Assembly: GCA_030323885.1 (NCBI GenBank)
Contig: CM059191.1
Span: 102,720,292-102,784,291, forward strand
Reading direction: 5' to 3'
Length of the DNA stretch: 64,000 bases
DNA from: Branchipolynoe longqiensis
Taxonomy: Eukaryota > Annelida > Polychaeta > Phyllodocida > Polynoidae
A model generated the notes under the pieces. That model was not told where the DNA came from. It did not search any database and saw only the letters and a program-made list of their open reading frames with translations. Made by a program: the position numbers and the translations under genes. Shown one piece after another: positions 1 through 64,000 of this stretch; within the stretch, counting starts at the first letter, position 1; the number at the start of each line of letters is the position of its first letter.

Positions 1-474
1 TGGTATGTTTATGAGTATCCTGGTATGTTTGTGGGTTGTTTATGCACGTTTTAGTATATTGAACTCACGATTTCAGCGTATGCGTAAGTTTTATCACTCA
101 CTCACGGTCGCCATTGAAAAGCTGTGTGAGTAGTAGTGCAGGAATGTGTTATCTCAGTATATTGTTGGTGGTATCCCTCAGGCTATCGCTGGGATTACTA
201 ACTGGACCAAATAGTTTGCCATAATGATGTCACCCTTGGTCAAGTGTGGCACATGAAACCACGATCAGATGCGGATCAGATTAAAGCTTCATAGATAGAA
301 GAATCAAAGTTTCTAAACCCAAATATTATATCTGATCTTATATTCATGGACCTTAGATGATATATTCGCTAACTATGTATTGTGAATATTCATTAGGAAT
401 ACTAAGTCAGTTTAGTAGAAGCTATTAAAGTCGAATAGCCCGATGGCCATGAGTTTCGGACATTCTTCTGAGAT
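1..474. other. unannotated AT-rich sequence
   Basis: I see no coding region, repeat copy or structured element here. The sequence is AT-rich and single-copy with respect to the rest of the window. Confidence 0.4.
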
Positions 475-785
475 AAATATATTAAATTGATTGTTATAAT
501 CTACCGTACTTTAGTTTGAAGTAATTTTTACTTTAAATGGCTAACTTCTATGATATTTGAAGTGTAAATATGTAACATTAGTTTGGGCAAGCATGTCAAA
601 ACTCTGAAACCATAGGTTTCAGCAGTAACAGGTTCTATTAAATGGACTCAGTATTCCCTTCTGTGAGGCAACAAATGCTTAATAGCTGCATAAATATCGA
701 AGTTAGATATGTAGAATCAAATCTGGATAATTGCGGTGGTTTTGAAAATGTGATGCTTCATTGGATTATGCAGCTTTAAGTGGAA
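475..785 (-). repeat. interspersed repeat X, copy 1
   Basis: This stretch is the reverse complement of sequence found again at about 24440-24810, 38735-39090 and 41840-42790. Shared landmarks are the words around 'aacctgttactgc' and 'tagattataac'. No protein or terminal repeat is visible, so the class is unknown. It is old, because copies differ at many positions, and it repeatedly serves as a target for younger elements. Confidence 0.6.
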
Positions 786-789
786 GTGA

Positions 790-877
790 ATTGATTGGTT
801 GATTGATGGTTGCTTTATGCCGTGTCGGCAGCATAGGCCATATTCATGGCGAGAAATGTTAGTTTTTGTTGTTCAAA
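790..877 (-). mobile_element. LINE 3' end stub with (TTGA)n tail
   Basis: This is the reverse complement of the extreme 3' end of the LINE at 52305-53297: the block containing 'tatggcctatgctgcc' and ending in a (TCAA)n tail is shared. Imperfect 14 bp flanking repeats (778-791 and 876-889, 12/14 identical) look like a target-site duplication, so it is a severely 5'-truncated retroposition. Confidence 0.7.
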
Positions 878-911
878 GCTGAAGTGAATAGTGGCTAGCA
901 TTTCAAGGTGT

Positions 912-1005
912 AAGATGACATTAATTTGTAATGTTTTTACTTCAAACACCTCCAAAGTTTACCCTTTACATTAAAAGATACATTAACCTAAAGTATATTA
1001 CACCA
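912..1005 (+). repeat. fragment of interspersed repeat X
   Basis: The stretch around 'acttcaaacacctccaaag' resembles the part of repeat X at 42640-42720. It lies on the opposite strand to copy 1 at 475-785. About 450 bases after it (1006-1455) show nothing recognisable. Confidence 0.5.
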
Positions 1006-1455
1006 TTCAACCTAATTTGTATGCACCTAATGTTGCATGGTTTTGAGTTGGTGCCATATTTTCAGATATGGTTCTAGTTATATGGATATATATTTCATAG
1101 TAATATCTAAGTATGTATATGTATATATGTGTGCATATATACACATAAATTAGACAGAAGCTCAACTTCATCGACTTTACTTGAATGAATTACAAATGAC
1201 TATCTGAGGAAGAATAGGAGTGTCTTATGTTTAGTAATCTCCTACTTACTGGGAAGATACACTTAGTTTCTTTGTGTCCATTGAAGTAGGCTTTGGTCAC
1301 CTCCTTATCTGCTTATCCCAAGGACTAAGTGCACTTATCTAAAGTACTATTGATTATGTAATAAGTAGGTTGTTAGGGGGTAAAGTCGGATATGCATGTG
1401 TGCAAAGGTTGCTCTATTTACCAGACTGAGACAGTAATGCTCTGGATTGATGTCG

Positions 1456-2420
1456 GTTACCGAGCATTACCAAGCAGTTCCAGGAAGTACCGAACAGTGC
1501 CGAACAGTTCCGGACAGTGCCGAGCAGTGCAGGACAGTTCCGAGCAGGACCAAGGTGTACCGAGCAGTGCCGAACAGGACCGAGCAGTACCGAACAGTGC
1601 CAGAGGTGTACCGTGCAGTGCCGAACAGGACCGGGAAGTACCGTGCAGTGCCGTGCAGTGCCGAATGCTACAAGGCAGTGCCGATTACTGCCGAGCAGTG
1701 CCGAACAGTGCCGAGCAGTGCCAACCAGTGCCAAACAGTACAGAGCCGTGCCGAGCAGTGCCGAGCACTGTCAACTAGTGCTAAGCAGTACCGAGCGGTC
1801 CCGAACAGTGCCGAGCAGTGCCCAGCTTTATCGAGCAGTGTCGAACGCTGCCGAGCAATACCGACCGGTGCCGAGTTGACCAGTGACATCACGAAGATAG
1901 ACTAACAGTGCCGAGTGAGCAGTACCATGCAGTACCACGAACCTGTACGAAATAGCAGTGGTCAATGCATGTACCGGGACATGCCATACCATGCACGGCA
2001 GGTTCGAACAGTACCGTTTGAAATAGTACCGTTTGAAATAGTAAGTTTGAAATAGTACAGGTTGCTGAACAAAAGCAAATGAGAGAACAGCACAAGCAGG
2101 GCCCATCAATACACAGTTGTACCAAACAGCAGCGATCGATTAATACTGAGCAATAATGATCAGTAATAAACTGAGTTGTTCAGTACCGGACAGTACCGGG
2201 CAGTGCTGACCAGCATCGAGCAGTATCGAGCAGTACCGAATATCACTGAACAGTACCGAGCAGTACCGACCAGTGCAGAGAAACACCGAGCAGTACCGAG
2301 CAGTACATAACATTCCCGAGCAGTACTGAGCAATACCGAGTGTAATGTAGTACAGAACAGTACTGAGCAGTACCGGACAGTACGGGGTAGTGTCGAGCGG
2401 CACCAAGTAGTACCGAACAG
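1456..2420. repeat. minisatellite, ~10 bp unit (CCGAGCAGTR)
   Basis: Tandem array of a 10-11 bp word close to CCGAGCAGTR or CCGAACAGTR. It is densest at 1456-1905 and 2165-2420, with a degenerate middle. Because the unit is not a multiple of three and rarely contains stops, several frames on both strands stay open for 60-150 codons. These are compositional open frames, not genes. Confidence 0.9.
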
Positions 2421-2654
2421 TTATGCACCATCAGCAAATTTCGTCAGCGATCATAATGTTCCCACAATGACTAGCTGGCCTCAAATGCCCCGCCATCCCT
2501 CCATCTAGGTATAGAGGGGCTACCTTTCTGAGCGCCACCCACCACCACCCACCTCCATCCCCATTCACTAGAGCAGGCGATTGGAGGTGTGGATTGGAGG
2601 GAGCGGGCAACTCATGGGAGAGGAGGTGACATGTAGTCTATCTGGGGGAAGATT

Positions 2655-2937
2655 GGGACGTCGAATCCCAGCCGAGTCAAACCAATGGCTTCTACTATTG
2701 ACACTTGTTGATACCCAGCCTAGCGCTGAGCATTAAACGAATATGACCACAACCGGTTAGCACAGTATCAGGATAATGTGACTGTGTGAGATATTGGGTC
2801 ATGATGCTGGTGGTCTGGCATCCCAGTGGGCCAGTGGGGCAGCACTATGAAGTTGCCATGCACTGTCACAAGTCCATACCCCTCCTGACATCACCTTATA
2901 TGTTGCTAGGATGTAAAACAACAAACAAACAACAACT
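2655..2937 (+). mobile_element. tRNA-derived SINE (SINE-1)
   Basis: Copy of the main SINE family of the window. From 5' to 3' it has a tRNA-like remnant, a segment with 'gagtcaaaccaatg', a body with 'caggataatgtgac' and 'gggcagcacta', and a tail with 'gatgt' or 'acgt' before 'aaaacaac' and CAAA repeats. The tRNA promoter part is truncated. Related copies are at 5332, 24940, 28655, 29965, 55112 and 55470. Confidence 0.8.
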
Positions 2938-3500
2938 ATCTGGAGGATCAGTCGAGATGTGGAAGGGGAGGGCAATTGGTACATCATGTCCATGCGTAGT
3001 GATGGCACTAACAAACTATTGTCAGCCTTGAAGCTTTGCACTTCCGGTCAGAGGAGTTATTTTTAGGCGCCTTACCTAATCGATAACCTACTTCTGGCTT
3101 TGTCAAGCTACCAAGTGAAAATGTATTAAACAAAGGAGGAGGTTTCCATAGCTTAGCTTGAGTAATGGTATATCACTTTTAATTAAATTATCGATCCAGC
3201 AATTAATATGTCTAACATTGTGATTTATGTCTTCGGCAATGTCACCGCCTCTGCCATCCCATCTCCACCCACCGCCATCAGTGGTTGCGCCTGTCTACTT
3301 TATTGTGGACCTGCTCTCATCAGAGCGAGAAAAACTAGGTGAGAAATGATGCACAATATTGTTTTCATTAAATAAAACAAAAACAACACAAAACAACTAT
3401 AACATGAGAAGTTCTACTTGTCTCTAACACTTTGTGGCTGTTGTCAACATTAGTTGTCGATATTTTCCTGATATATGAGCGCTATGTTGGTGCTTGAAGA
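2938..3500. other. unannotated
   Basis: Nothing recognisable is seen apart from short AC-rich and A-rich runs near 3370. There is no copy of the window's repeat families. Confidence 0.35.
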
Positions 3501-3504
3501 ATAA

Positions 3505-4076
3505 TGATCCAAATTATAGGGCAGAAACAAGTATTTGTGTAAGAGCAGTTGACTGAACTATATATTAGGAACAAGTGATTTTAAGAGAAAAGTTGCCTGA
3601 ACTATAGGTCAGGAACAATTGTTGGTGTAGGAGAACGATTGTTGAACTATAGGTCAGAAAGACTTTTTGGTGTAAGAGATCAATTGTTGAACTATAGATC
3701 AGGAACAGGTGTTGGTGAAAGAGAGCAGTTCACTTAACTATAGGTAAGGACAAATTGTTGGTGTAATAGCAGTTCAGTAAACTATAGGGTAGGAACAAAT
3801 GTTGTGCACGAGAGCAGTTCACTGAACTATATGTGAGGAACAAGTGTTGCTGTAAAAGAGCAATTGTTGAGGTATAGGCAGGAACAAGTGTTGTGTAAGA
3901 GAGCAGTTCGCTGAACTATAGGTCAGGAACAATTGTCGTGTAAGAGAGCAGTTCACTGAACTTGAGGTCAAGACCAAGTGTTGGTGTAAGAGAGTGATTG
4001 TTGAGATATAGGTCAGGAGCAAGTGTTGGTGTAATACCAGTTCGCTGAACTGTATGTCAGGAGCAAGGACAATCCA
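3505..4076. repeat. minisatellite, ~46 bp unit
   Basis: About twelve imperfect tandem copies of a ~46 bp unit. Each contains 'gaactatag', 'gtcaggaacaa', 'gttggtgtaagagagcag' or close variants. The short minus-strand open frames over it only translate the repeat. Confidence 0.85.
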
Positions 4077-4544
4077 AGATAGTAGGATCCAGACCCAACA
4101 TTAGAGACACATTTTTCATCATCTAGATACATAAATGATCCCAGGACATGAGTTATGGAGAACAATTGAAAGAGCTGATATTTCACATTGCTCCATAAAT
4201 GACCATCCAATAAATAAAATTAATAATACAAAAATACCATTATTGCAGTCTCAACTGTCACGACATAATGCCAAGACCTCCACATTTGTAATCATAGAGG
4301 CTGCCAGCCCTTTTGGATCAGTAAGATTGAATGCGCTAAGTAGAATTTGACATTTATTTATAAATAATTGCACAATACAATCTTTTTGTGTAAACCCGCA
4401 TGAATAAACCGACGTAGCTTAATACCCAAATGCAATCTCATGTAACCATGGTAACTGCCCATTCCTCCTTTTTAAAGCAATGTGACCTTATGTGTTTTTA
4501 CGCAAACAGACAGAAGCACACTGATGCATATAAGTTCTTGGCCT

Positions 4545-4594
4545 GTCACTCTTTCTCTCCCTCTCTTCCTCTCTCTCCTTCTCTGCCTCTCTCT

Positions 4595-4646
<52 letters not shown>
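4545..4646. repeat. (CT)n microsatellite
   Basis: A nearly uninterrupted CT run of about 50 bp follows a degenerate CT-rich stretch. Open frames here encode only Leu-Ser or Arg-Glu dipeptide runs and are not genes. Confidence 0.95.
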
Positions 4647-4799
4647 GCTCTGGCAGTGTTGTCGTGTGTGTGCCACACCATAAAGGCTAAACGGGGCATT
4701 ACTTTGACGAACTGCATGCCGGGCCTGCAATCAGTGACCGGTAAGTCACCAGACGGCACCTCGGGAAGGGCCGCGTCACGTGGGGTGTGCCCGGCAACA

Positions 4800-5030
4800 G
4801 GGAATAGGTCAGCGGAAGGACGATGTGGGTGTCGGGGGTAGGGGCCAGAGGGGATGGCGGCGGTAGAGGGGAGGGTGGAGGGAGAGGGTAGGGTGGGAGT
4901 AGATGGAAGGGCGGGGGTAGAGGGGAGCTGGGAGTAGAGGAGAGGGGGGGCGGCAGAGTAGAGGTGGGAGTAGTGGGGAGGGGAGTGATAGAGGGGAGGG
5001 AGGGGGAAGAGAGGTGTGTATGTGTTGTTA
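4800..5030. repeat. G-rich minisatellite (GTAGAGGGGAGG-like)
   Basis: Degenerate ~20 bp repeats rich in 'gtagagggga' and 'ggtgggag' on the + strand. The same composition resumes at 5585-5752, so one array appears to have been split by the SINE-bearing segment 5033-5584. G runs are frequent enough to form G-quadruplexes on the + strand. Confidence 0.75.
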
Positions 5031-5331
5031 GGTTTTTTTTTTTTTGTTCAAGTATTTATTCATCGAATAATATCTCTTGTCAGCGCCAGAGCACTGGTCT
5101 TCCCGCCGTACAGTACAATTCCTTAATTCATAAATGAAACTACTATCTATTGTAATAGTGACTGCATGCACATCCTGTTTGTTACTAAAAGTATTATACA
5201 TTTTATAACTGAAGTATCAGCTGTAGTAGTAACTGTGTCCAAATCCAGTGCAACAAAAGTATCATGCATTCAGTGAACATGTATTGCATGGGTTTAGAAT
5301 TGTCTTTAAACAAAATATATATACCTATTGT

Positions 5332-5584
5332 CAGGACGGGTACCGATTTGTGACAGTGCACACTTTATAGCGTTGTCCCACCCGCATCATGACCCAGTAT
5401 CCCACACAGTCAGATTATCCTGATACTGTGCTAACCAGTCCCTGTTCTATCCTATTAATGCCGAGCGCCAGTCTAGGTAGCAACAAATACCAATTTTATA
5501 AATCATCGATTTGACTCGGCTGGGATTCATATTCCCGAACTTCCGCACTGGAAGCCTGTGATCTACCGATTCGACAACCGCGTC
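5332..5584 (-). mobile_element. SINE-1 copy
   Basis: Reverse-strand copy of the family at 2655. It reads from the tail ('gtcaggacgggtaccgat') through 'cattatcctga'-like body words to the 'gactcggctgg' segment and a degraded tRNA-like head. It sits between the two halves of a G-rich minisatellite. Confidence 0.8.
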
Positions 5585-5752
5585 CGGTAAGGGGTAGTAG
5601 AGAGGATGTCGGGTTTGAGGGATGGGTAGGGTTGAGGGGGAGTGGGAGTAGACAGGAGGAGGGGTAGAGGGCAGAGCGAGGGTAGAGGGGTGGGCGGGAG
5701 TGGAGGGGAGGGCGGGGAAGGCGGGGGTAGAGGCGAGGGATGGGGTATGTGT
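5585..5752. repeat. G-rich minisatellite, second block
   Basis: Continuation of the G-rich array at 4800-5030. Both blocks end in a 'tgtgttg(t/c)taggt' word, consistent with a local duplication or a split array. The following 370 bases (5753-6122) hold nothing recognised. Confidence 0.7.
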
Positions 5753-6122
5753 TGCTAGGTTCAGTGTGCCGTTGGATAGCTGTCTACACGCATATGTGGC
5801 GCCCCCTAGTTAGTTGCAGGAGTAACCTGTTGGGAATAACACAGCGACTGTGATATATAGCAGCCCAGCAGATAAGAGATGGGAACATTAGGTTGTAGCA
5901 GGACTCAGATGTAATAAGTGGAACGCTGAGCAGGGTAGTGTCAGATGTGCATAGCCTATTGAGGATTTGTGTGTGACGTAGGCATCACACTACTCCTGCG
6001 TCGTGATTGGATAGAAGCAGTTCTTTCTACTATCAAGCGGATGTAAATAAAACACAAAGCACAAATCTATTCACTGCTATGATTTAATTCTGTTATTTAG
6101 AACCATGAATATTCAATCAGGG

Positions 6123-6619
6123 TGTAAAGATGTACGGATTTTCGGTTCGGATTTATATATTGGCAAAGAACATTATTATTCTCGGGCGACCCCAGTGGGG
6201 ACCAGGATTAATGTAACAGTGAAGCAATGGGTGCCCCACTCGCTTTGTGACATAAGCGCCTATGTGGAAATGTGATAACACATAGTGACCGAGATTGTGA
6301 TGTGATGTTCATACTTAAGAGACGGGTAATAATTATTGAATTGTTCCCTTCCTGCAGCAGAAAACGTGTATTGAGGGAGAGAAGCATTGATGTATGTGTG
6401 TTGTAACTGTCCGCAACCACCTGGACCGATCGACAAGCACCCCCAGTCATCTTGCGTACATAATGGACACCACCTGCAGCAGGGGGGTTGAGTGACAGCT
6501 TCCCCCTATTTGGGCGCCTATCAAAGGCATTTCTCCTCGTTTGTCTCCGATGGAAATCCTTATAGCATTCAAGTATTGAGTATTGATGGGTTAGTGTAAC
6601 GGAGCTGATGGTGTCATAT
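6123..6619 (+). mobile_element. LTR family B, partial copy
   Basis: It starts TGTAAAGATGTACGG, followed by a word close to 'ggattttcggtt' and the 'ccacctgcagc' and 'gagtgacag' blocks that also appear, reversed, at 15101-16066. It runs up to the first base of the family A LTR at 6620, which appears to truncate or interrupt it. No coding sequence is seen. Confidence 0.65.
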
Positions 6620-7142
6620 TGTAAAATATTCCGATAATGATGCATTGCTGGGGGAATGCAAATGTTCTATTTATGAAAAAGGTATATAGGGCCAGGTGCA
6701 TAGATGGTTATGTAGTTGCCAGTGGTACTTGACTCATTGGTAAATAGACATTGTGGTGCTAGTAAGATAGTGTGTCAGGGGCACTTAGAGCTCTACCTCC
6801 TACCCCCTCCCCCCTCTGCTAGTCATGGATCACCACACACTCAGCTCAGGGCAGCTGGTGACCAAGGGAGCCATGCCACTTGGTGGTGGCGGGCAGATCA
6901 CTGTAACCATGGGGACCGGAAATGCTTGTTTCTCATTGGTAGAGCAGGAGATACTTGATTCTCATTGGGAGAATGTGGTCAGGTGATTTGCCATGCTGGA
7001 TCCATGTACCATATAAAGAATAAACCTGAAGGCTTGGCTCTCTCTCTTCTTTCACTCTTTATACTCTTCTTTTCTCATTTGCCTGTATTGATTTCACTAT
7101 AGCTTGCCTACACAACCACAGATTCGAGCCGTGGACTTTATA
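6620..7142 (+). mobile_element. solo LTR, family A
   Basis: A 523 bp unit that begins TGTAAAATATTCCGAT and ends ...GGACTTTATA. Near its 3' third are a TATA-like 'catataaagaataaacc' and a CT-rich stretch, then 'ccacagattcgagcc'. Complete copies elsewhere end TTTACA and are followed by a tRNA-type primer site, which identifies this as an LTR. Possible 4 bp flanks are ATAT/ATAG, an imperfect duplication. A partial sister copy lies at 7379-7615. Confidence 0.75.
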
Positions 7143-7378
7143 ATAGTATATCCTCCACCCCCCTCACTTCCTTTATAGCTGTATGCTAACACCCCTTGCA
7201 GAGAATCTCCTATTGCAACAGGTGAGATAACAAAATATATACACATATTTTGATGTTATCGAAGATGAATATAATGATGGAGGTAATGGTGTTGGTGGAG
7301 ATGATGATGTTGGTGGTGATGATGAAGATGATGGAGGAACAATTTTGTTTGTTTCAATTTACTCTGCAATGGTGGTGC

Positions 7379-7615
7379 TTGGTGGTGCTTGGCAGATCAC
7401 TGTGGCCAGTGGGGAAGCTGTAGATGTTTGATTCTCATTGGGAGAATGTGGTCAGGTGATATGCCATACTGGATCCATGTATCATTTAACAATAAACCTG
7501 AGGGCTTGGCTCTCTCTCTTCTTTCACTATTTATACTCTTCCTTTCTCTTTTTGCCTGTAGTGATTTCACCATAGCCTGCCTACACAACCACAGATTCCA
7601 GCCGTGGACTTTATA
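7379..7615 (+). mobile_element. LTR family A, 3' fragment
   Basis: Repeats the 3' half of the LTR at 6620-7142, including the shared diverged end GGACTTTATA. It probably arose by local duplication rather than independent insertion. The 236 bases between the two contain a GAT-rich microsatellite (about 7270-7335). Confidence 0.7.
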
Positions 7616-7742
7616 AAGTGTTACGCGAATGAAGTTTCAAATCCATTAATGAATTCAGGCAGAAGTTCACCATGTTGACGATGATGCAAACAAAATAAAA
7701 ATGAGGGATCACATAACATACACACACATATATTGATCCGTT

Positions 7743-8153
7743 CTACACTCCTAGTTTGTGAATTTCACTTGATAAACGGGTTCGTCTATGGCGATGGGAC
7801 GACGACTTGGTTGATGCTCGACCACATGGCTTTTTTTTCGTTATCTCCAATTCACGAAGCTCCTCTTCCAACTGTCTCGTCTTTGCCGCCATCGAAGCCA
7901 GGCGTTTCCGACGCTCTAAAACTCACAATCTGTCTTCAAGCAAGCGCTCCTTGTCGCTGAACGCACCCTCATCAGCTCCCGGTACCACCGGCTGCAACTT
8001 ATCCGGCACCCGCTCTGCCTTGACTGCCTTGTCCGCCATTACTGTCTGTCTATGCGTCAAACGTCGTATCTGCGTCACTTTACCTCTACTACAATTTGCA
8101 TCAACTGGCATCTGGTGAGGGATACCACACGGTCCGCAGTATTTCTCCGGCAT
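7743..8153 (-). pseudogene. coiled-coil basic protein remnant, probable transposon ORF
   Basis: Reading 8153 to 7743 on the minus strand gives 137 codons with one in-frame stop (TGA at about residue 77). The N-terminus has a Cys-x2-Cys-x3-His pattern (CGPCGIPH) followed by a Cys eight residues later. The centre has ADKAVKAERVPDKLQP. After the stop the frame continues with a heptad-like charged helix (TRQLEEELRELEITKKK) and an Arg/His/Ser-rich basic tail (SSSHRHRRTR). The order, Cys/His cluster then coiled coil then basic tail, is typical of gag-like ORF1 proteins of retroelements, but I do not recognise the family. It lies about 780 bp from the recombinase ORF at 8930-9799 on the same strand. 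Whether the two once formed one element is inference. Confidence 0.45.
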
Positions 8154-8726
8154 ATGGTACGGTTATAGTACGGTTCCCGACACGTCGCTAAACACGGACA
8201 GTGACAGTAGTGCAGAATTGCCTATTGTGACAGCAAAGTTTGGTCGGTCACCGATAACGCTACGTGAAGCCGAAAAATAGTAAGCATGCGCTGCTCCAGC
8301 TAGCATTATTAAAGCTCCCATTCACATTATTGCAGCTCGGTCTTCTTTGACAGCAAATTGGCGTCGGTTGAACAATATATGACACCGACCGTAGTTATCC
8401 TCGAAGCTAATATTTATGAAGCCGGTAGTAGGCCCGAAGCTAATATTTATGAACACCAACAATGTGTCACTCGATATCTCACATGCTGCCGACAAATAAT
8501 AAACATGTCCCACTCCAAACTATTAAGTTCCAAACTCACAGTACCACAGATAGGCTCCCTGTGACAGCAAGATGGCATCCATTGAGGGTAACTGACATAG
8601 AGGCGGCGGCAGCCAAGAGGCCAGGAAGCAGCGAGGAAGCAGTAGCATGGGCCAGGCCCGAAGCGTGAGTGGGGTTGGGCAAGGCCGGAAGGTAGGGACA
8701 GGGTGGCGTTGGACCAACTACCTGTC
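8154..8726. other. unannotated, short internal duplication
   Basis: There is no recognisable gene. The word 'gaagctaatatttatgaa' occurs twice in close succession near 8405-8450, and 'gacagcaa' recurs, so the region contains small duplications. It separates the coiled-coil ORF remnant from the recombinase element. Confidence 0.35.
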
Positions 8727-8800
8727 AACCGATGCCTTGAAACCAAACTAGGGGGAGGCACTGCATTTCCACTACACCGTCATATCCAAATATATGCAAG
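8727..8800. repeat. left direct repeat of recombinase element
   Basis: Begins AACCGATGCCTTGAAACC and ends TATGCAAG. It matches 9926-9999 over 74 bp with three substitutions. Confidence 0.9.
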
Positions 8801-8929
8801 GGTAGTGGAAGCAGATACCCAAACGACAAAGGGCGGATACAGGTATTTATTCATAACACAACCGTTACCTGACTAAATTGACCGTATCTGGCCGGGCGAG
8901 ATGCGACGGACAGCAAGTCCACCCAGCCA

Positions 8930-9799
8930 CTAAGTTGTCGCGAGGGCAGTCGTGACACGCGTGTCAGCCAAAATACGTTCCGACAGCGGTGAGCAAATGT
9001 ATTTAAAAACTGTATCTGACGCCCAATCCCCCCGTGAATGGCATGAATATTCCGAGGGCTCAAGTCCCGATAGAGGCACAAAATGTTTAATTGTTGCCTG
9101 CATGGCATCATATGATAACGGCGACAATGAACCGTCAGATGACGGAACTAGAAAGGCCGGTGCATCATCAGACGCCAGAACTTCCGAAAAATGTTTTGTC
9201 AGCCAATACACTGCACATAGGCCCTGGTTCGCGACTTTGGCAACTGGCAAAAGCAACTCACGCTGCTTGAACTGAATAGTTTTTGACTTTCTAACTTTGA
9301 TAATAACGCCCCATTTATGGAATATAAAGTCTTTATGCAATAACATGGAATCAGAATCGGTAAGTTGACACTTACGTAATAAGGCACGAAAGCCCGATAA
9401 CAAAGCAGCTCTTGTGGCTGTGTGATCGGTGGATGAAGAAAAATGAGAAAACATAACCAACAATTCCTTGGGAAGTAACGGAGCAGCTCTCTTAGCCACA
9501 CAGCCTAACTTGCGCTTAGCTCCCCCCAAAACAGTTCTAACTATATGTGCCTGGTAATCAATTGGTGTCACACCTTCTGATTTAAGGAACAAATTTTGTG
9601 CACTAAAGTAATCTGTAATAGATGAATATTTCAAGAATCTTGACAACCACGTTATGTATAAGGCGACCTGCGTGGATGAACATAGCGTAGGTTGCAGAAG
9701 CCCAGAAAACTCGTCAATAAACCGCATGTAGGTCCAAACTTGAGTATCCCGCGCCAATAGGGAGTTCGGCGCGTAATATTGGTCCTTCAAAAGCTTCAT
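8930..9799 (-). pseudogene. tyrosine recombinase (DIRS/Crypton-like), catalytic deletion
   Basis: A 289-codon open frame. Residues 1-100 form a helical N-terminal (SAM-like, core-binding) region. The catalytic part follows: the box I Arg is R142 in FRALLRK; a conserved strand with KSKTIQF supplies K173; H254 is the box II His (YSCHS); and the nucleophile is probably Y267 in RGDWASDTVFKYI. In related metazoan recombinases the His-Ser is followed by an Arg-Arg-Gly-Gly-Ala segment and about twenty residues before the G-D-W motif. Here the His-Ser joins directly to RGDW, so the second catalytic Arg and its helix are gone while the frame is kept. The protein should be inactive as encoded. The start at 9799 is the first Met, 127 bp inside the right repeat, and fits the domain's usual beginning. 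Confidence 0.75.
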
Positions 9800-9925
9800 C
9801 TCTCGGCGAAGAGCTAGAAATAAACCAATAACAATGTGACAATATTGATGGCTTCAATGCTCAAGCAGCAGATGCTGGCAGCACAACACATGAGATTTAT
9901 CCGCTGACTGTAAGCGACTTTTAGT

Positions 9926-9999
9926 AACCGATGCCTTGAAACCGAACTAGGGGGAGGCACTGCATTTCCACTACACCGTCATATCCAGATATACGCAAG
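9926..9999. repeat. right direct repeat of recombinase element
   Basis: Same 74 bp as 8727-8800, in the same orientation, upstream of the recombinase start codon. Confidence 0.9.
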
Positions 10000-10749
10000 T
10001 ATAAAGTCTATTGATCCCTGATAAACTTCCAGGATGTTGAGGATTGAAATATGTATCATGGATATATATTGTTTCTCTTCCTCAGTTAACGATGGGAGAA
10101 GAATTTTCGCCATTCTTCATTCACTGCTTTTATTCTTGTCTGTCTTGTGGTGACACCAGATGAAGTCTGTTGTCTAGTGAAAGCAGCAGGTGAACATTTT
10201 GTTGGAAATGAATTGATCATCAGTGATCTAGCATTCTTAATCTTAACCTTATTGATGATCTTCTTATTCCCCCTTTTTTTTCACCATTTGTTCTCGGAAT
10301 TCCAGGAGGAGGAGGAGGAGGAGGTGGAAGAGGGGGAGGAAGAACAGGATGATGAAACGGTGATGGTGTCATCGTCATTGTCTTCGCTGACAAAAATGTT
10401 GCCGCCTCGCCGTTCGAAGTGTGTAGAGGAGGAACAGAGTTGGCAGGAGTAGCTAGTTTCTTTTAATTTAGATTTACTTTTTTTAGTATTTGGAGGGAGG
10501 ATGTAAATTCATGTTTTTTAGCAGTGGGCCTAATTAAAACAGGAGTCTAGCCTCCATATATGCAGGCACGCTGCTGCGTAGCCTACCACCTGACATTACC
10601 CTTTTTAATATATTAATATACACATAGGCCTATATATATTAATATGCATATTCTTAGTCCATATATAGGCCTATATACCTATATATATACATATATATAC
10701 ATATATATAGGATGTGTGCTCTCTAACCTATTATGGGAATATAAACAAG
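10000..10749. other. unannotated, GGA-rich and TA-rich tracts
   Basis: Contains a GGA/GAA-rich stretch (about 10300-10355), which gives an acidic-run open frame of 101 codons with no recognisable domain, and TA-rich palindromic words with 'aggcctatata' (10610-10710). No repeat family from the rest of the window is seen. Confidence 0.35.
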
Positions 10750-11257
10750 TGTAAAATATTCCGATTTACGGCATCGGGGGGAATGCAAATGTTCTATTAC
10801 TAAACAGCTGTATGTGACCAAGCGCATGTATGTATATATATGTAGGTGCTGGTGGTGTCTGATTGGGATGTAAATAGACATAGTGGTTCTGGCAGGGTTG
10901 GGTGTAAGAACACTCAGGGCCTACCCCATCCCCCTCTGCTGGGTAGGATCACCACACTCAGGGTCAAGGTTGGTGGTGGCCATGGGGCCACACAGCTCGG
11001 TGGTGGAGGGAGACCAATGGTAACCATGGGGACCAGGAATGCTGGATCCCTATTGGTAGGGCCAAGAATGCTTGTTTCCCATTTGGGGAAAGGGGTGGGG
11101 TGATATGCTCCAATAAACCCATGTAACCATATAAATAATAAACCAGAGGGCTTGTCTCTCTCTTCCTTTTCACTTTATACTCTTCCTTTCTCTTTGCCTG
11201 TATTGATTTCACTATAGCCTGCCTACACAACCACAGATTCGAGCCCTATCCTTTACA
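10750..11257 (+). mobile_element. solo LTR, family A, with 4 bp target duplication
   Basis: A 508 bp unit, TGTAAAATATTCCGAT...CCTTTACA. It is flanked on both sides by CAAG (10746-10749 and 11258-11261), the 4 bp duplication expected for an LTR element. With no second LTR or internal region, it is a solo LTR left by LTR-LTR recombination. A TATA-like 'ccatataaataataaacc' lies about 130 bp before its 3' end. Confidence 0.85.
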
Positions 11258-11404
11258 CAAGGACACTACCACTTCTATATATTAGATATTACCCATACAT
11301 CTATTTTGATAGGATGTGTTATAGCATTTTATTCCATCTGGGTATAGCCTACCACATGAACATCCCAAGATAGGCCTTCCTAAAATACAGCTGACAAAAT
11401 AAAT

Positions 11405-11495
11405 AGAAAGTCAAGTCGGGTATAGTCAAGTCAGGTAAAGTCGAGTAGGGTAAAGTCGAGCAGGGTAAATAAAGTCAAGCCAGGTAGAGTCAAGC
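11405..11495. repeat. short tandem repeat (GGTAAAGTCRAGY)
   Basis: Seven or eight degenerate copies of an 11-13 bp word such as GTCAAGTCGGGTATA or GTAAAGTCGAG. The following 340 bases (11496-11834) hold nothing recognised. Confidence 0.75.
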
Positions 11496-11834
11496 TTTAA
11501 ATAACTCTTATTTATTTCCACATGATCATTGTACATAGCTGATATTTATTATTCTTGAATCCTTTATGTAATGTTGCGCATGAAAAAGGGGAAAGCAGAA
11601 GTACAATACTTATGAGGCGCTTTCCCCAGTTAAAAATAACACACATAGGCCTATGTTGCTAATACAATAACAATAATACATTTAAAAAGTGAAAGTAGAA
11701 AGTATATTACCTTTAATACTGGTACTGTAAGTGACATTTCATTGTTTATATACTAGACTACTATGTATTTCCACTCTGGTAAATCTTAACGATTTTCTTT
11801 TCATACATTTGCTGAAACATAGGTCGCTTAGACA

Positions 11835-12023
11835 TTACCCGTACTCCGACAAATGCTCTCCAAGCATACATTTGCCAGTTTTCAGTTTATGCAACTACAT
11901 ATGTGGGGGGAGAGTGCTAACATTGGTTGCTTTTGTTGTGTTTTATTTAGTCCAGCAGCACTGCCACCTTTAAACAACCATATAGAGAAAGAATTGTTAG
12001 AAATTGCAATCTAATATGATATA
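11835..12023 (-). mobile_element. long-TIR element H, copy 1, left part
   Basis: Together with 12526-12860 this is the reverse complement of the uninterrupted copy at 30857-31388. It begins with a degenerate terminal inverted repeat containing 'ctctccaagcatac'. The TRIM at 12024-12525 interrupts it, so the uninterrupted copy provides an empty site. Confidence 0.8.
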
Positions 12024-12056
12024 TGTCATGGGGGTGATGAAAATGGGAAATATTGT

Positions 12057-12128
12057 GCCTAGAGCGGGACTCGAACCCACATCTCTTTGCATTCTGGGCC
12101 AGTGTGCTAACCATTACACCACCTAGGC
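12057..12128 (-). ncRNA. tRNA-like unit in TRIM LTR (copy A, 3' LTR)
   Basis: A 72 nt unit with acceptor stem GCCTAGG/TCTAGGC, a D arm (A box TGGTGTAATGGTTAG) and a T arm with a consensus B box (GGTTCGAGTCC). The anticodon stem is poor and U33 is missing, so it is not a decoding tRNA, but the pol III promoter is intact. The D arm resembles tRNA-Gln/Glu. A TTTT run about 20 nt downstream, still inside the LTR, could end transcription. Confidence 0.75.
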
Positions 12129-12376
12129 TCCCTGATATCAACACACTACCCATGCCTACCTGTCTATGCGGCTCCTTGCCTGAGAGGTCAGTGCAGACCA
12201 CTACACTCATCCCCCTGGAATTGTAAGTCTTTTAATGCTTACAATTACATACATACAGGCAATGCAACACACTTACATACATAGGGTAGGTTCAACAACT
12301 ATACAGCGCATAGCTTGTACATGATCATGGTCACGGCAACCAATGTCATGGGGGTGATGAAAATGGGAAATATTGT

Positions 12377-12448
12377 GCCTAGAGCGGGACTTGAACCCAC
12401 ATCTCTTTGCATTCTGGGCCAGTGTGCTAACCATTACACCACCTAGGC
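12377..12448 (-). ncRNA. tRNA-like unit in TRIM LTR (copy A, 5' LTR)
   Basis: Second copy of the tRNA-like unit in the 5' LTR (sense strand minus). It has a single C/T difference from the other LTR, in the B box (GGTTCAAGTCC). In this LTR a pol III transcript would run towards the primer site. Confidence 0.75.
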
Positions 12449-12525
12449 TCCCTGATATCAACACACTACCCATGCCTACCTGTCTATGCGGCTCCTTGCC
12501 TGAGAGGTCAGTGCAGACCACTACA

Positions 12526-12860
12526 ATATATATAAAGTTCAAATGTTTATTTATCATAACCAGCTTCTTTTTGTGTGAATAATTGGTTAAATCATGTAGA
12601 TTAATAGACTTTAAAAGTTGAATTGAGAGCTTTCTGTGGCGGTCATCTTGGTGGTTGCCATGGCTTCCCCTGTGTGTAGGGAACCTCTCTAGGTCATGTG
12701 ATGAGGGAATCCCACCTATGATGTCATTCATACATCACATACCTCAACTCTCCTCCCACATGTTCAGTGGAATGAACTGAACAAACTAAGCAAAGGTATG
12801 TTTGGAGAGCTTTTGATGCTGGATTCGTTTGTATCTGGGTGAGGTATAGCTGGTGACTTT
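12526..12860 (-). mobile_element. long-TIR element H, copy 1, right part
   Basis: Continuation of element H beyond the TRIM. It matches 30857-31200 reversed and ends with a degenerate inverted repeat of the left end. Confidence 0.8.
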
Positions 12861-12879
12861 AATATTATTATCGAGTGCA

Positions 12880-13296
12880 TTACATATGTTTATACCATGT
12901 ATAGATAGATATACATTGAGACTTTAAGGTCGTTCTTGCAAATATTTGTCTTAGATTGTTACTCTGCTGTGTAGGCCTATCATGGCTACTATCTGAACTT
13001 ATTTTGAATAATGACTGTAGATTTGTTGGCAGTAGCCATTTGTTTGCATCGTAAATTATCATACTAGATTTTATCTTGACTAAGTCTATTGATTTTAAAA
13101 CATGAAGACCAAAGAACAGTTTATTTGCGTGTTCTCGATATCCAACAATGCAAACAATTCTCAATGCTTTCTTCTGTAGCAAATAAATACACTATAGTTG
13201 TTTTGTATGCATCTCCCCATACTTCACAACAATAAGATAGGCCTACACAAGGCAGAAATAATGAATAATACAATTTTAAAGAAGCCTTTTTATCTA
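12880..13296 (-). pseudogene. LINE reverse transcriptase C-terminal fragment
   Basis: The minus strand encodes about 100 codons (LQKKALRIVCIVGYREHANK ... LLPTNLQSLF) that match the C-terminal region of LINE polymerases, where 'LQK+A+R+I' and 'LP.NLQ.LF' are hallmarks. Upstream in a shifted frame is LSYCCEVWGDAYKTT, the usual preceding motif, so at least one frameshift separates the two. The 7 bp TSD MITE at 13297-13673 interrupts it. A few codons after the MITE (SSYCLASLD) could be the continuation, but that is uncertain. No RT catalytic core is present. Confidence 0.7.
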
Positions 13297-13673
13297 CAAA
13301 GACCCTATAATACTAAGACGGCTCACTCAGCCTGTACGGTGTAATCAAAATGATCAAACCCACCACTTGGTGCGCTGGCTGTTCTCTTGGTTAAACAGGT
13401 GCTATATTATATGTATAAATGTATATATGAATGTGAAAGATGTGTGATGATGGTGGTGATGATGATGATGGTGATGTGTATTTGTTCATAACAATTTCAT
13501 ATTGATGTGTTTTGATACTTACCTATCAAATGTATAATATAATTGTATGTGTTTACATGTGAAACGCGAACCAGCAGCCGGGCTGATCAAACCCACCACA
13601 AGGTGGCACTGCAAAATTGACATTACCATGGGAGAGATAGGGAGTGAGCCGTCTTAGTATTATAGGGTCTTTG
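13297..13673. mobile_element. TIR element M7, copy 1 (7 bp target duplication)
   Basis: 377 bp with perfect 32 bp terminal inverted repeats starting CAAAGACCCTATAATACTAA. It is flanked by TTATCTA on both sides (13290-13296 and 13674-13680). The interior has two direct copies of a ~20 bp word (GATCAAACCCACCAC plus TTGGTG or AAGGTG) and a GAT/GTG microsatellite. There is no coding capacity. A second copy at 41311-41693 has the same ends and its own 7 bp duplication. Confidence 0.9.
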
Positions 13674-13680
13674 TTATCTA

Positions 13681-14310
13681 GTGATGCTAGGCAGTATGAA
13701 GAATGGGGAGAAATGAAGCAAGGGGAACAATGTGTTTATGTTCGGAAATATATCCTTCCACAAAGTAGTAGGCTTATCTTTGGTTCGGATTTGTGGTGAC
13801 AACATTACTTATATAAATATCAGCTTATGTGTACATTGATCATGTGAAAATGAATATTGTATTATTATTATTATTATTATTTATTTCAACCACTTCGCTG
13901 TCTTGTTTTAATACGCAGATTTCTCAACTTCGTAAACACCGCTCGCCATGAGGTGCACACCAGCTCAGAACACGGTACCAGACAGACTGGTTCTAATATT
14001 TCCCGCCGACGGAATAATGGGGCGCTGTTGTGTGTTGCGGCGCCAATAGCGATGCATATGGAGAAGCCCAGGGGACCAGGCAGGGCTTCAAGGCGAGGCT
14101 GAAGAACGTCAAGGTCACGTCGGTAAACAAGCAGAGCTGTCCGACATACCTTGATACCTTGATACCAGATGTACGAAATGTTGAAGGCATAATTTGCCTG
14201 TTGGATATTTCGGTCTCTATTCTACAATACTTGAAAGTTTAGTCACGGACATGACCAGGGAACAATGGCGGATGGTACACTTGGCACACAAACGCCCCGT
14301 GATGCAGACA
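13681..14310. other. unannotated, (ATT)n tract
   Basis: Contains an (ATT)n run at about 13858-13880. The short open frames around it show no recognisable domain. Confidence 0.35.
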
Positions 14311-14378
14311 TTAACCAGGTAGGGGCCACGACTTGGAATTCAAAACGTCTTGCTTTCTCAAATGTATTGAAAAACCAA

Positions 14379-14941
14379 AGCCTTGTTCACACAGCACAAC
14401 TTTAGGCCGAACTAGAGGAGGCAAACTAGATGAGGCGAACTAGTGTCGTGTCCACACATGGAGCTGTTTAAGGCGGAAATCGATGTCTGCTCATGAGCAA
14501 GAACCCCCATCTGTATCTGGCGAGCGCTGCTATTTGTTTAGTTTTCACTAGTCGAATCGACGCCGATGTAGCTGCTACGTTAATATCGATTGGAATTTAA
14601 GGTTAATTTAATTAAATTTCATTATTTGAGTCTGTAATTCTGTTAAATATGATCGCATTCACTAGATTTCGGCGTAATCGGGCCCTAACACTGCCGGGCA
14701 CCAGCGATTAGTTACTGCTCCCCCTGTTGCCGGCACGCACTACTATTTGATACTATCGCCGCCTGGGAACCAGCTGAATCGCTTCATCTATACTACCTCA
14801 CAAGGTGGTTTACTTTAAGCGAACTAGATGAGGCGACTCAGGTTTAATTCGCCTCAGAGTAGTGTCCACACGACCAATTTGAGGCGAACTATAGGAGGCG
14901 AACTAGTTGAGGCGACTTAACGGACCAGTGTGAACGGGGCT
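14379..14941. mobile_element. TIR element E8 nested in foldback arm
   Basis: 563 bp with ends AGCCTTGTTCACAC / GTGTGAACGGGGCT, flanked by CAA on both sides. The opposite hairpin arm carries the same site without it, so the 3 bp duplication is directly confirmed. Both subterminal regions are filled with variants of GAGGCGAACTAG. The centre (about 14530-14700) is homologous to the interior of the element at 34012-34802, which has different ends. The short Harbinger-like duplication and ends suggest that superfamily, though CAA is not the classical TWA. Confidence 0.8.
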
Positions 14942-15100
14942 CAAGACAGTTTACATAATATATAGAAACAAATAGGGGTGAGATGTCACAGTCTGCAACT
15001 AATTTAATATTGAGGATGGAACCTAACAAAATAGATCATTAAAATGAGCATAAGTAGCTCTTCAAAGTTTCTATGAAGAAAATGCTCCTGTGCATAGTAT

Positions 15101-16066
15101 TATAGAAACACGGATGCTCGGCCGCGTTGAGCACCCCATGTGACTACAAAACTCTTCCCCTTCATTTCACCTGTCACTCCTGTGATGCAATCAGCCTAAA
15201 TCAATTTAACCAAGTCTGGAAATAGGAAGGAAAGCCAGTCACACCGATGAACAGTGAATAAGTTGTGCTTTATTGGCAGCAATTCCTGTCCATCCCCCTT
15301 ACATGTGACCTAGCACCTTCCTCCTCATATGCTGCCCACACTATGTCTCATTATCGCTTTAGCCTGTATACTGAAAGCAGTGCCTACAGCCCATGGGACA
15401 GGAGTCCTATGGCTGTGTATACACTCAATTTGAATAGGTGAATTTAGATAGCATCAGACAGAGTGTCTGGGGTTCCTGCTCAAAAGTAGGTGTGTCTCAC
15501 TCAAGAGCTAGGAGTAGAGTGTGCTAGGAGTAGAGTAGATTTTTGAATAATTACTTATCTGAGACTAGTGTGTGGTCAGGATAGGCCAAGGGAGTCAGGT
15601 GACCGGACATTCCCCAACCAGCCAATCAGACACTCCCCACAGACTGGGTGGGGCCACCCCCAGTAGGGGCTGTCACTCAAACCAGCTGCAGGTGGTGCAC
15701 TCTATACATATGCAGATTAGGCAGGTGGGTTGGTCCAGTGGCCATGGGTGGACAGGATGTTGTATACAGTTACAGATATGTATATAGATATATATATCAA
15801 AGTTGTTCTTTTCCTCCAATTGTATTCTTTATGAACACATAGAGAAACATTTCAATAATCCTGTACTGTCTCTTTTATAGGAAATCTCTTCATTAACTCC
15901 AAGCATCATATATAACATATATTTCACTTCACTCAGTATCATGTACACTGGGAGTGGGATTCTATTACTTTTAGTTTACATAACCTGGTTCCCACTCTGT
16001 CGTCCAAGAATAATAATGCTCTCTGCCAATATATAATTCTTAACCGAAAATCCGTATATTTTTACA
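15101..16066 (-). mobile_element. LTR family B, nested solo LTR
   Basis: 966 bp flanked by GTAT (15097-15100 and 16067-16070). On the minus strand it starts TGTAAAAATATACGG and ends GTTTCTATA. The other hairpin arm shows the site without it. A TATAAAAGAG box is present on the minus strand near 15880, as expected for an LTR promoter. A shorter relative is at 50325-50945 and another at 6123. The first 16 bases resemble family A (TGTAAAATATTCCGAT), so the two families may be related. Confidence 0.75.
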
Positions 16067-17047
16067 GTATGTTCATAATATTCAATTAAAACCACATTAC
16101 AATAAAGAGATAATCTTATTTTGCCTATAACATTGTTTGTATTCTGGAATTAGTCATTTTTACTGGAGAACCACCATGGTCTATTTAAAAAAGTATTTTT
16201 CTTAGAATCACAATACTGGACATAGTTAATGAGAAATAACCAACAATATGTACAAATCATGATGTATAGCATCATATAAGCCATTACTTGAATGTACACA
16301 CATGCAGATGAGTTGTTGTTTTAGCAGTCTACACAAGGATGACCACTGGTGGTGGGTGTGGGTGTGTGGGTTTGGGTTTGGGTGCAGAGTGGGATTTCTC
16401 TCCGTGTGGTATATCCACAATACAGTATATGTATGTGCATGTCTATATATCTGTGTGTATATATATATGCACATACACATATACTGGGTGGTGGATATAC
16501 CACACAGAGAACAATCCCACTCTGCACCCACACCCACCTCCAGTGGTCATCCTTGTGTCGACTGCTAAAACAATAACCCATCTGCCTGTGTGTACATTAG
16601 AGTAATGGCTTATATGATGCCACACATCATGATTTGTTCTTATTTGTCGTTATTTCTCATTAACTATATCAAGGATTGTGATTCTAAGAAAAATACTTTT
16701 TTAAATAGACCATGGTAGTTCACCAGTAAAAATGACTAATTACAGAATGCAAACAGCACAATGTTATAGGCAAAATAAGATTGTCTCTTTATTTTAATGT
16801 AGTTTTAGTTGAATATTAGCAACATACTATTTATTCACAGGAGCATTTTCTTCATAGAAACTGTGAAGAGCTACTTACACCCATTCTAAGGATATATTTT
16901 TTTAGGTTCCATCCTCAATATTAAAGTAGTGGCAGACTGTGAGAGATCACCCCTATTTGTTTCTATATGCAAACTGTCTTGGTTTTTCAATATGCCTTGA
17001 GAAAGCAAGACGTTTTGAATTCCTAGTCATGATCCCTACCTGTTAAC

Positions 17048-17689
17048 CGACCAGCTACTCGTACTTCTGGTCCAAACACCTGACCTTTTTGCGTAAGTGC
17101 GCCACACAAAACAGAGTTCAGAATTACATCATGCTTTGACGTCGATATGCATCAGAAGATAATTCTAGATGGTAGACTGACATTTCCTACCAATGGCTGG
17201 GCTAAGCCTAAGCAGGAGTAAGGTACCGGTAATACTTACTACCAGTACCACAGATGGTAAAACCTAGAGGGTTAGGATCATAGATGGTTTTAAAGTGACG
17301 ATGTGGAAGCATGATAATTGGCCATTTTGAAAGCGTAGTAATTGTCCACGTCATCCATGAGCTATAGCCTAAGGACAAGACTATGTTTGAGAATAGAACC
17401 GGGTTTAGCTGGGATTTCAGTTTTACTATTAAATTTAAAAGGTGTACGCCCTACTGTCTATTGACACAACTTGGGAATTTCAACTAAATTGCATCTCAAA
17501 CCTAACTAATTTAGGTACAGAACATGTCTTGTGGTTTCAGTTATGTTGAATGTTGCTAGAGTAAATGGGGAAATGCCCCTGTCATTGCTCAGTATCACAC
17601 TTCCAACATGGGGGTCATAATTACATGGTGGGAGAGCCTCAAACAGCCTTGTTTTGCCATCCTTGTTTTGCCATCCTTACCATATATAT
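17048..17689. other. unannotated
   Basis: No repeat family or coding region is recognised. The 78-codon open frame at 17565 shows no domain and runs into the simple repeat that follows. Confidence 0.35.
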
Positions 17690-17815
17690 AATCCTTACTA
17701 CTACTAGCATTAATACTAGTGCTGAAACTAAAGACGCAACAACAATACTAGTAGTAATACTACTGATAGTAGTACTAGTAGTAATACTAGTAGATCTGTA
17801 GTAGTACATGGTTAT
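17690..17815. repeat. TAGTAC/TACTAG simple repeat
   Basis: Degenerate run of ACTAGTAGTAATACT-type words with several internal palindromes. Confidence 0.8.
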
Positions 17816-17869
17816 TAGGCTAGTAGTCGTATTTGTCTTTCTTTTTTTTAATCATAAACAGTTGGCATT

Positions 17870-18765
17870 GATATAGTGATATAGTGATTGGAAGACAGGA
17901 AGTGTGAACACTTATTTGTCTCTCATTTTTGTGCAAGTAATTAGCAACACAAGGAATAAATTAGTAGCATGTGGTGAATAAGTGGTCAAATTTTCCTGTA
18001 TCATCAGCCCATGCATTTTCTAATCGGTTCTTGAATGAATTTATTGAGCCAGGATCTATAACATTTTGTGGGAGACTATTCCATATATTTATGATCCTGT
18101 TTGAGAAACTGTGTTGCCTTAATTTTGAAACGGCTCTGGGTTTTACTAGTTTGAGAGTATGGCCCCGGCTGCCTTCTCTTTTATTCAAGGTGAAAAATTG
18201 GTTCATATCTATTTTATCAAAACCTTTCATAATTTTAAATACTTCAATTATGTCACTTCTTTTCCTTCTGTAGGAAAGGGTAGGAAGTTTCAATTTCCTG
18301 AGCCTTTGTTCATAGGGTAAGTCCTTTATAACTGCAACTAGTTTCGTTGCACGTCTCTGAACCTTTTCGATCTCCAGAATATCTTTCCGAAAAATTGGGC
18401 TCCAAATTTGTGGAAAGTATTCCAAAATTGGCCTAACAAGAGACTTAAATAGAATGAGAAAATTGTTCTTGTTGAGGCGATGGAAGGTTCTTTTAATTAT
18501 TCCTACTCTCTGGTTAGCATTTCAGATGATAGTCCTCATGTGTTTCTGAAAGGAGAGTTGGGAGTCGAAGGTTACACCCAAGTCCTTTTCATAGCTATCT
18601 TGTTGCAGGACAGTGTTCTGCATAATATAGGCATAATGAGGATTATTTTTCCCGTAATGAATAATTTTGCACTTCTTTTCATTGAAGGGCAATTGCCATT
18701 TCTCAGACCATTGTGAGAGTTTCAGAATATCCTCTTGTAAGAGATTGTTATCTCTTACGTCTTTG
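17870..18765 (-). pseudogene. LINE reverse transcriptase 3' half
   Basis: On the minus strand, a frame from about 18765 to 17961 reads through the thumb and C-terminal region of a CR1/Jockey-group polymerase. Recognisable blocks in order are WSEKWQLPFNEKKCKIIHYG, EKDLGVTFDSQLSFQKH, NQRVGIIKRTFHRLN, SLVRPILEYFPQIWSP, VQRRATKLV, and a C-terminus with NIWNSLPQNVIDPGSINSFK. One in-frame TGA interrupts it near 18530, where CGA (Arg) is expected. The catalytic YADD region is absent, so the copy is 5'-truncated. The 3' untranslated part continues to roughly 17870. It is the best-preserved RT fragment in the window, and it encodes neither endonuclease nor RNase H. Confidence 0.85.
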
Positions 18766-18879
18766 GGGGCCCAACATGGCCTAGATCAGCCTGATCTGTA
18801 ACTAAGTGTAAGGTACATAGTCCGATGCTTTTGAAATTCTGCCATTTTATCTGATAAATACGTTATGCTAATCAGTATA

Positions 18880-19014
18880 GGTCACAAATGCTGCGGTCGT
18901 TGTACGCTGCTGCAGTCTGTGTCTTGCAGTTTATACAAATGTTAGGGTGTTGCGGTCTGCGGTTTATCTGTTCACAAAGTGTACGGTCACTGCAAGACAT
19001 AGGTCACCGTACGG
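18880..19014. repeat. fragment related to MITE E11
   Basis: Begins AGGTCACAAATGCTGCGGTCG, close to the left end of the element at 41956-42465 (AGGTCAAAAATGCTGCGGTC), and carries further AGGTCAC and GCGGTC words. Its right boundary is unclear. Confidence 0.5.
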
Positions 19015-19023
19015 CGTCTTCTG

Positions 19024-19207
19024 AGCCTCTCACACTACGACGTACAACGTCAGCACGTACTCAGCGTTAGAAAATGTGCCAGTACACCGGCATTTGTCAA
19101 ACTTTTCAGTGGTGGGCGGTAAAAATGGGCATATACACAACGTACACACAACGTACGTAACGTATGCAGAACGTATGTCTAACATATTGCTATCGTGTGA
19201 GAGCATT
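19024..19207. mobile_element. small TIR element E1 with ACGTAC words
   Basis: Ends AGCCTCTCACAC... and ...GTGTGAGAGCATT form an imperfect inverted repeat. The interior is rich in ACGTACAACGT and AACGTATG words. It resembles a miniature of the AGGCCCTGTCAC family (E2-E4, E6). No clear target duplication is seen. Confidence 0.5.
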
Positions 19208-19289
19208 CATGTTTGTTTTACAGCTAGGTACCCATTTTCAAAAATGGGTCCAAATATTAAAATAATTTCACATGAAGCTCCAGTGAATC

Positions 19290-19545
19290 AGAAGTAATAT
19301 GCATTCTGAATTTTTTTTAAATTCCAAAATTTAAATGAGATATGCGCATTTGAATGTTCAGATCTGGTGGATTAGACTAATGCAGCAGCCATTCCATGCT
19401 GGCCACATAAGCCGGGCCTGAGCATTAATGCTTTTTGAATTGTTATTATATTCCAAAATCTGAGTGAGATATGTGCGTTTGAACACTTTTGATTTTCAGA
19501 TCTTTTGTATTAGCTAATGCAGCAGCCGTTCCATGCTGGCCACCC
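19290..19545 (+). repeat. tandem duplication, ~125 bp unit x2
   Basis: The segment ending at about 19420 ('gcagcagccattccatgctgg') is repeated imperfectly, ending at about 19545 ('gcagcagccgttccatgctgg'). Each unit also has 'aaattccaaaat' or 'attccaaaatctg' and a 'gatatgYgc' word. No coding potential is evident. The flanks 19211-19289 and 19546-19820 hold nothing recognised. Confidence 0.65.
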
Positions 19546-19823
19546 TTGCTGTTGTCTGCTGGATACAAGTGCTGTGCTACTGCTGGACCGGAATGATTCG
19601 GGGCCGCCCCATAGACTCATCATTTAATCATTTTAAAAACATCCCCCAGCTTCTACAACTGTCCCACCAGAAGATTAATCTTCAATCAAAGATTGGCCCG
19701 ATTTATCGGTGCCTCTCTATAATGCTGCAGTTCTGCAGCCGGTAACCTGTGTAAGGTTACAAACACCCCAGAAGTCAAGTCCCACATGTAGGAGGGTCCA
19801 AACATGTGCTCTAACAACTATTA

Positions 19824-20391
19824 AAGGCAACTACCTATTAGGAAGCAGTCTCCATACATTCACTGCTATCCTCGCAAAACGTTCACCCAACGTTCGCATT
19901 CGCTCAGGGAACGCTGACCAAAATTGCATATGTTACTCCATCGCTAGAAGTATGGTGTATACGTTAAATACGCTGGAGATACGGCAAGCATACGTTCGAA
20001 GTATGTTAGGAGTACATAATGCATCCGTTGGCAATATGTGGACTGTACACGGACTGAATGTTCCCACCGGCTGACAGCATGGCTAACATGCAGCAATCTA
20101 TGCCAATGCATCCCTAACATACTCCCAACATACTCCAACATATCTCGAACGTACACACAGTGTACGTTCAACGTATGAGCCTCACATCAACACACATTGA
20201 ACAGTTTGAGCATACAAACAAATTTGTTGGAGCCTCGATGCGTGTCGACCTAAGACGATGTATACCGACATATCCAAAACATGTACGCCGTATGCCCAAC
20301 ATACATATACGACGCCATACGCCGACGTGTTGGTCGAAAATCACATACGTTGGCGCACATTGAGGCGATATGTCATAGTGTGACAGGGCCT
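19824..20391. mobile_element. TIR element E2 with ACGT-type words
   Basis: The right end is clear: ...GTGTGACAGGGCCT followed by TTA. The interior is saturated with CATACGTT, AACGTTCGC and ACATACTCC words. A TTA precedes the proposed left end, but that end (AAGGCAACTACC) matches the right terminus poorly, so the left boundary is uncertain. Confidence 0.5.
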
Positions 20392-20599
20392 TTACATGGT
20401 TTTTTTCGCTGCACCATTCACACATTGCACATATATATTATATAAACAAAAGCGAGCGGTCAAAATGCAACTAAAAGGCACTCAACAAAGAGAGAGATTG
20501 GAGTTTGAAGACTATGAGGATGAAGGGGGAATTTGAAGAAACAGATTTGATATTTGAGTTGTTTGACAAAATTGTTTCCTTCTTCTATCTACTGTCATG

Positions 20600-20850
20600 A
20601 ACGAATAGTAAAAACCACAATCCCGCCGCCATGGACTGGACGGTGTTGCGGCGGGATTGTGGCCTGCGGCATTGCAATTTTTCAAAATTAAGATAACTTC
20701 AACTTAAAACAATCACAACTCGTTGCGGCGAGGAAAAAATTGTACAGTCACCTTAAGGTGACCGCAACTCACCGTATGGTTACCATCTGGTCTGGCCAAT
20801 GTGGCAACTTACGGTCGCCACAAGCATGCCATAGCGCCTTTGTCACTAAG
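20600..20850. repeat. E11-related element with 15 bp perfect stem
   Basis: Contains a perfect 15 bp inverted repeat, CCACAATCCCGCCGC at 20615-20629 and its complement at 20648-20662, with an 18 bp loop. It also shares GCGGTC, GGTCTGGCC and TTAAGATAAC-type words with the element at 41956-42465. It abuts repeat X at 20852. Its ends were not resolved. Confidence 0.5.
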
Positions 20851-20851
20851 G

Positions 20852-21010
20852 CTTTAGTTTAGTTTGAAGTGACTTTCATTTTAAATGTCCAACTTTGGAG
20901 ATATTTAAGTGCAACCATTGATTTTGACAACCATGCCAAAACTATGGCACCGTAGACTTCAGTAGTAACGGGTTCTATTAACTTGACTTATCATGACCTT
21001 CTAGGTGACC
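20852..21010 (-). repeat. interspersed repeat X, copy 2
   Basis: Reverse-strand partial copy of the repeat at 475-785, sharing the 'agtttgaagt' and 'ggttctattaa' blocks. Confidence 0.6.
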
Positions 21011-21155
21011 TTCAATGTTGGCATCTCTGTGCTAGCAGTATTTTGTTGTTGTTCATGTATAATTTCCAAGTCTGTTTTACAGTTTTGGAAACAGACATTT
21101 TCTAATCAAGTGAAGGTATAATATGCACCGCTCAGACTTGATGAGGTGATGTTTA

Positions 21156-21635
21156 AGGCTCTGTCACACCTCACCGGATTGGGAAAGCGGAAAGAATCCA
21201 AACAAAGTCTGTTGGTATCCGGCAAAGTCTGGTTTGTGTCTGTTGCATATCCGTTGATATCCGGCCTGAATCCGTTACAAGTTTTGAGCATGCACAAAAC
21301 GTGTATCGGATTGTGCCAGACTGACCTATGCAGTTATTATCCGTTAACGTCCGTTCCCTGTCCTTTCCCCGTCCGTTGTCCGTCCATTCCCTCCGGTTAT
21401 ATATCCATTACACGTCCTTTGCCATTTGTTGTAGTCCTTTTTGTATTCTAAATTGTCCATTGATCGTTAGATAGTTAGCAACCGTTACCGTCTGTAGCCC
21501 ATCCGTTACCGACTGTTACCCGGCCATTACCATCCATTACATAATCGATACATTTCAAGTCCGAATAACACCGGACTAGAATATTCTTTGCCCGGTTCTG
21601 TCCGTTGCTCAATCCGCCATAGTGTGACAGGCGCT
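21156..21635. mobile_element. Harbinger-like MITE E3 (TTA target duplication)
   Basis: 480 bp with ends AGGCTCTGTCACAC / GTGTGACAGGCGCT and TTA on both sides (21153-21155 and 21636-21638). The interior is a patchwork of a TATCCGTT/GTCCGTT word in both orientations. No protein is encoded. A 3 bp TTA target with 14 bp ends of this kind is characteristic of PIF/Harbinger non-autonomous elements; the family assignment is inference. Confidence 0.75.
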
Positions 21636-21638
21636 TTA

Positions 21639-22252
21639 CCTTTTGCTGGTTACTGGTACAAGCAAGAAGTAAATGGTACAAGTTACATATAAAGGTAATC
21701 CAAATTATTTCTAGAACTGAAGAAACCAAAGCATGAAAACAAATAATGAATGAACAAAAAACAAGAAACATATATTTTTAAGACGAAACTAAATATTTTT
21801 ATTTAAATATCATTAAATAAATTTCATTCACACATCATCTCAACAACATCATCACGTAACTGTACAAAATTCCCGAGAACCTTTTGCGTTTTACTCATAA
21901 ATATACAAAACAAAAACAATAAAAAAGTGTGGGTGGGGGGTCAGGTCGAAGGTTTCGGGGTGTACTTTAAGGATCTGGTCATATAATTTTACCAAGTATT
22001 CCTTATATGAATATGTTATGTACTTTAATGACAGATCTCACTTACAGTTGGCTAGTTGCATTAAACCCAGTAGGTCGGATTGGTCTGTCCAGCACCAGTA
22101 TACTGAGTATCCCATAGCTATTAATAATACTCACTGCAATGTGGGGGATATCGCACGATACCGGACGTGGCGTGGTTTGAAATTGACTTTTGTTCCCAGT
22201 TCTGCTCTTTGTTTATTTCTGAGTATGGTTTTCTGTCTTGGTCACATCACAG
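21639..22252. other. unannotated
   Basis: AT-rich with no recognisable repeat or gene. Confidence 0.35.
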
Positions 22253-22775
22253 TGTAAAATACTCCGATATAAAAGCATTGGTGGGGGAATGCAAATGTTC
22301 TATTATGAAACAGGTATACATGGCCAGGTGCATAGATGTGTTTATGTAGTTGCTGGTGGTACTTGATTGATAGGTAAATAGACATAGTGGTGCTGGCAGG
22401 ACTGTGTGTAAGGGGCACTCAGAGCCCTACACACTACCCCCTCCCCCCTCTGCTAGTCAGGATCACCACACTCAGCCTCAAGGCAGATGGTGGCCAGGAG
22501 AGCCACACAGCTTGGTGGTGGTGGGCAGATCACTGGTAACGATGGGGACCAGGAATGCTGGATCCCTATTGGTAGAGCTAAGAATGCTTGTTTCTCATTG
22601 GGAGAATGGGGTGGGGTGATACTCTACACTGAATCCATGTACCATATAAATACTAAACCAGCGGGCTAGACTCTCTCTCTTCTTTCACACTTTATACTCT
22701 TCCTTTCTCTTTGCCTGTATTGATTTCACTATAGCCTTGCCTACACAACCACATATTCGAGCAGTAGACTTTACA
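22253..22775 (+). mobile_element. LTR family A with adjoining primer-binding site
   Basis: 523 bp, TGTAAAATACTCCGAT...ACTTTACA. Unlike the solo copies it is followed by element internal sequence: a 3 bp spacer (TAC), then TGGTGACCACGACGAG at 22779-22794. This differs by one base from the complement of the tRNA-Arg 3' end seen at 44042-44084. This copy shows that the ~520 bp unit is a 5' LTR. Internal sequence is recognisable for only about 40 bp; no gag or pol follows. Confidence 0.85.
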
Positions 22776-22778
22776 TAC

Positions 22779-22794
22779 TGGTGACCACGACGAG
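22779..22794 (+). other. tRNA-Arg-type primer binding site
   Basis: TGGTGACCACGACGAG directly downstream of the family A LTR. The equivalent sites beside the LTRs at 35606 and 55816 are TGGTGACCATGACGAG and TGGTAACCACGACGAG (sense strand). Confidence 0.75.
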
Positions 22795-23043
22795 TGGTAA
22801 AACTATTAGCGAAATAGCAAAATAGCGAATGGTAGACAGGAAGTATTAGTTGGAGGAAGCATTCAACTTTACTTCATGGAGACCTAGTCTTTGCAACAGT
22901 GTGCGCTAATGTTGACTTTACAGTGAGTGCACAGTTTTCCAAAAAAAGATGTTATACTTTTTGATTTGTAAATTCCAGAGTGGCAGCACTGATGTTAAAC
23001 CTTGCTCCATTTAACTTGTATTTTATTCTGACTACATGAATAG

Positions 23044-23164
23044 AATGACGAGGAACATGACGTAGGGATGGATCCCATGCTGCTTGTGAACCTCTGCGCA
23101 AGAATTCCATTGTTTATTTGGTTCGGTTTCACCGCCATGGTATTGGCAGGTACTCTGGTGATAG
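23044..23164 (+). CDS. candidate internal exon of a membrane protein (unidentified)
   Basis: A 121 bp open stretch bounded by an acceptor-like sequence (pyrimidine-rich tract, CTGAC branch-like word, TAG at 23041-23043) and a donor GTGAGA at 23165. A second possible donor GTACTC lies 16 bases upstream. The encoded peptide starts NDEEHDVGMDPMLLVNLCAR and continues into a hydrophobic segment of about 25 residues (IPLFIWFGFTAMVLAGTLVI) that looks like a transmembrane helix. Codon choice is more G/C-rich than the surroundings and none of the window's repeats cover it. I do not recognise the protein, and a single short exon with no partner nearby may be chance. Confidence 0.3.
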
Positions 23165-23892
23165 GTGAGAATGGTTTCCTTTTTTTAAAGATTTTGTTAG
23201 AAATGTTATTACAGTTGAATTTTGTATTTCCGCATATGGATAATGGATGAGATGATGAGATGGTATGAACAATATCGACAGTAGCAGTTTGAAATCGGGC
23301 ATTGCAAATATTATGGGGGTCTTATTTTGTACATGTAGACTTGAGAATAATCATTTACCTTGGGAATATATAATTGATTTGCTGATTTTCTTGACGATTT
23401 ATACTGCCTATCATATAAGTCTGAATAGACTTTGTTTTTAACATTAGACAGTTTGTCGATAGAAAGCCCCAGCCTACACTTTTACTGGTTGTCTAGCCAT
23501 GTAAAAATGAAAATCTAGGGAATAGCCACGGTACAGTATTGACAGTTTAAATAGAGATCTGTGTACAAACTTCCCCAATAACTTTGTTTCATACAACATC
23601 GTTTTGCGATATCATCATTGAGGGAATAAAAAGACTCGCTAATGTATGAGGGGGTTATTTAAAATTCAAGGTCTACTTTCGATAGGTTTCACTTACGTTG
23701 TTTCACTTAAGGTTGTGGTTTTCGGGAACTACGAGGTTGATAATTACACTAGAACAGTCAAAGTATGATAATTCACGACACGACAAGGGGACTACATGGG
23801 ATGGGTTTATTCAATAAACGGCCCTAAGGCCAACGTTAGTGCCTCAGAGGCGTTCTACTTACAGTTTGTGTGTTACAGAGGTATTCAAAGTC
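23165..23892. other. unannotated
   Basis: No repeat family or further exon candidate was found downstream of the candidate exon. Confidence 0.3.
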
Positions 23893-24016
23893 ATCAATAA
23901 AGGTTACAGTGGTAATATAATGGTGTAATCAATCAAGTGCTTATAAAAGTAGTCATCGATCAAGGTTACAGTGGTAATATAATGGTGTAATCAATCAAGT
24001 GCTTATTAAAGTAGTC
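23893..24016 (+). repeat. tandem duplication, ~60 bp x2
   Basis: Two nearly identical units each contain 'aggttacagtggtaatat' and 'caatcaagtgcttat'. The GC-richer stretch 24160-24380 that follows has no recognised feature. Confidence 0.8.
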
Positions 24017-24439
24017 ATGCGTATAATTCAAGTGAGTTAGAGGTGGGGGTTACAGGAGATGAGGGAAGTAATGTAATAATAGGATAAGAAACAATAACTG
24101 TTCGTCAAACATAGGAAATCAGGCTCTCTCAACCCTACTAGGTGTCCTTTTTTTGTAGGGATGGGTGGGCGGCCGAGAAAGCTGGTGGTTGTCGTCGGTC
24201 CGGCATCTGGAGTCGATGTGGCGGTGAGGTGTCTGGGTAGTTTTATATCTACCCGGAGCGGCGAGATCTCATGAGGGGGGGTGAGATCGCGCGAGACGAG
24301 AGTGGGTCTCGGGGACCCGGCAGGGGGTTTCGTGGGTTTCGAGTTTGAATCCAGGTGGCGCCACCATCCCTGTAGTCCCCCGTTCGCGCGCAAATTACCC
24401 ATGTTGCTGAACATGTACAATGTCACATGTTCTGCGCCT

Positions 24440-24810
24440 AAGTTAAAGTTTCATAGTCCGATGAAAACATTAAATTTTCAAAGCCAAAACACTAATGTAG
24501 ATTTGAATCTACATATATCTTATTTAAATATTGATGCACTTATTAAGCATTTTTTACCACATAGAAGGGAATACAAAGTCCATTTAATAGAACCTGTTAC
24601 TACAGAAGCTTATGGTGGCAGAGCTTTGGCGTGCTTGCCAACATTAATTTGGCATGTTTGCAATTCAAATATCTTAAAAGTTAGCCATTTAAAATGAAAG
24701 TTACTTCAAACTAAAGTAAGATAGATTATAACAATCAACCTAATATATTTATCTAAGAAAATAACATAAACTCAAAACCATGGGACTCTGCAACTTTAAA
24801 AAACTGAGTC
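24440..24810 (+). repeat. interspersed repeat X, copy 3
   Basis: The most complete uninterrupted copy of repeat X in this orientation. It runs from 'catagtccgatgaaaa' through 'aacctgttacta' to 'ctctgcaactttaa'. The only longish open frame overlapping it (24281-24697) is chance. Confidence 0.65.
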
Positions 24811-24939
24811 GACCATCGATAGCTAGATGCAGCCTCAAAGTATGTTACTTTTCAGTTACCCGTAGATGGGACAGCGGGCCCTTCTAGTATTATTCCGAAT
24901 TTATGGCCCAACTATTAATGACAAATACTGGATGCCGTG

Positions 24940-25175
24940 GCACAATCCATAGAGCACAAGCTCCCCTTTTGGAACGTTGGGCCTGGAAAAAGTGGGTGAG
25001 TCAAACCGATGACTGACCAAATTTATACTTGTCGATACCTACCCTGTCATTCGGCATTACTATGATATGGCAGGAACTGAATTGGTTAGTATCAGGATAA
25101 TGGGATTGAGTGGAATATTGGGTCATGGTGATGGTGGCCTGATAGGCCAGTGGGGCAGCACTATAAAGTGGGTTT
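24940..25175 (+). mobile_element. SINE-1 copy
   Basis: Contains the 'gagtcaaaccgatgac' block, 'tcaggataatggga', 'gggtcatggtgatgg' and 'gggcagcactataaag'. The tRNA-like head is degraded. The following 550 bases (25176-25727) hold nothing recognised. Confidence 0.75.
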
Positions 25176-25727
25176 ATTCCATTGACAATATATTACTGTC
25201 ATTTTGTGGTAATAATTAAGCAATAGATGTAAGAAATTCTGATATTGTCCAAATACTTCATTATTATTAGAAATAGGCGATTATCAAAAGAGAAAAGAAT
25301 CCAGTGAATCACCGTAATCTGTGATTTCTGTTTCATATATATTCTAGGAAATACAAATACGCTTGATAACAAAGTGCCTTCTATTGCAAATTTCATCCGA
25401 CCAGTCAAATGTGTGAAATACGGCCGCATTAAAAGTAGACCAAACTAATAAAACATATATATATTTGGTCTGTATTATGAACTATTTGTAGTTGAGTTTG
25501 ATGTAGGGTTTAATGCCTTTTTAAAACTGTATTCTCAATGTTTGGAGGTAATGGACAAGCAAACAGACTATCACAGAGAACATTTTGTCATATATGATAT
25601 GATGTTTTTAGTTGTTCATCACTACACTGACCGCAAGAGGCACCACCAGAATCTGTGTTGCTGATTTTCATCGGAATTGACCATCTCTTATATTCCCGGT
25701 CTCTGCTAACATTATACCTATGTACAT

Positions 25728-26010
25728 TTAAATTTCTTGTTTGTGATTCTGTAACGTTGTTCTTTTTTCCGGGGTGGCGTTGTTGGCCCCATGCCCAACC
25801 CCCAACCTGGAGGACCAGTTGCTGCTCTTAGTCTGTCCTTTACCATGAGACCTGCCCGGCCTGGTTAAACCTGCCAGGGGGCTAGTGCCAGCCGGTATAA
25901 CTCTCATAGGCATGGAGGCACACAAGCCTCCCCACCACGACAAGGTAGCAACAAATTGGGGGGAGCCCTTGTCCGTAGCCTATGCCCAAGGTTGGGCGGT
26001 AGGCGTAAGT
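25728..26010 (-). pseudogene. 5' region of an RTE-like LINE
   Basis: On the minus strand, two overlapping broken frames carry SWWGGLCASMPMRVIPAGTS and a G-rich leader ('gttgggggttgggcatgggg') that I recognise as the segment preceding the endonuclease start of RTE-type LINEs in many invertebrates. A GTAA microsatellite lies at 25998-26018. No endonuclease or RT motif follows, so only the 5' end of the element survives here. The assignment is from memory of the family and not from alignment. Confidence 0.5.
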
Positions 26011-26019
26011 AAGTAAGTA

Positions 26020-27109
26020 ACATTTAAATTGACTCCTTGCAGTAATAGTACTGGCAAACCGTGGATTGCCATCCGTAGTGGCCAGTTGGATTGGTATGAT
26101 TTCAATCCGAGGACCCCCTCCAAGTCCAAGTATGATCAGCTTACATCTTAACATGTTTATGTTTGTTTTTGCATATGATCAGATATGCCCCTGTACGTAC
26201 ACACATAGTTAATCATATGTTTAAGGCAATCGCGGAACAATTTACTTTTCTCACTTTAAATTGATGTCTTCAGTGATTGATTGGTGGTGATTCAATGCGC
26301 TTTCAGTACAATATTCCTGGTGCAAAGTCAGTACAATGTATTATTATGCCATTCTAGTTTTGCTGACAAATAACTCCATCACATTTAAATGTTTCAATAT
26401 AAACCCACACACCATTTTTAAATTTGTCTTAAATGACTGGTCAATTGTCTCAAACGGTGCAGCTAAAATTAAGCATGTTGGCGAGGCTAACATGGGTAAT
26501 TCGAGAACGAGGCCAGGTCTATTCCTCTCTTCCTGTTTTCTCCTTCTCCCTTACTCCGCTCACTTGCTGTTCTGCCACCGCGCTGTTCACTTCGCTTTCC
26601 CACCCACCTATCCTCTAACTGGGGGGTGAGCGCTGATTGGTTCTACACTCTACCTGCTCCTGGTTCTACCCTGAACTGCTCATCTTCACTTGGTCCCTGC
26701 AGGCCGCTTGGACTTGATCACATTTTCTGACATGGCATAGGGTTACTGCCACCCGCTTGCTCGACTTACCTGTGGGTCTGATTTATTTTTAATAAATTGT
26801 TTAATAATATCTGCTCTTGTTCTCCTCTTACTTATCTAGAGCTGAGTGAAGGGAATTACAGTGGTAATGCAACTTTCCCTTAAAGACGAACATTTCAAAT
26901 GTGAGTACCCTGCGACAGACAAGTGGATACTTGTTGTTCATCTGAAAAAGGTCTTTCTCAACTTTAGACGCTTAATTTTTCGTAGGTTATTCATAGCTAT
27001 TTGTTGTCCGCATCTTGCTTTGTATTCACCTGGAAAACTGTTGAAGACCCTTGAAAATAAAGTGATGTGTTCAAGTGCTTGAATACCCTTGAACATCATG
27101 ACGTGGTGT
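26020..27109. other. unannotated
   Basis: About 1.1 kb without a recognised repeat. Open frames at 26336-26629 and 26846-27082 show no domains. Confidence 0.3.
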
Positions 27110-27640
27110 AGAGTTGGTACCCGGAACTGTGGTTGTGCAAGTAGGCTGTAGGGAAATACGATACAGACAAGAAGAAAGAGAAAGTAAGAGTGAAGAAAGT
27201 AAGGGAAGGACAAGCCTTCTATCTTTATTTTTAGAGTACATAGGTTCCATGGTAGGGTATCGCACCACCCCTGTCACCCAATAGGAGAACAGCATTCCTA
27301 GTTTCCATGGCAACCAGTAGTCGTCCCACCACCAGTGGCTGTATGGCCACCACCAACACTGCCCTGGCTGCACCTCACAGCCTGATTGCATTGACCCCTA
27401 TTGGATTGGGTTGACCCCTGCTCAGGTAGAAGGGCCAGGTTCTGAGTGCCACTGCACTCAACCTGCTAGCACTCATTATGTCATCCACATTAACTCAGTA
27501 TATAATCCAACCTATACATATATATATACACACACATATATATATACCTATTTCACTTCGAATCCACAGGCCAGGCAAACAAATAACACATTACACAATT
27601 GCACGCCCCTGCCGTATATCAGAATATTTTAATGTGGTCT
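27110..27640 (-). mobile_element. LTR family A, diverged copy
   Basis: The left part ('actgtggttgtgcaagtaggc', 'gatacagacaagaagaaag') and the right part ('gccgtatatcagaatatttt') match the ends of family A. The middle contains an AC/AT microsatellite and diverged sequence around 27470-27600. Boundaries are approximate. Confidence 0.55.
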
Positions 27641-27665
27641 GTAAAAGCCTTGAAAATGATAATTA

Positions 27666-27983
27666 CTGTATTCTCGCGTGTTAACACCCTGGGCGTTTAC
27701 ATTTACTGATCACTTAAAAGGGGGACGGGGGGGGGGGGGGGCGGCATTTACCCACACAGGGGCGCTTAAGTGGTGGGCGTTTACGAAATATTGGTGAAGT
27801 GTTGTTTTTTTGTTGTTTTTTGTTGTTATTGAGGCTGTATTTATACTGTCCATAGCATATAAGCCCGGGTACCCAGGCTTGTTTTCAATGCTGGCCAGTT
27901 GTAGTGTTGGTGTTATCTTACCACGCAGTGGCTGCTGATAAGGTATTTGACTCACACATGGGCGTTAACCCGCGAGAATACGG
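27666..27983. mobile_element. TA-target TIR element
   Basis: 318 bp with ends CTGTATTCTCGCGTGTTAAC / GTTAACCCGCGAGAATACGG, flanked by TA. It contains a G homopolymer (about 27727-27742). An internal ~150 bp segment (27805-27955) recurs reversed at 60325-60475. No transposase is encoded. The TA duplication suits Tc1/mariner-type elements but does not prove it. Confidence 0.7.
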
Positions 27984-28229
27984 TATATGTAAAATAAAAT
28001 ATAAACGCCATACATTCTTTTATTGCCTTAATTATTTTATAAATATCTTCTGATGCGACAATCACATAACCTCAAGATCTAAGGCCAAATAATGGGTTGT
28101 TTTTTTTAATGGCGATCGTCCCCCTCCCCTTGCCTGACAAATATTCCGCCCCAGATTTTTAAATGACAATTTTCTTTTTTTGAACTGCTAAAAATGCGTT
28201 AGGCTAGCAGCAATTCAACTTTCATATCA

Positions 28230-28345
28230 ATTTTTAAGTCATTCGTTTGACTCGGCATGTGTTTGAACCCAATAGTTTGAATCCCACGACCTACCAGAAC
28301 GGGAGGTGCATGCTCAACTCATTCAGCCATCATGTTTGGTTACAA
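28230..28345 (-). mobile_element. SINE-1 head fragment
   Basis: Reverse-strand tRNA-like head of SINE-1, with words such as 'aagtcattcgtttgactcgg', 'gaatcccacgacctacca' and 'ctcaactcattcagccatc'. The sequence around it (27990-28640) has no other feature. Confidence 0.65.
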
Positions 28346-28654
28346 ATTACATCTACGTCATATGCCAGAAAAATGTTAATTATAAATATACACCTCCAAC
28401 CCAACCCTGATTTGTATGACCAAAAGGACGATCACCAATTTAAGTTTTTTTATTTTGCCTAATCGATAGCAATTAGCATTGTGATATTGGTAAAGAAAGC
28501 TTGAAAGGTACTGACATGTTGGTAAAGTTGGCCTGGAAAGTGCTTAGAAAAAATTCATAAATTGTGTTCTTCCTTCAAGTGTATAAATCCTGATGCATGT
28601 TAATTTGGCATTAAGGAGGTCAAATAAATTATTTTACTTGTTGTAGAATACCGC

Positions 28655-28880
28655 ACTCGGTGGTCGAATCGGTAGAGCGCAGGCCTCCCATGCGGGAGAT
28701 CGCGAGTCCAATTCCTGGTCGAGTCAAACCAATGACATACAAACTTGATACTTGTCGCTTCCTAGATGGACGCCTGGCTTTAATCTGTTAATAGGATAGG
28801 GCAAGGACTGGTTAGCTCAGTGTCAGGATAATGTGACTGAGTGTGATATTATTTCACGGTGTTGTCCCATGACCCAGGCT
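28655..28880 (+). mobile_element. SINE-1 copy with recognisable tRNA head
   Basis: The best-preserved tRNA-derived head among these SINEs. It has an A-box-like 'gtggtcgaatcggtagagcg', a 'gcctcccatgcgggagatcg' stem and a degenerate B box 'gcgagtccaattc'. The family body follows with 'tcaggataatgtgactgag', and the 3' tail is missing. Confidence 0.75.
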
Positions 28881-29488
28881 GGACCCGACCCCTCAGTTAC
28901 ACTGGGATATTTCATGAACAGAGGTGTGGGTGGGTGCGTGGGTGGGTGAAGTTGAGGTAGGGGCTGTAATGTAATCTAATTAGGTGTTTATTCGGTCATG
29001 TGAGGAACGGTCTAACTTTGGTCACATACTAGATATTGGCGGGAATCGAAAAACCCAGAGCGCCATATGGAGGTGATGCGGATTCCGAGGGACACCAGTT
29101 TGCCAGGGACACTTCCATTCAAATGCATTGTTAACGGCCGTGAGCAAATCTTCATACAGAAGAAGTCAAATATCTCCCAAATTACACCATCTAGAAACAA
29201 ATCGCTTGGTACACATATAGAAAACATCGTTACCATGAAGACTATATTAAATTTATAAGGTTAGGGTTCTTGAATTCTATTAATTTTATGATGCTATAAT
29301 ATTGTTTTCATTATTAATATTAGGAGATAATACACCATAATTGTTGTACATTGTCTTTGATGATACAGCAGGGCTAGGGAACCTGTCCCGGTTTGTTTCA
29401 ACGATACATCAGTCAGGATGGGCTAGGGCACCTATCCAATTACCATGTTTGCTGTATTTTACGGGAAAGCACTGAGTGGCACGTCTTG

Positions 29489-29846
29489 TCATACATTGTC
29501 TGGTATTATTAGCCAATGGTTTTTCTCCATCACATCTAGGCACATAATTACTTCATCCGGGTCCCTGGCTGCCAGAGCTGCAGGTACCACCGTCACCTCA
29601 ATGTCAGCAGCGGCCATCTGTATTGACAGCAGGAAGTTTGACAGTTCATCCACTGCCTTGTCCGCAATGGGAACTTTGCGAACTGATCTCTTGTGACGCA
29701 TCAAGTTTTTCCATTTCCGGTTGCGCTTCACTGAAACTCATCATTAATTCATGTGGAGTGGCAGCCGTGATTGTCATGCAGGGATGATAGATCTCCGCCA
29801 TTTCGCGGAATTCCACGATTTTCACTCCACTGCAATCCCGCAGCAC
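29489..29846 (-). pseudogene. unidentified ORF remnant
   Basis: Two overlapping minus-strand frames join by a frameshift near 29690-29730. The upstream part reads MLRDCSGVKIVEFREMAEIY, followed by a segment ending SEAQPEMEKLDASQE. The downstream part reads ADKAVDELSNFLLSIQMAAA, then further hydrophobic and charged alternation. Mixed helical composition and a single frameshift suggest a decayed coding sequence, possibly from a transposon. I do not recognise the family. Confidence 0.3.
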
Positions 29847-29964
29847 TAACAGCGTGTGTCAATGCACCGCAGCACTGTCAGCGTAGGCATGGGCGATAAC
29901 ACAGCCACAACAAGGACAGTTGGAGACTGTCCAAGGAGTGCATGTACTGACTGATTGGTTTGTT

Positions 29965-30260
29965 TGTTGTTATTGTACGTCCTAGCAACATCTAAGGTCA
30001 TATCAGGACGGGTACCGATTTGTGACAGTTCGCACTCATGGCGACTTTATAGTGCTGTCCCTCTGGGAAACCAGGCTGCTGGCACCATGACCTGGTATCC
30101 CACTCAGTCACATTATCCTGACATTGTGCACACCAGTCCTTGCCCTGTCCTAATAATGCCAAGCGCCTGGCTAGGAAGTGACAAGTATCAATTTTTAAGT
30201 CATTGGTTTGACTCGACCAGGGTTCGAACCCACGTCCCACGATCTACCAGCAAGGGTTGA
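29965..30260 (-). mobile_element. SINE-1 copy, near full length
   Basis: Full order on the minus strand: tRNA-like head (a CCAGGGTTCGAACCC palindrome covers the B box), body with 'cacattatcctgacat' on the plus strand, and the tail 'cgtcctagcaacatctaagg'. It is one of the two most complete SINE-1 copies. The following 590 bases (30265-30856) hold nothing recognised. Confidence 0.85.
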
Positions 30261-30856
30261 CTGATTGGTGGAATGGTGCTAGGATAGTGTTAGGACTAGG
30301 ATAATAGTGTATGGCACCTGAGTCAGGGAATTTACCACGATTCGCAGAAAGTGCTGAGCCTATGGGACAATATCAGCATTTCCAACTAAGAGTAACAGTC
30401 ATGTAACAGTCATCTAATAGAGGAGGATATGCAGCGATGAAAGGAGGATACCCAACCAGCTCTTACTTGGCCATTGGGTCAACTGAACAAGCCCTTTATT
30501 GAGAATACATTTTCAGAGTCATTTTTCCATTATTGATATGGTGTGATTCAAAAATGGGTGGTTGCATGGTAAATTTCAACCATGCTTCAAACACTTAATC
30601 TGTACTATACATAAATGAAATGTGTTACTTATGTCCGATTATGAAACTACTACTACATCTGATTTGCACTGAGAACTATCAGTGGGTTGTTTCCAGAAGT
30701 TGCACTCACTGGGTGGAACTAAATATAGCAAGTGATGCCAGTTGGGTCTTCCCGATTACTGCACTTATAATGCTTATGCTATAATATAATAAATACATTC
30801 TTTCTCTAATAGAGTGGTGGTCTCTTGTGTTTCCGAAATGTCTATATGTTGGGCCT

Positions 30857-31388
30857 TAAAGTCGCCGGCTATACCTCACCCAGATACAAACGAATCCATC
30901 ATCAAAAGCTCTCCAAACATACCTTTGCTTAGTTTGTTCAGTTCATGCCACTGAACATGTGGGAGGAGAGTTGAGGTATGTGATGTATGAATTACATCAT
31001 AGGTGGGATTCCCTCATCACATGACCTAGAGGGGTTCTCCACACACAGGGGTAGCCATGGCAACCACCAAGATGGCAGCCATAGAAAGCTCTCAATTCAA
31101 CTTTTAAAGTCTATTAATCTACATGATTTAATCAATTATTCACACAAAACGTAGCTGGTTATGATAAATATACATTTGAACTTTATATTTATCATTTTAG
31201 ATTGCAATTTCTAACATTTGTTTCTCTATATGGTTGTCTAAAAGTGTCAGTGCTGCTGGACTAAATAAAACACAACAGAAGAAAGCAATGTCAGCACTCT
31301 CCCCCCAGATATGTAGTTGCATAAACTGAAAACTGGCAAACATATGCTTGGAGAGCATTTGTCAGAGTGCGGGTAGTGTCGAACCTGG
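30857..31388 (+). mobile_element. long-TIR element H, copy 2 (uninterrupted)
   Basis: About 530 bp whose ends form a degenerate inverted repeat (CTCTCCAAACATACCTTTGC against CTCTCCAAGCATATGTTTGC). It corresponds base for base, reversed, to 11835-12023 plus 12526-12860. The TRIM insertion point falls near 31195-31205, where this copy is uninterrupted. Non-coding. Confidence 0.8.
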
Positions 31389-33129
31389 TACCTTTAAATT
31401 AAAAATAATAAAATAACATGTGTTTACAGGAAATTCAAAAAGTACATGTGTAACCATGAACTAAGAAAGGTGCATATTCTAGATAATTTAGTCTACAAAC
31501 AAGATGACACTAAGAAAATGTGTTTGCATGTGCCTGTAGTGAGACCGTGTAGGTACATCTCTGGCAAGCACTCAAATTATATACATATATATATATATAT
31601 GTGATGCATAACGTATTTTGCGAGTATAAAAATATGTAAGGAAATTATTACATTGCTATGCTTTGTAAGACTTAACACTACCGGTGGTGCCCCCTTTGGC
31701 CAGCCTCACTTCCATCAGATGTTAACAAGTGTCAGTCGCACCAGAGGATTTTCAGATGCATAATATTGGTTGTTATTCCAGATTGGACCATTTAAATATT
31801 AATTTCAGATAACGTTATCATAACATCAACTCAAGTGGCCCACTTCCCTTCAAGTGTTGCGTAAGGGACGTGCCGTACCTGGCATACCCTAGGAGCATCA
31901 CTGCTACTAAGTATGCAACAGATAACCACCTTGTACTCCCACCCCAGAATGCACTGTGGCCACCCCTCCAACCCCCAACCCCCTCCTCTCCCACCAGCCT
32001 CCACACCCCCAATGCCTACTCTAGGGACTAGGGCATTTGCCGCTTGACCGAGATCGAATTGGAATCCATTCTGGTCTCACGCTTGCCTGGTCCTCCTGGC
32101 CTGCCCTGCTTGCCTGGCCTTCCTTGCCTGGCCTAGCTACCTGCCTGCCTAACCTCCTCCAACCCCATCCACCCCAGACCAGATGTGCCAAATTTTGTTT
32201 ATGGCAATCTGTATTTTTCATTTAAAATCCTGTATGAATCTGTATCATGTAATAATTCCTACACATATGTCCCACATACCATACAAAATCCATGTGAATT
32301 CAATTACATAATTTTATTACTCAAACATTATGTACAACAAACCACATTACATTCACATACAACATTCATCGCTTTGGCTGAACATCAGCTGCATTTGTCG
32401 CTGATTTCACCATTCTCAGCATCGCAGCTCAACATTTCCATTTCCATAAATTTAACTAAAAATCTGTATCAAAATGGAGTATGGCCATATCACTAAAATT
32501 AACACCGAAAACTGTATCGTATATATGGATAACCCATATCATGTGGCACGTCTGCCAGACAACCCCCTCGTCAAACACGGACGCCAAGCTAACGCTGGGT
32601 TGCGCGACATGGGGGGCAGCGTCCGCATGACCCGGTGCCCTTTGTGCGGGTGGGGGTGGGGCGCGGGGGGGGGGGGGGGCACAGCCTGCATAGACTGCGT
32701 GATTTGTGCGTCTCCGCGTTAGAACGGTTGTAATCCTATCCCGGACACAGATCCGGGTATTAACCTTAAGCGGGCCTCGACATGGCCTGGCATCGGGGTG
32801 GGGGTGGGGTGGGGTAGGGGTGGGGGAGGGGAGTTACTTCAGTGGGCAGTGTGGGGTGAATTTGTTTCTTAAATTACTGTGGGTGTAGACAATGGCATTG
32901 CTACAATACCGAATGTTCAGGATGTGATATCTAACGTATTCCTAACCAGTACACAACATACAATCCTCCTTTGTGTGAGGGGCAAGGGGGCCAGCAGAAT
33001 ACATTCACCTCCATTGGAGGCGGGCACTCCACCAAAGTGCGTAAGGAGGAGTAATAATAGCACATTGTTCCCTTACAATGTATACTTGTGTGCAACATTA
33101 TATATCACATATATAGCTGTGGTTGTATA
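31389..33129. other. unannotated; G-run and GC-rich block
   Basis: Contains a TA microsatellite (31580-31600), a CCT/GGCC-rich stretch (32080-32170) and long G runs at 32640-32682 and 32795-32835. No repeat family or gene is recognised, and the short open frames have no domains. Confidence 0.3.
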
Positions 33130-33535
33130 CATCATCATCATCATCATGCTGTCGGTCACGATGCGACAAAGACTGCTTTCATTACTTGACTGCCACTCTC
33201 CTTACATTTCATGAACGCTGCCTACAAAAGTGTTGAAGTGCTGCTGGCTTTTGCAAGTTACCAGCGGCACTCTCTCAGGGAGCAAATAGAGGTTTCACAC
33301 CGGCAAGAACATGTCCAGACAGGCGCAAAACTATTTGTCCCTGCAGTGGCTGGTTGGGAGATATTGGGAGTTCCATACATCAACCGCCCTTGATGCTGCC
33401 ACAGTGAAATGGTTTTCTGTTCAGCGTTTGCTCCCTTAGCCTTTGGTTCTGTCAAGAACCTGTACCACAAGGCAGTGGTTTACAACTCTGCAGGGCAGGG
33501 GCGTCAAACTCCCTGAGGTATTGCAATACCTTGCA
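33130..33535 (-). pseudogene. LINE 3' end with (GAT)n tail, internally deleted copy 1
   Basis: On the minus strand it ends in a (GAT)n tail (plus-strand ATC repeat at 33130-33147). Compared with 57508-58128, it lacks the block encoding the conserved C-terminal domain: 'ccactctcctt' joins directly to 'acatttcatgaacgctgcc'. The remaining upstream part, with LMYGTPNISQPATAGTNSFA in one frame, is shared by all three copies. Confidence 0.65.
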
Positions 33536-34011
33536 ATACCTGCAGTACACAAGTATACAAGTCTTACTGTAATCTATATAATCTTGCTTGAATACTGTAT
33601 TCAATATAATCTTGCTTGAATTAGTTTTGTGTGCTAAAATGATGTTATAGATGTGTTAAGATGACGTTATAGATGGATATTACAAGATTGATTTTAACAA
33701 CTTTCTCAATTTGTTTAAGATCAAAATGAAAAACTAAAGAAAAAAGTGTTCAAATCTGACACATACACAATATATAAACCTTCATATGAATATGGAATCT
33801 GCTATTATTTGGAATGTTTTCTGCTATTATTTGGAATATTTTCACTTTTGCTTTCCATATCATACAACTGGTACACTACACTGTTTCTGAGAACGACAAA
33901 TTGTGTGGCGATTGATGCGGATCTACTGTAATGAGAAGTGTGGAAAACCACCACAGGTGTCGCCGGGATCGATGTTTACTGGGGGACTGTTTATTCCGCA
34001 GTGAATATTCA
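33536..34011. other. dispersed repeat related to the flank of the 52-53 kb LINE
   Basis: The words 'ctgctattatttggaat' and 'ttttcacttttgctttcca' recur at 53410-53465, so this is a copy of the sequence into which the 52305-53297 LINE inserted. No coding sequence is seen. Confidence 0.45.
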
Positions 34012-34802
34012 GGGGCCATATTCATGAGCTCGGGGTACGCTTAGCCGGAGGGTAGGCTTAACCGTTGGGTAGGTATCCCGCGGGTTAACGGAGGAGATTA
34101 ATTGGGTCAATGGGTATTCACCAATGCACTAGCCGGTGCGGATAGCTACCCGTTCGATTATTTATAGATTTGGGAATTCCCTCCAGTCCCTGCGGCGGCG
34201 GCGACTTGTTTACTTTACATTCATCGATTCAAAAATATTAATATCGCCGCCTTTGCGCCAGCAGCGTGAATTTCGCTTCGGATTTAGGGTTAAATTGATA
34301 AGATTTCACTTATTGCGTATGTAATTCTGTTAAATATGACAGCATTTAATAGATTTTGGCGTAAGAAATTCCCGCCGATTCGGCGGCGGCGGCCATATTT
34401 ACTTGACGTCGACAGTATGGATATCGACGTCGCTGCGGCGGCGGCGATTTGTTTACTTTACATTCGTCGATTCGACAATATGCATAACGCCGCCAATGCG
34501 GCGGCAGCATTAATATCGCTTCGGATTTAGGGTTAATTTGAATAAATTTCACTTATTGCGCATTTAAATCTATCAAATCTGATCGCATTGAATAGATTCA
34601 GAGCCACACACACTCACTATCCCCTCGGGATAGTGGCTTACCCCTGGGTCGAAATTGGGGTAGCGTACCCTCCGGATAGAGCCCCAGGGTAGTGCTACCC
34701 CGAGCTCATGAATAAGTATTTTCCGCCGTTAGCCGGGGGGGTAGCGTACCCCCCGGTTACAGCCTCAGGGTAGCGCTACCCAGAGCTCATGAATATGGCC
34801 CC
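34012..34802. mobile_element. TIR element E9 with duplicated core
   Basis: 791 bp with ~30 bp inverted ends, GGGGCCATATTCATGAGCTC. Subterminal regions repeat GGGTAGCGCTACCC-type words. The interior holds two tandem ~190 bp copies of a core with GCGGCGGCGGC, 'ttgtttactttacattc' and 'gcttcggatttagggttaa'. One diverged copy of this core lies inside E8 (about 14530-14700), whose ends are different. No target duplication is clear and no protein is seen. Confidence 0.75.
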
Positions 34803-34968
34803 AGGTTAATATGGTATGCAGACCTAGAGACATGAAGGATTCAGGCGCAAACAACTGATAAACACTATCACAGTCGAAATGAAGTCAAATGGAAATTTGT
34901 CAGTTTTTGCACTGGAACTCTTCATATATAATAGTGATGTATACATTATTTATATTTGCATAATATAT

Positions 34969-35472
34969 TGTCATGGGGGTGATGAAAATGGGAAATATTG
35001 CGCCTAGAGCGGGACTCGAACCCATATCTCTTTGCAATCCGGGCCAGTGTGCTAACCATTACACCACCTAGGCTCCCTGATATCACCACACTACCCATGC
35101 CTACCTGTCTATGTGGATACTTGCCTGAGAGGTCAGTGCAGACCACTACACTCGTCCCCCTGGAATGGTAAGTCTTTTAATGCTTACAATTACATACATA
35201 CAGGCAATGCACTAACACATACATACACACGGTAGGTTCAACAACCATACATCACGTAGCTTGTACAGGATCATGGTCACAGCAACCAGTGTCATGGGGG
35301 GTGATGAACATGGGAAATATTGCGCCTAGTGCGGGACTCAAACCCACATCTCTTTGCAATCCGGGCCAGTCTGCTAACGATTACACCACCTAGGCTCCCT
35401 GATATCACCACACTACCCATGCCTACCTGTCTATGTGCCTACTTGCCTGAGAGGTCAGTGCAGGCTACTACA
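34969..35472 (-). mobile_element. TRIM retroelement copy B with tRNA-like LTRs
   Basis: LTRs at 34969-35150 (182 bp) and 35290-35472 (183 bp) start and end TG/CA, with a primer-site-like TGGTTGCTGTGACC at 35275-35288 and a purine tract at 35151-35162 (both minus sense). Both LTRs hold the tRNA-like unit. Flanks share ATAT (4 bp). The two LTRs differ at more positions than in copy A, so this insertion is older. Confidence 0.8.
35002..35073 (-). ncRNA. tRNA-like unit in TRIM LTR (copy B)
   Basis: 72 nt, same fold as in copy A, with intact A and B boxes. The partner unit in the other LTR is at 35324-35395, where the acceptor stem has a change (GCCTAGTGC) and the D arm differs by one base. Confidence 0.7.
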
Positions 35473-35605
35473 ATATTATACACCACTTAAGGTGAACAAA
35501 CCAACAACCGAAAAACTACATAGCTCTCCAAAGCGAAATATGCCAACAATGTGTAAAATGGCTAAATCCACTGACTCAATTAATCCACTCGTCATGGTCA
35601 CCAGT

Positions 35606-36130
35606 TGCGTAAAATGGTTAAAGCTTGAATCTGTGGTTGTGTAGGCAGGCGATAGTGAAATCAATACAGACAAAGAGAAAGGAAGAGTATAACGTGTAAA
35701 GGAAGAGAGGGAGTCAAGCCCTCTGGTTTATTATTTATATGGTTACATGGGTTCATTGTAGAGTATCACCCCACCCCTTTCCCCCAATAGGAAACAAGCA
35801 TTCTTGGCCCTACCGATAGGGATCCAGCATTCCTGGTCCCCATGGTTACCATTGGTCTGCCCACCACCACCAAGCTGTGTGGCTCCCCTGGCCACCACCA
35901 ACCTTGAGCCTGAGTGTGGTGATCCTACCCAGCAGAGGGGGAAGGGGTAGGCCCTGAGTGCCCCTTACACACAGCCCTGCCAGCACCACTATGTCTATTT
36001 ACATCCCACTCAGGCACCACCAGCACCTTCATATATATATACATACATGCGCTTGGTCACGTACACCTGTTTACTAATACTAATAGAGCATTTGCATTCC
36101 CCCCGATGCCGTAAATCAGAATATTTTCCA
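35606..36130 (-). mobile_element. LTR family A with primer site
   Basis: On the minus strand the LTR runs from 36130 to 35606, and the primer site TGGTGACCATGACGAG follows at about 35588-35603. The end that should read TGTAAAAT is altered to TGGAAAAT. Retained internal sequence is only about 25 bp. Confidence 0.75.
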
Positions 36131-36215
36131 AATGGGTATGACTACCAACACAATGACTGAGTAGAATATACAATAATTCCAGCCACAGTGCAACTGGTTA
36201 TAGCAGGATAGTAAA

Positions 36216-36728
36216 CAGGTTGCAGCGGTTTCCTCGTTTTAGCTATGGTGGTCATTTGACCTCCGAGTTAATTACCAAGGTCGAATTATATATAAGATTA
36301 ATGTGAAGTTTGACTAAATTGGCTGTGGCACACTAAGTTTTGGGATGTTTTCATATTGGAATTCATCACTAGTAAGCAACAAATTATATCTAAATTCCTG
36401 AATATTCCCAGGACATTTGAGTAAATTATCAGTGAATATTAGGAAATAATTCATTAGTTACAAGAAATGGCTACAGGCCAGAACTGCCCATGCTAATATT
36501 CACTGCTAATTTACTCAATTCGGTCCCAACTAAATGCCCTGGGAATGTTCAGGAATTTAGATATAATTTGGTGTTTTCTAGTGATGTATTCCAAAATGAA
36601 AACATCCCAAAACTCAGTGTGCCACAACCAGATTTGTTAAACTGCACATTCATCTTATATAAAACTTGGTAAGTGAAGCAGACATCTAATAACCCCCGTA
36701 GACCAAACGAGGTAAGCTCCGCAACCTG
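36216..36728. mobile_element. foldback element 2 (5 bp target duplication)
   Basis: 513 bp consisting of two ~230 bp inverted arms around a ~50 bp spacer (about 36443-36492). Ends CAGGTTGC / GCAACCTG are flanked by GTAAA on both sides (36211-36215 and 36729-36733). Arms match well in the segments 'gtggcacactRagttttggg' and 'aaattatatctaaattcctg'. It is non-coding and of the same structural class as 14316-17042. Confidence 0.85.
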
Positions 36729-37059
36729 GTAAAGTTGCATAATCCAATGCTTTTGGAATTTCTTCCCTGTATTTTTAGATACACATATCATGTAGCTCAG
36801 GATAATCTAGCTGTGGCAGTGGGTGGGCTGAGGTGTGGTTGCCCTTTTTGATGATATCATAAACCTAAAAAATACAAGGACTGAGATCCAAGTGTGTACT
36901 GGCTGAACTGCTTCGATGATGTCAGAAATATGTGAGCTACTCAAAAACACGCTGACATTCCGAGTGTCGAGCGCTCTAATTAAATCTCCCTTTCCAGTGC
37001 TTATGACCTAGTAAATTATAGGAGCAGAGCGGCAGCAGCCATTTCAAGCGAACAATATG

Positions 37060-37340
37060 GGCAAGGATAAATCCATGCAAAATAAAAGATTCCCACCACC
37101 AACCCACCATCTGACATTTGTGGAAGAACTAATGTGGATATCAGCCCACTGACTTCCATGCTTTCTGGGAAATATCTTATAGAGGATTTCCACAATCAAC
37201 CTGCCATCTGATGATAGGGGCAAAAGTAATGTGGGTAGCAGCTCACTGTGCATTATTCCCTATGGAAAAGGTCTTATTGAGGATTTCCACCATCAACCTG
37301 CACTCTGACATTAGTGGCAAAGGTAATGTTCAATTCTCTA
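37060..37340. repeat. ~100 bp tandem repeat, block 1
   Basis: Degenerate units with 'tcttatagaggatttccac', 'caacctgccatctga' and 'cagctcactgtg'. The array resumes at 38166-38720, so it was split by the insertion of the material at 37341-38165. Confidence 0.75.
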
Positions 37341-37439
37341 ATCCACCCCCATCACATACGCTGTACCCATAATAGCAGTACAATTTCTGCAGCGACCCAC
37401 CATCTTAGCCTATAAATACTGAACTTATTATGGCTAATC

Positions 37440-37890
37440 CATCATCATCATCATGCTGTCGGTCACGATGCGACAAAGACTGCTTTATTACTTGACTGCC
37501 GCTCTCCATTTAGCTCTCTGCTGTGAGAGTTGCGTCCATGAATCGGTCTTAATACATTTCATGAAAGCTGCCTGCAGAAGTGTTGAAGTGCTTCTGGCTT
37601 TTGCAAGTTACCAGCGGCACTCTCTTGGGGAGCAAATAAAGGTTTCACACCGGGAAGAACATGTCAAGACAGGCGCAAAACTATTTGTCCCTGCAGTGGC
37701 TGGTCGGGAGATGTTGGGAGTTCCATACATCAACCACCCATAATGTTGCCACAGTGACATGGTTTTCTGTTTAGGGTTTGCTCCCTTAGCATTCGGTTCT
37801 GTCAAGAAAGAACCTGTACCACAAGGCAGTGGTTTACAACTCTGCAGGGCAGGGGCGTCAAATCCCTGAGGTATTGCTATACCTGCAATA
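37440..37890 (-). pseudogene. LINE 3' end with (GAT)n tail, internally deleted copy 2
   Basis: Same element as 33130-33535 but with a shorter deletion: 'gtcttaat' joins 'acatttcatgaaagctgcc', while the intact copy at 57508-58128 has about 235 bp between these points. The downstream breakpoint is the same as in copy 1. Confidence 0.65.
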
Positions 37891-37904
37891 CCTGCATACC
37901 CTGA

Positions 37905-37990
37905 ATGTGTGGTTGTGTAGGCAGGCTATAGTTAAATCAAAACAGACAAAGAGAAAGGAAGAGTATAAAGTGTAAAGGAAGAGAGAGTCA
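37905..37990 (-). mobile_element. LTR family A fragment
   Basis: The first ~85 bp of the reversed LTR ('gtgtggttgtgtaggcaggc' and 'gacaaagagaaaggaag') and nothing more. Confidence 0.7.
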
Positions 37991-38079
37991 ATGGCTGATC
38001 CACTAACACACTAACCCCCTTCATAATCGACTAATATGCCCTATCTAAGTTTCCGCTGATCTACCTATTTACAATGTAA

Positions 38080-38165
38080 TGTAAACGGCCGGAAGAACGG
38101 TGCCTCTGCGCTGAACAAAATGTATGTTCTGATGAATAAACTGTTTTACCAACAACAACAACAAA
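38080..38165 (+). mobile_element. LINE 3' end, CGGAAGARCGG type
   Basis: Shares 'gccggaagaacggtgcctc' and 'gaataaactgttttacca' followed by a (CAA)n tail with similar ends at 40960-41038 and 63155-63228. The last of these lies downstream of a LINE RT fragment. Confidence 0.65.
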
Positions 38166-38720
38166 AATGTGGGTAACAGTTCACTGTGTATCTTGCACTG
38201 TGGAAAATATCTTATAGAGGATTTCCACTACCAATCTGCCCTCTGAAGTTAGTGGAAGAACTAATATTGTGTGTAGCAGTTCACTGTCCATGATGCTCTG
38301 TGGAAAAGGTCTTATAGAGGTTTTCGACCACCAATCTGCCCTCTGGAGTTAGTGGAAGAAGTAATATTGTGGATAGCAGTTCAGTGTACAGGATGCTGTG
38401 TGGAAAAGGTCTTATAGAGGACTCCAACCACCAACCTACTCTGGTTACAGTGGAAAGATTACAACTTCATTTTATAGCATGCTCTACCTAAAATGTCTTA
38501 TAGTTATAGAGGATTTCCACCATTCATCTGCCCTTTGATCGCATTGACAATAACAAATACAGTAAAACCTCTCAACAAATGAGCGTATCAGCTCTGTGTG
38601 CAGCATGCCCTAGGGAACAGGTCTCATAGAGGATTTTCAGTACTATTCTGATGTCACTGGAGAGAACTCATCTGAGGAGTAGCTCCCCATGCAGAATGCT
38701 CTGGGGAAAATGCCTATATA
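38166..38720. repeat. ~100 bp tandem repeat, block 2
   Basis: Five or six units with 'ggtcttatagaggattt', 'ccaatctgccctctg' and 'agcagttcactgt'. Continuation of 37060-37340. Confidence 0.8.
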
Positions 38721-38734
38721 GCCATTATTCAAAG

Positions 38735-39090
38735 CTGTTTAGTCCGATGAAAATATTAAACTTTCAAAACCAAGACAATTATCTAGATTTGATCGTACTT
38801 AATAAATGCACCAGTATCTAACTTAGATACTGGTGCACTTATTAAGCATTCGTCACCACATAGTAGGGAATACTAAGTCCAGCTGATAGAACATGTTACT
38901 GCAGAAGCCTATGGTGTCAGATTTTGGCATCCTTGCCGAGATTAATTTTGCATTTCCTCTATCTCAAAAGTCAGCCATTTAAAAAGAAAGGTTATTTCAA
39001 AATCAAGTAAGGTAGATTATAACGATTAGCATAATATATTTATCTCAGAAAATGACCGAAATTCAAACTCATTGGACAATACAACTTTAA
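38735..39090 (+). repeat. interspersed repeat X, copy 4
   Basis: Similar to 24440-24810. A short inverted duplication, 'accagtatctaacttagata' with its reverse, sits near 38810-38850. Confidence 0.6.
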
Positions 39091-39367
39091 GTTTAAGCAT
39101 AATGGGAGATGTTTGAACAGTTTTCATTTATTCACAATGAAATAATTATATCAAATATGATTAATGAATTGACAACGAACTGCGGGTGCAGAAGGACTTA
39201 TTTGACAAATTCTGTTAATGTAGAAACTCTTGCTCTCCTTCTCCTGCCTCTCTTGTATACCCACTGCCTACTTACCAGCTAACACTAAAACCTTACCACT
39301 ACCCAACTTATAATGCGCTTCTGAATGCGCTCTATATAACAGAACATTAGAATCCACCCAATGAAAG

Positions 39368-39874
39368 TGTAGTGGTCTGCACTGACCTCTCAGGCAAGTA
39401 ACCACATACACAGGTAGCTGTGGGCAGTGTGGTGATATCATGGAGCCTAGGTGGTGAAATGGTTAGAACACTGGGCCGGAATGCATAGAGATGTGGGTTT
39501 GAGTCCCGCTCTAGGCGCAATATTTCCCATTTTCATCACCCCCATGACACTGGTGCCTTGGCCAGGATCCTGTAGAAGCTACACGCTGTGTGGTTGTTGA
39601 ACCTACCCTGTGTATGTATGCGTTAGTGCATTGCCTGTATGTATGTAATTTTAAGCATTAAAAGACTTACAATTCCAGGGGGACGAGTGTAGTGTCTGCA
39701 CTGACCTCTCAGGTAAATAACCACACGGACAGGTAGGCATGGGTAGTGTGGTGATATAATGGAACCTAGGTGGTGTGATGGTTAGCACACTGGCCCGGAA
39801 TGCAAAAATATGTGGGTATGAGTCCCGCTCTGGGCGCAATATTTCCCATTTTCATCCCCCCCCCCCCCCCGACA
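39368..39874 (+). mobile_element. TRIM retroelement copy C with tRNA-like LTRs
   Basis: LTRs at 39368-39549 and 39688-39874, here on the plus strand: TGTAGTGGTCTGCACTG ... CCCATGACA. A primer-site-like TGGTGCCTTGGCC follows after one base (39551-39568), and the purine tract AGGGGGACGAG ends at 39687, directly before the second LTR. A C homopolymer has expanded near the end of the second LTR. No clear target duplication was found, so it is the oldest or most altered copy. Confidence 0.8.
39445..39516 (+). ncRNA. tRNA-like unit in TRIM LTR (copy C)
   Basis: 72 nt with GCCTAGG/TCTAGGC acceptor stem and B box GGTTTGAGTCC. The partner in the second LTR is 39764-39835, with ACCTAGG/TCTGGGC and GGTATGAGTCC, so it is more decayed. 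Confidence 0.7.
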
Positions 39875-39927
39875 AAACTAACTATCAACTTGTACTAAAC
39901 AACCAGTCATATGACAGCCACTCCTAA

Positions 39928-40618
39928 AGGAGTTGTCACATTACGAAGCATCACACCAACGTACACCGACATATCTGATTTTTGCAAGCTACGTCAGGAT
40001 ACATCGTTATGCATTATGCATGCGTTAGGCACTCGTTGGTATACGTCAATGTATGTCGACGTTCGTCGAGATACGGTGTCGCACATCAAGGGGTCTGGAG
40101 AGTTTTGTGCATGCACAAAACTTTTGATGTACGACAATGTTTGACAACACATGGATTTTACGTTGGCCATACATTATGTATATGTTAGTGTTTGTCGATG
40201 TATGTTAGTGTTTGTCGATGTGGTTCACTACGTTGACCTACATTAAATGTGGTGGGAATGTACAGTCCGCGTAGTGACAACATATGGATAACATACGTCT
40301 GACGTACGTCTGACATGTTTAGCATTTCTCCAGCGTATCTTGACATATGTAACGTATGAGGCATAGTTCTGGCGAACAAATATCGTATATAATGTTCACT
40401 GGCGTTCTGCGAACATACCGTGAACTTAATTCAAGCATTTTTCACCAGGAAGCACCTTAGCCAGAGGTTGGTCATACGTTGGCCATACGCTATGTATACG
40501 GTATCCATACATCCAACTTTGCCCCCTGCACTGAAAGGTTTGACGCTTCTCGACATAAAAAAGTGATTTTACGCGTTGGCCGTGCGCTTGTGAGATGCGT
40601 CGTAATGTGACAGGGCCT
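39928..40618. mobile_element. Harbinger-like MITE E4 (TAA target duplication)
   Basis: 691 bp, ends AGGAGTTGTCACATTACGA / TCGTAATGTGACAGGGCCT, TAA on both sides. The interior is saturated with ACGTACGTC, ATACGTTG and TATGTCGACG-type words. No protein is encoded. Confidence 0.8.
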
Positions 40619-40744
40619 TAAGCACCCCAATTAATTGAACATACCAATATACGTTTTCTTTCATCACTCATGACATTCCCATTTCCTAATTTATTCATCA
40701 TTAACAGTGTCTTGTGTAAATTGGTAAATGATACACAATCGGCC

Positions 40745-40885
40745 ATTCCATCTTAAACTGGACAGGATGGCCGAATGAGTTGATCGAATCTTGGCCGAGT
40801 CAAACCGATGACTTAAAAATGTATACTTGTCACTTCCCAGCCTGACACTCAGCAGTATTAGGATAGGGCAAGGAACAGTAGAATG
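40745..40885 (+). mobile_element. SINE-1 5' part
   Basis: tRNA-like head ('gatggccgaatgagttgatc') and the 'gagtcaaaccgatgac' block; the body and tail are lost. Confidence 0.65.
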
Positions 40886-40959
40886 AGGAAGACCAATCGT
40901 CCACGATTGAAAGTTCCCGTGCTTAATCAACTAATCTACCAAACAATTCTTGTTAATGA

Positions 40960-41038
40960 TGAGTTGGGAAGAGCGGTGCCTCGCGCTGCCAAATGTATTG
41001 TTCTGAACAATTAAACTATTTACCAAAAGCTTTAAATT
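40960..41038 (+). mobile_element. LINE 3' end, CGGAAGARCGG type
   Basis: Second copy of the 3' end described at 38080, with 'gaagagcggtgcctcgcgctg' and 'aaactatttaccaaaa'. The following 270 bases hold nothing recognised. Confidence 0.55.
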
Positions 41039-41310
41039 CTTGTTTTTCCCTATTGCCACCTGGAACCAATTAAGTTGACTAAGTTGTATGGAAACTTAGT
41101 GCACTGTCTTAAATAATAGGTTGTTTTGCCAACTAGATATCTGTCAATGTGATGCTTCGCCTACCCTTGTTAATACCGCCATTTATTGTATGTGATATAC
41201 GCATATACGTTATAAAACGGCTATAATAATCTCTGTACCTTGCCTACAAGTCATGAATCACGTTCTCACAAGATCCCAGCCATATAATTTGAGTCGGCTT
41301 AGCATACATT

Positions 41311-41693
41311 CAAAGACGCTATGATACTAAGACGGCTCACTCAGCCTGTACTGTGTAATCAAAATAATCAAACCCACCACTTGGTGCGCTGGCTGTTCTC
41401 TTGGTTAAACAGGTGCTATATTATATGTATAAATGTATATATGAATGTGACAGATGTGTGATGATGGTGATGCTGATGATGATGCTGATGATGATGCGTA
41501 TTTGTTCATAGCAATTTCATATTGATGTGTCTTCATACTTACCTAACTCATATATAATATAATTGTATGTGTTTACATGTGAAACACCAACCAGCAGCCG
41601 GGCTGATTAAACCCACCACAAGGTGGCACTGCAACATTTACATTACCATGGGAGAGATAGGGAGTGAGCCGTCTTAGTATTATAGGGTCTTTG
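41311..41693. mobile_element. TIR element M7, copy 2 (7 bp target duplication)
   Basis: 383 bp, same ends and interior as 13297-13673, flanked by ATACATT (41304-41310 and 41694-41700). One TIR has two substitutions (CAAAGACGCTATGATAC). It confirms the 7 bp target length independently. Confidence 0.9.
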
Positions 41694-41955
41694 ATACATT
41701 CCTGGATAAGTACCCAAATGCTGAGCACTTATTAAGTCATATTAGGCTTGAAACCCGACAGGATGTCTGGGATGAATACATCATGCGCACGATACTAAAG
41801 TAAAGGTAGTATCACCCCAGAGCCAGTCTGATATTACTTTTATCACCGCTATCAAGTAGGTAAAGCTGCATAGACCAATGAAGCATCAATTTTTCAAAAC
41901 CAAAGCACTCACCTAGATTTGATTCTACATATCCAACTTAGGTACTGATAAATTA

Positions 41956-42465
41956 TGCCTAGGTCAAAAATGCTGCGGTCGCCGTACGGTCTGGCCGATG
42001 CTGCGCCTTGCGGTCACGACAAGGCATTTGTGACCTAAGCATTGCGCTTGCCATACCATGACCGCAATGTGTTTTTGCTCACTGCAAGGGATTGCAGTTT
42101 TTTTAAGTTTAAGTTATCTTAACTTCGGAAAATCACAATGCTGCAGGATTCCAGTTTTGTTGACATTAATGAAAAGGTCTTAATATGAATATCAATATGG
42201 TACAACATTCACTTTGCATGATCAATATTAAGAAAGTTTGGGTTGCAATAGGGAAAATACCAAAATATACCTATGAAAAGACAGAAAAGGGGTCACCCTT
42301 CTTCCCGTTGCGGTCCGCCGAGAACAATAAATACGCAACACGCGATCCACCTAGAACAATAAATACGAATGACCGTACGATTTGTGAATAGATAAACCGC
42401 TGACCGAAACATTGGCATAAACCGTAAGACACACGGCAGACTGCAGAACTGTATGTGACCTAGAC
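41956..42465. mobile_element. MITE E11 (TTA target duplication)
   Basis: 510 bp with ends TGCCTAGGTCA / TGACCTAGAC and TTA on both sides (41953-41955 and 42466-42468). Its insertion into repeat X gives a clear before/after comparison. Inside are GCGGTC, GCAAGG and AACTTAAG words. Relatives are at 18880 and 20600. Confidence 0.75.
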
Positions 42466-42526
42466 TTAAGCATGTGTTGCCACAGAAGGGAATACTGAGT
42501 CAATCTAATAGAACCTGTTACTGCCG

Positions 42527-42580
42527 TCCTGATATGACCTTAGATGTTGCTAGGACGTAAAACAGCAACAAACAAACAAA
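42527..42580 (+). mobile_element. 5'-truncated SINE-1 tail with target duplication
   Basis: Only the last ~55 bp of SINE-1 ('ctgatatgaccttagatgtt' through the CAAA repeats), flanked by a 13 bp duplication AACCTGTTACTGC inside repeat X. It shows that the tail alone is mobilised, by target-primed reverse transcription. Confidence 0.85.
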
Positions 42581-42790
42581 ACCTGTTACTGCATAAGCCT
42601 ATGGTGTACGAGTTTTGGTGAGCTTGCCAAAATTAATGTTGCATGTTTGTACTTCAAATATCTCCAAAGTTAGCCATTTAAAAGAAAAGTTAAGTAAGCT
42701 AAGTAAGGTAGATTATAACAATAAATTTAATATATTTATCTTAGACAAATAGTTGAAACTCAAAACCATCGGGTTATGCAACTTTAAATA

Positions 42791-43214
42791 GATCAGACTG
42801 CAAAAGCCAATGAAGGTGGACAATTTAATAAACCCTGCCAAGAGAGACTGCAATATCAGCCCTGTTTAGTATTTTAATGAATGTCAGTAGTTTTCTTACC
42901 TCCACGCTGATGTGTATGCATCATGTCAGCTGGTACTGTCTGAAAGCGAGGATCATAAATCATCTTGTTAAATGATTACCCACAATTCATGCGGACCACA
43001 GACACATCGAGTCAGTGCTGCCTTCCTTTCTTTATCCACACACGCCACCCAGCTCCCACTCCAGCTCGCTTGTCCTCTGAGCCTCATTAGAGCTGGAAGT
43101 TTGCGTGGTGGTGAAGTGACTAAAGGATTATGTATGAATTACGATGATTCAGCAGAAAGGCTGTCAAGGGTTTCAGTTGTATGTGTAATAGAAGAAGTAG
43201 GGGGTCTATAGTCA
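42791..43214. other. unannotated
   Basis: No repeat family is recognised; the 79-codon open frame at 42972 shows no domain. Confidence 0.35.
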
Positions 43215-44041
43215 GACAACCTGCAAGGGGCGTCAACTGAGGGGACTACTGTCAACTGAAGGGGCTGCTGTCAGTTGAAGGGACTGCTGTCAATTGAAGG
43301 GAATCCTCTGAACTGAAGGGACTGCTGTCAACTGGAGGGATTGCTGTCAACTGACGGAATGCTGTTAACTGAAAGAATTGCTGTTAACAGAAGGGACTGC
43401 TGTCAACTGATGAACTGCTGTCTACTGAAGGGACTGCTGTCAACTGACGAACTGCCATCAACTGAAGGGATTGCTGTCAACAGAAGGGGATGATGTCAAC
43501 TGAATGGGTTGCTGTCAACAGAAGGGACTAATGTCAACTGAAGGGGTTGCTGTCAACAGCAGGGACTGATGTCAACTGATGAACTGCTGTCTACTGAATG
43601 GACTGATGCGAACTGACGGATTGCTATCAACTGAATGGATTTCTGTCAACAGAATGACTGCTGTCAACTGAAGGGGTTGCTGTCAGCAGAAGGGACTGCA
43701 GTCAACTGAAGGGGCTGTTTTGAGCAGAAGGGACTGCTTTCAGTTGAAGGGAGTGCTGTGAGCTGAAGGGACAGCTGTCAACTGATGGACTACAGTCTAC
43801 TGAAGGGACTGCTGGCAATTGAAGTGACAGCTGTCTACTGAAGGGACTGCTGTCAACTGAAGGGACTGCTGTCAACTGATGGGAGTGCTGTCAACTGAAG
43901 GAAATGCTGCCAACTGAAAGGACTGATGTCAACTGAAGGGACTGTTGTCAACTGAAGGGACTGCTGTAAGCTGAAGGGACACCTGTCAAATGATGGAATG
44001 CTGTCAACTGAAGGGACTGCTGTCAACTGAAGGGACTGCTA
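43215..44041. repeat. minisatellite, ~20 bp unit (GGGACTGCTGTCAACTGAA)
   Basis: About 40 copies of GGGACTGCTGTCAACTGAA and variants. The array is interrupted by the LTR at 44042-44620 and resumes at 44621-44770. Confidence 0.9.
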
Positions 44042-44084
44042 TCGAATCAGAAGATTGCGAGTTCGAGTCTCGTCGTGGTCGCCA
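44042..44084 (+). other. 3' half of tRNA-Arg including CCA, fused to an LTR
   Basis: 43 nt that match the 3' half of a tRNA-Arg from the anticodon (TCG, position 34) to CCA: anticodon-stem TCAGA, variable AGATT, T arm GCGAG-TTCGAGT-CTCGT, acceptor CGTGGTC, discriminator G, CCA. Homology stops inside the anticodon loop. A 3 bp spacer separates the CCA from an LTR end. The normal primer site covers only about 18 nt of this, so some 25 nt of additional tRNA sequence are present. Confidence 0.75.
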
Positions 44085-44087
44085 GTT

Positions 44088-44620
44088 TGTAAAGTCCTTG
44101 GCTGGCAGTTTTAGTTGGGTAGGTAGGCTAAGAGGAAATCACTACAGGCAAGGAAGGAAAGCAGACATAGAGTGAAAGTAGGAGATCTAGACTCCCTTCT
44201 TTATTATATTTATAGCTTCAGGAATCAAGATGATAGCACACATCTGATCAAGCTCTCCAATCAGCAACAGGCATTCTTATATCTAACAATGATATTCAAG
44301 AACGTTGTAACCAAGGCATGGTTATGTCTGGCTAGAGTGCCCTGTTGTGTCTGGTGTGCAGTGATTCGTAAATAACACTTGAGGGGAGTGGGGTAGGTGC
44401 ACAGAACTGCAAAGACTCTATACATTTCAAGAAGTGCCCCTCTCACACTACCTATTATAATACACAATCTCTATCTTAAATCAGTAATGGATCACCAACA
44501 CCACATATACCTTATATGCCTTTGGTTTTACATACCATTTACCATTATATAGACCATTTGTAATTTATTATAGAATAGTTCACACCATAACCAATGTCTT
44601 AAATATCAGGAAATGTTACA
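44088..44620 (-). mobile_element. LTR, diverged subfamily of A, inside minisatellite
   Basis: 533 bp with TG...CA ends. The 3' part (minus sense) is clearly related to family A, while the U3 part is diverged. It carries the tRNA half on its U5 side and has minisatellite directly on the other side. No 4 bp duplication is evident; roughly four bases of minisatellite phase seem to be missing instead. Confidence 0.75.
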
Positions 44621-44770
44621 ACCTGAAAGGACTGCCATAAGCTGAAGGGACTTCTGTCAACTGAATGGACTGCTGTCAACTGAAGGGACTGGTGCAAGCT
44701 GAAGAGACTGCTGTCAAATAACGAAATGCTGTCAACTGAAGGGACTGCTGTCAACTGAAGGGGCTGCAGT
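44621..44770. repeat. minisatellite, ~20 bp unit, continuation
   Basis: Same unit as 43215-44041, resuming immediately after the LTR. The following 750 bases (44771-45520) contain AC-rich short words and a 25 bp direct duplication ('ttttcccaccaaccaggaag' at about 45215 and 45470). Confidence 0.85.
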
Positions 44771-45523
44771 CAGTACATCAAACACGATTCATAAATAATG
44801 TATTACTGGACGCTTGCACGCACAACACATATTACACTCACAACCGACAGAACACGCACTGTACACATTGAAAACACTACAACACTGTACATACTACTGT
44901 GAGTGTGACTACACACACTAGAAACACTATGACTAAACCAAATACTCTCACTAAGCACATCATACGGGCCCACATACGATGTACACACTGCACAGATTCT
45001 TCAACACACACACTGCACACACTAGTGCAGACAATATTCTATCCCTTACCTTCGCTGAAAATAGGCCTGCTTGCATTGTAATATCACAACCTTTATTGCG
45101 TTCATATGGTCCTCACGGAATGGCCAGTCTGACCTTGACCCTTGGACCTTGACCTTTGGTTCCCAACATTAGGTTTGCACTTTTATAACGTCAATGGCAA
45201 CGAATAACAAATGGGTTTTCCCACCAACCAGGAAGGACGGTGACACCCACAAAATGGCGAAAGTGGATGACGAGTTGGGGGGAGGTGACGGCAGCCACGA
45301 TAGGTCTGTGACTGGAGGAGTGTGAATGATGAGCGCGATTGGAGATAGAGGCGGGGGAGGTGGAGATTCATGTGGGAGCGATAGAGGAGCACCTGGAGAA
45401 TATCAGAGCAGAAAGGGAGCGTTAATGCTCAAAGTGGAGCACTGGACAAGATGGTGGCGAACAACCAACAGGTTTTCCCACCAACCAGGAAGGATGACTC
45501 ATACCTATACAGACCTGTATATA

Positions 45524-45989
45524 CAGTCTACTCTGTCTATAACGGGCGCCCATGGGACTGGAGCAAGATGCCGTTATAGAGATAGATCTATTATAGGCAG
45601 AGACTGACTAACGGAATGGGTTGAAACCAATGGTTTTCTTTTATACTTGACTGACTAGGACGGTCCTTACAAAGTCATTTCTACAATTTGTCATTTGTAC
45701 AATTAGTCATTTCTACTATTCATCACTTCTACCATTTGTCATTTTGTCAATTGGTCATTTGTGCAATTAGTAATTTCTACTGTATTATAACTATATGGCA
45801 TGTCATTATTAGCAGAGAATATTGATCAACTAGGTGAACAAACAGCTCGTTCTCCGAATAAGGCAGTTGTCCGTTAGACACAGAGGCAATGCTATTAAAT
45901 TAAAGGGGTTCTGTGACGGGACCAGCACTTTTTGCCGTTATTGACAGAGTGTTGTCATTGACAGAGGCCGTTATTGACAGAGTAGACTG
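45524..45989. mobile_element. TA-target TIR element, pogo/Tigger-like
   Basis: 466 bp with ends CAGTCTACTCTGTCTATAAC / TTATTGACAGAGTAGACTG and TA on both sides. The inner right end repeats GTTATTGACAGAG twice more. CAGT starts with a 'ctctgt.tataac' continuation and TA target sites are typical of pogo/Tigger MITEs. Non-coding. Confidence 0.7.
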
Positions 45990-45991
45990 TA

Positions 45992-46376
45992 CTCATGCTT
46001 ATACATACTCACCCATGCCTCACCACACCTGTTCATATCCAACTCCGCTAGTGCGGGCTTGTGTAGACGACAGGGAGGCAGTCGAACCACTGTATTGTTT
46101 TCATGCAGCCCTTGCTCTGATCTACGTTATATAGTATAGCATGTTCTGCCTGGATAAAAGACAATAAATACACTTCCACAATGTTATCAGATGTCTACCA
46201 GGACGCACCTATTCCTTGCTCTAACTACGCCAACAGCCTGAGAAGATGGTCCCCGTGTAACTAACTGTTTATTGAATGACAGCAGCTTGAGGAGTAGATA
46301 CAACATTCACCCTGCACTTGGAGTTAAGCCCCAGTCCCACCTACCCGGACGAGCCCCGGACTTTTAGCCGAACCGT
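45992..46376. other. unannotated
   Basis: No feature was recognised between the TIR element and the satellite. Confidence 0.35.
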
Positions 46377-49300
46377 GTGCAGGTGTGGCTTGGTGAGTGG
46401 AGTGAGTGGTGGTGGTGGGGGGCTGATAACGCTACACACACAGGCTAATTAGTGTTGATCAAACATCAAAGTGTGCGGGTGTGGCTTGGTGAGTGGAGTG
46501 AGTGAGTGGTGGGGTGATAACGCTACACACACAGGCTAGTTAGTGTTGATCAAACATCAAAGTGTGTGTGTGTGGCTTGGTGAGTGGAGTGAGTGGTGGT
46601 GGTGGGCTGATAACGCTACACACACAGGCTAGTTAGTGTTGATCAAACATCAAAGTGTGTGTGTGTGGCTTGGTGAGTGGAGTGAGTGAGTGGTGGTGGG
46701 GGGCTGATACCTTTACACACACAGGCTAGTTAGTGTTGATCAAACATCAAAGTGTCTGTGTGTGGCTTGGTGAGTGGAGTGAGTGAGTGGGGGGGCTGAT
46801 AACGCTACACACACAGGCTAGTTAGTGTCGATCAAACATCAAAGTGTGCGGTGTGGCTTGGTGAGTGGAGTGAGTGAGTAGGGGGCTGATAACGCTACAC
46901 ACACAGGCTAGTTCGTGTTGATCAAACATCAAAGTGTGCGGTGTGGCTTGGTGAGTGGAGTGAGTGAGTGAGTGGCGGGGTGCTGATACCGTTACACACA
47001 CAGGCTAGTTTGTGTTGATCAAACATCAAAGTGTGCGGGTGTGGCTTGGTGAGTGGAGTGAGTGAGTGGGGGGCTGATAAGGCTACACACACAGGCTAGT
47101 CAGTGTTGATCAAACATCAAAGTGTGTGTGTGTGGCTTGGTGAGTGGAGTGAGTGGTGGTGGCGTGCTGATACCGTTACACACACAGGCTAGTTAGTGTT
47201 AATCAAACATCAAAGTGTGCGGGTGTGGCTTGGTGAGTGGAGTGAGTGAGTGGTGGTGGGCTGATACCGTTACACACACAGGCTAGTTAGTGTTGATCAA
47301 ACATCAAAGTGTGTGTGTGTGGCTTGGTGAGTGGAGTGAGTGAGTGGTGGTGGGGGGCTGATGCCGTTACACACACAGGCTAGTTAGTGTTGATCAAACA
47401 TCAAAGTGTGTGTGTGTGGCTTGGTGAGTGGAGTGAGTGAGTGGTGGGGGCTGATACCGTTACACACACAGGCTAGTTAGTGTTGATCAAACATCAAAGT
47501 GTGCAGGTGTGGCTTGGTGAGTGGAGTGAGTGAGTGGTGGTGGGGGGCTGATACCTTTACACACACAGACTAGTTAGTGTTGATCAAACATCAAAGTGTG
47601 CGGATGTGGCTTGGTGAGTGGAGTGAGTGAGTGGTGCTGGGCTGATACCCTTACACACACAGGCTAGTTAGTGTTGATCAAACATCAAAGTGTGCGGGTG
47701 TGGCTTGGTGACTGGAGTGAGTGGTGGTGGTGGGGGGCTGATAACGCTACAGAGACAGGCTAGTTAGTGTTGATCAAACATCAAAGTGTGTGTGTGTGGC
47801 TTGGTGAGTGGAGTGAGTGAGTGGTGGTGGGGGGCTGATAATGCTACACACACAGGCTAGTTAGTGTTGATCAAACATCAAAGTGTGTGTGTGTGGCTTG
47901 GTGAGTGGAGTAAGTGAGTGGTGGTGGGGGGCTGATACCGTTACACACACAGGCTAGTTAGTGTTGATCAAACATCAAAGTGTGCAGGTGTGGCTTGGTG
48001 AGTGGAGTGAGTGAGTGGTGAGGGGCTGATAATGCTACACACACAGGCTAGTTAGTGTTGATCAAACATCAAAGTGTGCGGGTGTGGCTTGGTGAGTGGA
48101 GTAAGTGAGTGGTGGTGGGGGGCTGATACCGTTACACACACAGGCTAGTTAGTGTTGATCAAACATCAAAGTGTGTGTGTGTGGCTTGGTGAGTGGAGTG
48201 AGTGAGTGGTGGTGGGGGGGGGGCTGATAACGCTACACACACAGGCTAGTTAGAGTTGATCAAACATCAAAGTGTGCGGTGTGGCTTGGTGAGTGGAGTG
48301 AGTGGTGGTGGGGGCTGATACTGTTACACACAGGCTAGTTACTGTTGATCAAACATCAAAGTGTGTGTGTGTGGCTTGGTGAGTGGAGTGAGTGAGTGGG
48401 GGACTGATAACGCTACACACACAGGCTAGTTAGTGTTGATCAAACATCAAAGTGTGTGTGTGTGGCTTGGTGAGTGGAGTGAGTGAGTGTGGGGGGGGGG
48501 GCTGATGTCGTTACACACGCAGGCTAGTTAGTGTTGATCAAACATCAAAGTGTGTGTGTGTGGCTTGTTGAGTGGAGTGAGTGAGTGGGGGGCTGATACC
48601 GCTACACACACAGGCTAGTTAGTGTTGATCAAACATCAAAGTGTGCGGGTGTGGCTTGGTGAGTGGAGTGAGTGAGTGGGGGGCTGATAACGCTACACAC
48701 ACAGGCTAGTTAGTGTTGATCAAACATCAAAGTGTGTGTGTGTGGCTTGGTGAGTGGAGTGAGTGAGTGGGGGGGTGGGGAGGGCTGATACCGTTACACA
48801 CACAGGCTAGTTAGTGTTGATCAAACATCAAAGTGTGTGTGTGTGGCTTGGTGAGTGGAGTGAGTGAGTGGGGGGCTGATACCGCTACACACACAGGCTA
48901 GTTAGTGTTGATCAAACATCAAAGTGTGCGGGTGTGGCTTGGTGAGTGGAGTGAGTGAGTGGTGGTGGGCTGATCCCTTTACACACACAGGATAGTTAGT
49001 GTTGATCAAACATCAGAGTGTGCAGGTGTGGCTTGGTGAGTGGAGTGAGTGAGTGGTGGTGGGGGGCTGATACCGTTACACACACAGGATAGTTAGTGTT
49101 GATCAAACATCAAAGTGTGCATGTGTGGCTTGGTGAGTGGAGTGAGTGAGTGGTGGTGGGGGGCTGATACCGTTACACACACAGGATAGTTAGTGTTGAT
49201 CAAACATCAAAGTGTGTGGGTGTGGCTTGGTGAGTGGAGTGAGTGGTGGTGGGGGGCTGATACCGTTACACACACAGGCTAGTTAGTGTTGATCAAACAT

Positions 49301-50150
49301 CAAAGTGTGTGTGTGTGGCTTGGTGAGTGGAGTGAGTGAGTGGCGGAGGGGGGCTGATACCGTTACACACAGGCTAGGTAGTGTTGATCAAACATCAAAG
49401 TGTGTGTGGCTTGGTGAGTGGAGTGAGTGGTGGTGGGGGGCTGATACCGTTACACTCACATGCTAGTTAGAGTTGATCAAACATCAAAGTGTGCAGGTGT
49501 GGCTTGGTGAGTGGAGTGAGTGAGTGAGTGGGGGGCTGATACCTTTACACACACAGGCTAGTTAGTGCGTGAGTGGTGGTGGGGGGCTGATACCGTTAAA
49601 CACACAGGCTAGTTAGTGTTGATCAAACATCAAAGTGTGCAGGTGTGGCTTGGTGAGTCGAGTGAGTGAGTGGTGGTGGGGGCCTGATACCGTTACACAC
49701 ACAGGCTAGTTAGTGTTGATCAAACATCAAAGTGGGGGGGGGGGGGTTGATACCGTTACACACACAGAGGGAAGTTAGTGGTGAGCAATCATTATAGTGT
49801 GTGGGTGTGGCTTGGTGAGTGGATTGAGTGAGTGGTGGCAGGGGGTTGATACCGTTACACACACAGAGGGAAGTTAGTGGTGAGCAATCATTATAGAGTG
49901 TGGGTGTGGCTTGGTGAGTGGAGTGAGTGAGTGGTGGTGGGGGGCTGATACCATTACACACACAGGCTAGTTAGAGTTGATCAAACATCAAAGTGTGCAG
50001 GTGTGGCTTGGTGAGTGGAGTGAGTGGTGGTGGGGGGCTGGTACCGCTACACACACAGGCTAGTTAGTATTGATCAAACATCAAAGTGTGCGGGTGTGGC
50101 TTGGTGAGTGGAGTGAGTGGGTGGCGGTGGGGGGCTGATACCGTTACTCA
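46377..50150. repeat. 3.8 kb satellite array, ~85-100 bp unit, ~40 copies
   Basis: Each unit has a conserved core (ACACACACAGGCTAGTTAGT, then GTTGATCAAACATCAAAG), a second core (GTGTGGCTTGGTGAGTGGAG) and three variable microsatellite segments: (GTGT)n, (GAGT)n and G runs of 3 to about 14. The unit length varies through these segments. Near 49730-49900 two units carry a variant core (GGGAAGTTAGTGGTGAGCAA). At about 49560 a unit is truncated. There is no open frame of note. Confidence 0.95.
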
Positions 50151-50169
50151 TGCAGAGTCTAGCTAAAGA

Positions 50170-50215
50170 TGACCGGAAAACCGGACGCCATGGCTGAATG
50201 AATTGAGCGTCCGCC
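50170..50215 (+). mobile_element. SINE-1 head fragment
   Basis: 'ggacgccatggctgaatgaa' and 'ttgagcgtccgcc' match the tRNA-like head of SINE-1. It lies directly at the satellite edge. Confidence 0.5.
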
Positions 50216-50324
50216 GAATTATAGTGAATTTCCATAGTTTACATCCACAAATTATTTAATGCTTACAATCACATGCATACATCCAATGCATTAGAATACA
50301 TACAATTTGGATATACGAAATATG

Positions 50325-50945
50325 CCTCAGACAGAGTGTTTGAGGTCCTGCTCTAGAGTAGGTGTGTCTCACTCACTCAAGAGCTTAGAGTAGAGTGATC
50401 TCTCCAGTGTGTCTGGAGCAGTTTCTTGAATAATTAATTAGAATGAGACTAGTGTGGTCAGGATAGTTCAAGGAAGTCAGGTGACTGGACCTCCCACAGC
50501 CAGCCAATCAGACCCCCCGACAGACTGGTCAGTGCAATGCCCTAATATGGGGAGTTGCCACCAAACCCAGCCTGCAGGTATGGCCCTAAGGAATGTGGTA
50601 TGGCTGGTGTGCTTGGCCATAGGTCCGGTGGTAACAGGTAGTTGTAGACAGTTACAAATATATATATATTAAAAATGTCCTTTCTCTCCAATTGCATTCT
50701 TTATGAATGCATAGAGGAACATTTCACCAAGCATGAACTGTCTCTTATATAAGAACATCTCTTCATTAATCTTAGGCATCATGTCTGAACATATATTTCA
50801 CATAGCTTATATCATGTCATAATGTGAGTGGGGCACCATTGCTTTTAGATTACATAACTTTGTCCCCACTCCGTTGCCCAAGAATAATAATGCTCGCTGC
50901 CAATATATAATTCCAAACCGAAAATCTGTATATTTTTACAATGTG
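50325..50945 (-). mobile_element. LTR family B copy
   Basis: Matches 15446-16066, including the TGTAAAAATATACAG start (minus strand) and the 'gccaatatataatt' block. The part beyond the CTCTGTCTGA word differs from the nested copy, so one of the two is truncated. The following 430 bases hold nothing recognised. Confidence 0.7.
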
Positions 50946-51375
50946 TTACTGCATACTAAGCCAATGGGGAGTCAATAGGAAGGTGTATTGACATTTATGA
51001 TTCTCCCAAGCCTAGCGGGATGCATGGAGAGCACACATTGCCGCATGTGTACATGGGTGAGCAGTGGTTTCTAAGTAAATAAATAGGCGCCTCGTGTTGA
51101 CTTTGCTTTGGGGGAGTTTTCAGTCGCGATGGAGCGCTGAAGGATGCAAATCTGCAGCACTGCATGGGTGTCGCCAAAGATGGACCCATACGGCTGGGAG
51201 TTGGGTTCCAGTGGGTAGTGGTCAGAGAAATCAGGAAGGGGGCGAGCGAGTGGGGCAGCACATGGGGTGGAGAGAAAAAGGTACGTTAGGAGCCCAATCC
51301 GCGTCGTCTAAGACGTTGGATGGTTGCTGTAGTTTTACACTCGAGGATGTCCCTAGGCACCTCATGGTGATGTCT

Positions 51376-51480
51376 TAAAGCGTCAGCGTCTGATGAAAGC
51401 ATACAATTTCCAAAATCAAAACATTTATCGAGATTTGCTTCTACATATCCAACCTAATACTGACACTTTGATAACCAAAG
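51376..51480 (+). repeat. interspersed repeat X, 5' fragment
   Basis: Shares 'gatgaaagcatacaatttcc' and 'gcttctacatatccaacct'-type words with the repeat X copies. The next 770 bases (51481-52250) include sequence similar to 33536-33870 but no gene. Confidence 0.5.
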
Positions 51481-52250
51481 TGTGTCAAGGGTTTCTTCCA
51501 CATACCTGAGTAATTCGCAGGTTATATTAAACGGACCAGGTTGGGTGCATTGCATTGCATTTAACGGAATACCTATCTCCCCTACTATGTCAACGAATGT
51601 AAACAAATACAAAAAAGTGTCTAAACAAACAATAAAATGGTATGTTAGGTATACTACTGACTATTTATATAGGGTAGTCTTTTATAAAACTGGGCACCAC
51701 ATATTTGGTTTCCACATTATGATGCTGATAATTTGTTCTTTCTTTTATTGATTTCAAGTCAAATAATTATTGTATCCTCTGTGTATTAAGTATGTTAGCA
51801 ATAGTACATGTATTGAAGCTATCCCAATAAAGAAATTAAAAGTGTACTTATAAGATGTTGTGCTAATGTGAAAAAGTGAAATTTTACACATCTACACTAT
51901 GCATGTAGCCAAACTATTTTTCAACTGTTTTCTTGTAAGTCATAACCTTGTCTCCTTAAAAGTAATCAATACAATCTTGTTTGACTATGTTGTATATGTT
52001 AGAATGAGGTGCTGGATGTGTCTTTGATTTTCATGTTACACAAATTATATTACTGTATTGCTCAATTTGTATAAGATCTAATTCAAAAAGTGAAATTAAT
52101 TTTTGTCAACTCTGACATATGCACAACTAGATAAAGGATTCACCCTGTACTGACAGTACATGGGTGAATACCAACCCTATAGAACAATGGTCGAAAATGC
52201 GGGGAAATGAAATGAGAGCCTAATTTAACAATATAAGAAGCAACAATTAT

Positions 52251-52350
52251 TCTTTACATATGTCTTATTATTTACATATGTAAATAATAAGACATATGTA
52301 AAGAGATCGGGCAAACGTACACCAAAAATTTGGTGTACGTTTGCCCGATC
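52251..52350. repeat. two abutting palindromes at a LINE 5' junction
   Basis: 52251-52304 is a perfect 54 bp palindrome made of the genomic flank and its reverse complement. It is followed without a gap by 52305-52350, a 46 bp palindrome (22 bp arms, 2 bp centre) made of the first LINE bases reversed and then forward. Confidence 0.9.
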
Positions 52351-53297
52351 AGAGCTCGATTTCCACTGCAGAGGCCCGAGCACTCCTTCTCGCTTTGGAG
52401 TGTATCGAGGTATCCAACCACACTAACTATGTTATATACAGTGATTCCTTCTCTTGCCTCCTGGCTGTTGCTGGACTGAAAATGAATCACCCTATTCTAG
52501 CAACGGTCATTTATAAAATGAACCAACTGACAACAGATGGGTATGATATCCACCTGTGCTGGGTGCCTGGCCATGCTGGCATACAAGGAAACGAACGAGC
52601 TGATCGGGCTGCGAAGAAGGCCCTGAACTGTGATCTTGAACCGTGTCTGATCCCTCACTCTGATCTGAAACCACTAATAGCCACCCACATAAAATCCAAA
52701 TGGCAACATGAGTGGGATGAAAACATCAATAAACTTAAAGAAATTGAACCATCTGTGGGAAAGCCACCACAGACTCATGCGGGAGGTCGGCGGGACCAAG
52801 TGGTCCTTAGTCGCTGCCGTGTTGGCCACTCGTGGCTTACACATGCTTTTCTGCTCAAGGGGGAACCTCCCCTGAATGTATTGGGTGTCAGTCCCCACTG
52901 ACACTCAAACACATTTTACTAAGTTGCGTTGATTTTTTGGCCCTGCGCCAACGGTTCTACACTGCAGGCAGTATGCATGACCTTTTTACTAAGGTAAAAC
53001 AGGAAAACATTTTAGCCTTTTTGAGGGCAGCTGGACTGTACCACCTTATATAGTTTACTAAATGGATTCTATTAATTATTAATGAAACTTTTCTTTTTCT
53101 ATGGGAATTTGTTTCCCTTGACCGCAGATATATGATTGTGAGCTTTCTAATTTAATTAGTGTCTATTGGCACATAATTGATTGTCTGCTTTTACATGTAA
53201 AAGCGATGGTTTGAACAAAAAACAAACATTTCTCGCCGTGAATATGGCCTATGCTGCCGACATGGCGTAAAGCAACCACCAATCAATCAATCAATCA
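52305..53297 (+). pseudogene. LINE RNase H domain and C-terminus, 5'-truncated
   Basis: From 52341 the plus strand reads LPDQSSISTAEARALLLALE, then YSDSFSCLLAV and WVPGHAGIQGNERADRAAK. These are the second, third and fourth conserved blocks of an RNase H domain with its Glu, Asp, His and Asp; the first catalytic Asp lies upstream and is lost. After about 185 codons a frameshift near 52865-52880 moves to a second frame with ECIGCQSPLTLKHILLSC, a Cys-x2-Cys-x7-His-x4-Cys knuckle typical of this LINE group. It ends at AAGLYHLI. A 3' UTR with the 'cgtgaatatggcctatgctg' block and a (TCAA)n tail follows. The 10 bp duplication TATTATTTAC (52266-52275 and 53298-53307) brackets the insertion. RNase H-bearing LINEs of the I/R1-related groups are the likely source. 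Confidence 0.85.
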
Positions 53298-53499
53298 TAT
53301 TATTTACCCGGTACCTTAGAGTTGACAAATATAATTTTAATACAATTTAAAGGTGAAATCTTTTATCTAATGTGCAACATGCAAACCTTCATAGGACATT
53401 GGATTAGGCTATTATTTAGAAGTGTTTTTGCTATTATTTGGAAGGTTTTCACTTTTGGTTTCCATGTCACACTTTTGTGCCCAGATTAGAGAATGACCC

Positions 53500-54175
53500 A
53501 TATACATTTAAAACGGTGGAGAGCTGGAGGCGGCTGGAGGGCGAGTGCCTGAGGGAGGCCGGCGGGCGACCTTATAAGGGGGAGGGAGGGGCGACAGCGG
53601 GTGAGGTGTGAAAGCTGCCGGCTCGGGGGAGGGCGAGAGGTGGCGAGCAGCGGGCGTCGGGTGAGGCGCGAGTGCTGCGCGGCAGGGGGGCGGAGGGAGG
53701 AGGCGGCGCGCGGCGGCATCGGCCGAGGTGGGAAAGCAGTGCGACAGCGGGGGGCGGGGGAGGGTCTCTTCCTCTCCTCGCATCAAACGTAATGCTACGC
53801 ATTACGACCAATACAAATTTGTTTAAACCCACTATGCATTCATCGATGCGGATTAAAACCGCATCCTCCAGTAGGAACTGCATACATGAAACAGGAACCC
53901 ATCCTTGTTTGCTGATGCGGAATGTAGCCAAGCAGACATGCGCCCCCCCCATCTCCCACCACCTCACCATCCCCTTGACGCATGCGCACACCGTTGCGCA
54001 GATCACGCTTCGCACTCTTCCACTATACCTACTCTATGTGGGTGTGCGGCCAGCGCTTTCTCATTAGTGCCCATTGTTATTCAGTCATGTGTGAAGTCTC
54101 CCTCCCCAACATGGCTTCTCACTGTGCGCATGTATCTCTGCGCATGTGAGGCCGGAAGTGGCTTCCTGGGAATAT
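53500..54175. promoter_or_regulatory. CpG-rich block with NRF1- and ETS-like sites
   Basis: 53515-53775 is strikingly GC- and CpG-rich in an AT-rich window, made of degenerate ~40-50 bp units with GCGACAGCGGG and GGTGAGGYGWGAAAGC. Downstream, 53975-54170 contains ACGCATGCGCACAC (NRF1-like), two further TGCGCATG words and GGCCGGAAGTG (ETS-like). Such clustering is typical of animal housekeeping promoters, but no adjacent exon is seen and the block could instead be a GC-rich tandem repeat. Long open frames on both strands here are compositional. Confidence 0.35.
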
Positions 54176-54472
54176 CCGGGCCCTCAGGGATCTGTTTATG
54201 CATATGTAATGTATAAAGTACTTATGCGTATATTATTATGCGTGTTATTATCCTGTCTGCTGTTTGTTTCTTGCCGTCTATTTGGTCTGCTGTTCACATC
54301 CATTACATGAACCTTCAGCTATGATATACTTAGTTGTAATTGGGTTATTGGAATGGTGGGGGCTTGGGGGGGAGGGTGGTCTGCTCCTGAGCAGCTCCGT
54401 ACTCCCCTCCGTCCCTCCATGTGGCGCCCCAGCACCATGACCTCTGACCACTTCTCATCAGTTTTTGAGATG

Positions 54473-54474
<2 letters not shown>

Positions 54475-54508
<34 letters not shown>

Positions 54509-54545
54509 ATATATATGCATATATATATGTGCGTACATAGATGTA
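54475..54545. repeat. (TA)n microsatellite
   Basis: An uninterrupted TA run of about 15 units followed by degenerate TATATATGCATATA words. Confidence 0.95.
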
Positions 54546-54631
54546 TACATGATTTTTTTAATTATTTTTTGTAATTATTTTTTTATTGAGGGCAAAGGAA
54601 AACTAATACATGGAATTGTAGAGCATCAATG

Positions 54632-55018
54632 TCTAGCTAGTAACTCAAGGAACATCTCTGAATAAACCACCCACGTCTAGTTAGTAACTCCAGGAACATC
54701 TCAAAATAAACCACCCACGTCTAGTTAGTAACTCAAGGAACATCTCCGAATAAACCACCCACGTCTAGTTAGTAACTCAAGGAACATCTCCGAATAAACC
54801 ACCCACATCTAGTTAGTAACTCAAGGAACATCTCCAAATAAACCACCCACGTCTAGTTAGTAACTCAAGGAACATCTCCAAATAAACCACCCATGTCTAG
54901 TTAGTAACTCAAGGAACATCTCAGAATAACCCACCCACATCTAGTTAGTAACTCAAGGAACATCTCAGAATAAACCACCCACGTCTAGTTAGTAACTCAA
55001 GGAACATCTCCGAATAAA
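54632..55018. repeat. 44 bp tandem repeat, ~8.7 copies
   Basis: Highly homogeneous 44 bp unit containing CTAGTTAGTAACTCAAGGAA and ATAAACCACCCACGT, with single-base variants (CTCCGAA / CTCAGAA / CTCCAAA). Low divergence suggests recent amplification. Confidence 0.95.
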
Positions 55019-55111
55019 GATCTCTAAGCGGTATTTTCAAATTCATTACAGCTGTAGTGCTTGTTGGTTGGATCTTGGAGATTTATCTCCTGGCAACATC
55101 TCAGCTTATAT

Positions 55112-55412
55112 ACCGGGGGCGGTGGCCGAATTGGTAATGGTAGAGCTTAGGCCTCACATGCGGGAGATTGGGAGCTCGGTTCCAGGTGGAGTCAAACCAA
55201 TGATTTATAAAATTGATGCTTGTTGCTCCCTAGCCTGGCTCTCGGCATTACTAGGATATGAAAAGGACTGGTTAGGTCAGTGTCAGGATAATGTGACTGA
55301 ATGGGATACCGGGTCATGGTGCCAGTGGCCTGATTTCCCATATGGGGCAGCAATATAAAGTTGCCAAGAGTGCGCACTATCGCAAGTCGGTACCCATCCT
55401 GATATGACTTTA
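55112..55412 (+). mobile_element. SINE-1 copy, near full length
   Basis: Complete order: tRNA-like head ('ggtggccgaattggtaatgg', B-box-like 'gctcggttccaggtgg'), 'gagtcaaaccaatgatt', body, 'gcgcactatcgcaagtcgg', and the tail start 'ctgatatgactttagat'. The end of the tail is lost. Confidence 0.85.
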
Positions 55413-55469
55413 GATACTAAGATACTTCATAATGGCTTGGCATGCTTTATATGTTCTGTATAGACAAGA

Positions 55470-55735
55470 TGCGATGATATTATCGGTTAGAGCACAGGCC
55501 TCCTGTGTGGAAGGTCGAAACTTTGACTCCCAGCCGAGTCAATTCAATGACTGGCAAAATTGATAGTTGTAGCTACCTAGCCTGGTGCTTGCCTTTACAA
55601 GGACAGGGCAAGGACGGTGTCATGACAGCGTTGGACATCGAGTCATGGTGCCTGTGGTGAGGTCACCCAGTTGGACAGCAGTCTAAAATTCCCAAGTCTG
55701 CTACTATCATGATATGACCTTAGATGATCAAATTA
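55470..55735 (+). mobile_element. SINE-1 copy, diverged
   Basis: Second copy directly downstream of the previous one and in the same orientation. It has 'ggttagagcacaggcctcc' as the head, 'ccgagtcaattcaatgac', and 'atatgaccttagatga' at the end. Confidence 0.75.
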
Positions 55736-55815
55736 AGTCAGGTGTCCAAATCCCACTGTAACTTTGAATCCTCTACTCCAGCTAATAGATTTGCCACTCG
55801 TCGTGGTTACCAGTA

Positions 55816-56326
55816 TGTAAAGTCTACAGCTCGAATCTGTGGTTGTGGAGGCAGGCTATAGTAAAATCAATACTGGCAAAGAGAAAGGAAGAGTATGAAG
55901 TTTGCAAGAAGAGAGAGAGTCAGGCCCTCTGGTTTATTATTTATATGGTTACATGGGTTCATTGTAGAGTATCACCCCACGCTTTTCCCCCAATGGGAAA
56001 CAAGCATTCTTGGCCCTACCGATAGGGATCCAGCATTCCTGGTCCCCATGGTTACCAGTGGTCTGCCCACCACCACCAAGCTGTGTGGCGCCCCTGGCCA
56101 CCACCTGCATTGAATCTGAGTGTGGTGATCCTACCTAGCAGAGGGGCAGGGGGTAGGCTCTGAGTGCCCCTTACACACAGCCCTGCCAGCACCACTATGT
56201 CTATTTACATCTCACTCAGGCACCACCAGCACCTAAATATATACATACATGTGCCTGGCTATGTATACCCGATCAGTAATAGAACATTTGCATTCCCCCC
56301 AATGCCGTAAATCGGAATATTTTACA
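55816..56326 (-). mobile_element. LTR family A with primer site
   Basis: 511 bp on the minus strand, ending TTTACA at 55816-55821. The spacer TAC and primer site TGGTAACCACGACGAG follow at about 55797-55812, with some 20 bp of internal sequence shared with the copy at 22253 (GGCAAA/TCTATTAGC). A SINE-1 head fragment abuts its outer end (about 56332-56395, minus strand). Confidence 0.85.
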
Positions 56327-56452
56327 CCACAATCTACCAACACGGGAGACGGACGCTCAACTCGTCCGGCCATCCCGTATGGTCTCATAGTCGTACACGG
56401 CTAGGATGTGAACCCTCCACTCAATCAATAACGCCAGACTTGTAATGCCTTA

Positions 56453-56739
56453 AGGCCCGGTCACATTCACGTTAGTGGACGTAGTTGAACGTAGGTGAAC
56501 GTAGTGGAGGCTAACGTGGGTCAAACGTGGTGTAAGTATGTTAAACTACGTTGAAATATGTTAAGGTAGGGCAGGTTTTGGTACGGATAAATACGTTACC
56601 GTATGGATAAATACGTTTCGGTATGGATAAATACATTATGGTACGGATGCCGGTATGTTCAGCTACATTCAACTACGTTCAACTACGTTAGCCTCCACTA
56701 CGTTCACAGAGGTTCACTAACAGCTATGTGACCAGGGCT
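56453..56739. mobile_element. Harbinger-like MITE E6
   Basis: 287 bp with ends AGGCCCGGTCACATTCACGT / TATGTGACCAGGGCT. TTA flanks the left and TCA the right, an imperfect duplication. The interior is built from GTACGTTCAACTACGTT-type words; the right part recurs at 56955-57045 without the terminus. A short CTAGAGTA(T/C) tandem run lies at 56750-56845. Confidence 0.7.
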
Positions 56740-57507
56740 TCATCCAAGTATGCTGGAGTACACTAGAGCAGGCTAGAGCATGCTAGAGTATGCTAGAGTA
56801 CACTAGAGTATGCTAGAGTACACTAGAGTACGCTAGAGTACATTAGCATCACAGATGTAAATTCAGCCACTAACGTGGCACTCTTTTGAACATGGAAAGA
56901 TTAAATCAGGTCTCACCAACCACCCACTTTATTACCAAGTCATGTTGATGGAGAAGTATGGATGCCGGTACGTTCAACTGCGTTCAACTGTGTTCAACTA
57001 CGTTAGCCTCCACTACCTTCAACTACGTCCACTAACGTGTATGAGAGATGGCGCGCACACTATGCGGTTATTTACACACTGAGGTTTGGTTTCAGCCATC
57101 AGATCAATCAGGGATCTGCAAATAAGACCATCGGGCATGCTCTAACCTGGAGACAACCTCTTCCTGTTGAGAGGAGAGCCAAGCGAGAGATTAATCCCAA
57201 TTAATCACAATCAATCACAATTAATCACAATTAATCAGCTCCTTGTTTAGTTTAAAGAGCCACTCTAAGCATCTAAGGATCAGGGATGTTAATCGCCGGA
57301 GTGAACAGCTGCATTGGTTCTTTATATGTTCTTTAAACCAACACAAACACTAAAGTAAAGTTACATAGTTCATTTGGGAAGATTACATCTAGGCACAATT
57401 AAAACTCACGGTTAAGTCGATTAAAAAATAAATAAATAAAGGAAGTTCTCAGAAGCGCATGGACTTATACACAAAACACCCAAGAGGACTTCTGGATTAT
57501 TAGCAAT

Positions 57508-58128
57508 CATCATCATCATCATGCTGTCGGTTGTGATGCGACAAAGACTGCTTTCATTACTTGACTGCCACTCTCCATTTAGCTCTCTGCTGTGAGAGTT
57601 GCATCCATGAGTCAGTCTTAATGTCTCTCAGCTTCAGGTTTCTCTTGATGGTATCCTTGAACCAGAGACGAGGGCGCCCTCTCTTCCTGTAACCAGAAGA
57701 CAGTTGAGAATAGAGGATCTGCTTTGGTAGCCTGTCTGATGACATCCTCATGAGGTGTCCAGTCCACCGGAGATTCTTTTTGATCAGAAGATCTTCCATA
57801 GAGGGCATTTCCTTATTTGTTACTTTGTCCTTCCAGGTTAGCCTCATGATTGAATGATACATTTCATAAACGCTGCCTGGAAAAGTGTTGATGTGCTGCT
57901 GGCTTTTGCAAGTTACCAGCGGCACTCTCTCGGGGAGCAAATAGAGGTTTCACACCGGCAAGAACATGTCAAGACAAGCGCAAAACTATTTGTCCCTGCA
58001 GTGGTTGGTCGGGAGATGTTGGGAGTTCCATACATCAACCGCCCTTAATGCTGTCACAGTGACATGGTTTTCTGTTTAGGGTTTGCTCCCTTAGCATTTG
58101 GTTCTGTCAAGAACCTGCACCACAAGGC
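57508..58128 (-). pseudogene. LINE C-terminal domain with (GAT)n tail
   Basis: Minus strand, 127 codons open. After a degraded start it reads LTWKDKVTNKE, MPSMEDLLIKKNLRWTGHLM, RLPKQILYSQLSSG, RKRGRPRLWFKDTIKRNLK and QRAKWRVAVK. The 'LRW.GH..RM' and 'GRP+.RFKD' blocks are diagnostic of the C-terminal tail of RTE/CR1-like LINE polymerases in invertebrates. It ends with a (GAT)n tail at 57508-57522. Upstream in the element's sense, a ~270 bp segment shared with 33130 and 37440 has lost its frame. This is the only one of the three copies that retains the conserved block. Confidence 0.75.
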
Positions 58129-58129
58129 A

Positions 58130-58375
58130 CTATCCTGACACGGACCCAACGAGTCCTTGCCCTATCCTAATAATGCCAAGCATCTGGTGGAAGTGACAAG
58201 TATTAATCTTTAAGTCATTGGATTGACTCGACCAGGGTTCGAACCCACAAACCCATGGGTTTGGATCCCCCGATCTCCCAAAACAGGAGACGGACGCTCA
58301 ACTCATTCAGCCATCCCGTCTGGTCGCCTTAGGATGTTGCTAGGATGTAAAACAACAACCAACAACAGCAACATA
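58130..58375 (-). mobile_element. SINE-1 copy fused to a reversed tail fragment
   Basis: Minus-strand head and part of the body (to 'ccttgccctatcctaataat') run to about 58325. A plus-strand tail piece ('aggatgttgctaggatgtaa' with CAAC repeats) follows directly. The head contains a long variable-arm-like insertion (about 58245-58270), suggesting descent from a class II (Leu/Ser-like) tRNA. Confidence 0.7.
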
Positions 58376-58748
58376 TAGAAGCGTGGCTATTAGCAGTGAA
58401 TAATCATGCTCGTAAATAACAGAATTGGACATTATGAATACACCCTCTCACAGAGCGCACACCAAGCTCCACCGGAAGCGGAACTTAATAAATGGAATTA
58501 GCAGGCCTTAGCGGAGTGAAAGAAAAGTTGAGAAGATCTCAGGAAGTTGATGGTTGCGTCGTTTTGCATTTAACACCATAGTTAGGTAGGGTGTAAAGTA
58601 AGTGTGTGTGGGTGTGAGTGTAGGGGGGTTAGGTGTGTTGGTGTGTGTGTGGCCTCCCCATGCCTACACACTTAGTTTACGGGCGCTGACCTTTGGCGCA
58701 GAATGACTGGATGAGGGCCAGATGGATGGGCCGGATGCATGAAGCCGT

Positions 58749-59262
58749 TGTAAAATATTCTGATAAAACGCATCGGTGGGGAATATGAAATGGTATATAA
58801 AGGAATACAAATGGTCTATTAATGTAAATGATGTTTAGGGCCAGGTGCATGAATGTATTTATGTAAGCTGGTGACTCTTTACTTGTAGTCAATAGTCATT
58901 GTGTAGATAGTGTGAAAGGGGCACTATTGTTAATATGTAAGGAGCTCAAGAGCTCCACTCACGACCCCCTCGCCCCCAACTGTTAGTCACACTGCCTGGT
59001 GGTGGTGAGTATATCACAGTAGCCATGGTGACAAAATAATGCTTACTGTTCATTGGTGGAACTAGAAATGCTTGTTGCTGATTGGAGATAATGGTCAGGT
59101 GGTATACTATATCAGATCCATGTGCCACTATATAATAATAAACCTGAGGGTACAAGCTCTCACTCTACTTTTCACTCTTTATACTCTTCCTTTCTCTCCT
59201 TGCCTGTACTGATTTCATGTAGCCTGCCTACACAACTACAGATGCCAGACGACGACTTTACA
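58749..59262 (+). mobile_element. solo LTR, family A, with 4 bp target duplication
   Basis: 514 bp TGTAAAATATTCTGAT...CGACTTTACA flanked by CCGT on both sides (58745-58748 and 59263-59266). With the CAAG copy at 10750 it fixes the duplication length at 4 bp. Confidence 0.85.
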
Positions 59263-59700
59263 CCGTGTTAGCACTCCTACCCCGGGGTTAGGGGGTGGTC
59301 CCTGGGTTAGCAGTGAAAAAACGGTATGCAACAAGTGGTGTTAGCTCTACCCTCATGACCGTAACCGGGGTTTGCCTAACCCTGTTCCATAGCTACCCCC
59401 GCGAGTATAGCTATAGTATTTGCACTGCTTCTGATCATATCATTATTATCATTTTATTAAGTCACTGATGAGTAGGAGAATATGCTATTAGCAATGAATA
59501 CTCCACATGTGCTTTATTTTGGGTCATTTTTGTTTTATTAATGCAGGCGATGTTGACAATTACAGTGACTGCCATTCACTCACCATTTTCAACTTTAGCA
59601 CTATTAGTATTAAGGCATGTCCATAAAAAGCAGAATTGGCTATTAGCAGTGAATGATCATGCTCGTAAATAACAGAATTAGACATTAACAGTAACAATAA
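59263..59700. other. unannotated; inverted CCCCGGGGTT-type words
   Basis: 59275-59400 contains words such as 'accccggggttagggg' and 'aaccggggtttgcctaaccc' that pair imperfectly and recall the subterminal words of E9. The segment 'catgctcgtaaataacagaa' near 59670 recurs at 58405. Confidence 0.35.
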
Positions 59701-59734
59701 CATGAAGTATCGCTGTGGGCAAACAAAGAAGAAA

Positions 59735-59815
59735 ACCACTGCACCAGGACTCGAACCCACAACACAAAACAACGCCAGCATACAAGCCTAATGCCATACC
59801 CAAATGGTCACAGAG
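59735..59815 (-). mobile_element. tRNA-derived SINE-like fragment
   Basis: On the minus strand, a degenerate tRNA-like unit with 'tttgggtatggcattaggct' and a consensus B box GGGTTCGAGTCC. It is unrelated to SINE-1. The D- and anticodon-arm words resemble tRNA-Thr, but pairing is too poor for a functional tRNA. Confidence 0.5.
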
Positions 59816-59834
59816 TCTGCTATGAAAATTAGCA

Positions 59835-59965
59835 GCAACAGCAGCAACGGCAGAAAACGGTAGCAAAGGGTAGCAAACGGCAACAAACGGCAGTACACTG
59901 CTGTAAATGGCATTAAACGGCAGTAAACGACAGTACACGCCAGTAAACGGCAGCAAACGGCAGCA
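59835..59965. repeat. short tandem repeat (CGGCAGTAAA)
   Basis: About eleven degenerate copies of a 10-12 bp word CGGCAGTAAA / CGGCAGCAAA. Minus-strand open frames across it are compositional. Confidence 0.8.
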
Positions 59966-60324
59966 ACGGCCATACCAAGGTGTGGAATGCCCAAACGGTA
60001 AAGGAACGACAAATTCCTGACCTAAAAACTTACAAAAAATATCTGTGCAAAATAAGGCTAGGAAACCGCCAGTAAGCTGCACCGCAAAGGGGCATGTGAT
60101 ATGTCACGGCCCACCAGGGGGATGCCCAATGGAAGGTAACCATGCCAAAAGTAGCCAGATAACACACCACACAGCTACGTACAAGCCTATGATATGTAAA
60201 TAGGGGTAGGCTAGTCTAGTAATAAGAGTAGAAAAATAAATACATATATACCAAGAAAATCCAAAAAAACTAACATAGGCTACTAACCATACCAACCAAT
60301 TATCTATCTGCTACTGAAATGCAG

Positions 60325-60475
60325 GCAATCAAATACCTTATCAGCAGCCACTGTGTGGTAAGATAACACCAACACTACAACTGGCCAGCATTGAAAACAA
60401 GCCTGGGTACCTGGGCTTATATGCTATGGACAGTATAAATACAGCCTCAATAAAAAAAAACACTAAAAACAACGG
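60325..60475 (+). repeat. ~150 bp segment shared with 27805-27955
   Basis: Reverse complement of the interior of the TA-target element at 27666-27983, here without its ends. It includes 'gcccgggtaccc'-like 'gcctgggtacctgggctt'. Confidence 0.75.
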
Positions 60476-61720
60476 CATATCCGCTACGTACTCCCACAGC
60501 CCAGTAATTAGTGCTGCTCTCTGGTGTTAGGTCGTCACGCTGCACATTGCAGTAGAATAAACTGTTGAAGTTCTTGAAGAGAATATTCTGTGGGACAGCA
60601 CCTAGAATTGTTGATGACAAACTGAACACTACAACTAGCGCCACAAAGAGGATAAGATCTCTATTATGGAGACTCCAAATAAAATGTGTCACCTTTGATC
60701 CACACTGGCTCGAATCGGTTGTGTTACAAGATCAAAGAGCTGGCTATCCCATCAAAGAGTAGATAAAATAGTCATCCCAACAGAGCAGGAGTTAAAGTCA
60801 ATCATGTCTAAATCCCAGCAAAAACTGCATCGATAGGAATCAACAGTGAAGATATTGTGGACAACCTGATTCTAGCACGCACTCTTTCATATAAATGTAC
60901 AAGTCATACACAATTTAAAACGAGTCAAGGTGGTAGCCACTATGTGCTCTGGGTTAAACTTTTAAGTCTATAATTTCAGCACATGATTTCATTATTGCTC
61001 CACTCCAAAGATCAAATATATCAGCATTTGAACCATATATTTCGCACATTAGATCGCCGACTCATGTGAATACATCCATAATCAGGAAAAACGCGAACAC
61101 AGCAAATATAGTTATGGCATTTTTAATTAAGGAAAGTTAAATGTCAGGTTATACAAATGTCAGCTCACAAATGCTTAAGAAACGAGGCTAGAGATGCTAT
61201 GGCCCTACTTTCCACTTTCACATGTAGGGTGGGTGGGAGGCCAATTTAAGGCTGGTTATTGTCTCCTGGCTCCTCCGGTCGTAATGAGCAAACCCCGGTG
61301 CTGCGCCGCCTGATATAGCAAAAGTCTACCCAAAAAGGGGCGCATCGGCAGTTCGAGTGTACTGCATAATACGTCATCAAGTCCTGTTTACCCGATTGGC
61401 GACCAGGTTAGAAAAGAACCGCCAGTCGGCGTTTGAGTTTGTTTCTTAGTTATAGAGAATTCCGCTAGTCGGCGACACAATAGACGTCCTTAGTACTGGC
61501 ACGCCTTGGTCTGTATTCGCGATCCTGATTACCCGCAATGCCAAAGCATTACGAAACAATGCAAGCCTTATGACACTTTATCGGTTTCTCTGACAGTTGT
61601 TATATCCTGCAGCTAATGCTGTGCGAGTAACTAATCAAAGACCTGAAAGCAGGGTCCAGGAACTGGGCTACCATTAATAAGCTATTTGTTCACCAGTAAC
61701 AGCCGAGGTAAGGCATTCTG
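60476..61720. other. unannotated
   Basis: About 1.2 kb with no recognised repeat or gene. Open frames at 60447-60762 lack domains and splice context. Confidence 0.3.
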
Positions 61721-61722
61721 TT

Positions 61723-63861
61723 ATACCCCTGTCAGACTATGACATAACGCAGTAGCGTAAGCTGAGTTAGGTGAAATTTGGCCATTACGTGGCGATACGT
61801 TGAGATACGTTGAGATACGTCAAGATACATCAAGATACGTCAAGATACTTTGAGATACGTCAAAATACATCGAGATACGTTACTCGTTCGTTAAGCCTAT
61901 GTCGAGATATGTCAAGTTACGTCGAGTTATGTCGATTTATGTTGATATACAGTTACACACATCAAGGTTTTGGACATACCGAAAACTGTTGACATAGCTC
62001 GACGTAAGGCCATTACATTGGGTTATGTTGGGCTTACATTGTGCTCATGTTAGGCTTAAGTCAAGATATGTTGGTCATTCGTTAGAGCTATGTCAGTCTA
62101 CGTTAAGCTACGTCGACTTACTGTAAGCTGACGGAGAGCCTGGAGGAACGTGCAGCCTGCGCTGACAATGTGGCGTTAACAGGCATATTCCCAGATAAAT
62201 GGAAAATAGCTACTGTCAAACCAATACCAAAGATAAGTAATCCGAAATCATGCAATGAACTGCGACCAATATCAATACTGCCCCAGCCTGGCAAAGTGAT
62301 CAAACAAATAACCCATGATCAAATAAAAACCTTCCTAGAAGACACCAACTACCTTGCCAAACAGCAAAATGGCTTCAGAAAAGAGAAATGAACCACAATA
62401 GCCCTAGCCACTCAATTAGAGATGAACTGCTAACTAACATGGATAGAGGAGATATGACAATAACCATTTTTCTTGATTTCAAGAAAGCTTTTGACACAAT
62501 GGACCATCACATTTTACTCTGAAAAATTGAAAGGGCGGGACTTGGTCCTAAATCTTGTACATTTATAGCCAACAAGTTACACAAATAAATGTCACTAAGT
62601 CAACAGAGAGATAAATTACAACTGGAGTACCCCAGAGTTCCACGCTCGGGCCACTACTCTTTGTCATATTCATTACTGACTTGCTCTTGGTAACAAATGA
62701 GGTCATATTCACACTGTTTGCTGATGATGCGGCCCTCACAGTCCATAACCCAAACATTGAACCTGCAGCAGAGGTACTTGAGGATGTACTAGCTATGGTT
62801 AACATCTGGAGGGGATCCAACAATGGGCAGGTTTCTCGCATCTGGTATTGGTGACTGGATCCACTGATTTGCATATTTACAATAATATATATATATGTGT
62901 ATCGGAGATATGTTATATCCTTTTGAAAAAAGAAGAGAGAAATACAGAGGAAGAAAGAAGTTTTTGAAGACAATTCTAGAATCATGCAATACTATATGAT
63001 GCATACTCACCAAGTGCATAATACATATATTCAACTGGAATTACTATTACAACTAATATTTCATTTATATTATGCTTCTATTATCGAACAGGATTTTCAT
63101 GTAGTTATTATTGCAACTGTTATTGTCAATTATGTACCAACAAATTGTACTGAACGGCCGGAAGACCAGTGAACTGGCACTGACAAAAGACATTATTCGG
63201 TGAATAAAATAGATTTAGTAAAAAAAAAGAACCTTGACGTAGGTCTAACATTCTCTCTGACGTCTGTCTAACATTAGTCTAATGTAAGTCCAACGTGTCT
63301 TGACGTATTCGATGTAGTTGACGAACTGCGCTCGCTAGCCAACGTTCTTCCAATGTAAGCGAATGTGGTGTGAAAGTGGTTTCAATATGGTCTGAAAGTT
63401 TTGCATTTGAGTATGTGAAGGCATCCATTACGCTCACGTCGAGTGTGTTGAGCGCTCACTGTCCTTACACCCAGCATGCAGGACTGTTGTTAGACTGACA
63501 CTGCTCACTGGCTGGCCTGACATCGACTCACATTACAAATTACATCAGAGTCACACGTAGCTAAATTAGGGTGGGTTCTATGCTGAGCCTATGCTAGGGT
63601 TTTGCTAGGCTAATGCCGCATGCGCTGGAGGCTGGTTAGCGTTACATTGGGCCATTTTTTGTTGTTGACTTTCTAACTCGTTGAGACATGCTACAACTAC
63701 GTTGGACCATCGTTTCGCCTACGTCCACTACATTGCACTAACATCCAATTTTGCCCTCAAATGCCAAGAATTTCTACGTATCTTGACGTATCTTGATCTA
63801 CAAAAGTGATTTTTACATTGCCCACTCGCTGGCCTGTTCCATGGTAGTGTAACAGGGGTAT
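61723..63861. mobile_element. TIR element E7 carrying a nested LINE
   Basis: Ends TACCCCTGTCAGACTATG / TAGTGTAACAGGGGTA. Outer parts (61790-62130 and 63228-63780) are packed with GATACGTCAAGATACGTT and GTCTAACATT-type words, as in E2-E4 and E6. The middle, 62135-63228, is a LINE. The TTA/TAA flanks read as a palindrome, so the target duplication cannot be settled. Confidence 0.6.
62135..63228 (+). pseudogene. LINE reverse transcriptase fragment with poly(A) end
   Basis: The first open part reads GIFPDKWKIATVKPIPKISN, ELRPISILPQPGKVIKQI and LAKQQNGFRKEK, the standard start of an RT domain. Later pieces in other frames give IFLDFKKAFDTMDHHILL (motif A), a VPQSSTLGPLLF-like motif B and LFADDAALTV (the catalytic FADD, motif C). 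At least three frameshifts and several stops separate these, and the region after motif C is missing. The 3' end at 63155-63228 has the GGCCGGAAGACCAGTG-type block, AATAAA and a short A run, linking the RT to the 3' ends at 38080 and 40960. CR1/Jockey-group origin is likely. Confidence 0.8.
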
Positions 63862-64000
63862 AAGGGACAAGCTGATCATGAAGTAGGTGCAACTGCGCAG
63901 TACTTCTCGTGCATTAAAGTATCTACATTTCCATGCAATGTTTATAACCAGCTGCACTGACATAACATAAGCCGCAAAGAATTCTACAGTGCCTAATATG

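Follow-up and report, generated by a model that had tools for sequence, protein, structure and literature searches.

A Helenus-type TRIM with a tRNA-like unit in each LTR is abundant in the genome of the annelid Branchipolynoe longqiensis

The genome of the polynoid annelid Branchipolynoe longqiensis carries, in large numbers, a short retroelement that belongs to the Helenus kind of TRIMs, an assignment made by design and not by sequence identity to Repbase families. Very probably, it is a non-autonomous element of about 500 bp that is transcribed from an internal LTR promoter derived from a tRNA. The kind has already been described; the family, its abundance and a tentative partner are new. 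The architecture of the element, its target duplications, an empty site, solo LTRs, arrays, its abundance and the presence of one regular TTTT run are all observed directly in the assembly.

Structure of the copies in the window

The window, i.e. the whole stretch of 64,000 nucleotides that was analysed, lies on contig 6 of an assembly of 1.85 Gb, in which contigs C1–C18 measure 48–189 Mb and the next four, C19–C22, less than 60 kb; a search of this assembly for COX1 gave no match. It holds three LTR–interior–LTR copies, located at 12024–12525 (minus strand), 34969–35472 (minus strand) and 39368 to about 39874 (plus strand), the last end being set by eye beyond a run of C. The first-pass annotation had placed three copies sharing one plan at these positions, which were borne out; the direct repeats of about 182 bp, the one-base spacer, the primer site starting with TGG and the abutting AGGGGGAYGAG tract that it described are seen in all three. 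The elements measure 502–507 bp and their interiors 138–139 bp. On the sense strand (the minus strand for copies 1 and 2), the LTRs of about 182 bp run from TGTAGT to GACA. The two LTRs of a copy are identical in 181 of 182 aligned columns for copy 1, 172 of 183 for copy 2 and 154 of 182 for copy 3, this last figure ending at 39862, within the C run.

In copy 1 (minus strand), the LTR-pair alignment delimits a 5' LTR of 182 bp (12344–12525) and a 3' LTR (12024–12205). The interior of 138 bp (12206–12343) consists of the spacer, the primer binding site TGGTTGCCGTGACC (12329–12342), a leader, an inverted repeat and the purine tract AGGGGGATGAG (12206–12216), which touches the 3' LTR. The tRNA-like units occupy 12376–12448 in the 5' LTR and 12056–12128 in the 3' LTR, each being detected by RF00005 (47.3 bits) and by ARAGORN; in the former, the A box lies at about 12430–12441 and the B box at about 12387–12397. 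On the 3' side of this unit, a TTTT (12360–12363) is a candidate pol III stop, and its counterpart in the 3' LTR (12040–12043) is a candidate 3' end of the element RNA. Copy 2 (minus strand) comprises a 3' LTR (34969–35150), an interior (35151–35289) and a 5' LTR (35290–35472), with units found by Rfam at 35001–35073 and 35323–35395. Copy 3 (plus strand) comprises a 5' LTR (39368–39549), an interior (39550–39687) and a 3' LTR (39688 to about 39874), with units found by Rfam at 39445–39517 and 39764–39836. A 152-aa ORF (12273–12731) overlaps copy 1 and crosses the border of the element; it has no match in Pfam.

Other features are present in the window. A 50-bp match to the TRIM interior (50255–50304) lies just past a tandem array of units of about 97 bp (46383–50147), whose main block (46383–49567) contains 33.8 copies. 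A 186-aa ORF (52341–52901, plus strand) with an RNase H domain (E 4e-11) and 69 protein relatives is probably a retroelement remnant. A match to Rfam MIR2630 (36367–36584, plus strand; 43 bits, far under the cut-off of 144) probably reflects an inverted repeat (36286–36664) and not a microRNA.

Genome-wide abundance

The 24-bp 3' end of the LTR has 11,132 exact matches in the genome (5,506 + 5,626) and the reversed pattern has none (0 + 0), which excludes chance. Along the first 13.1 Mb of C1, 70 loci were chosen through this exact LTR end. They yield 84 exact ends; with minimum matches of 170 positions for an LTR and 125 for an interior, they hold 112 LTRs and 59 interiors. Scaled up proportionally from this one chromosome end, the totals for the genome would be in the region of 14,800 for LTRs and 7,800 for interiors. 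The 77 chains of these 70 loci include 37 LTR–interior–LTR elements, seven complete solo LTRs and seven arrays.

A larger set drawn from the window and from loci L001–L098, from which overlapping duplicates and two chains at locus edges were left out, contains 113 distinct chains: 62 LTR–interior–LTR elements, eight complete solo LTRs, eight arrays of the form LTR–interior–LTR–interior–LTR, the rest including fragments. This sample is a selected one, L001–L008 and L039–L058 being the best matches to copy 1, L001 being copy 1 itself and 70 loci having been chosen through an exact LTR end. Among the 62 complete copies, the interior measures 129–151 bp, and the LTRs of a pair diverge by 0 to 10.4%, with a median between 2.2 and 2.7%. 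This range indicates that copies were added over some time, including recently.

The tRNA-like unit and the candidate promoter

The first-pass annotation had reported a tRNA-like unit of 72 nt in each LTR, with a decayed anticodon arm. Its presence is supported by RF00005 in all six LTRs of the window (47.3, 47.3, 37.7, 34.1, 27.8 and 27.7 bits; the last two, just below the gathering score of 29, were found by a laxer search), and three of the six units are called by ARAGORN, all as tRNA-Ser. Its length has to be corrected, being 73 nt in 116 of 124 sampled LTRs. In the sample of 62 pairs, pairing is kept in 849 of 868 cells of the acceptor stem, 487 of 493 of the D stem and 611 of 620 of the T stem; two of the five pairs of the anticodon stem are broken, as the decay of this arm implied. 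The predicted fold of a 72-nt stretch of the unit is not a cloverleaf and is no stabler than those of shuffled sequences (z -0.31).

Constraint on the unit was examined in the 62 LTR pairs, variants common to both LTRs being taken as inherited from the source element and those differing between them as acquired after insertion. The columns of the A and B boxes show two inherited and 35 post-insertion variants, against 170 and 349 in all others (Fisher p 0.00016, a value that is too small because related copies are not independent). Counted by column, the contrast is weak: none of the 23 box columns has an inherited variant present in at least three elements, against 13 of the 159 other columns. 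The unit as a whole is not less variable, columns with at least two inherited variants amounting to 5 of 73 in the unit and 9 of 77 in U3 (p 0.40). These variants are consistent with selection on the promoter, without proving it. The suggestion that the promoter rather than the tRNA has been kept thus agrees with the variation of the boxes and is plausible at most, since the acceptor stem, with two inherited and 36 post-insertion variants, is kept about as well as they are.

Two other readings of the unit have to be weighed. It may be a passenger, namely a SINE caught in the LTR of an element that pol II transcribes from U3. Any LTR can host a SINE and, because the family is young, variants within LTR pairs are a weak test of promoter constraint. 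However, the TRIM LTR sequence that was examined contains no AATAAA, whereas the LTR of the tentative partner presented below has one, and the sole regular TTTT sits 3' of the unit. Moreover, in some older relatives the equivalent place still holds a tRNA-like segment or what looks by eye like a B-box segment, although of four loci submitted to Rfam only two obtain a score, in both cases under the cut-off. A passenger is therefore unlikely. Still less probable is a unit that serves chiefly as an RNA structure, for packaging, for 3' processing by RNase P/Z or for priming. The pairing of the acceptor, D and T stems in 98–99% of cells and the few inherited variants at acceptor positions would fit such a role, but the sampled family has a broken anticodon stem, the fold just mentioned is neither stable nor a cloverleaf, and a young family has had little time for decay. 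Furthermore, according to the available part of Kojima 2024 (PMC10886601), units of this type lack complementarity to the primer site. A promoter derived from a tRNA thus remains the preferred reading.

An LTR retroelement and not a dimeric SINE

The element is a real LTR retroelement. It has two LTRs, a size below 1000 bp, no coding capacity, and a primer site and a purine tract at the ends of its interior, as TRIMs do. Its target duplications have a length typical of an integrase: the flanks that the first-pass annotation had proposed to compare are identical over 4 bp in 54 of 78 structurally complete chains; in 1000 shuffles of the flanks, the mean is 4.3 and the highest number 11. No exact duplication of any length from 3 to 9 bp is found in 23 of the 78. 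Among the 113 chains, 56 have four-base duplications, with T at the second position in 42 and A at the third in 37. Such duplications also flank three of the eight solo LTRs (L023, L072 and L094) and four of the eight three-LTR arrays.

In the window, copy 2 is flanked by ATAT at both ends, i.e. by a 4-bp target duplication. Copy 1 lies between two TATAT sequences of 5 bp; this is simple sequence, and the flanks match at three and five bases and not at four. No matching flanks were seen by eye for copy 3. Copy 1 interrupts a repeat whose second, element-free copy is intact at 30856–31383 (minus strand) and represents, by repeat comparison, the empty site; the best join drops five bases, four being nearly equal (133 vs 132).

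The first-pass annotation had stated that a majority of single 182-bp units with tails and duplications of 8–20 bp would point to a dimeric SINE, and the outcome goes against it, complete single LTRs being few and neither a 3' tail nor variable-length, target-primed duplications being seen in the inspected flanks. A dimeric SINE of tRNA origin, mobilised by a LINE and with two halves that would mimic LTRs, is barely conceivable and is ruled out by duplication length and structure: a short element in thousands of copies, with no recognised protein and with a tRNA-like unit bearing A and B boxes, would suit it, but the duplications are of 4 bp, the inspected flanks have no visible tail, the primer site and the purine tract stand where an LTR element has them, and there are solo LTRs, some with duplications, and arrays sharing LTRs. 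A hammerhead-type retrozyme was also considered and set aside; Rfam at its gathering score gives tRNA alone in the window.

Proposed RNA layout and life cycle

A run of four T is a minimal stop of pol III. In the 62 complete copies, TTTT is found in no interior, in no tRNA-like unit of the 5' LTRs and in the U3 region of a single 5' LTR. It occurs as CA-TTTT-CA in 57 of the 62 5' LTRs and 58 of the 62 3' LTRs, in a sample chosen in part by an LTR end that includes this TTTT. The lack of TTTT in the interiors counts as one inherited fact, the probability of a run being 0.64 per shuffled copy.

We infer how the element would be transcribed, which primer it would use and where its enzymes would come from. 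Pol III would start in the 5' LTR, at the 5' end of its tRNA-like unit or close to it (about LTR position 78), read through the weak TTTT of this LTR (positions 163–166) in some rounds, and end at the matching TTTT of the 3' LTR; with such a start and such an end, the stop of the 5' LTR must be leaky. The resulting RNA would carry a terminal direct repeat R of about 89 nt, leaving a U3 of about 77 nt and a U5 of 16 nt. A tRNA-His would anneal to the site located one base past the 5' LTR, an autonomous LTR retrotransposon would supply reverse transcriptase and integrase in trans, and the purine tract would prime the second strand. Integration would then yield the 4-bp duplications, with T and A favoured in the middle.

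The interior starts with N-TGGTTGCC in 43 of the 62 copies and with N-TGGTGCC in 10. We take TGGTGCC followed by GTGAC to be the complement of the 3' end of tRNA-His; the commonest site, TGGTTGCC, like that of copy 1, presumably has one extra T relative to it. At the other end of the interior, 54 of 62 copies have a perfect 9-bp inverted repeat, AATTGTAAG...CTTACAATT, just 5' of the purine tract, against 0 of 62 shuffled tails. By eye, an older family in locus L060 retains this inverted repeat. A compact RNA structure of the interior was rejected, the three interiors of the window folding no better than shuffled sequences (z +0.79, +0.87 and +0.81).

A tentative partner

A partner was sought with a primer-site pattern, CANTGGTGCCGTGACT, which has 53 exact matches in the genome (one for the control), 20 of which were inspected. 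Ten of these 20 loci, including L125, whose 5' part is foreign, belong to the TRIM family, and two (L132 and L137) are divergent relatives. Three others (L118, L121 and L122) are a single repeat, 98% alike, and two (L124 and L131) are satellite-like. L131 and L124 are tandem repeats with primer-site-like TGGTGCCGTGACTAGG / TTGGTTCCGTGACCAG units.

The remaining candidates, L123, L126 and L127, have LTR-like ends with an AATAAA 85–91 bases before the junction and end in ...TTACA-T-TGGTGCCGTGACT. Because the pattern was chosen to include them, the shared CA end, one-base spacer and primer site are no independent evidence of kinship with the TRIM. Evidence independent of the pattern comes from locus L138, which lies beside L126 and holds a pair of LTRs that match the L126 piece at about 92% identity and both start with TGTAGTAGTCTG; one is preceded by AAGGGGGGCAG and the other by TTGGGGCAG, to be compared with TGTAGTGGTCTG after AGGGGGATGAG in the TRIM. 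The partner LTR, of about 333 bp, carries the AATAAA and no B-box match. It shares 11 of 12 bases with the TRIM at the LTR 5' terminus, and the purine tracts are similar; BLAST of one LTR against the other finds no further similarity longer than 9 bases. The two LTRs of L138 agree in 332 of 335 columns and are followed by the same sequence, so that they may be a duplication; neither is followed by a primer site, and the LTR start and the primer site are therefore seen on different members of the family.

Locus L125 (positions 1–901) is a chimera of the two kinds of element: a related, AATAAA-bearing LTR, with 72% identity to L126 across 215 columns, and its primer site are fused directly with the second half of the interior of a TRIM, and TRIM LTRs follow. 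This is no proof that the two shared particles, because a deletion between primer sites or another recombination could explain the junction. Two results count against a partnership. L123, L126 and L127 carry different sequences 3' of the primer site, and Pfam finds no gag, reverse transcriptase or integrase in 13 ORFs of four loci (one of those listed for L126, one of those listed for L127, five of the six listed for L138 and six of the eight listed for L139). The opposite strand of L139 encodes one RNase H (E 1e-7); three other Pfam matches obtained with these ORFs, near E 0.04, are below their cut-offs.

The AATAAA-bearing family (L123, L126, L127 and L138) is thus a tentative partner of the TRIM. 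That the genome shows the cis signals binding a Helenus-type TRIM to a helper LTR family of pol II type is possible, though we would rather doubt it; these signals would be the LTR 5' terminus, the ...ACA end, the one-base spacer, the start of the tRNA-His primer site, a similar purine tract and little else.

Comparison with known elements

The first-pass annotation knew of no well-described animal counterpart, a statement that Kojima 2024 (PMC10886601) contradicts by naming Helenus, found in six animal phyla. In the available part of this paper, Helenus groups TRIMs from fungi, plants and these animals, which are set apart by the tRNA-derived sequence of their LTRs, the LTRs themselves being not well conserved; their transcription by pol III is unproven there. 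Animal Helenus have 4-bp duplications and resemble Gypsy elements in the primer-site region only, and some bivalve and vertebrate families are primed by tRNA-His. In the annelid element, too, each LTR bears a tRNA-derived sequence with A and B boxes, and there are a primer site of tRNA-His type, a purine tract and the 4-bp duplications of animal families; the element also shares solo LTRs, tandem arrays (as in zebrafish Helenus) and a unit that is unlikely to be a working tRNA. It differs from them by its abundance, the 11,132 exact 24-bp LTR ends exceeding the largest count in the available text, the 5,575 LTRs of LTR-11_DR (which also forms tandem arrays), although the two were counted differently. 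It also differs by its tentative partner, with which it has the LTR 5' terminus and a similar purine tract in common, whereas in animal Helenus the likeness is limited to the primer-site region. Among the matches listed in a literature search, with most subscription journals outside its scope, there was no further paper on Helenus or TRIMp3.

Other TRIMs share part of this design, as far as the available text of their descriptions goes. Cassandra of plants (Kalendar 2020, PMC7215508) has a pol III promoter and stop in its LTR and forms short tandem arrays; unlike the annelid element, it carries a 5S RNA, and its primer site appears as TGGTATCAGAGC in the search motif. No 5S RNA was found in the LTRs of the window, where Rfam at the gathering score returns only tRNA; under laxer settings, one further match, below threshold and not 5S, turns up on the other strand. 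Ajax (Kojima 2024, PMC10886601) is another TRIM whose LTR bears a promoter of pol III type, but it is 5S-derived, found in nemerteans and flanked by 5-bp duplications. The small biv-TRIM (Satovic 2019, PMC6934838) occurs, like the annelid element, as solo repeats and tandems, and its inner domain contains inverted repeats of 9–10 bp in some species, to be set beside the 9-bp repeat here. It differs by repeats of 202–218 bp, an interior of 77–80 bp and the lack of a recognised primer site, and tRNA units in its repeats are not mentioned in the available text. Its conserved TGATCCCAAAGGAC segment was not seen by eye in 15 interiors of the annelid TRIM, whose LTRs measure 182 bp.

Older relatives in the same genome

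A 20-base pattern of the tRNA-His site has no exact match in the genome and 10 matches with one mismatch, six in this TRIM family and four in other sequences. Several loci carry older relatives of the element, and primer sites of tRNA-His type occur among them. L110 contains LTR-like pieces 69.8 and 72.4% identical by BLAST, and L117 shows, by eye, a B-box segment ahead of the primer site; neither Rfam nor ARAGORN finds a tRNA in these two loci. L115 associates tandem U3-like repeats of about 62 bp with a different tRNA-like unit (Rfam 25.5 bits, under the cut-off). L114 contains a tandem derivative devoid of a tRNA unit and a separate older LTR that has one (tRNA-Tyr for ARAGORN; Rfam 23.3 bits, under the cut-off). 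In L060, an older family surrounds a young solo LTR. Judging from these sequences, it seems that the plan of the element was rebuilt on several occasions around ends that resemble one another.

Two of these loci contain tandem arrays derived from portions of related elements. In L115 (1693–2084), the units of about 62 bp are U3-like; in L114 (1264–1527), tandem units of 132 bp each combine a short LTR piece with interior sequence. It is as if such TRIMs seeded satellites.

Implications

Together, the target duplications, the empty site and the counts over the whole genome show that LTR elements with a tRNA-type promoter can attain five-figure LTR numbers within a single genome. They also inflate predictions of tRNA genes, the three tRNA-Ser called by ARAGORN in the window being pieces of them. 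If the link with the AATAAA-bearing family is true, the TRIM would consist of a pol III promoter set between its helper's minimal terminal signals, and several older families would have been built around the same signals. The LTR terminus, the spacer, the primer site and the purine tract can now be tested jointly against one candidate family.
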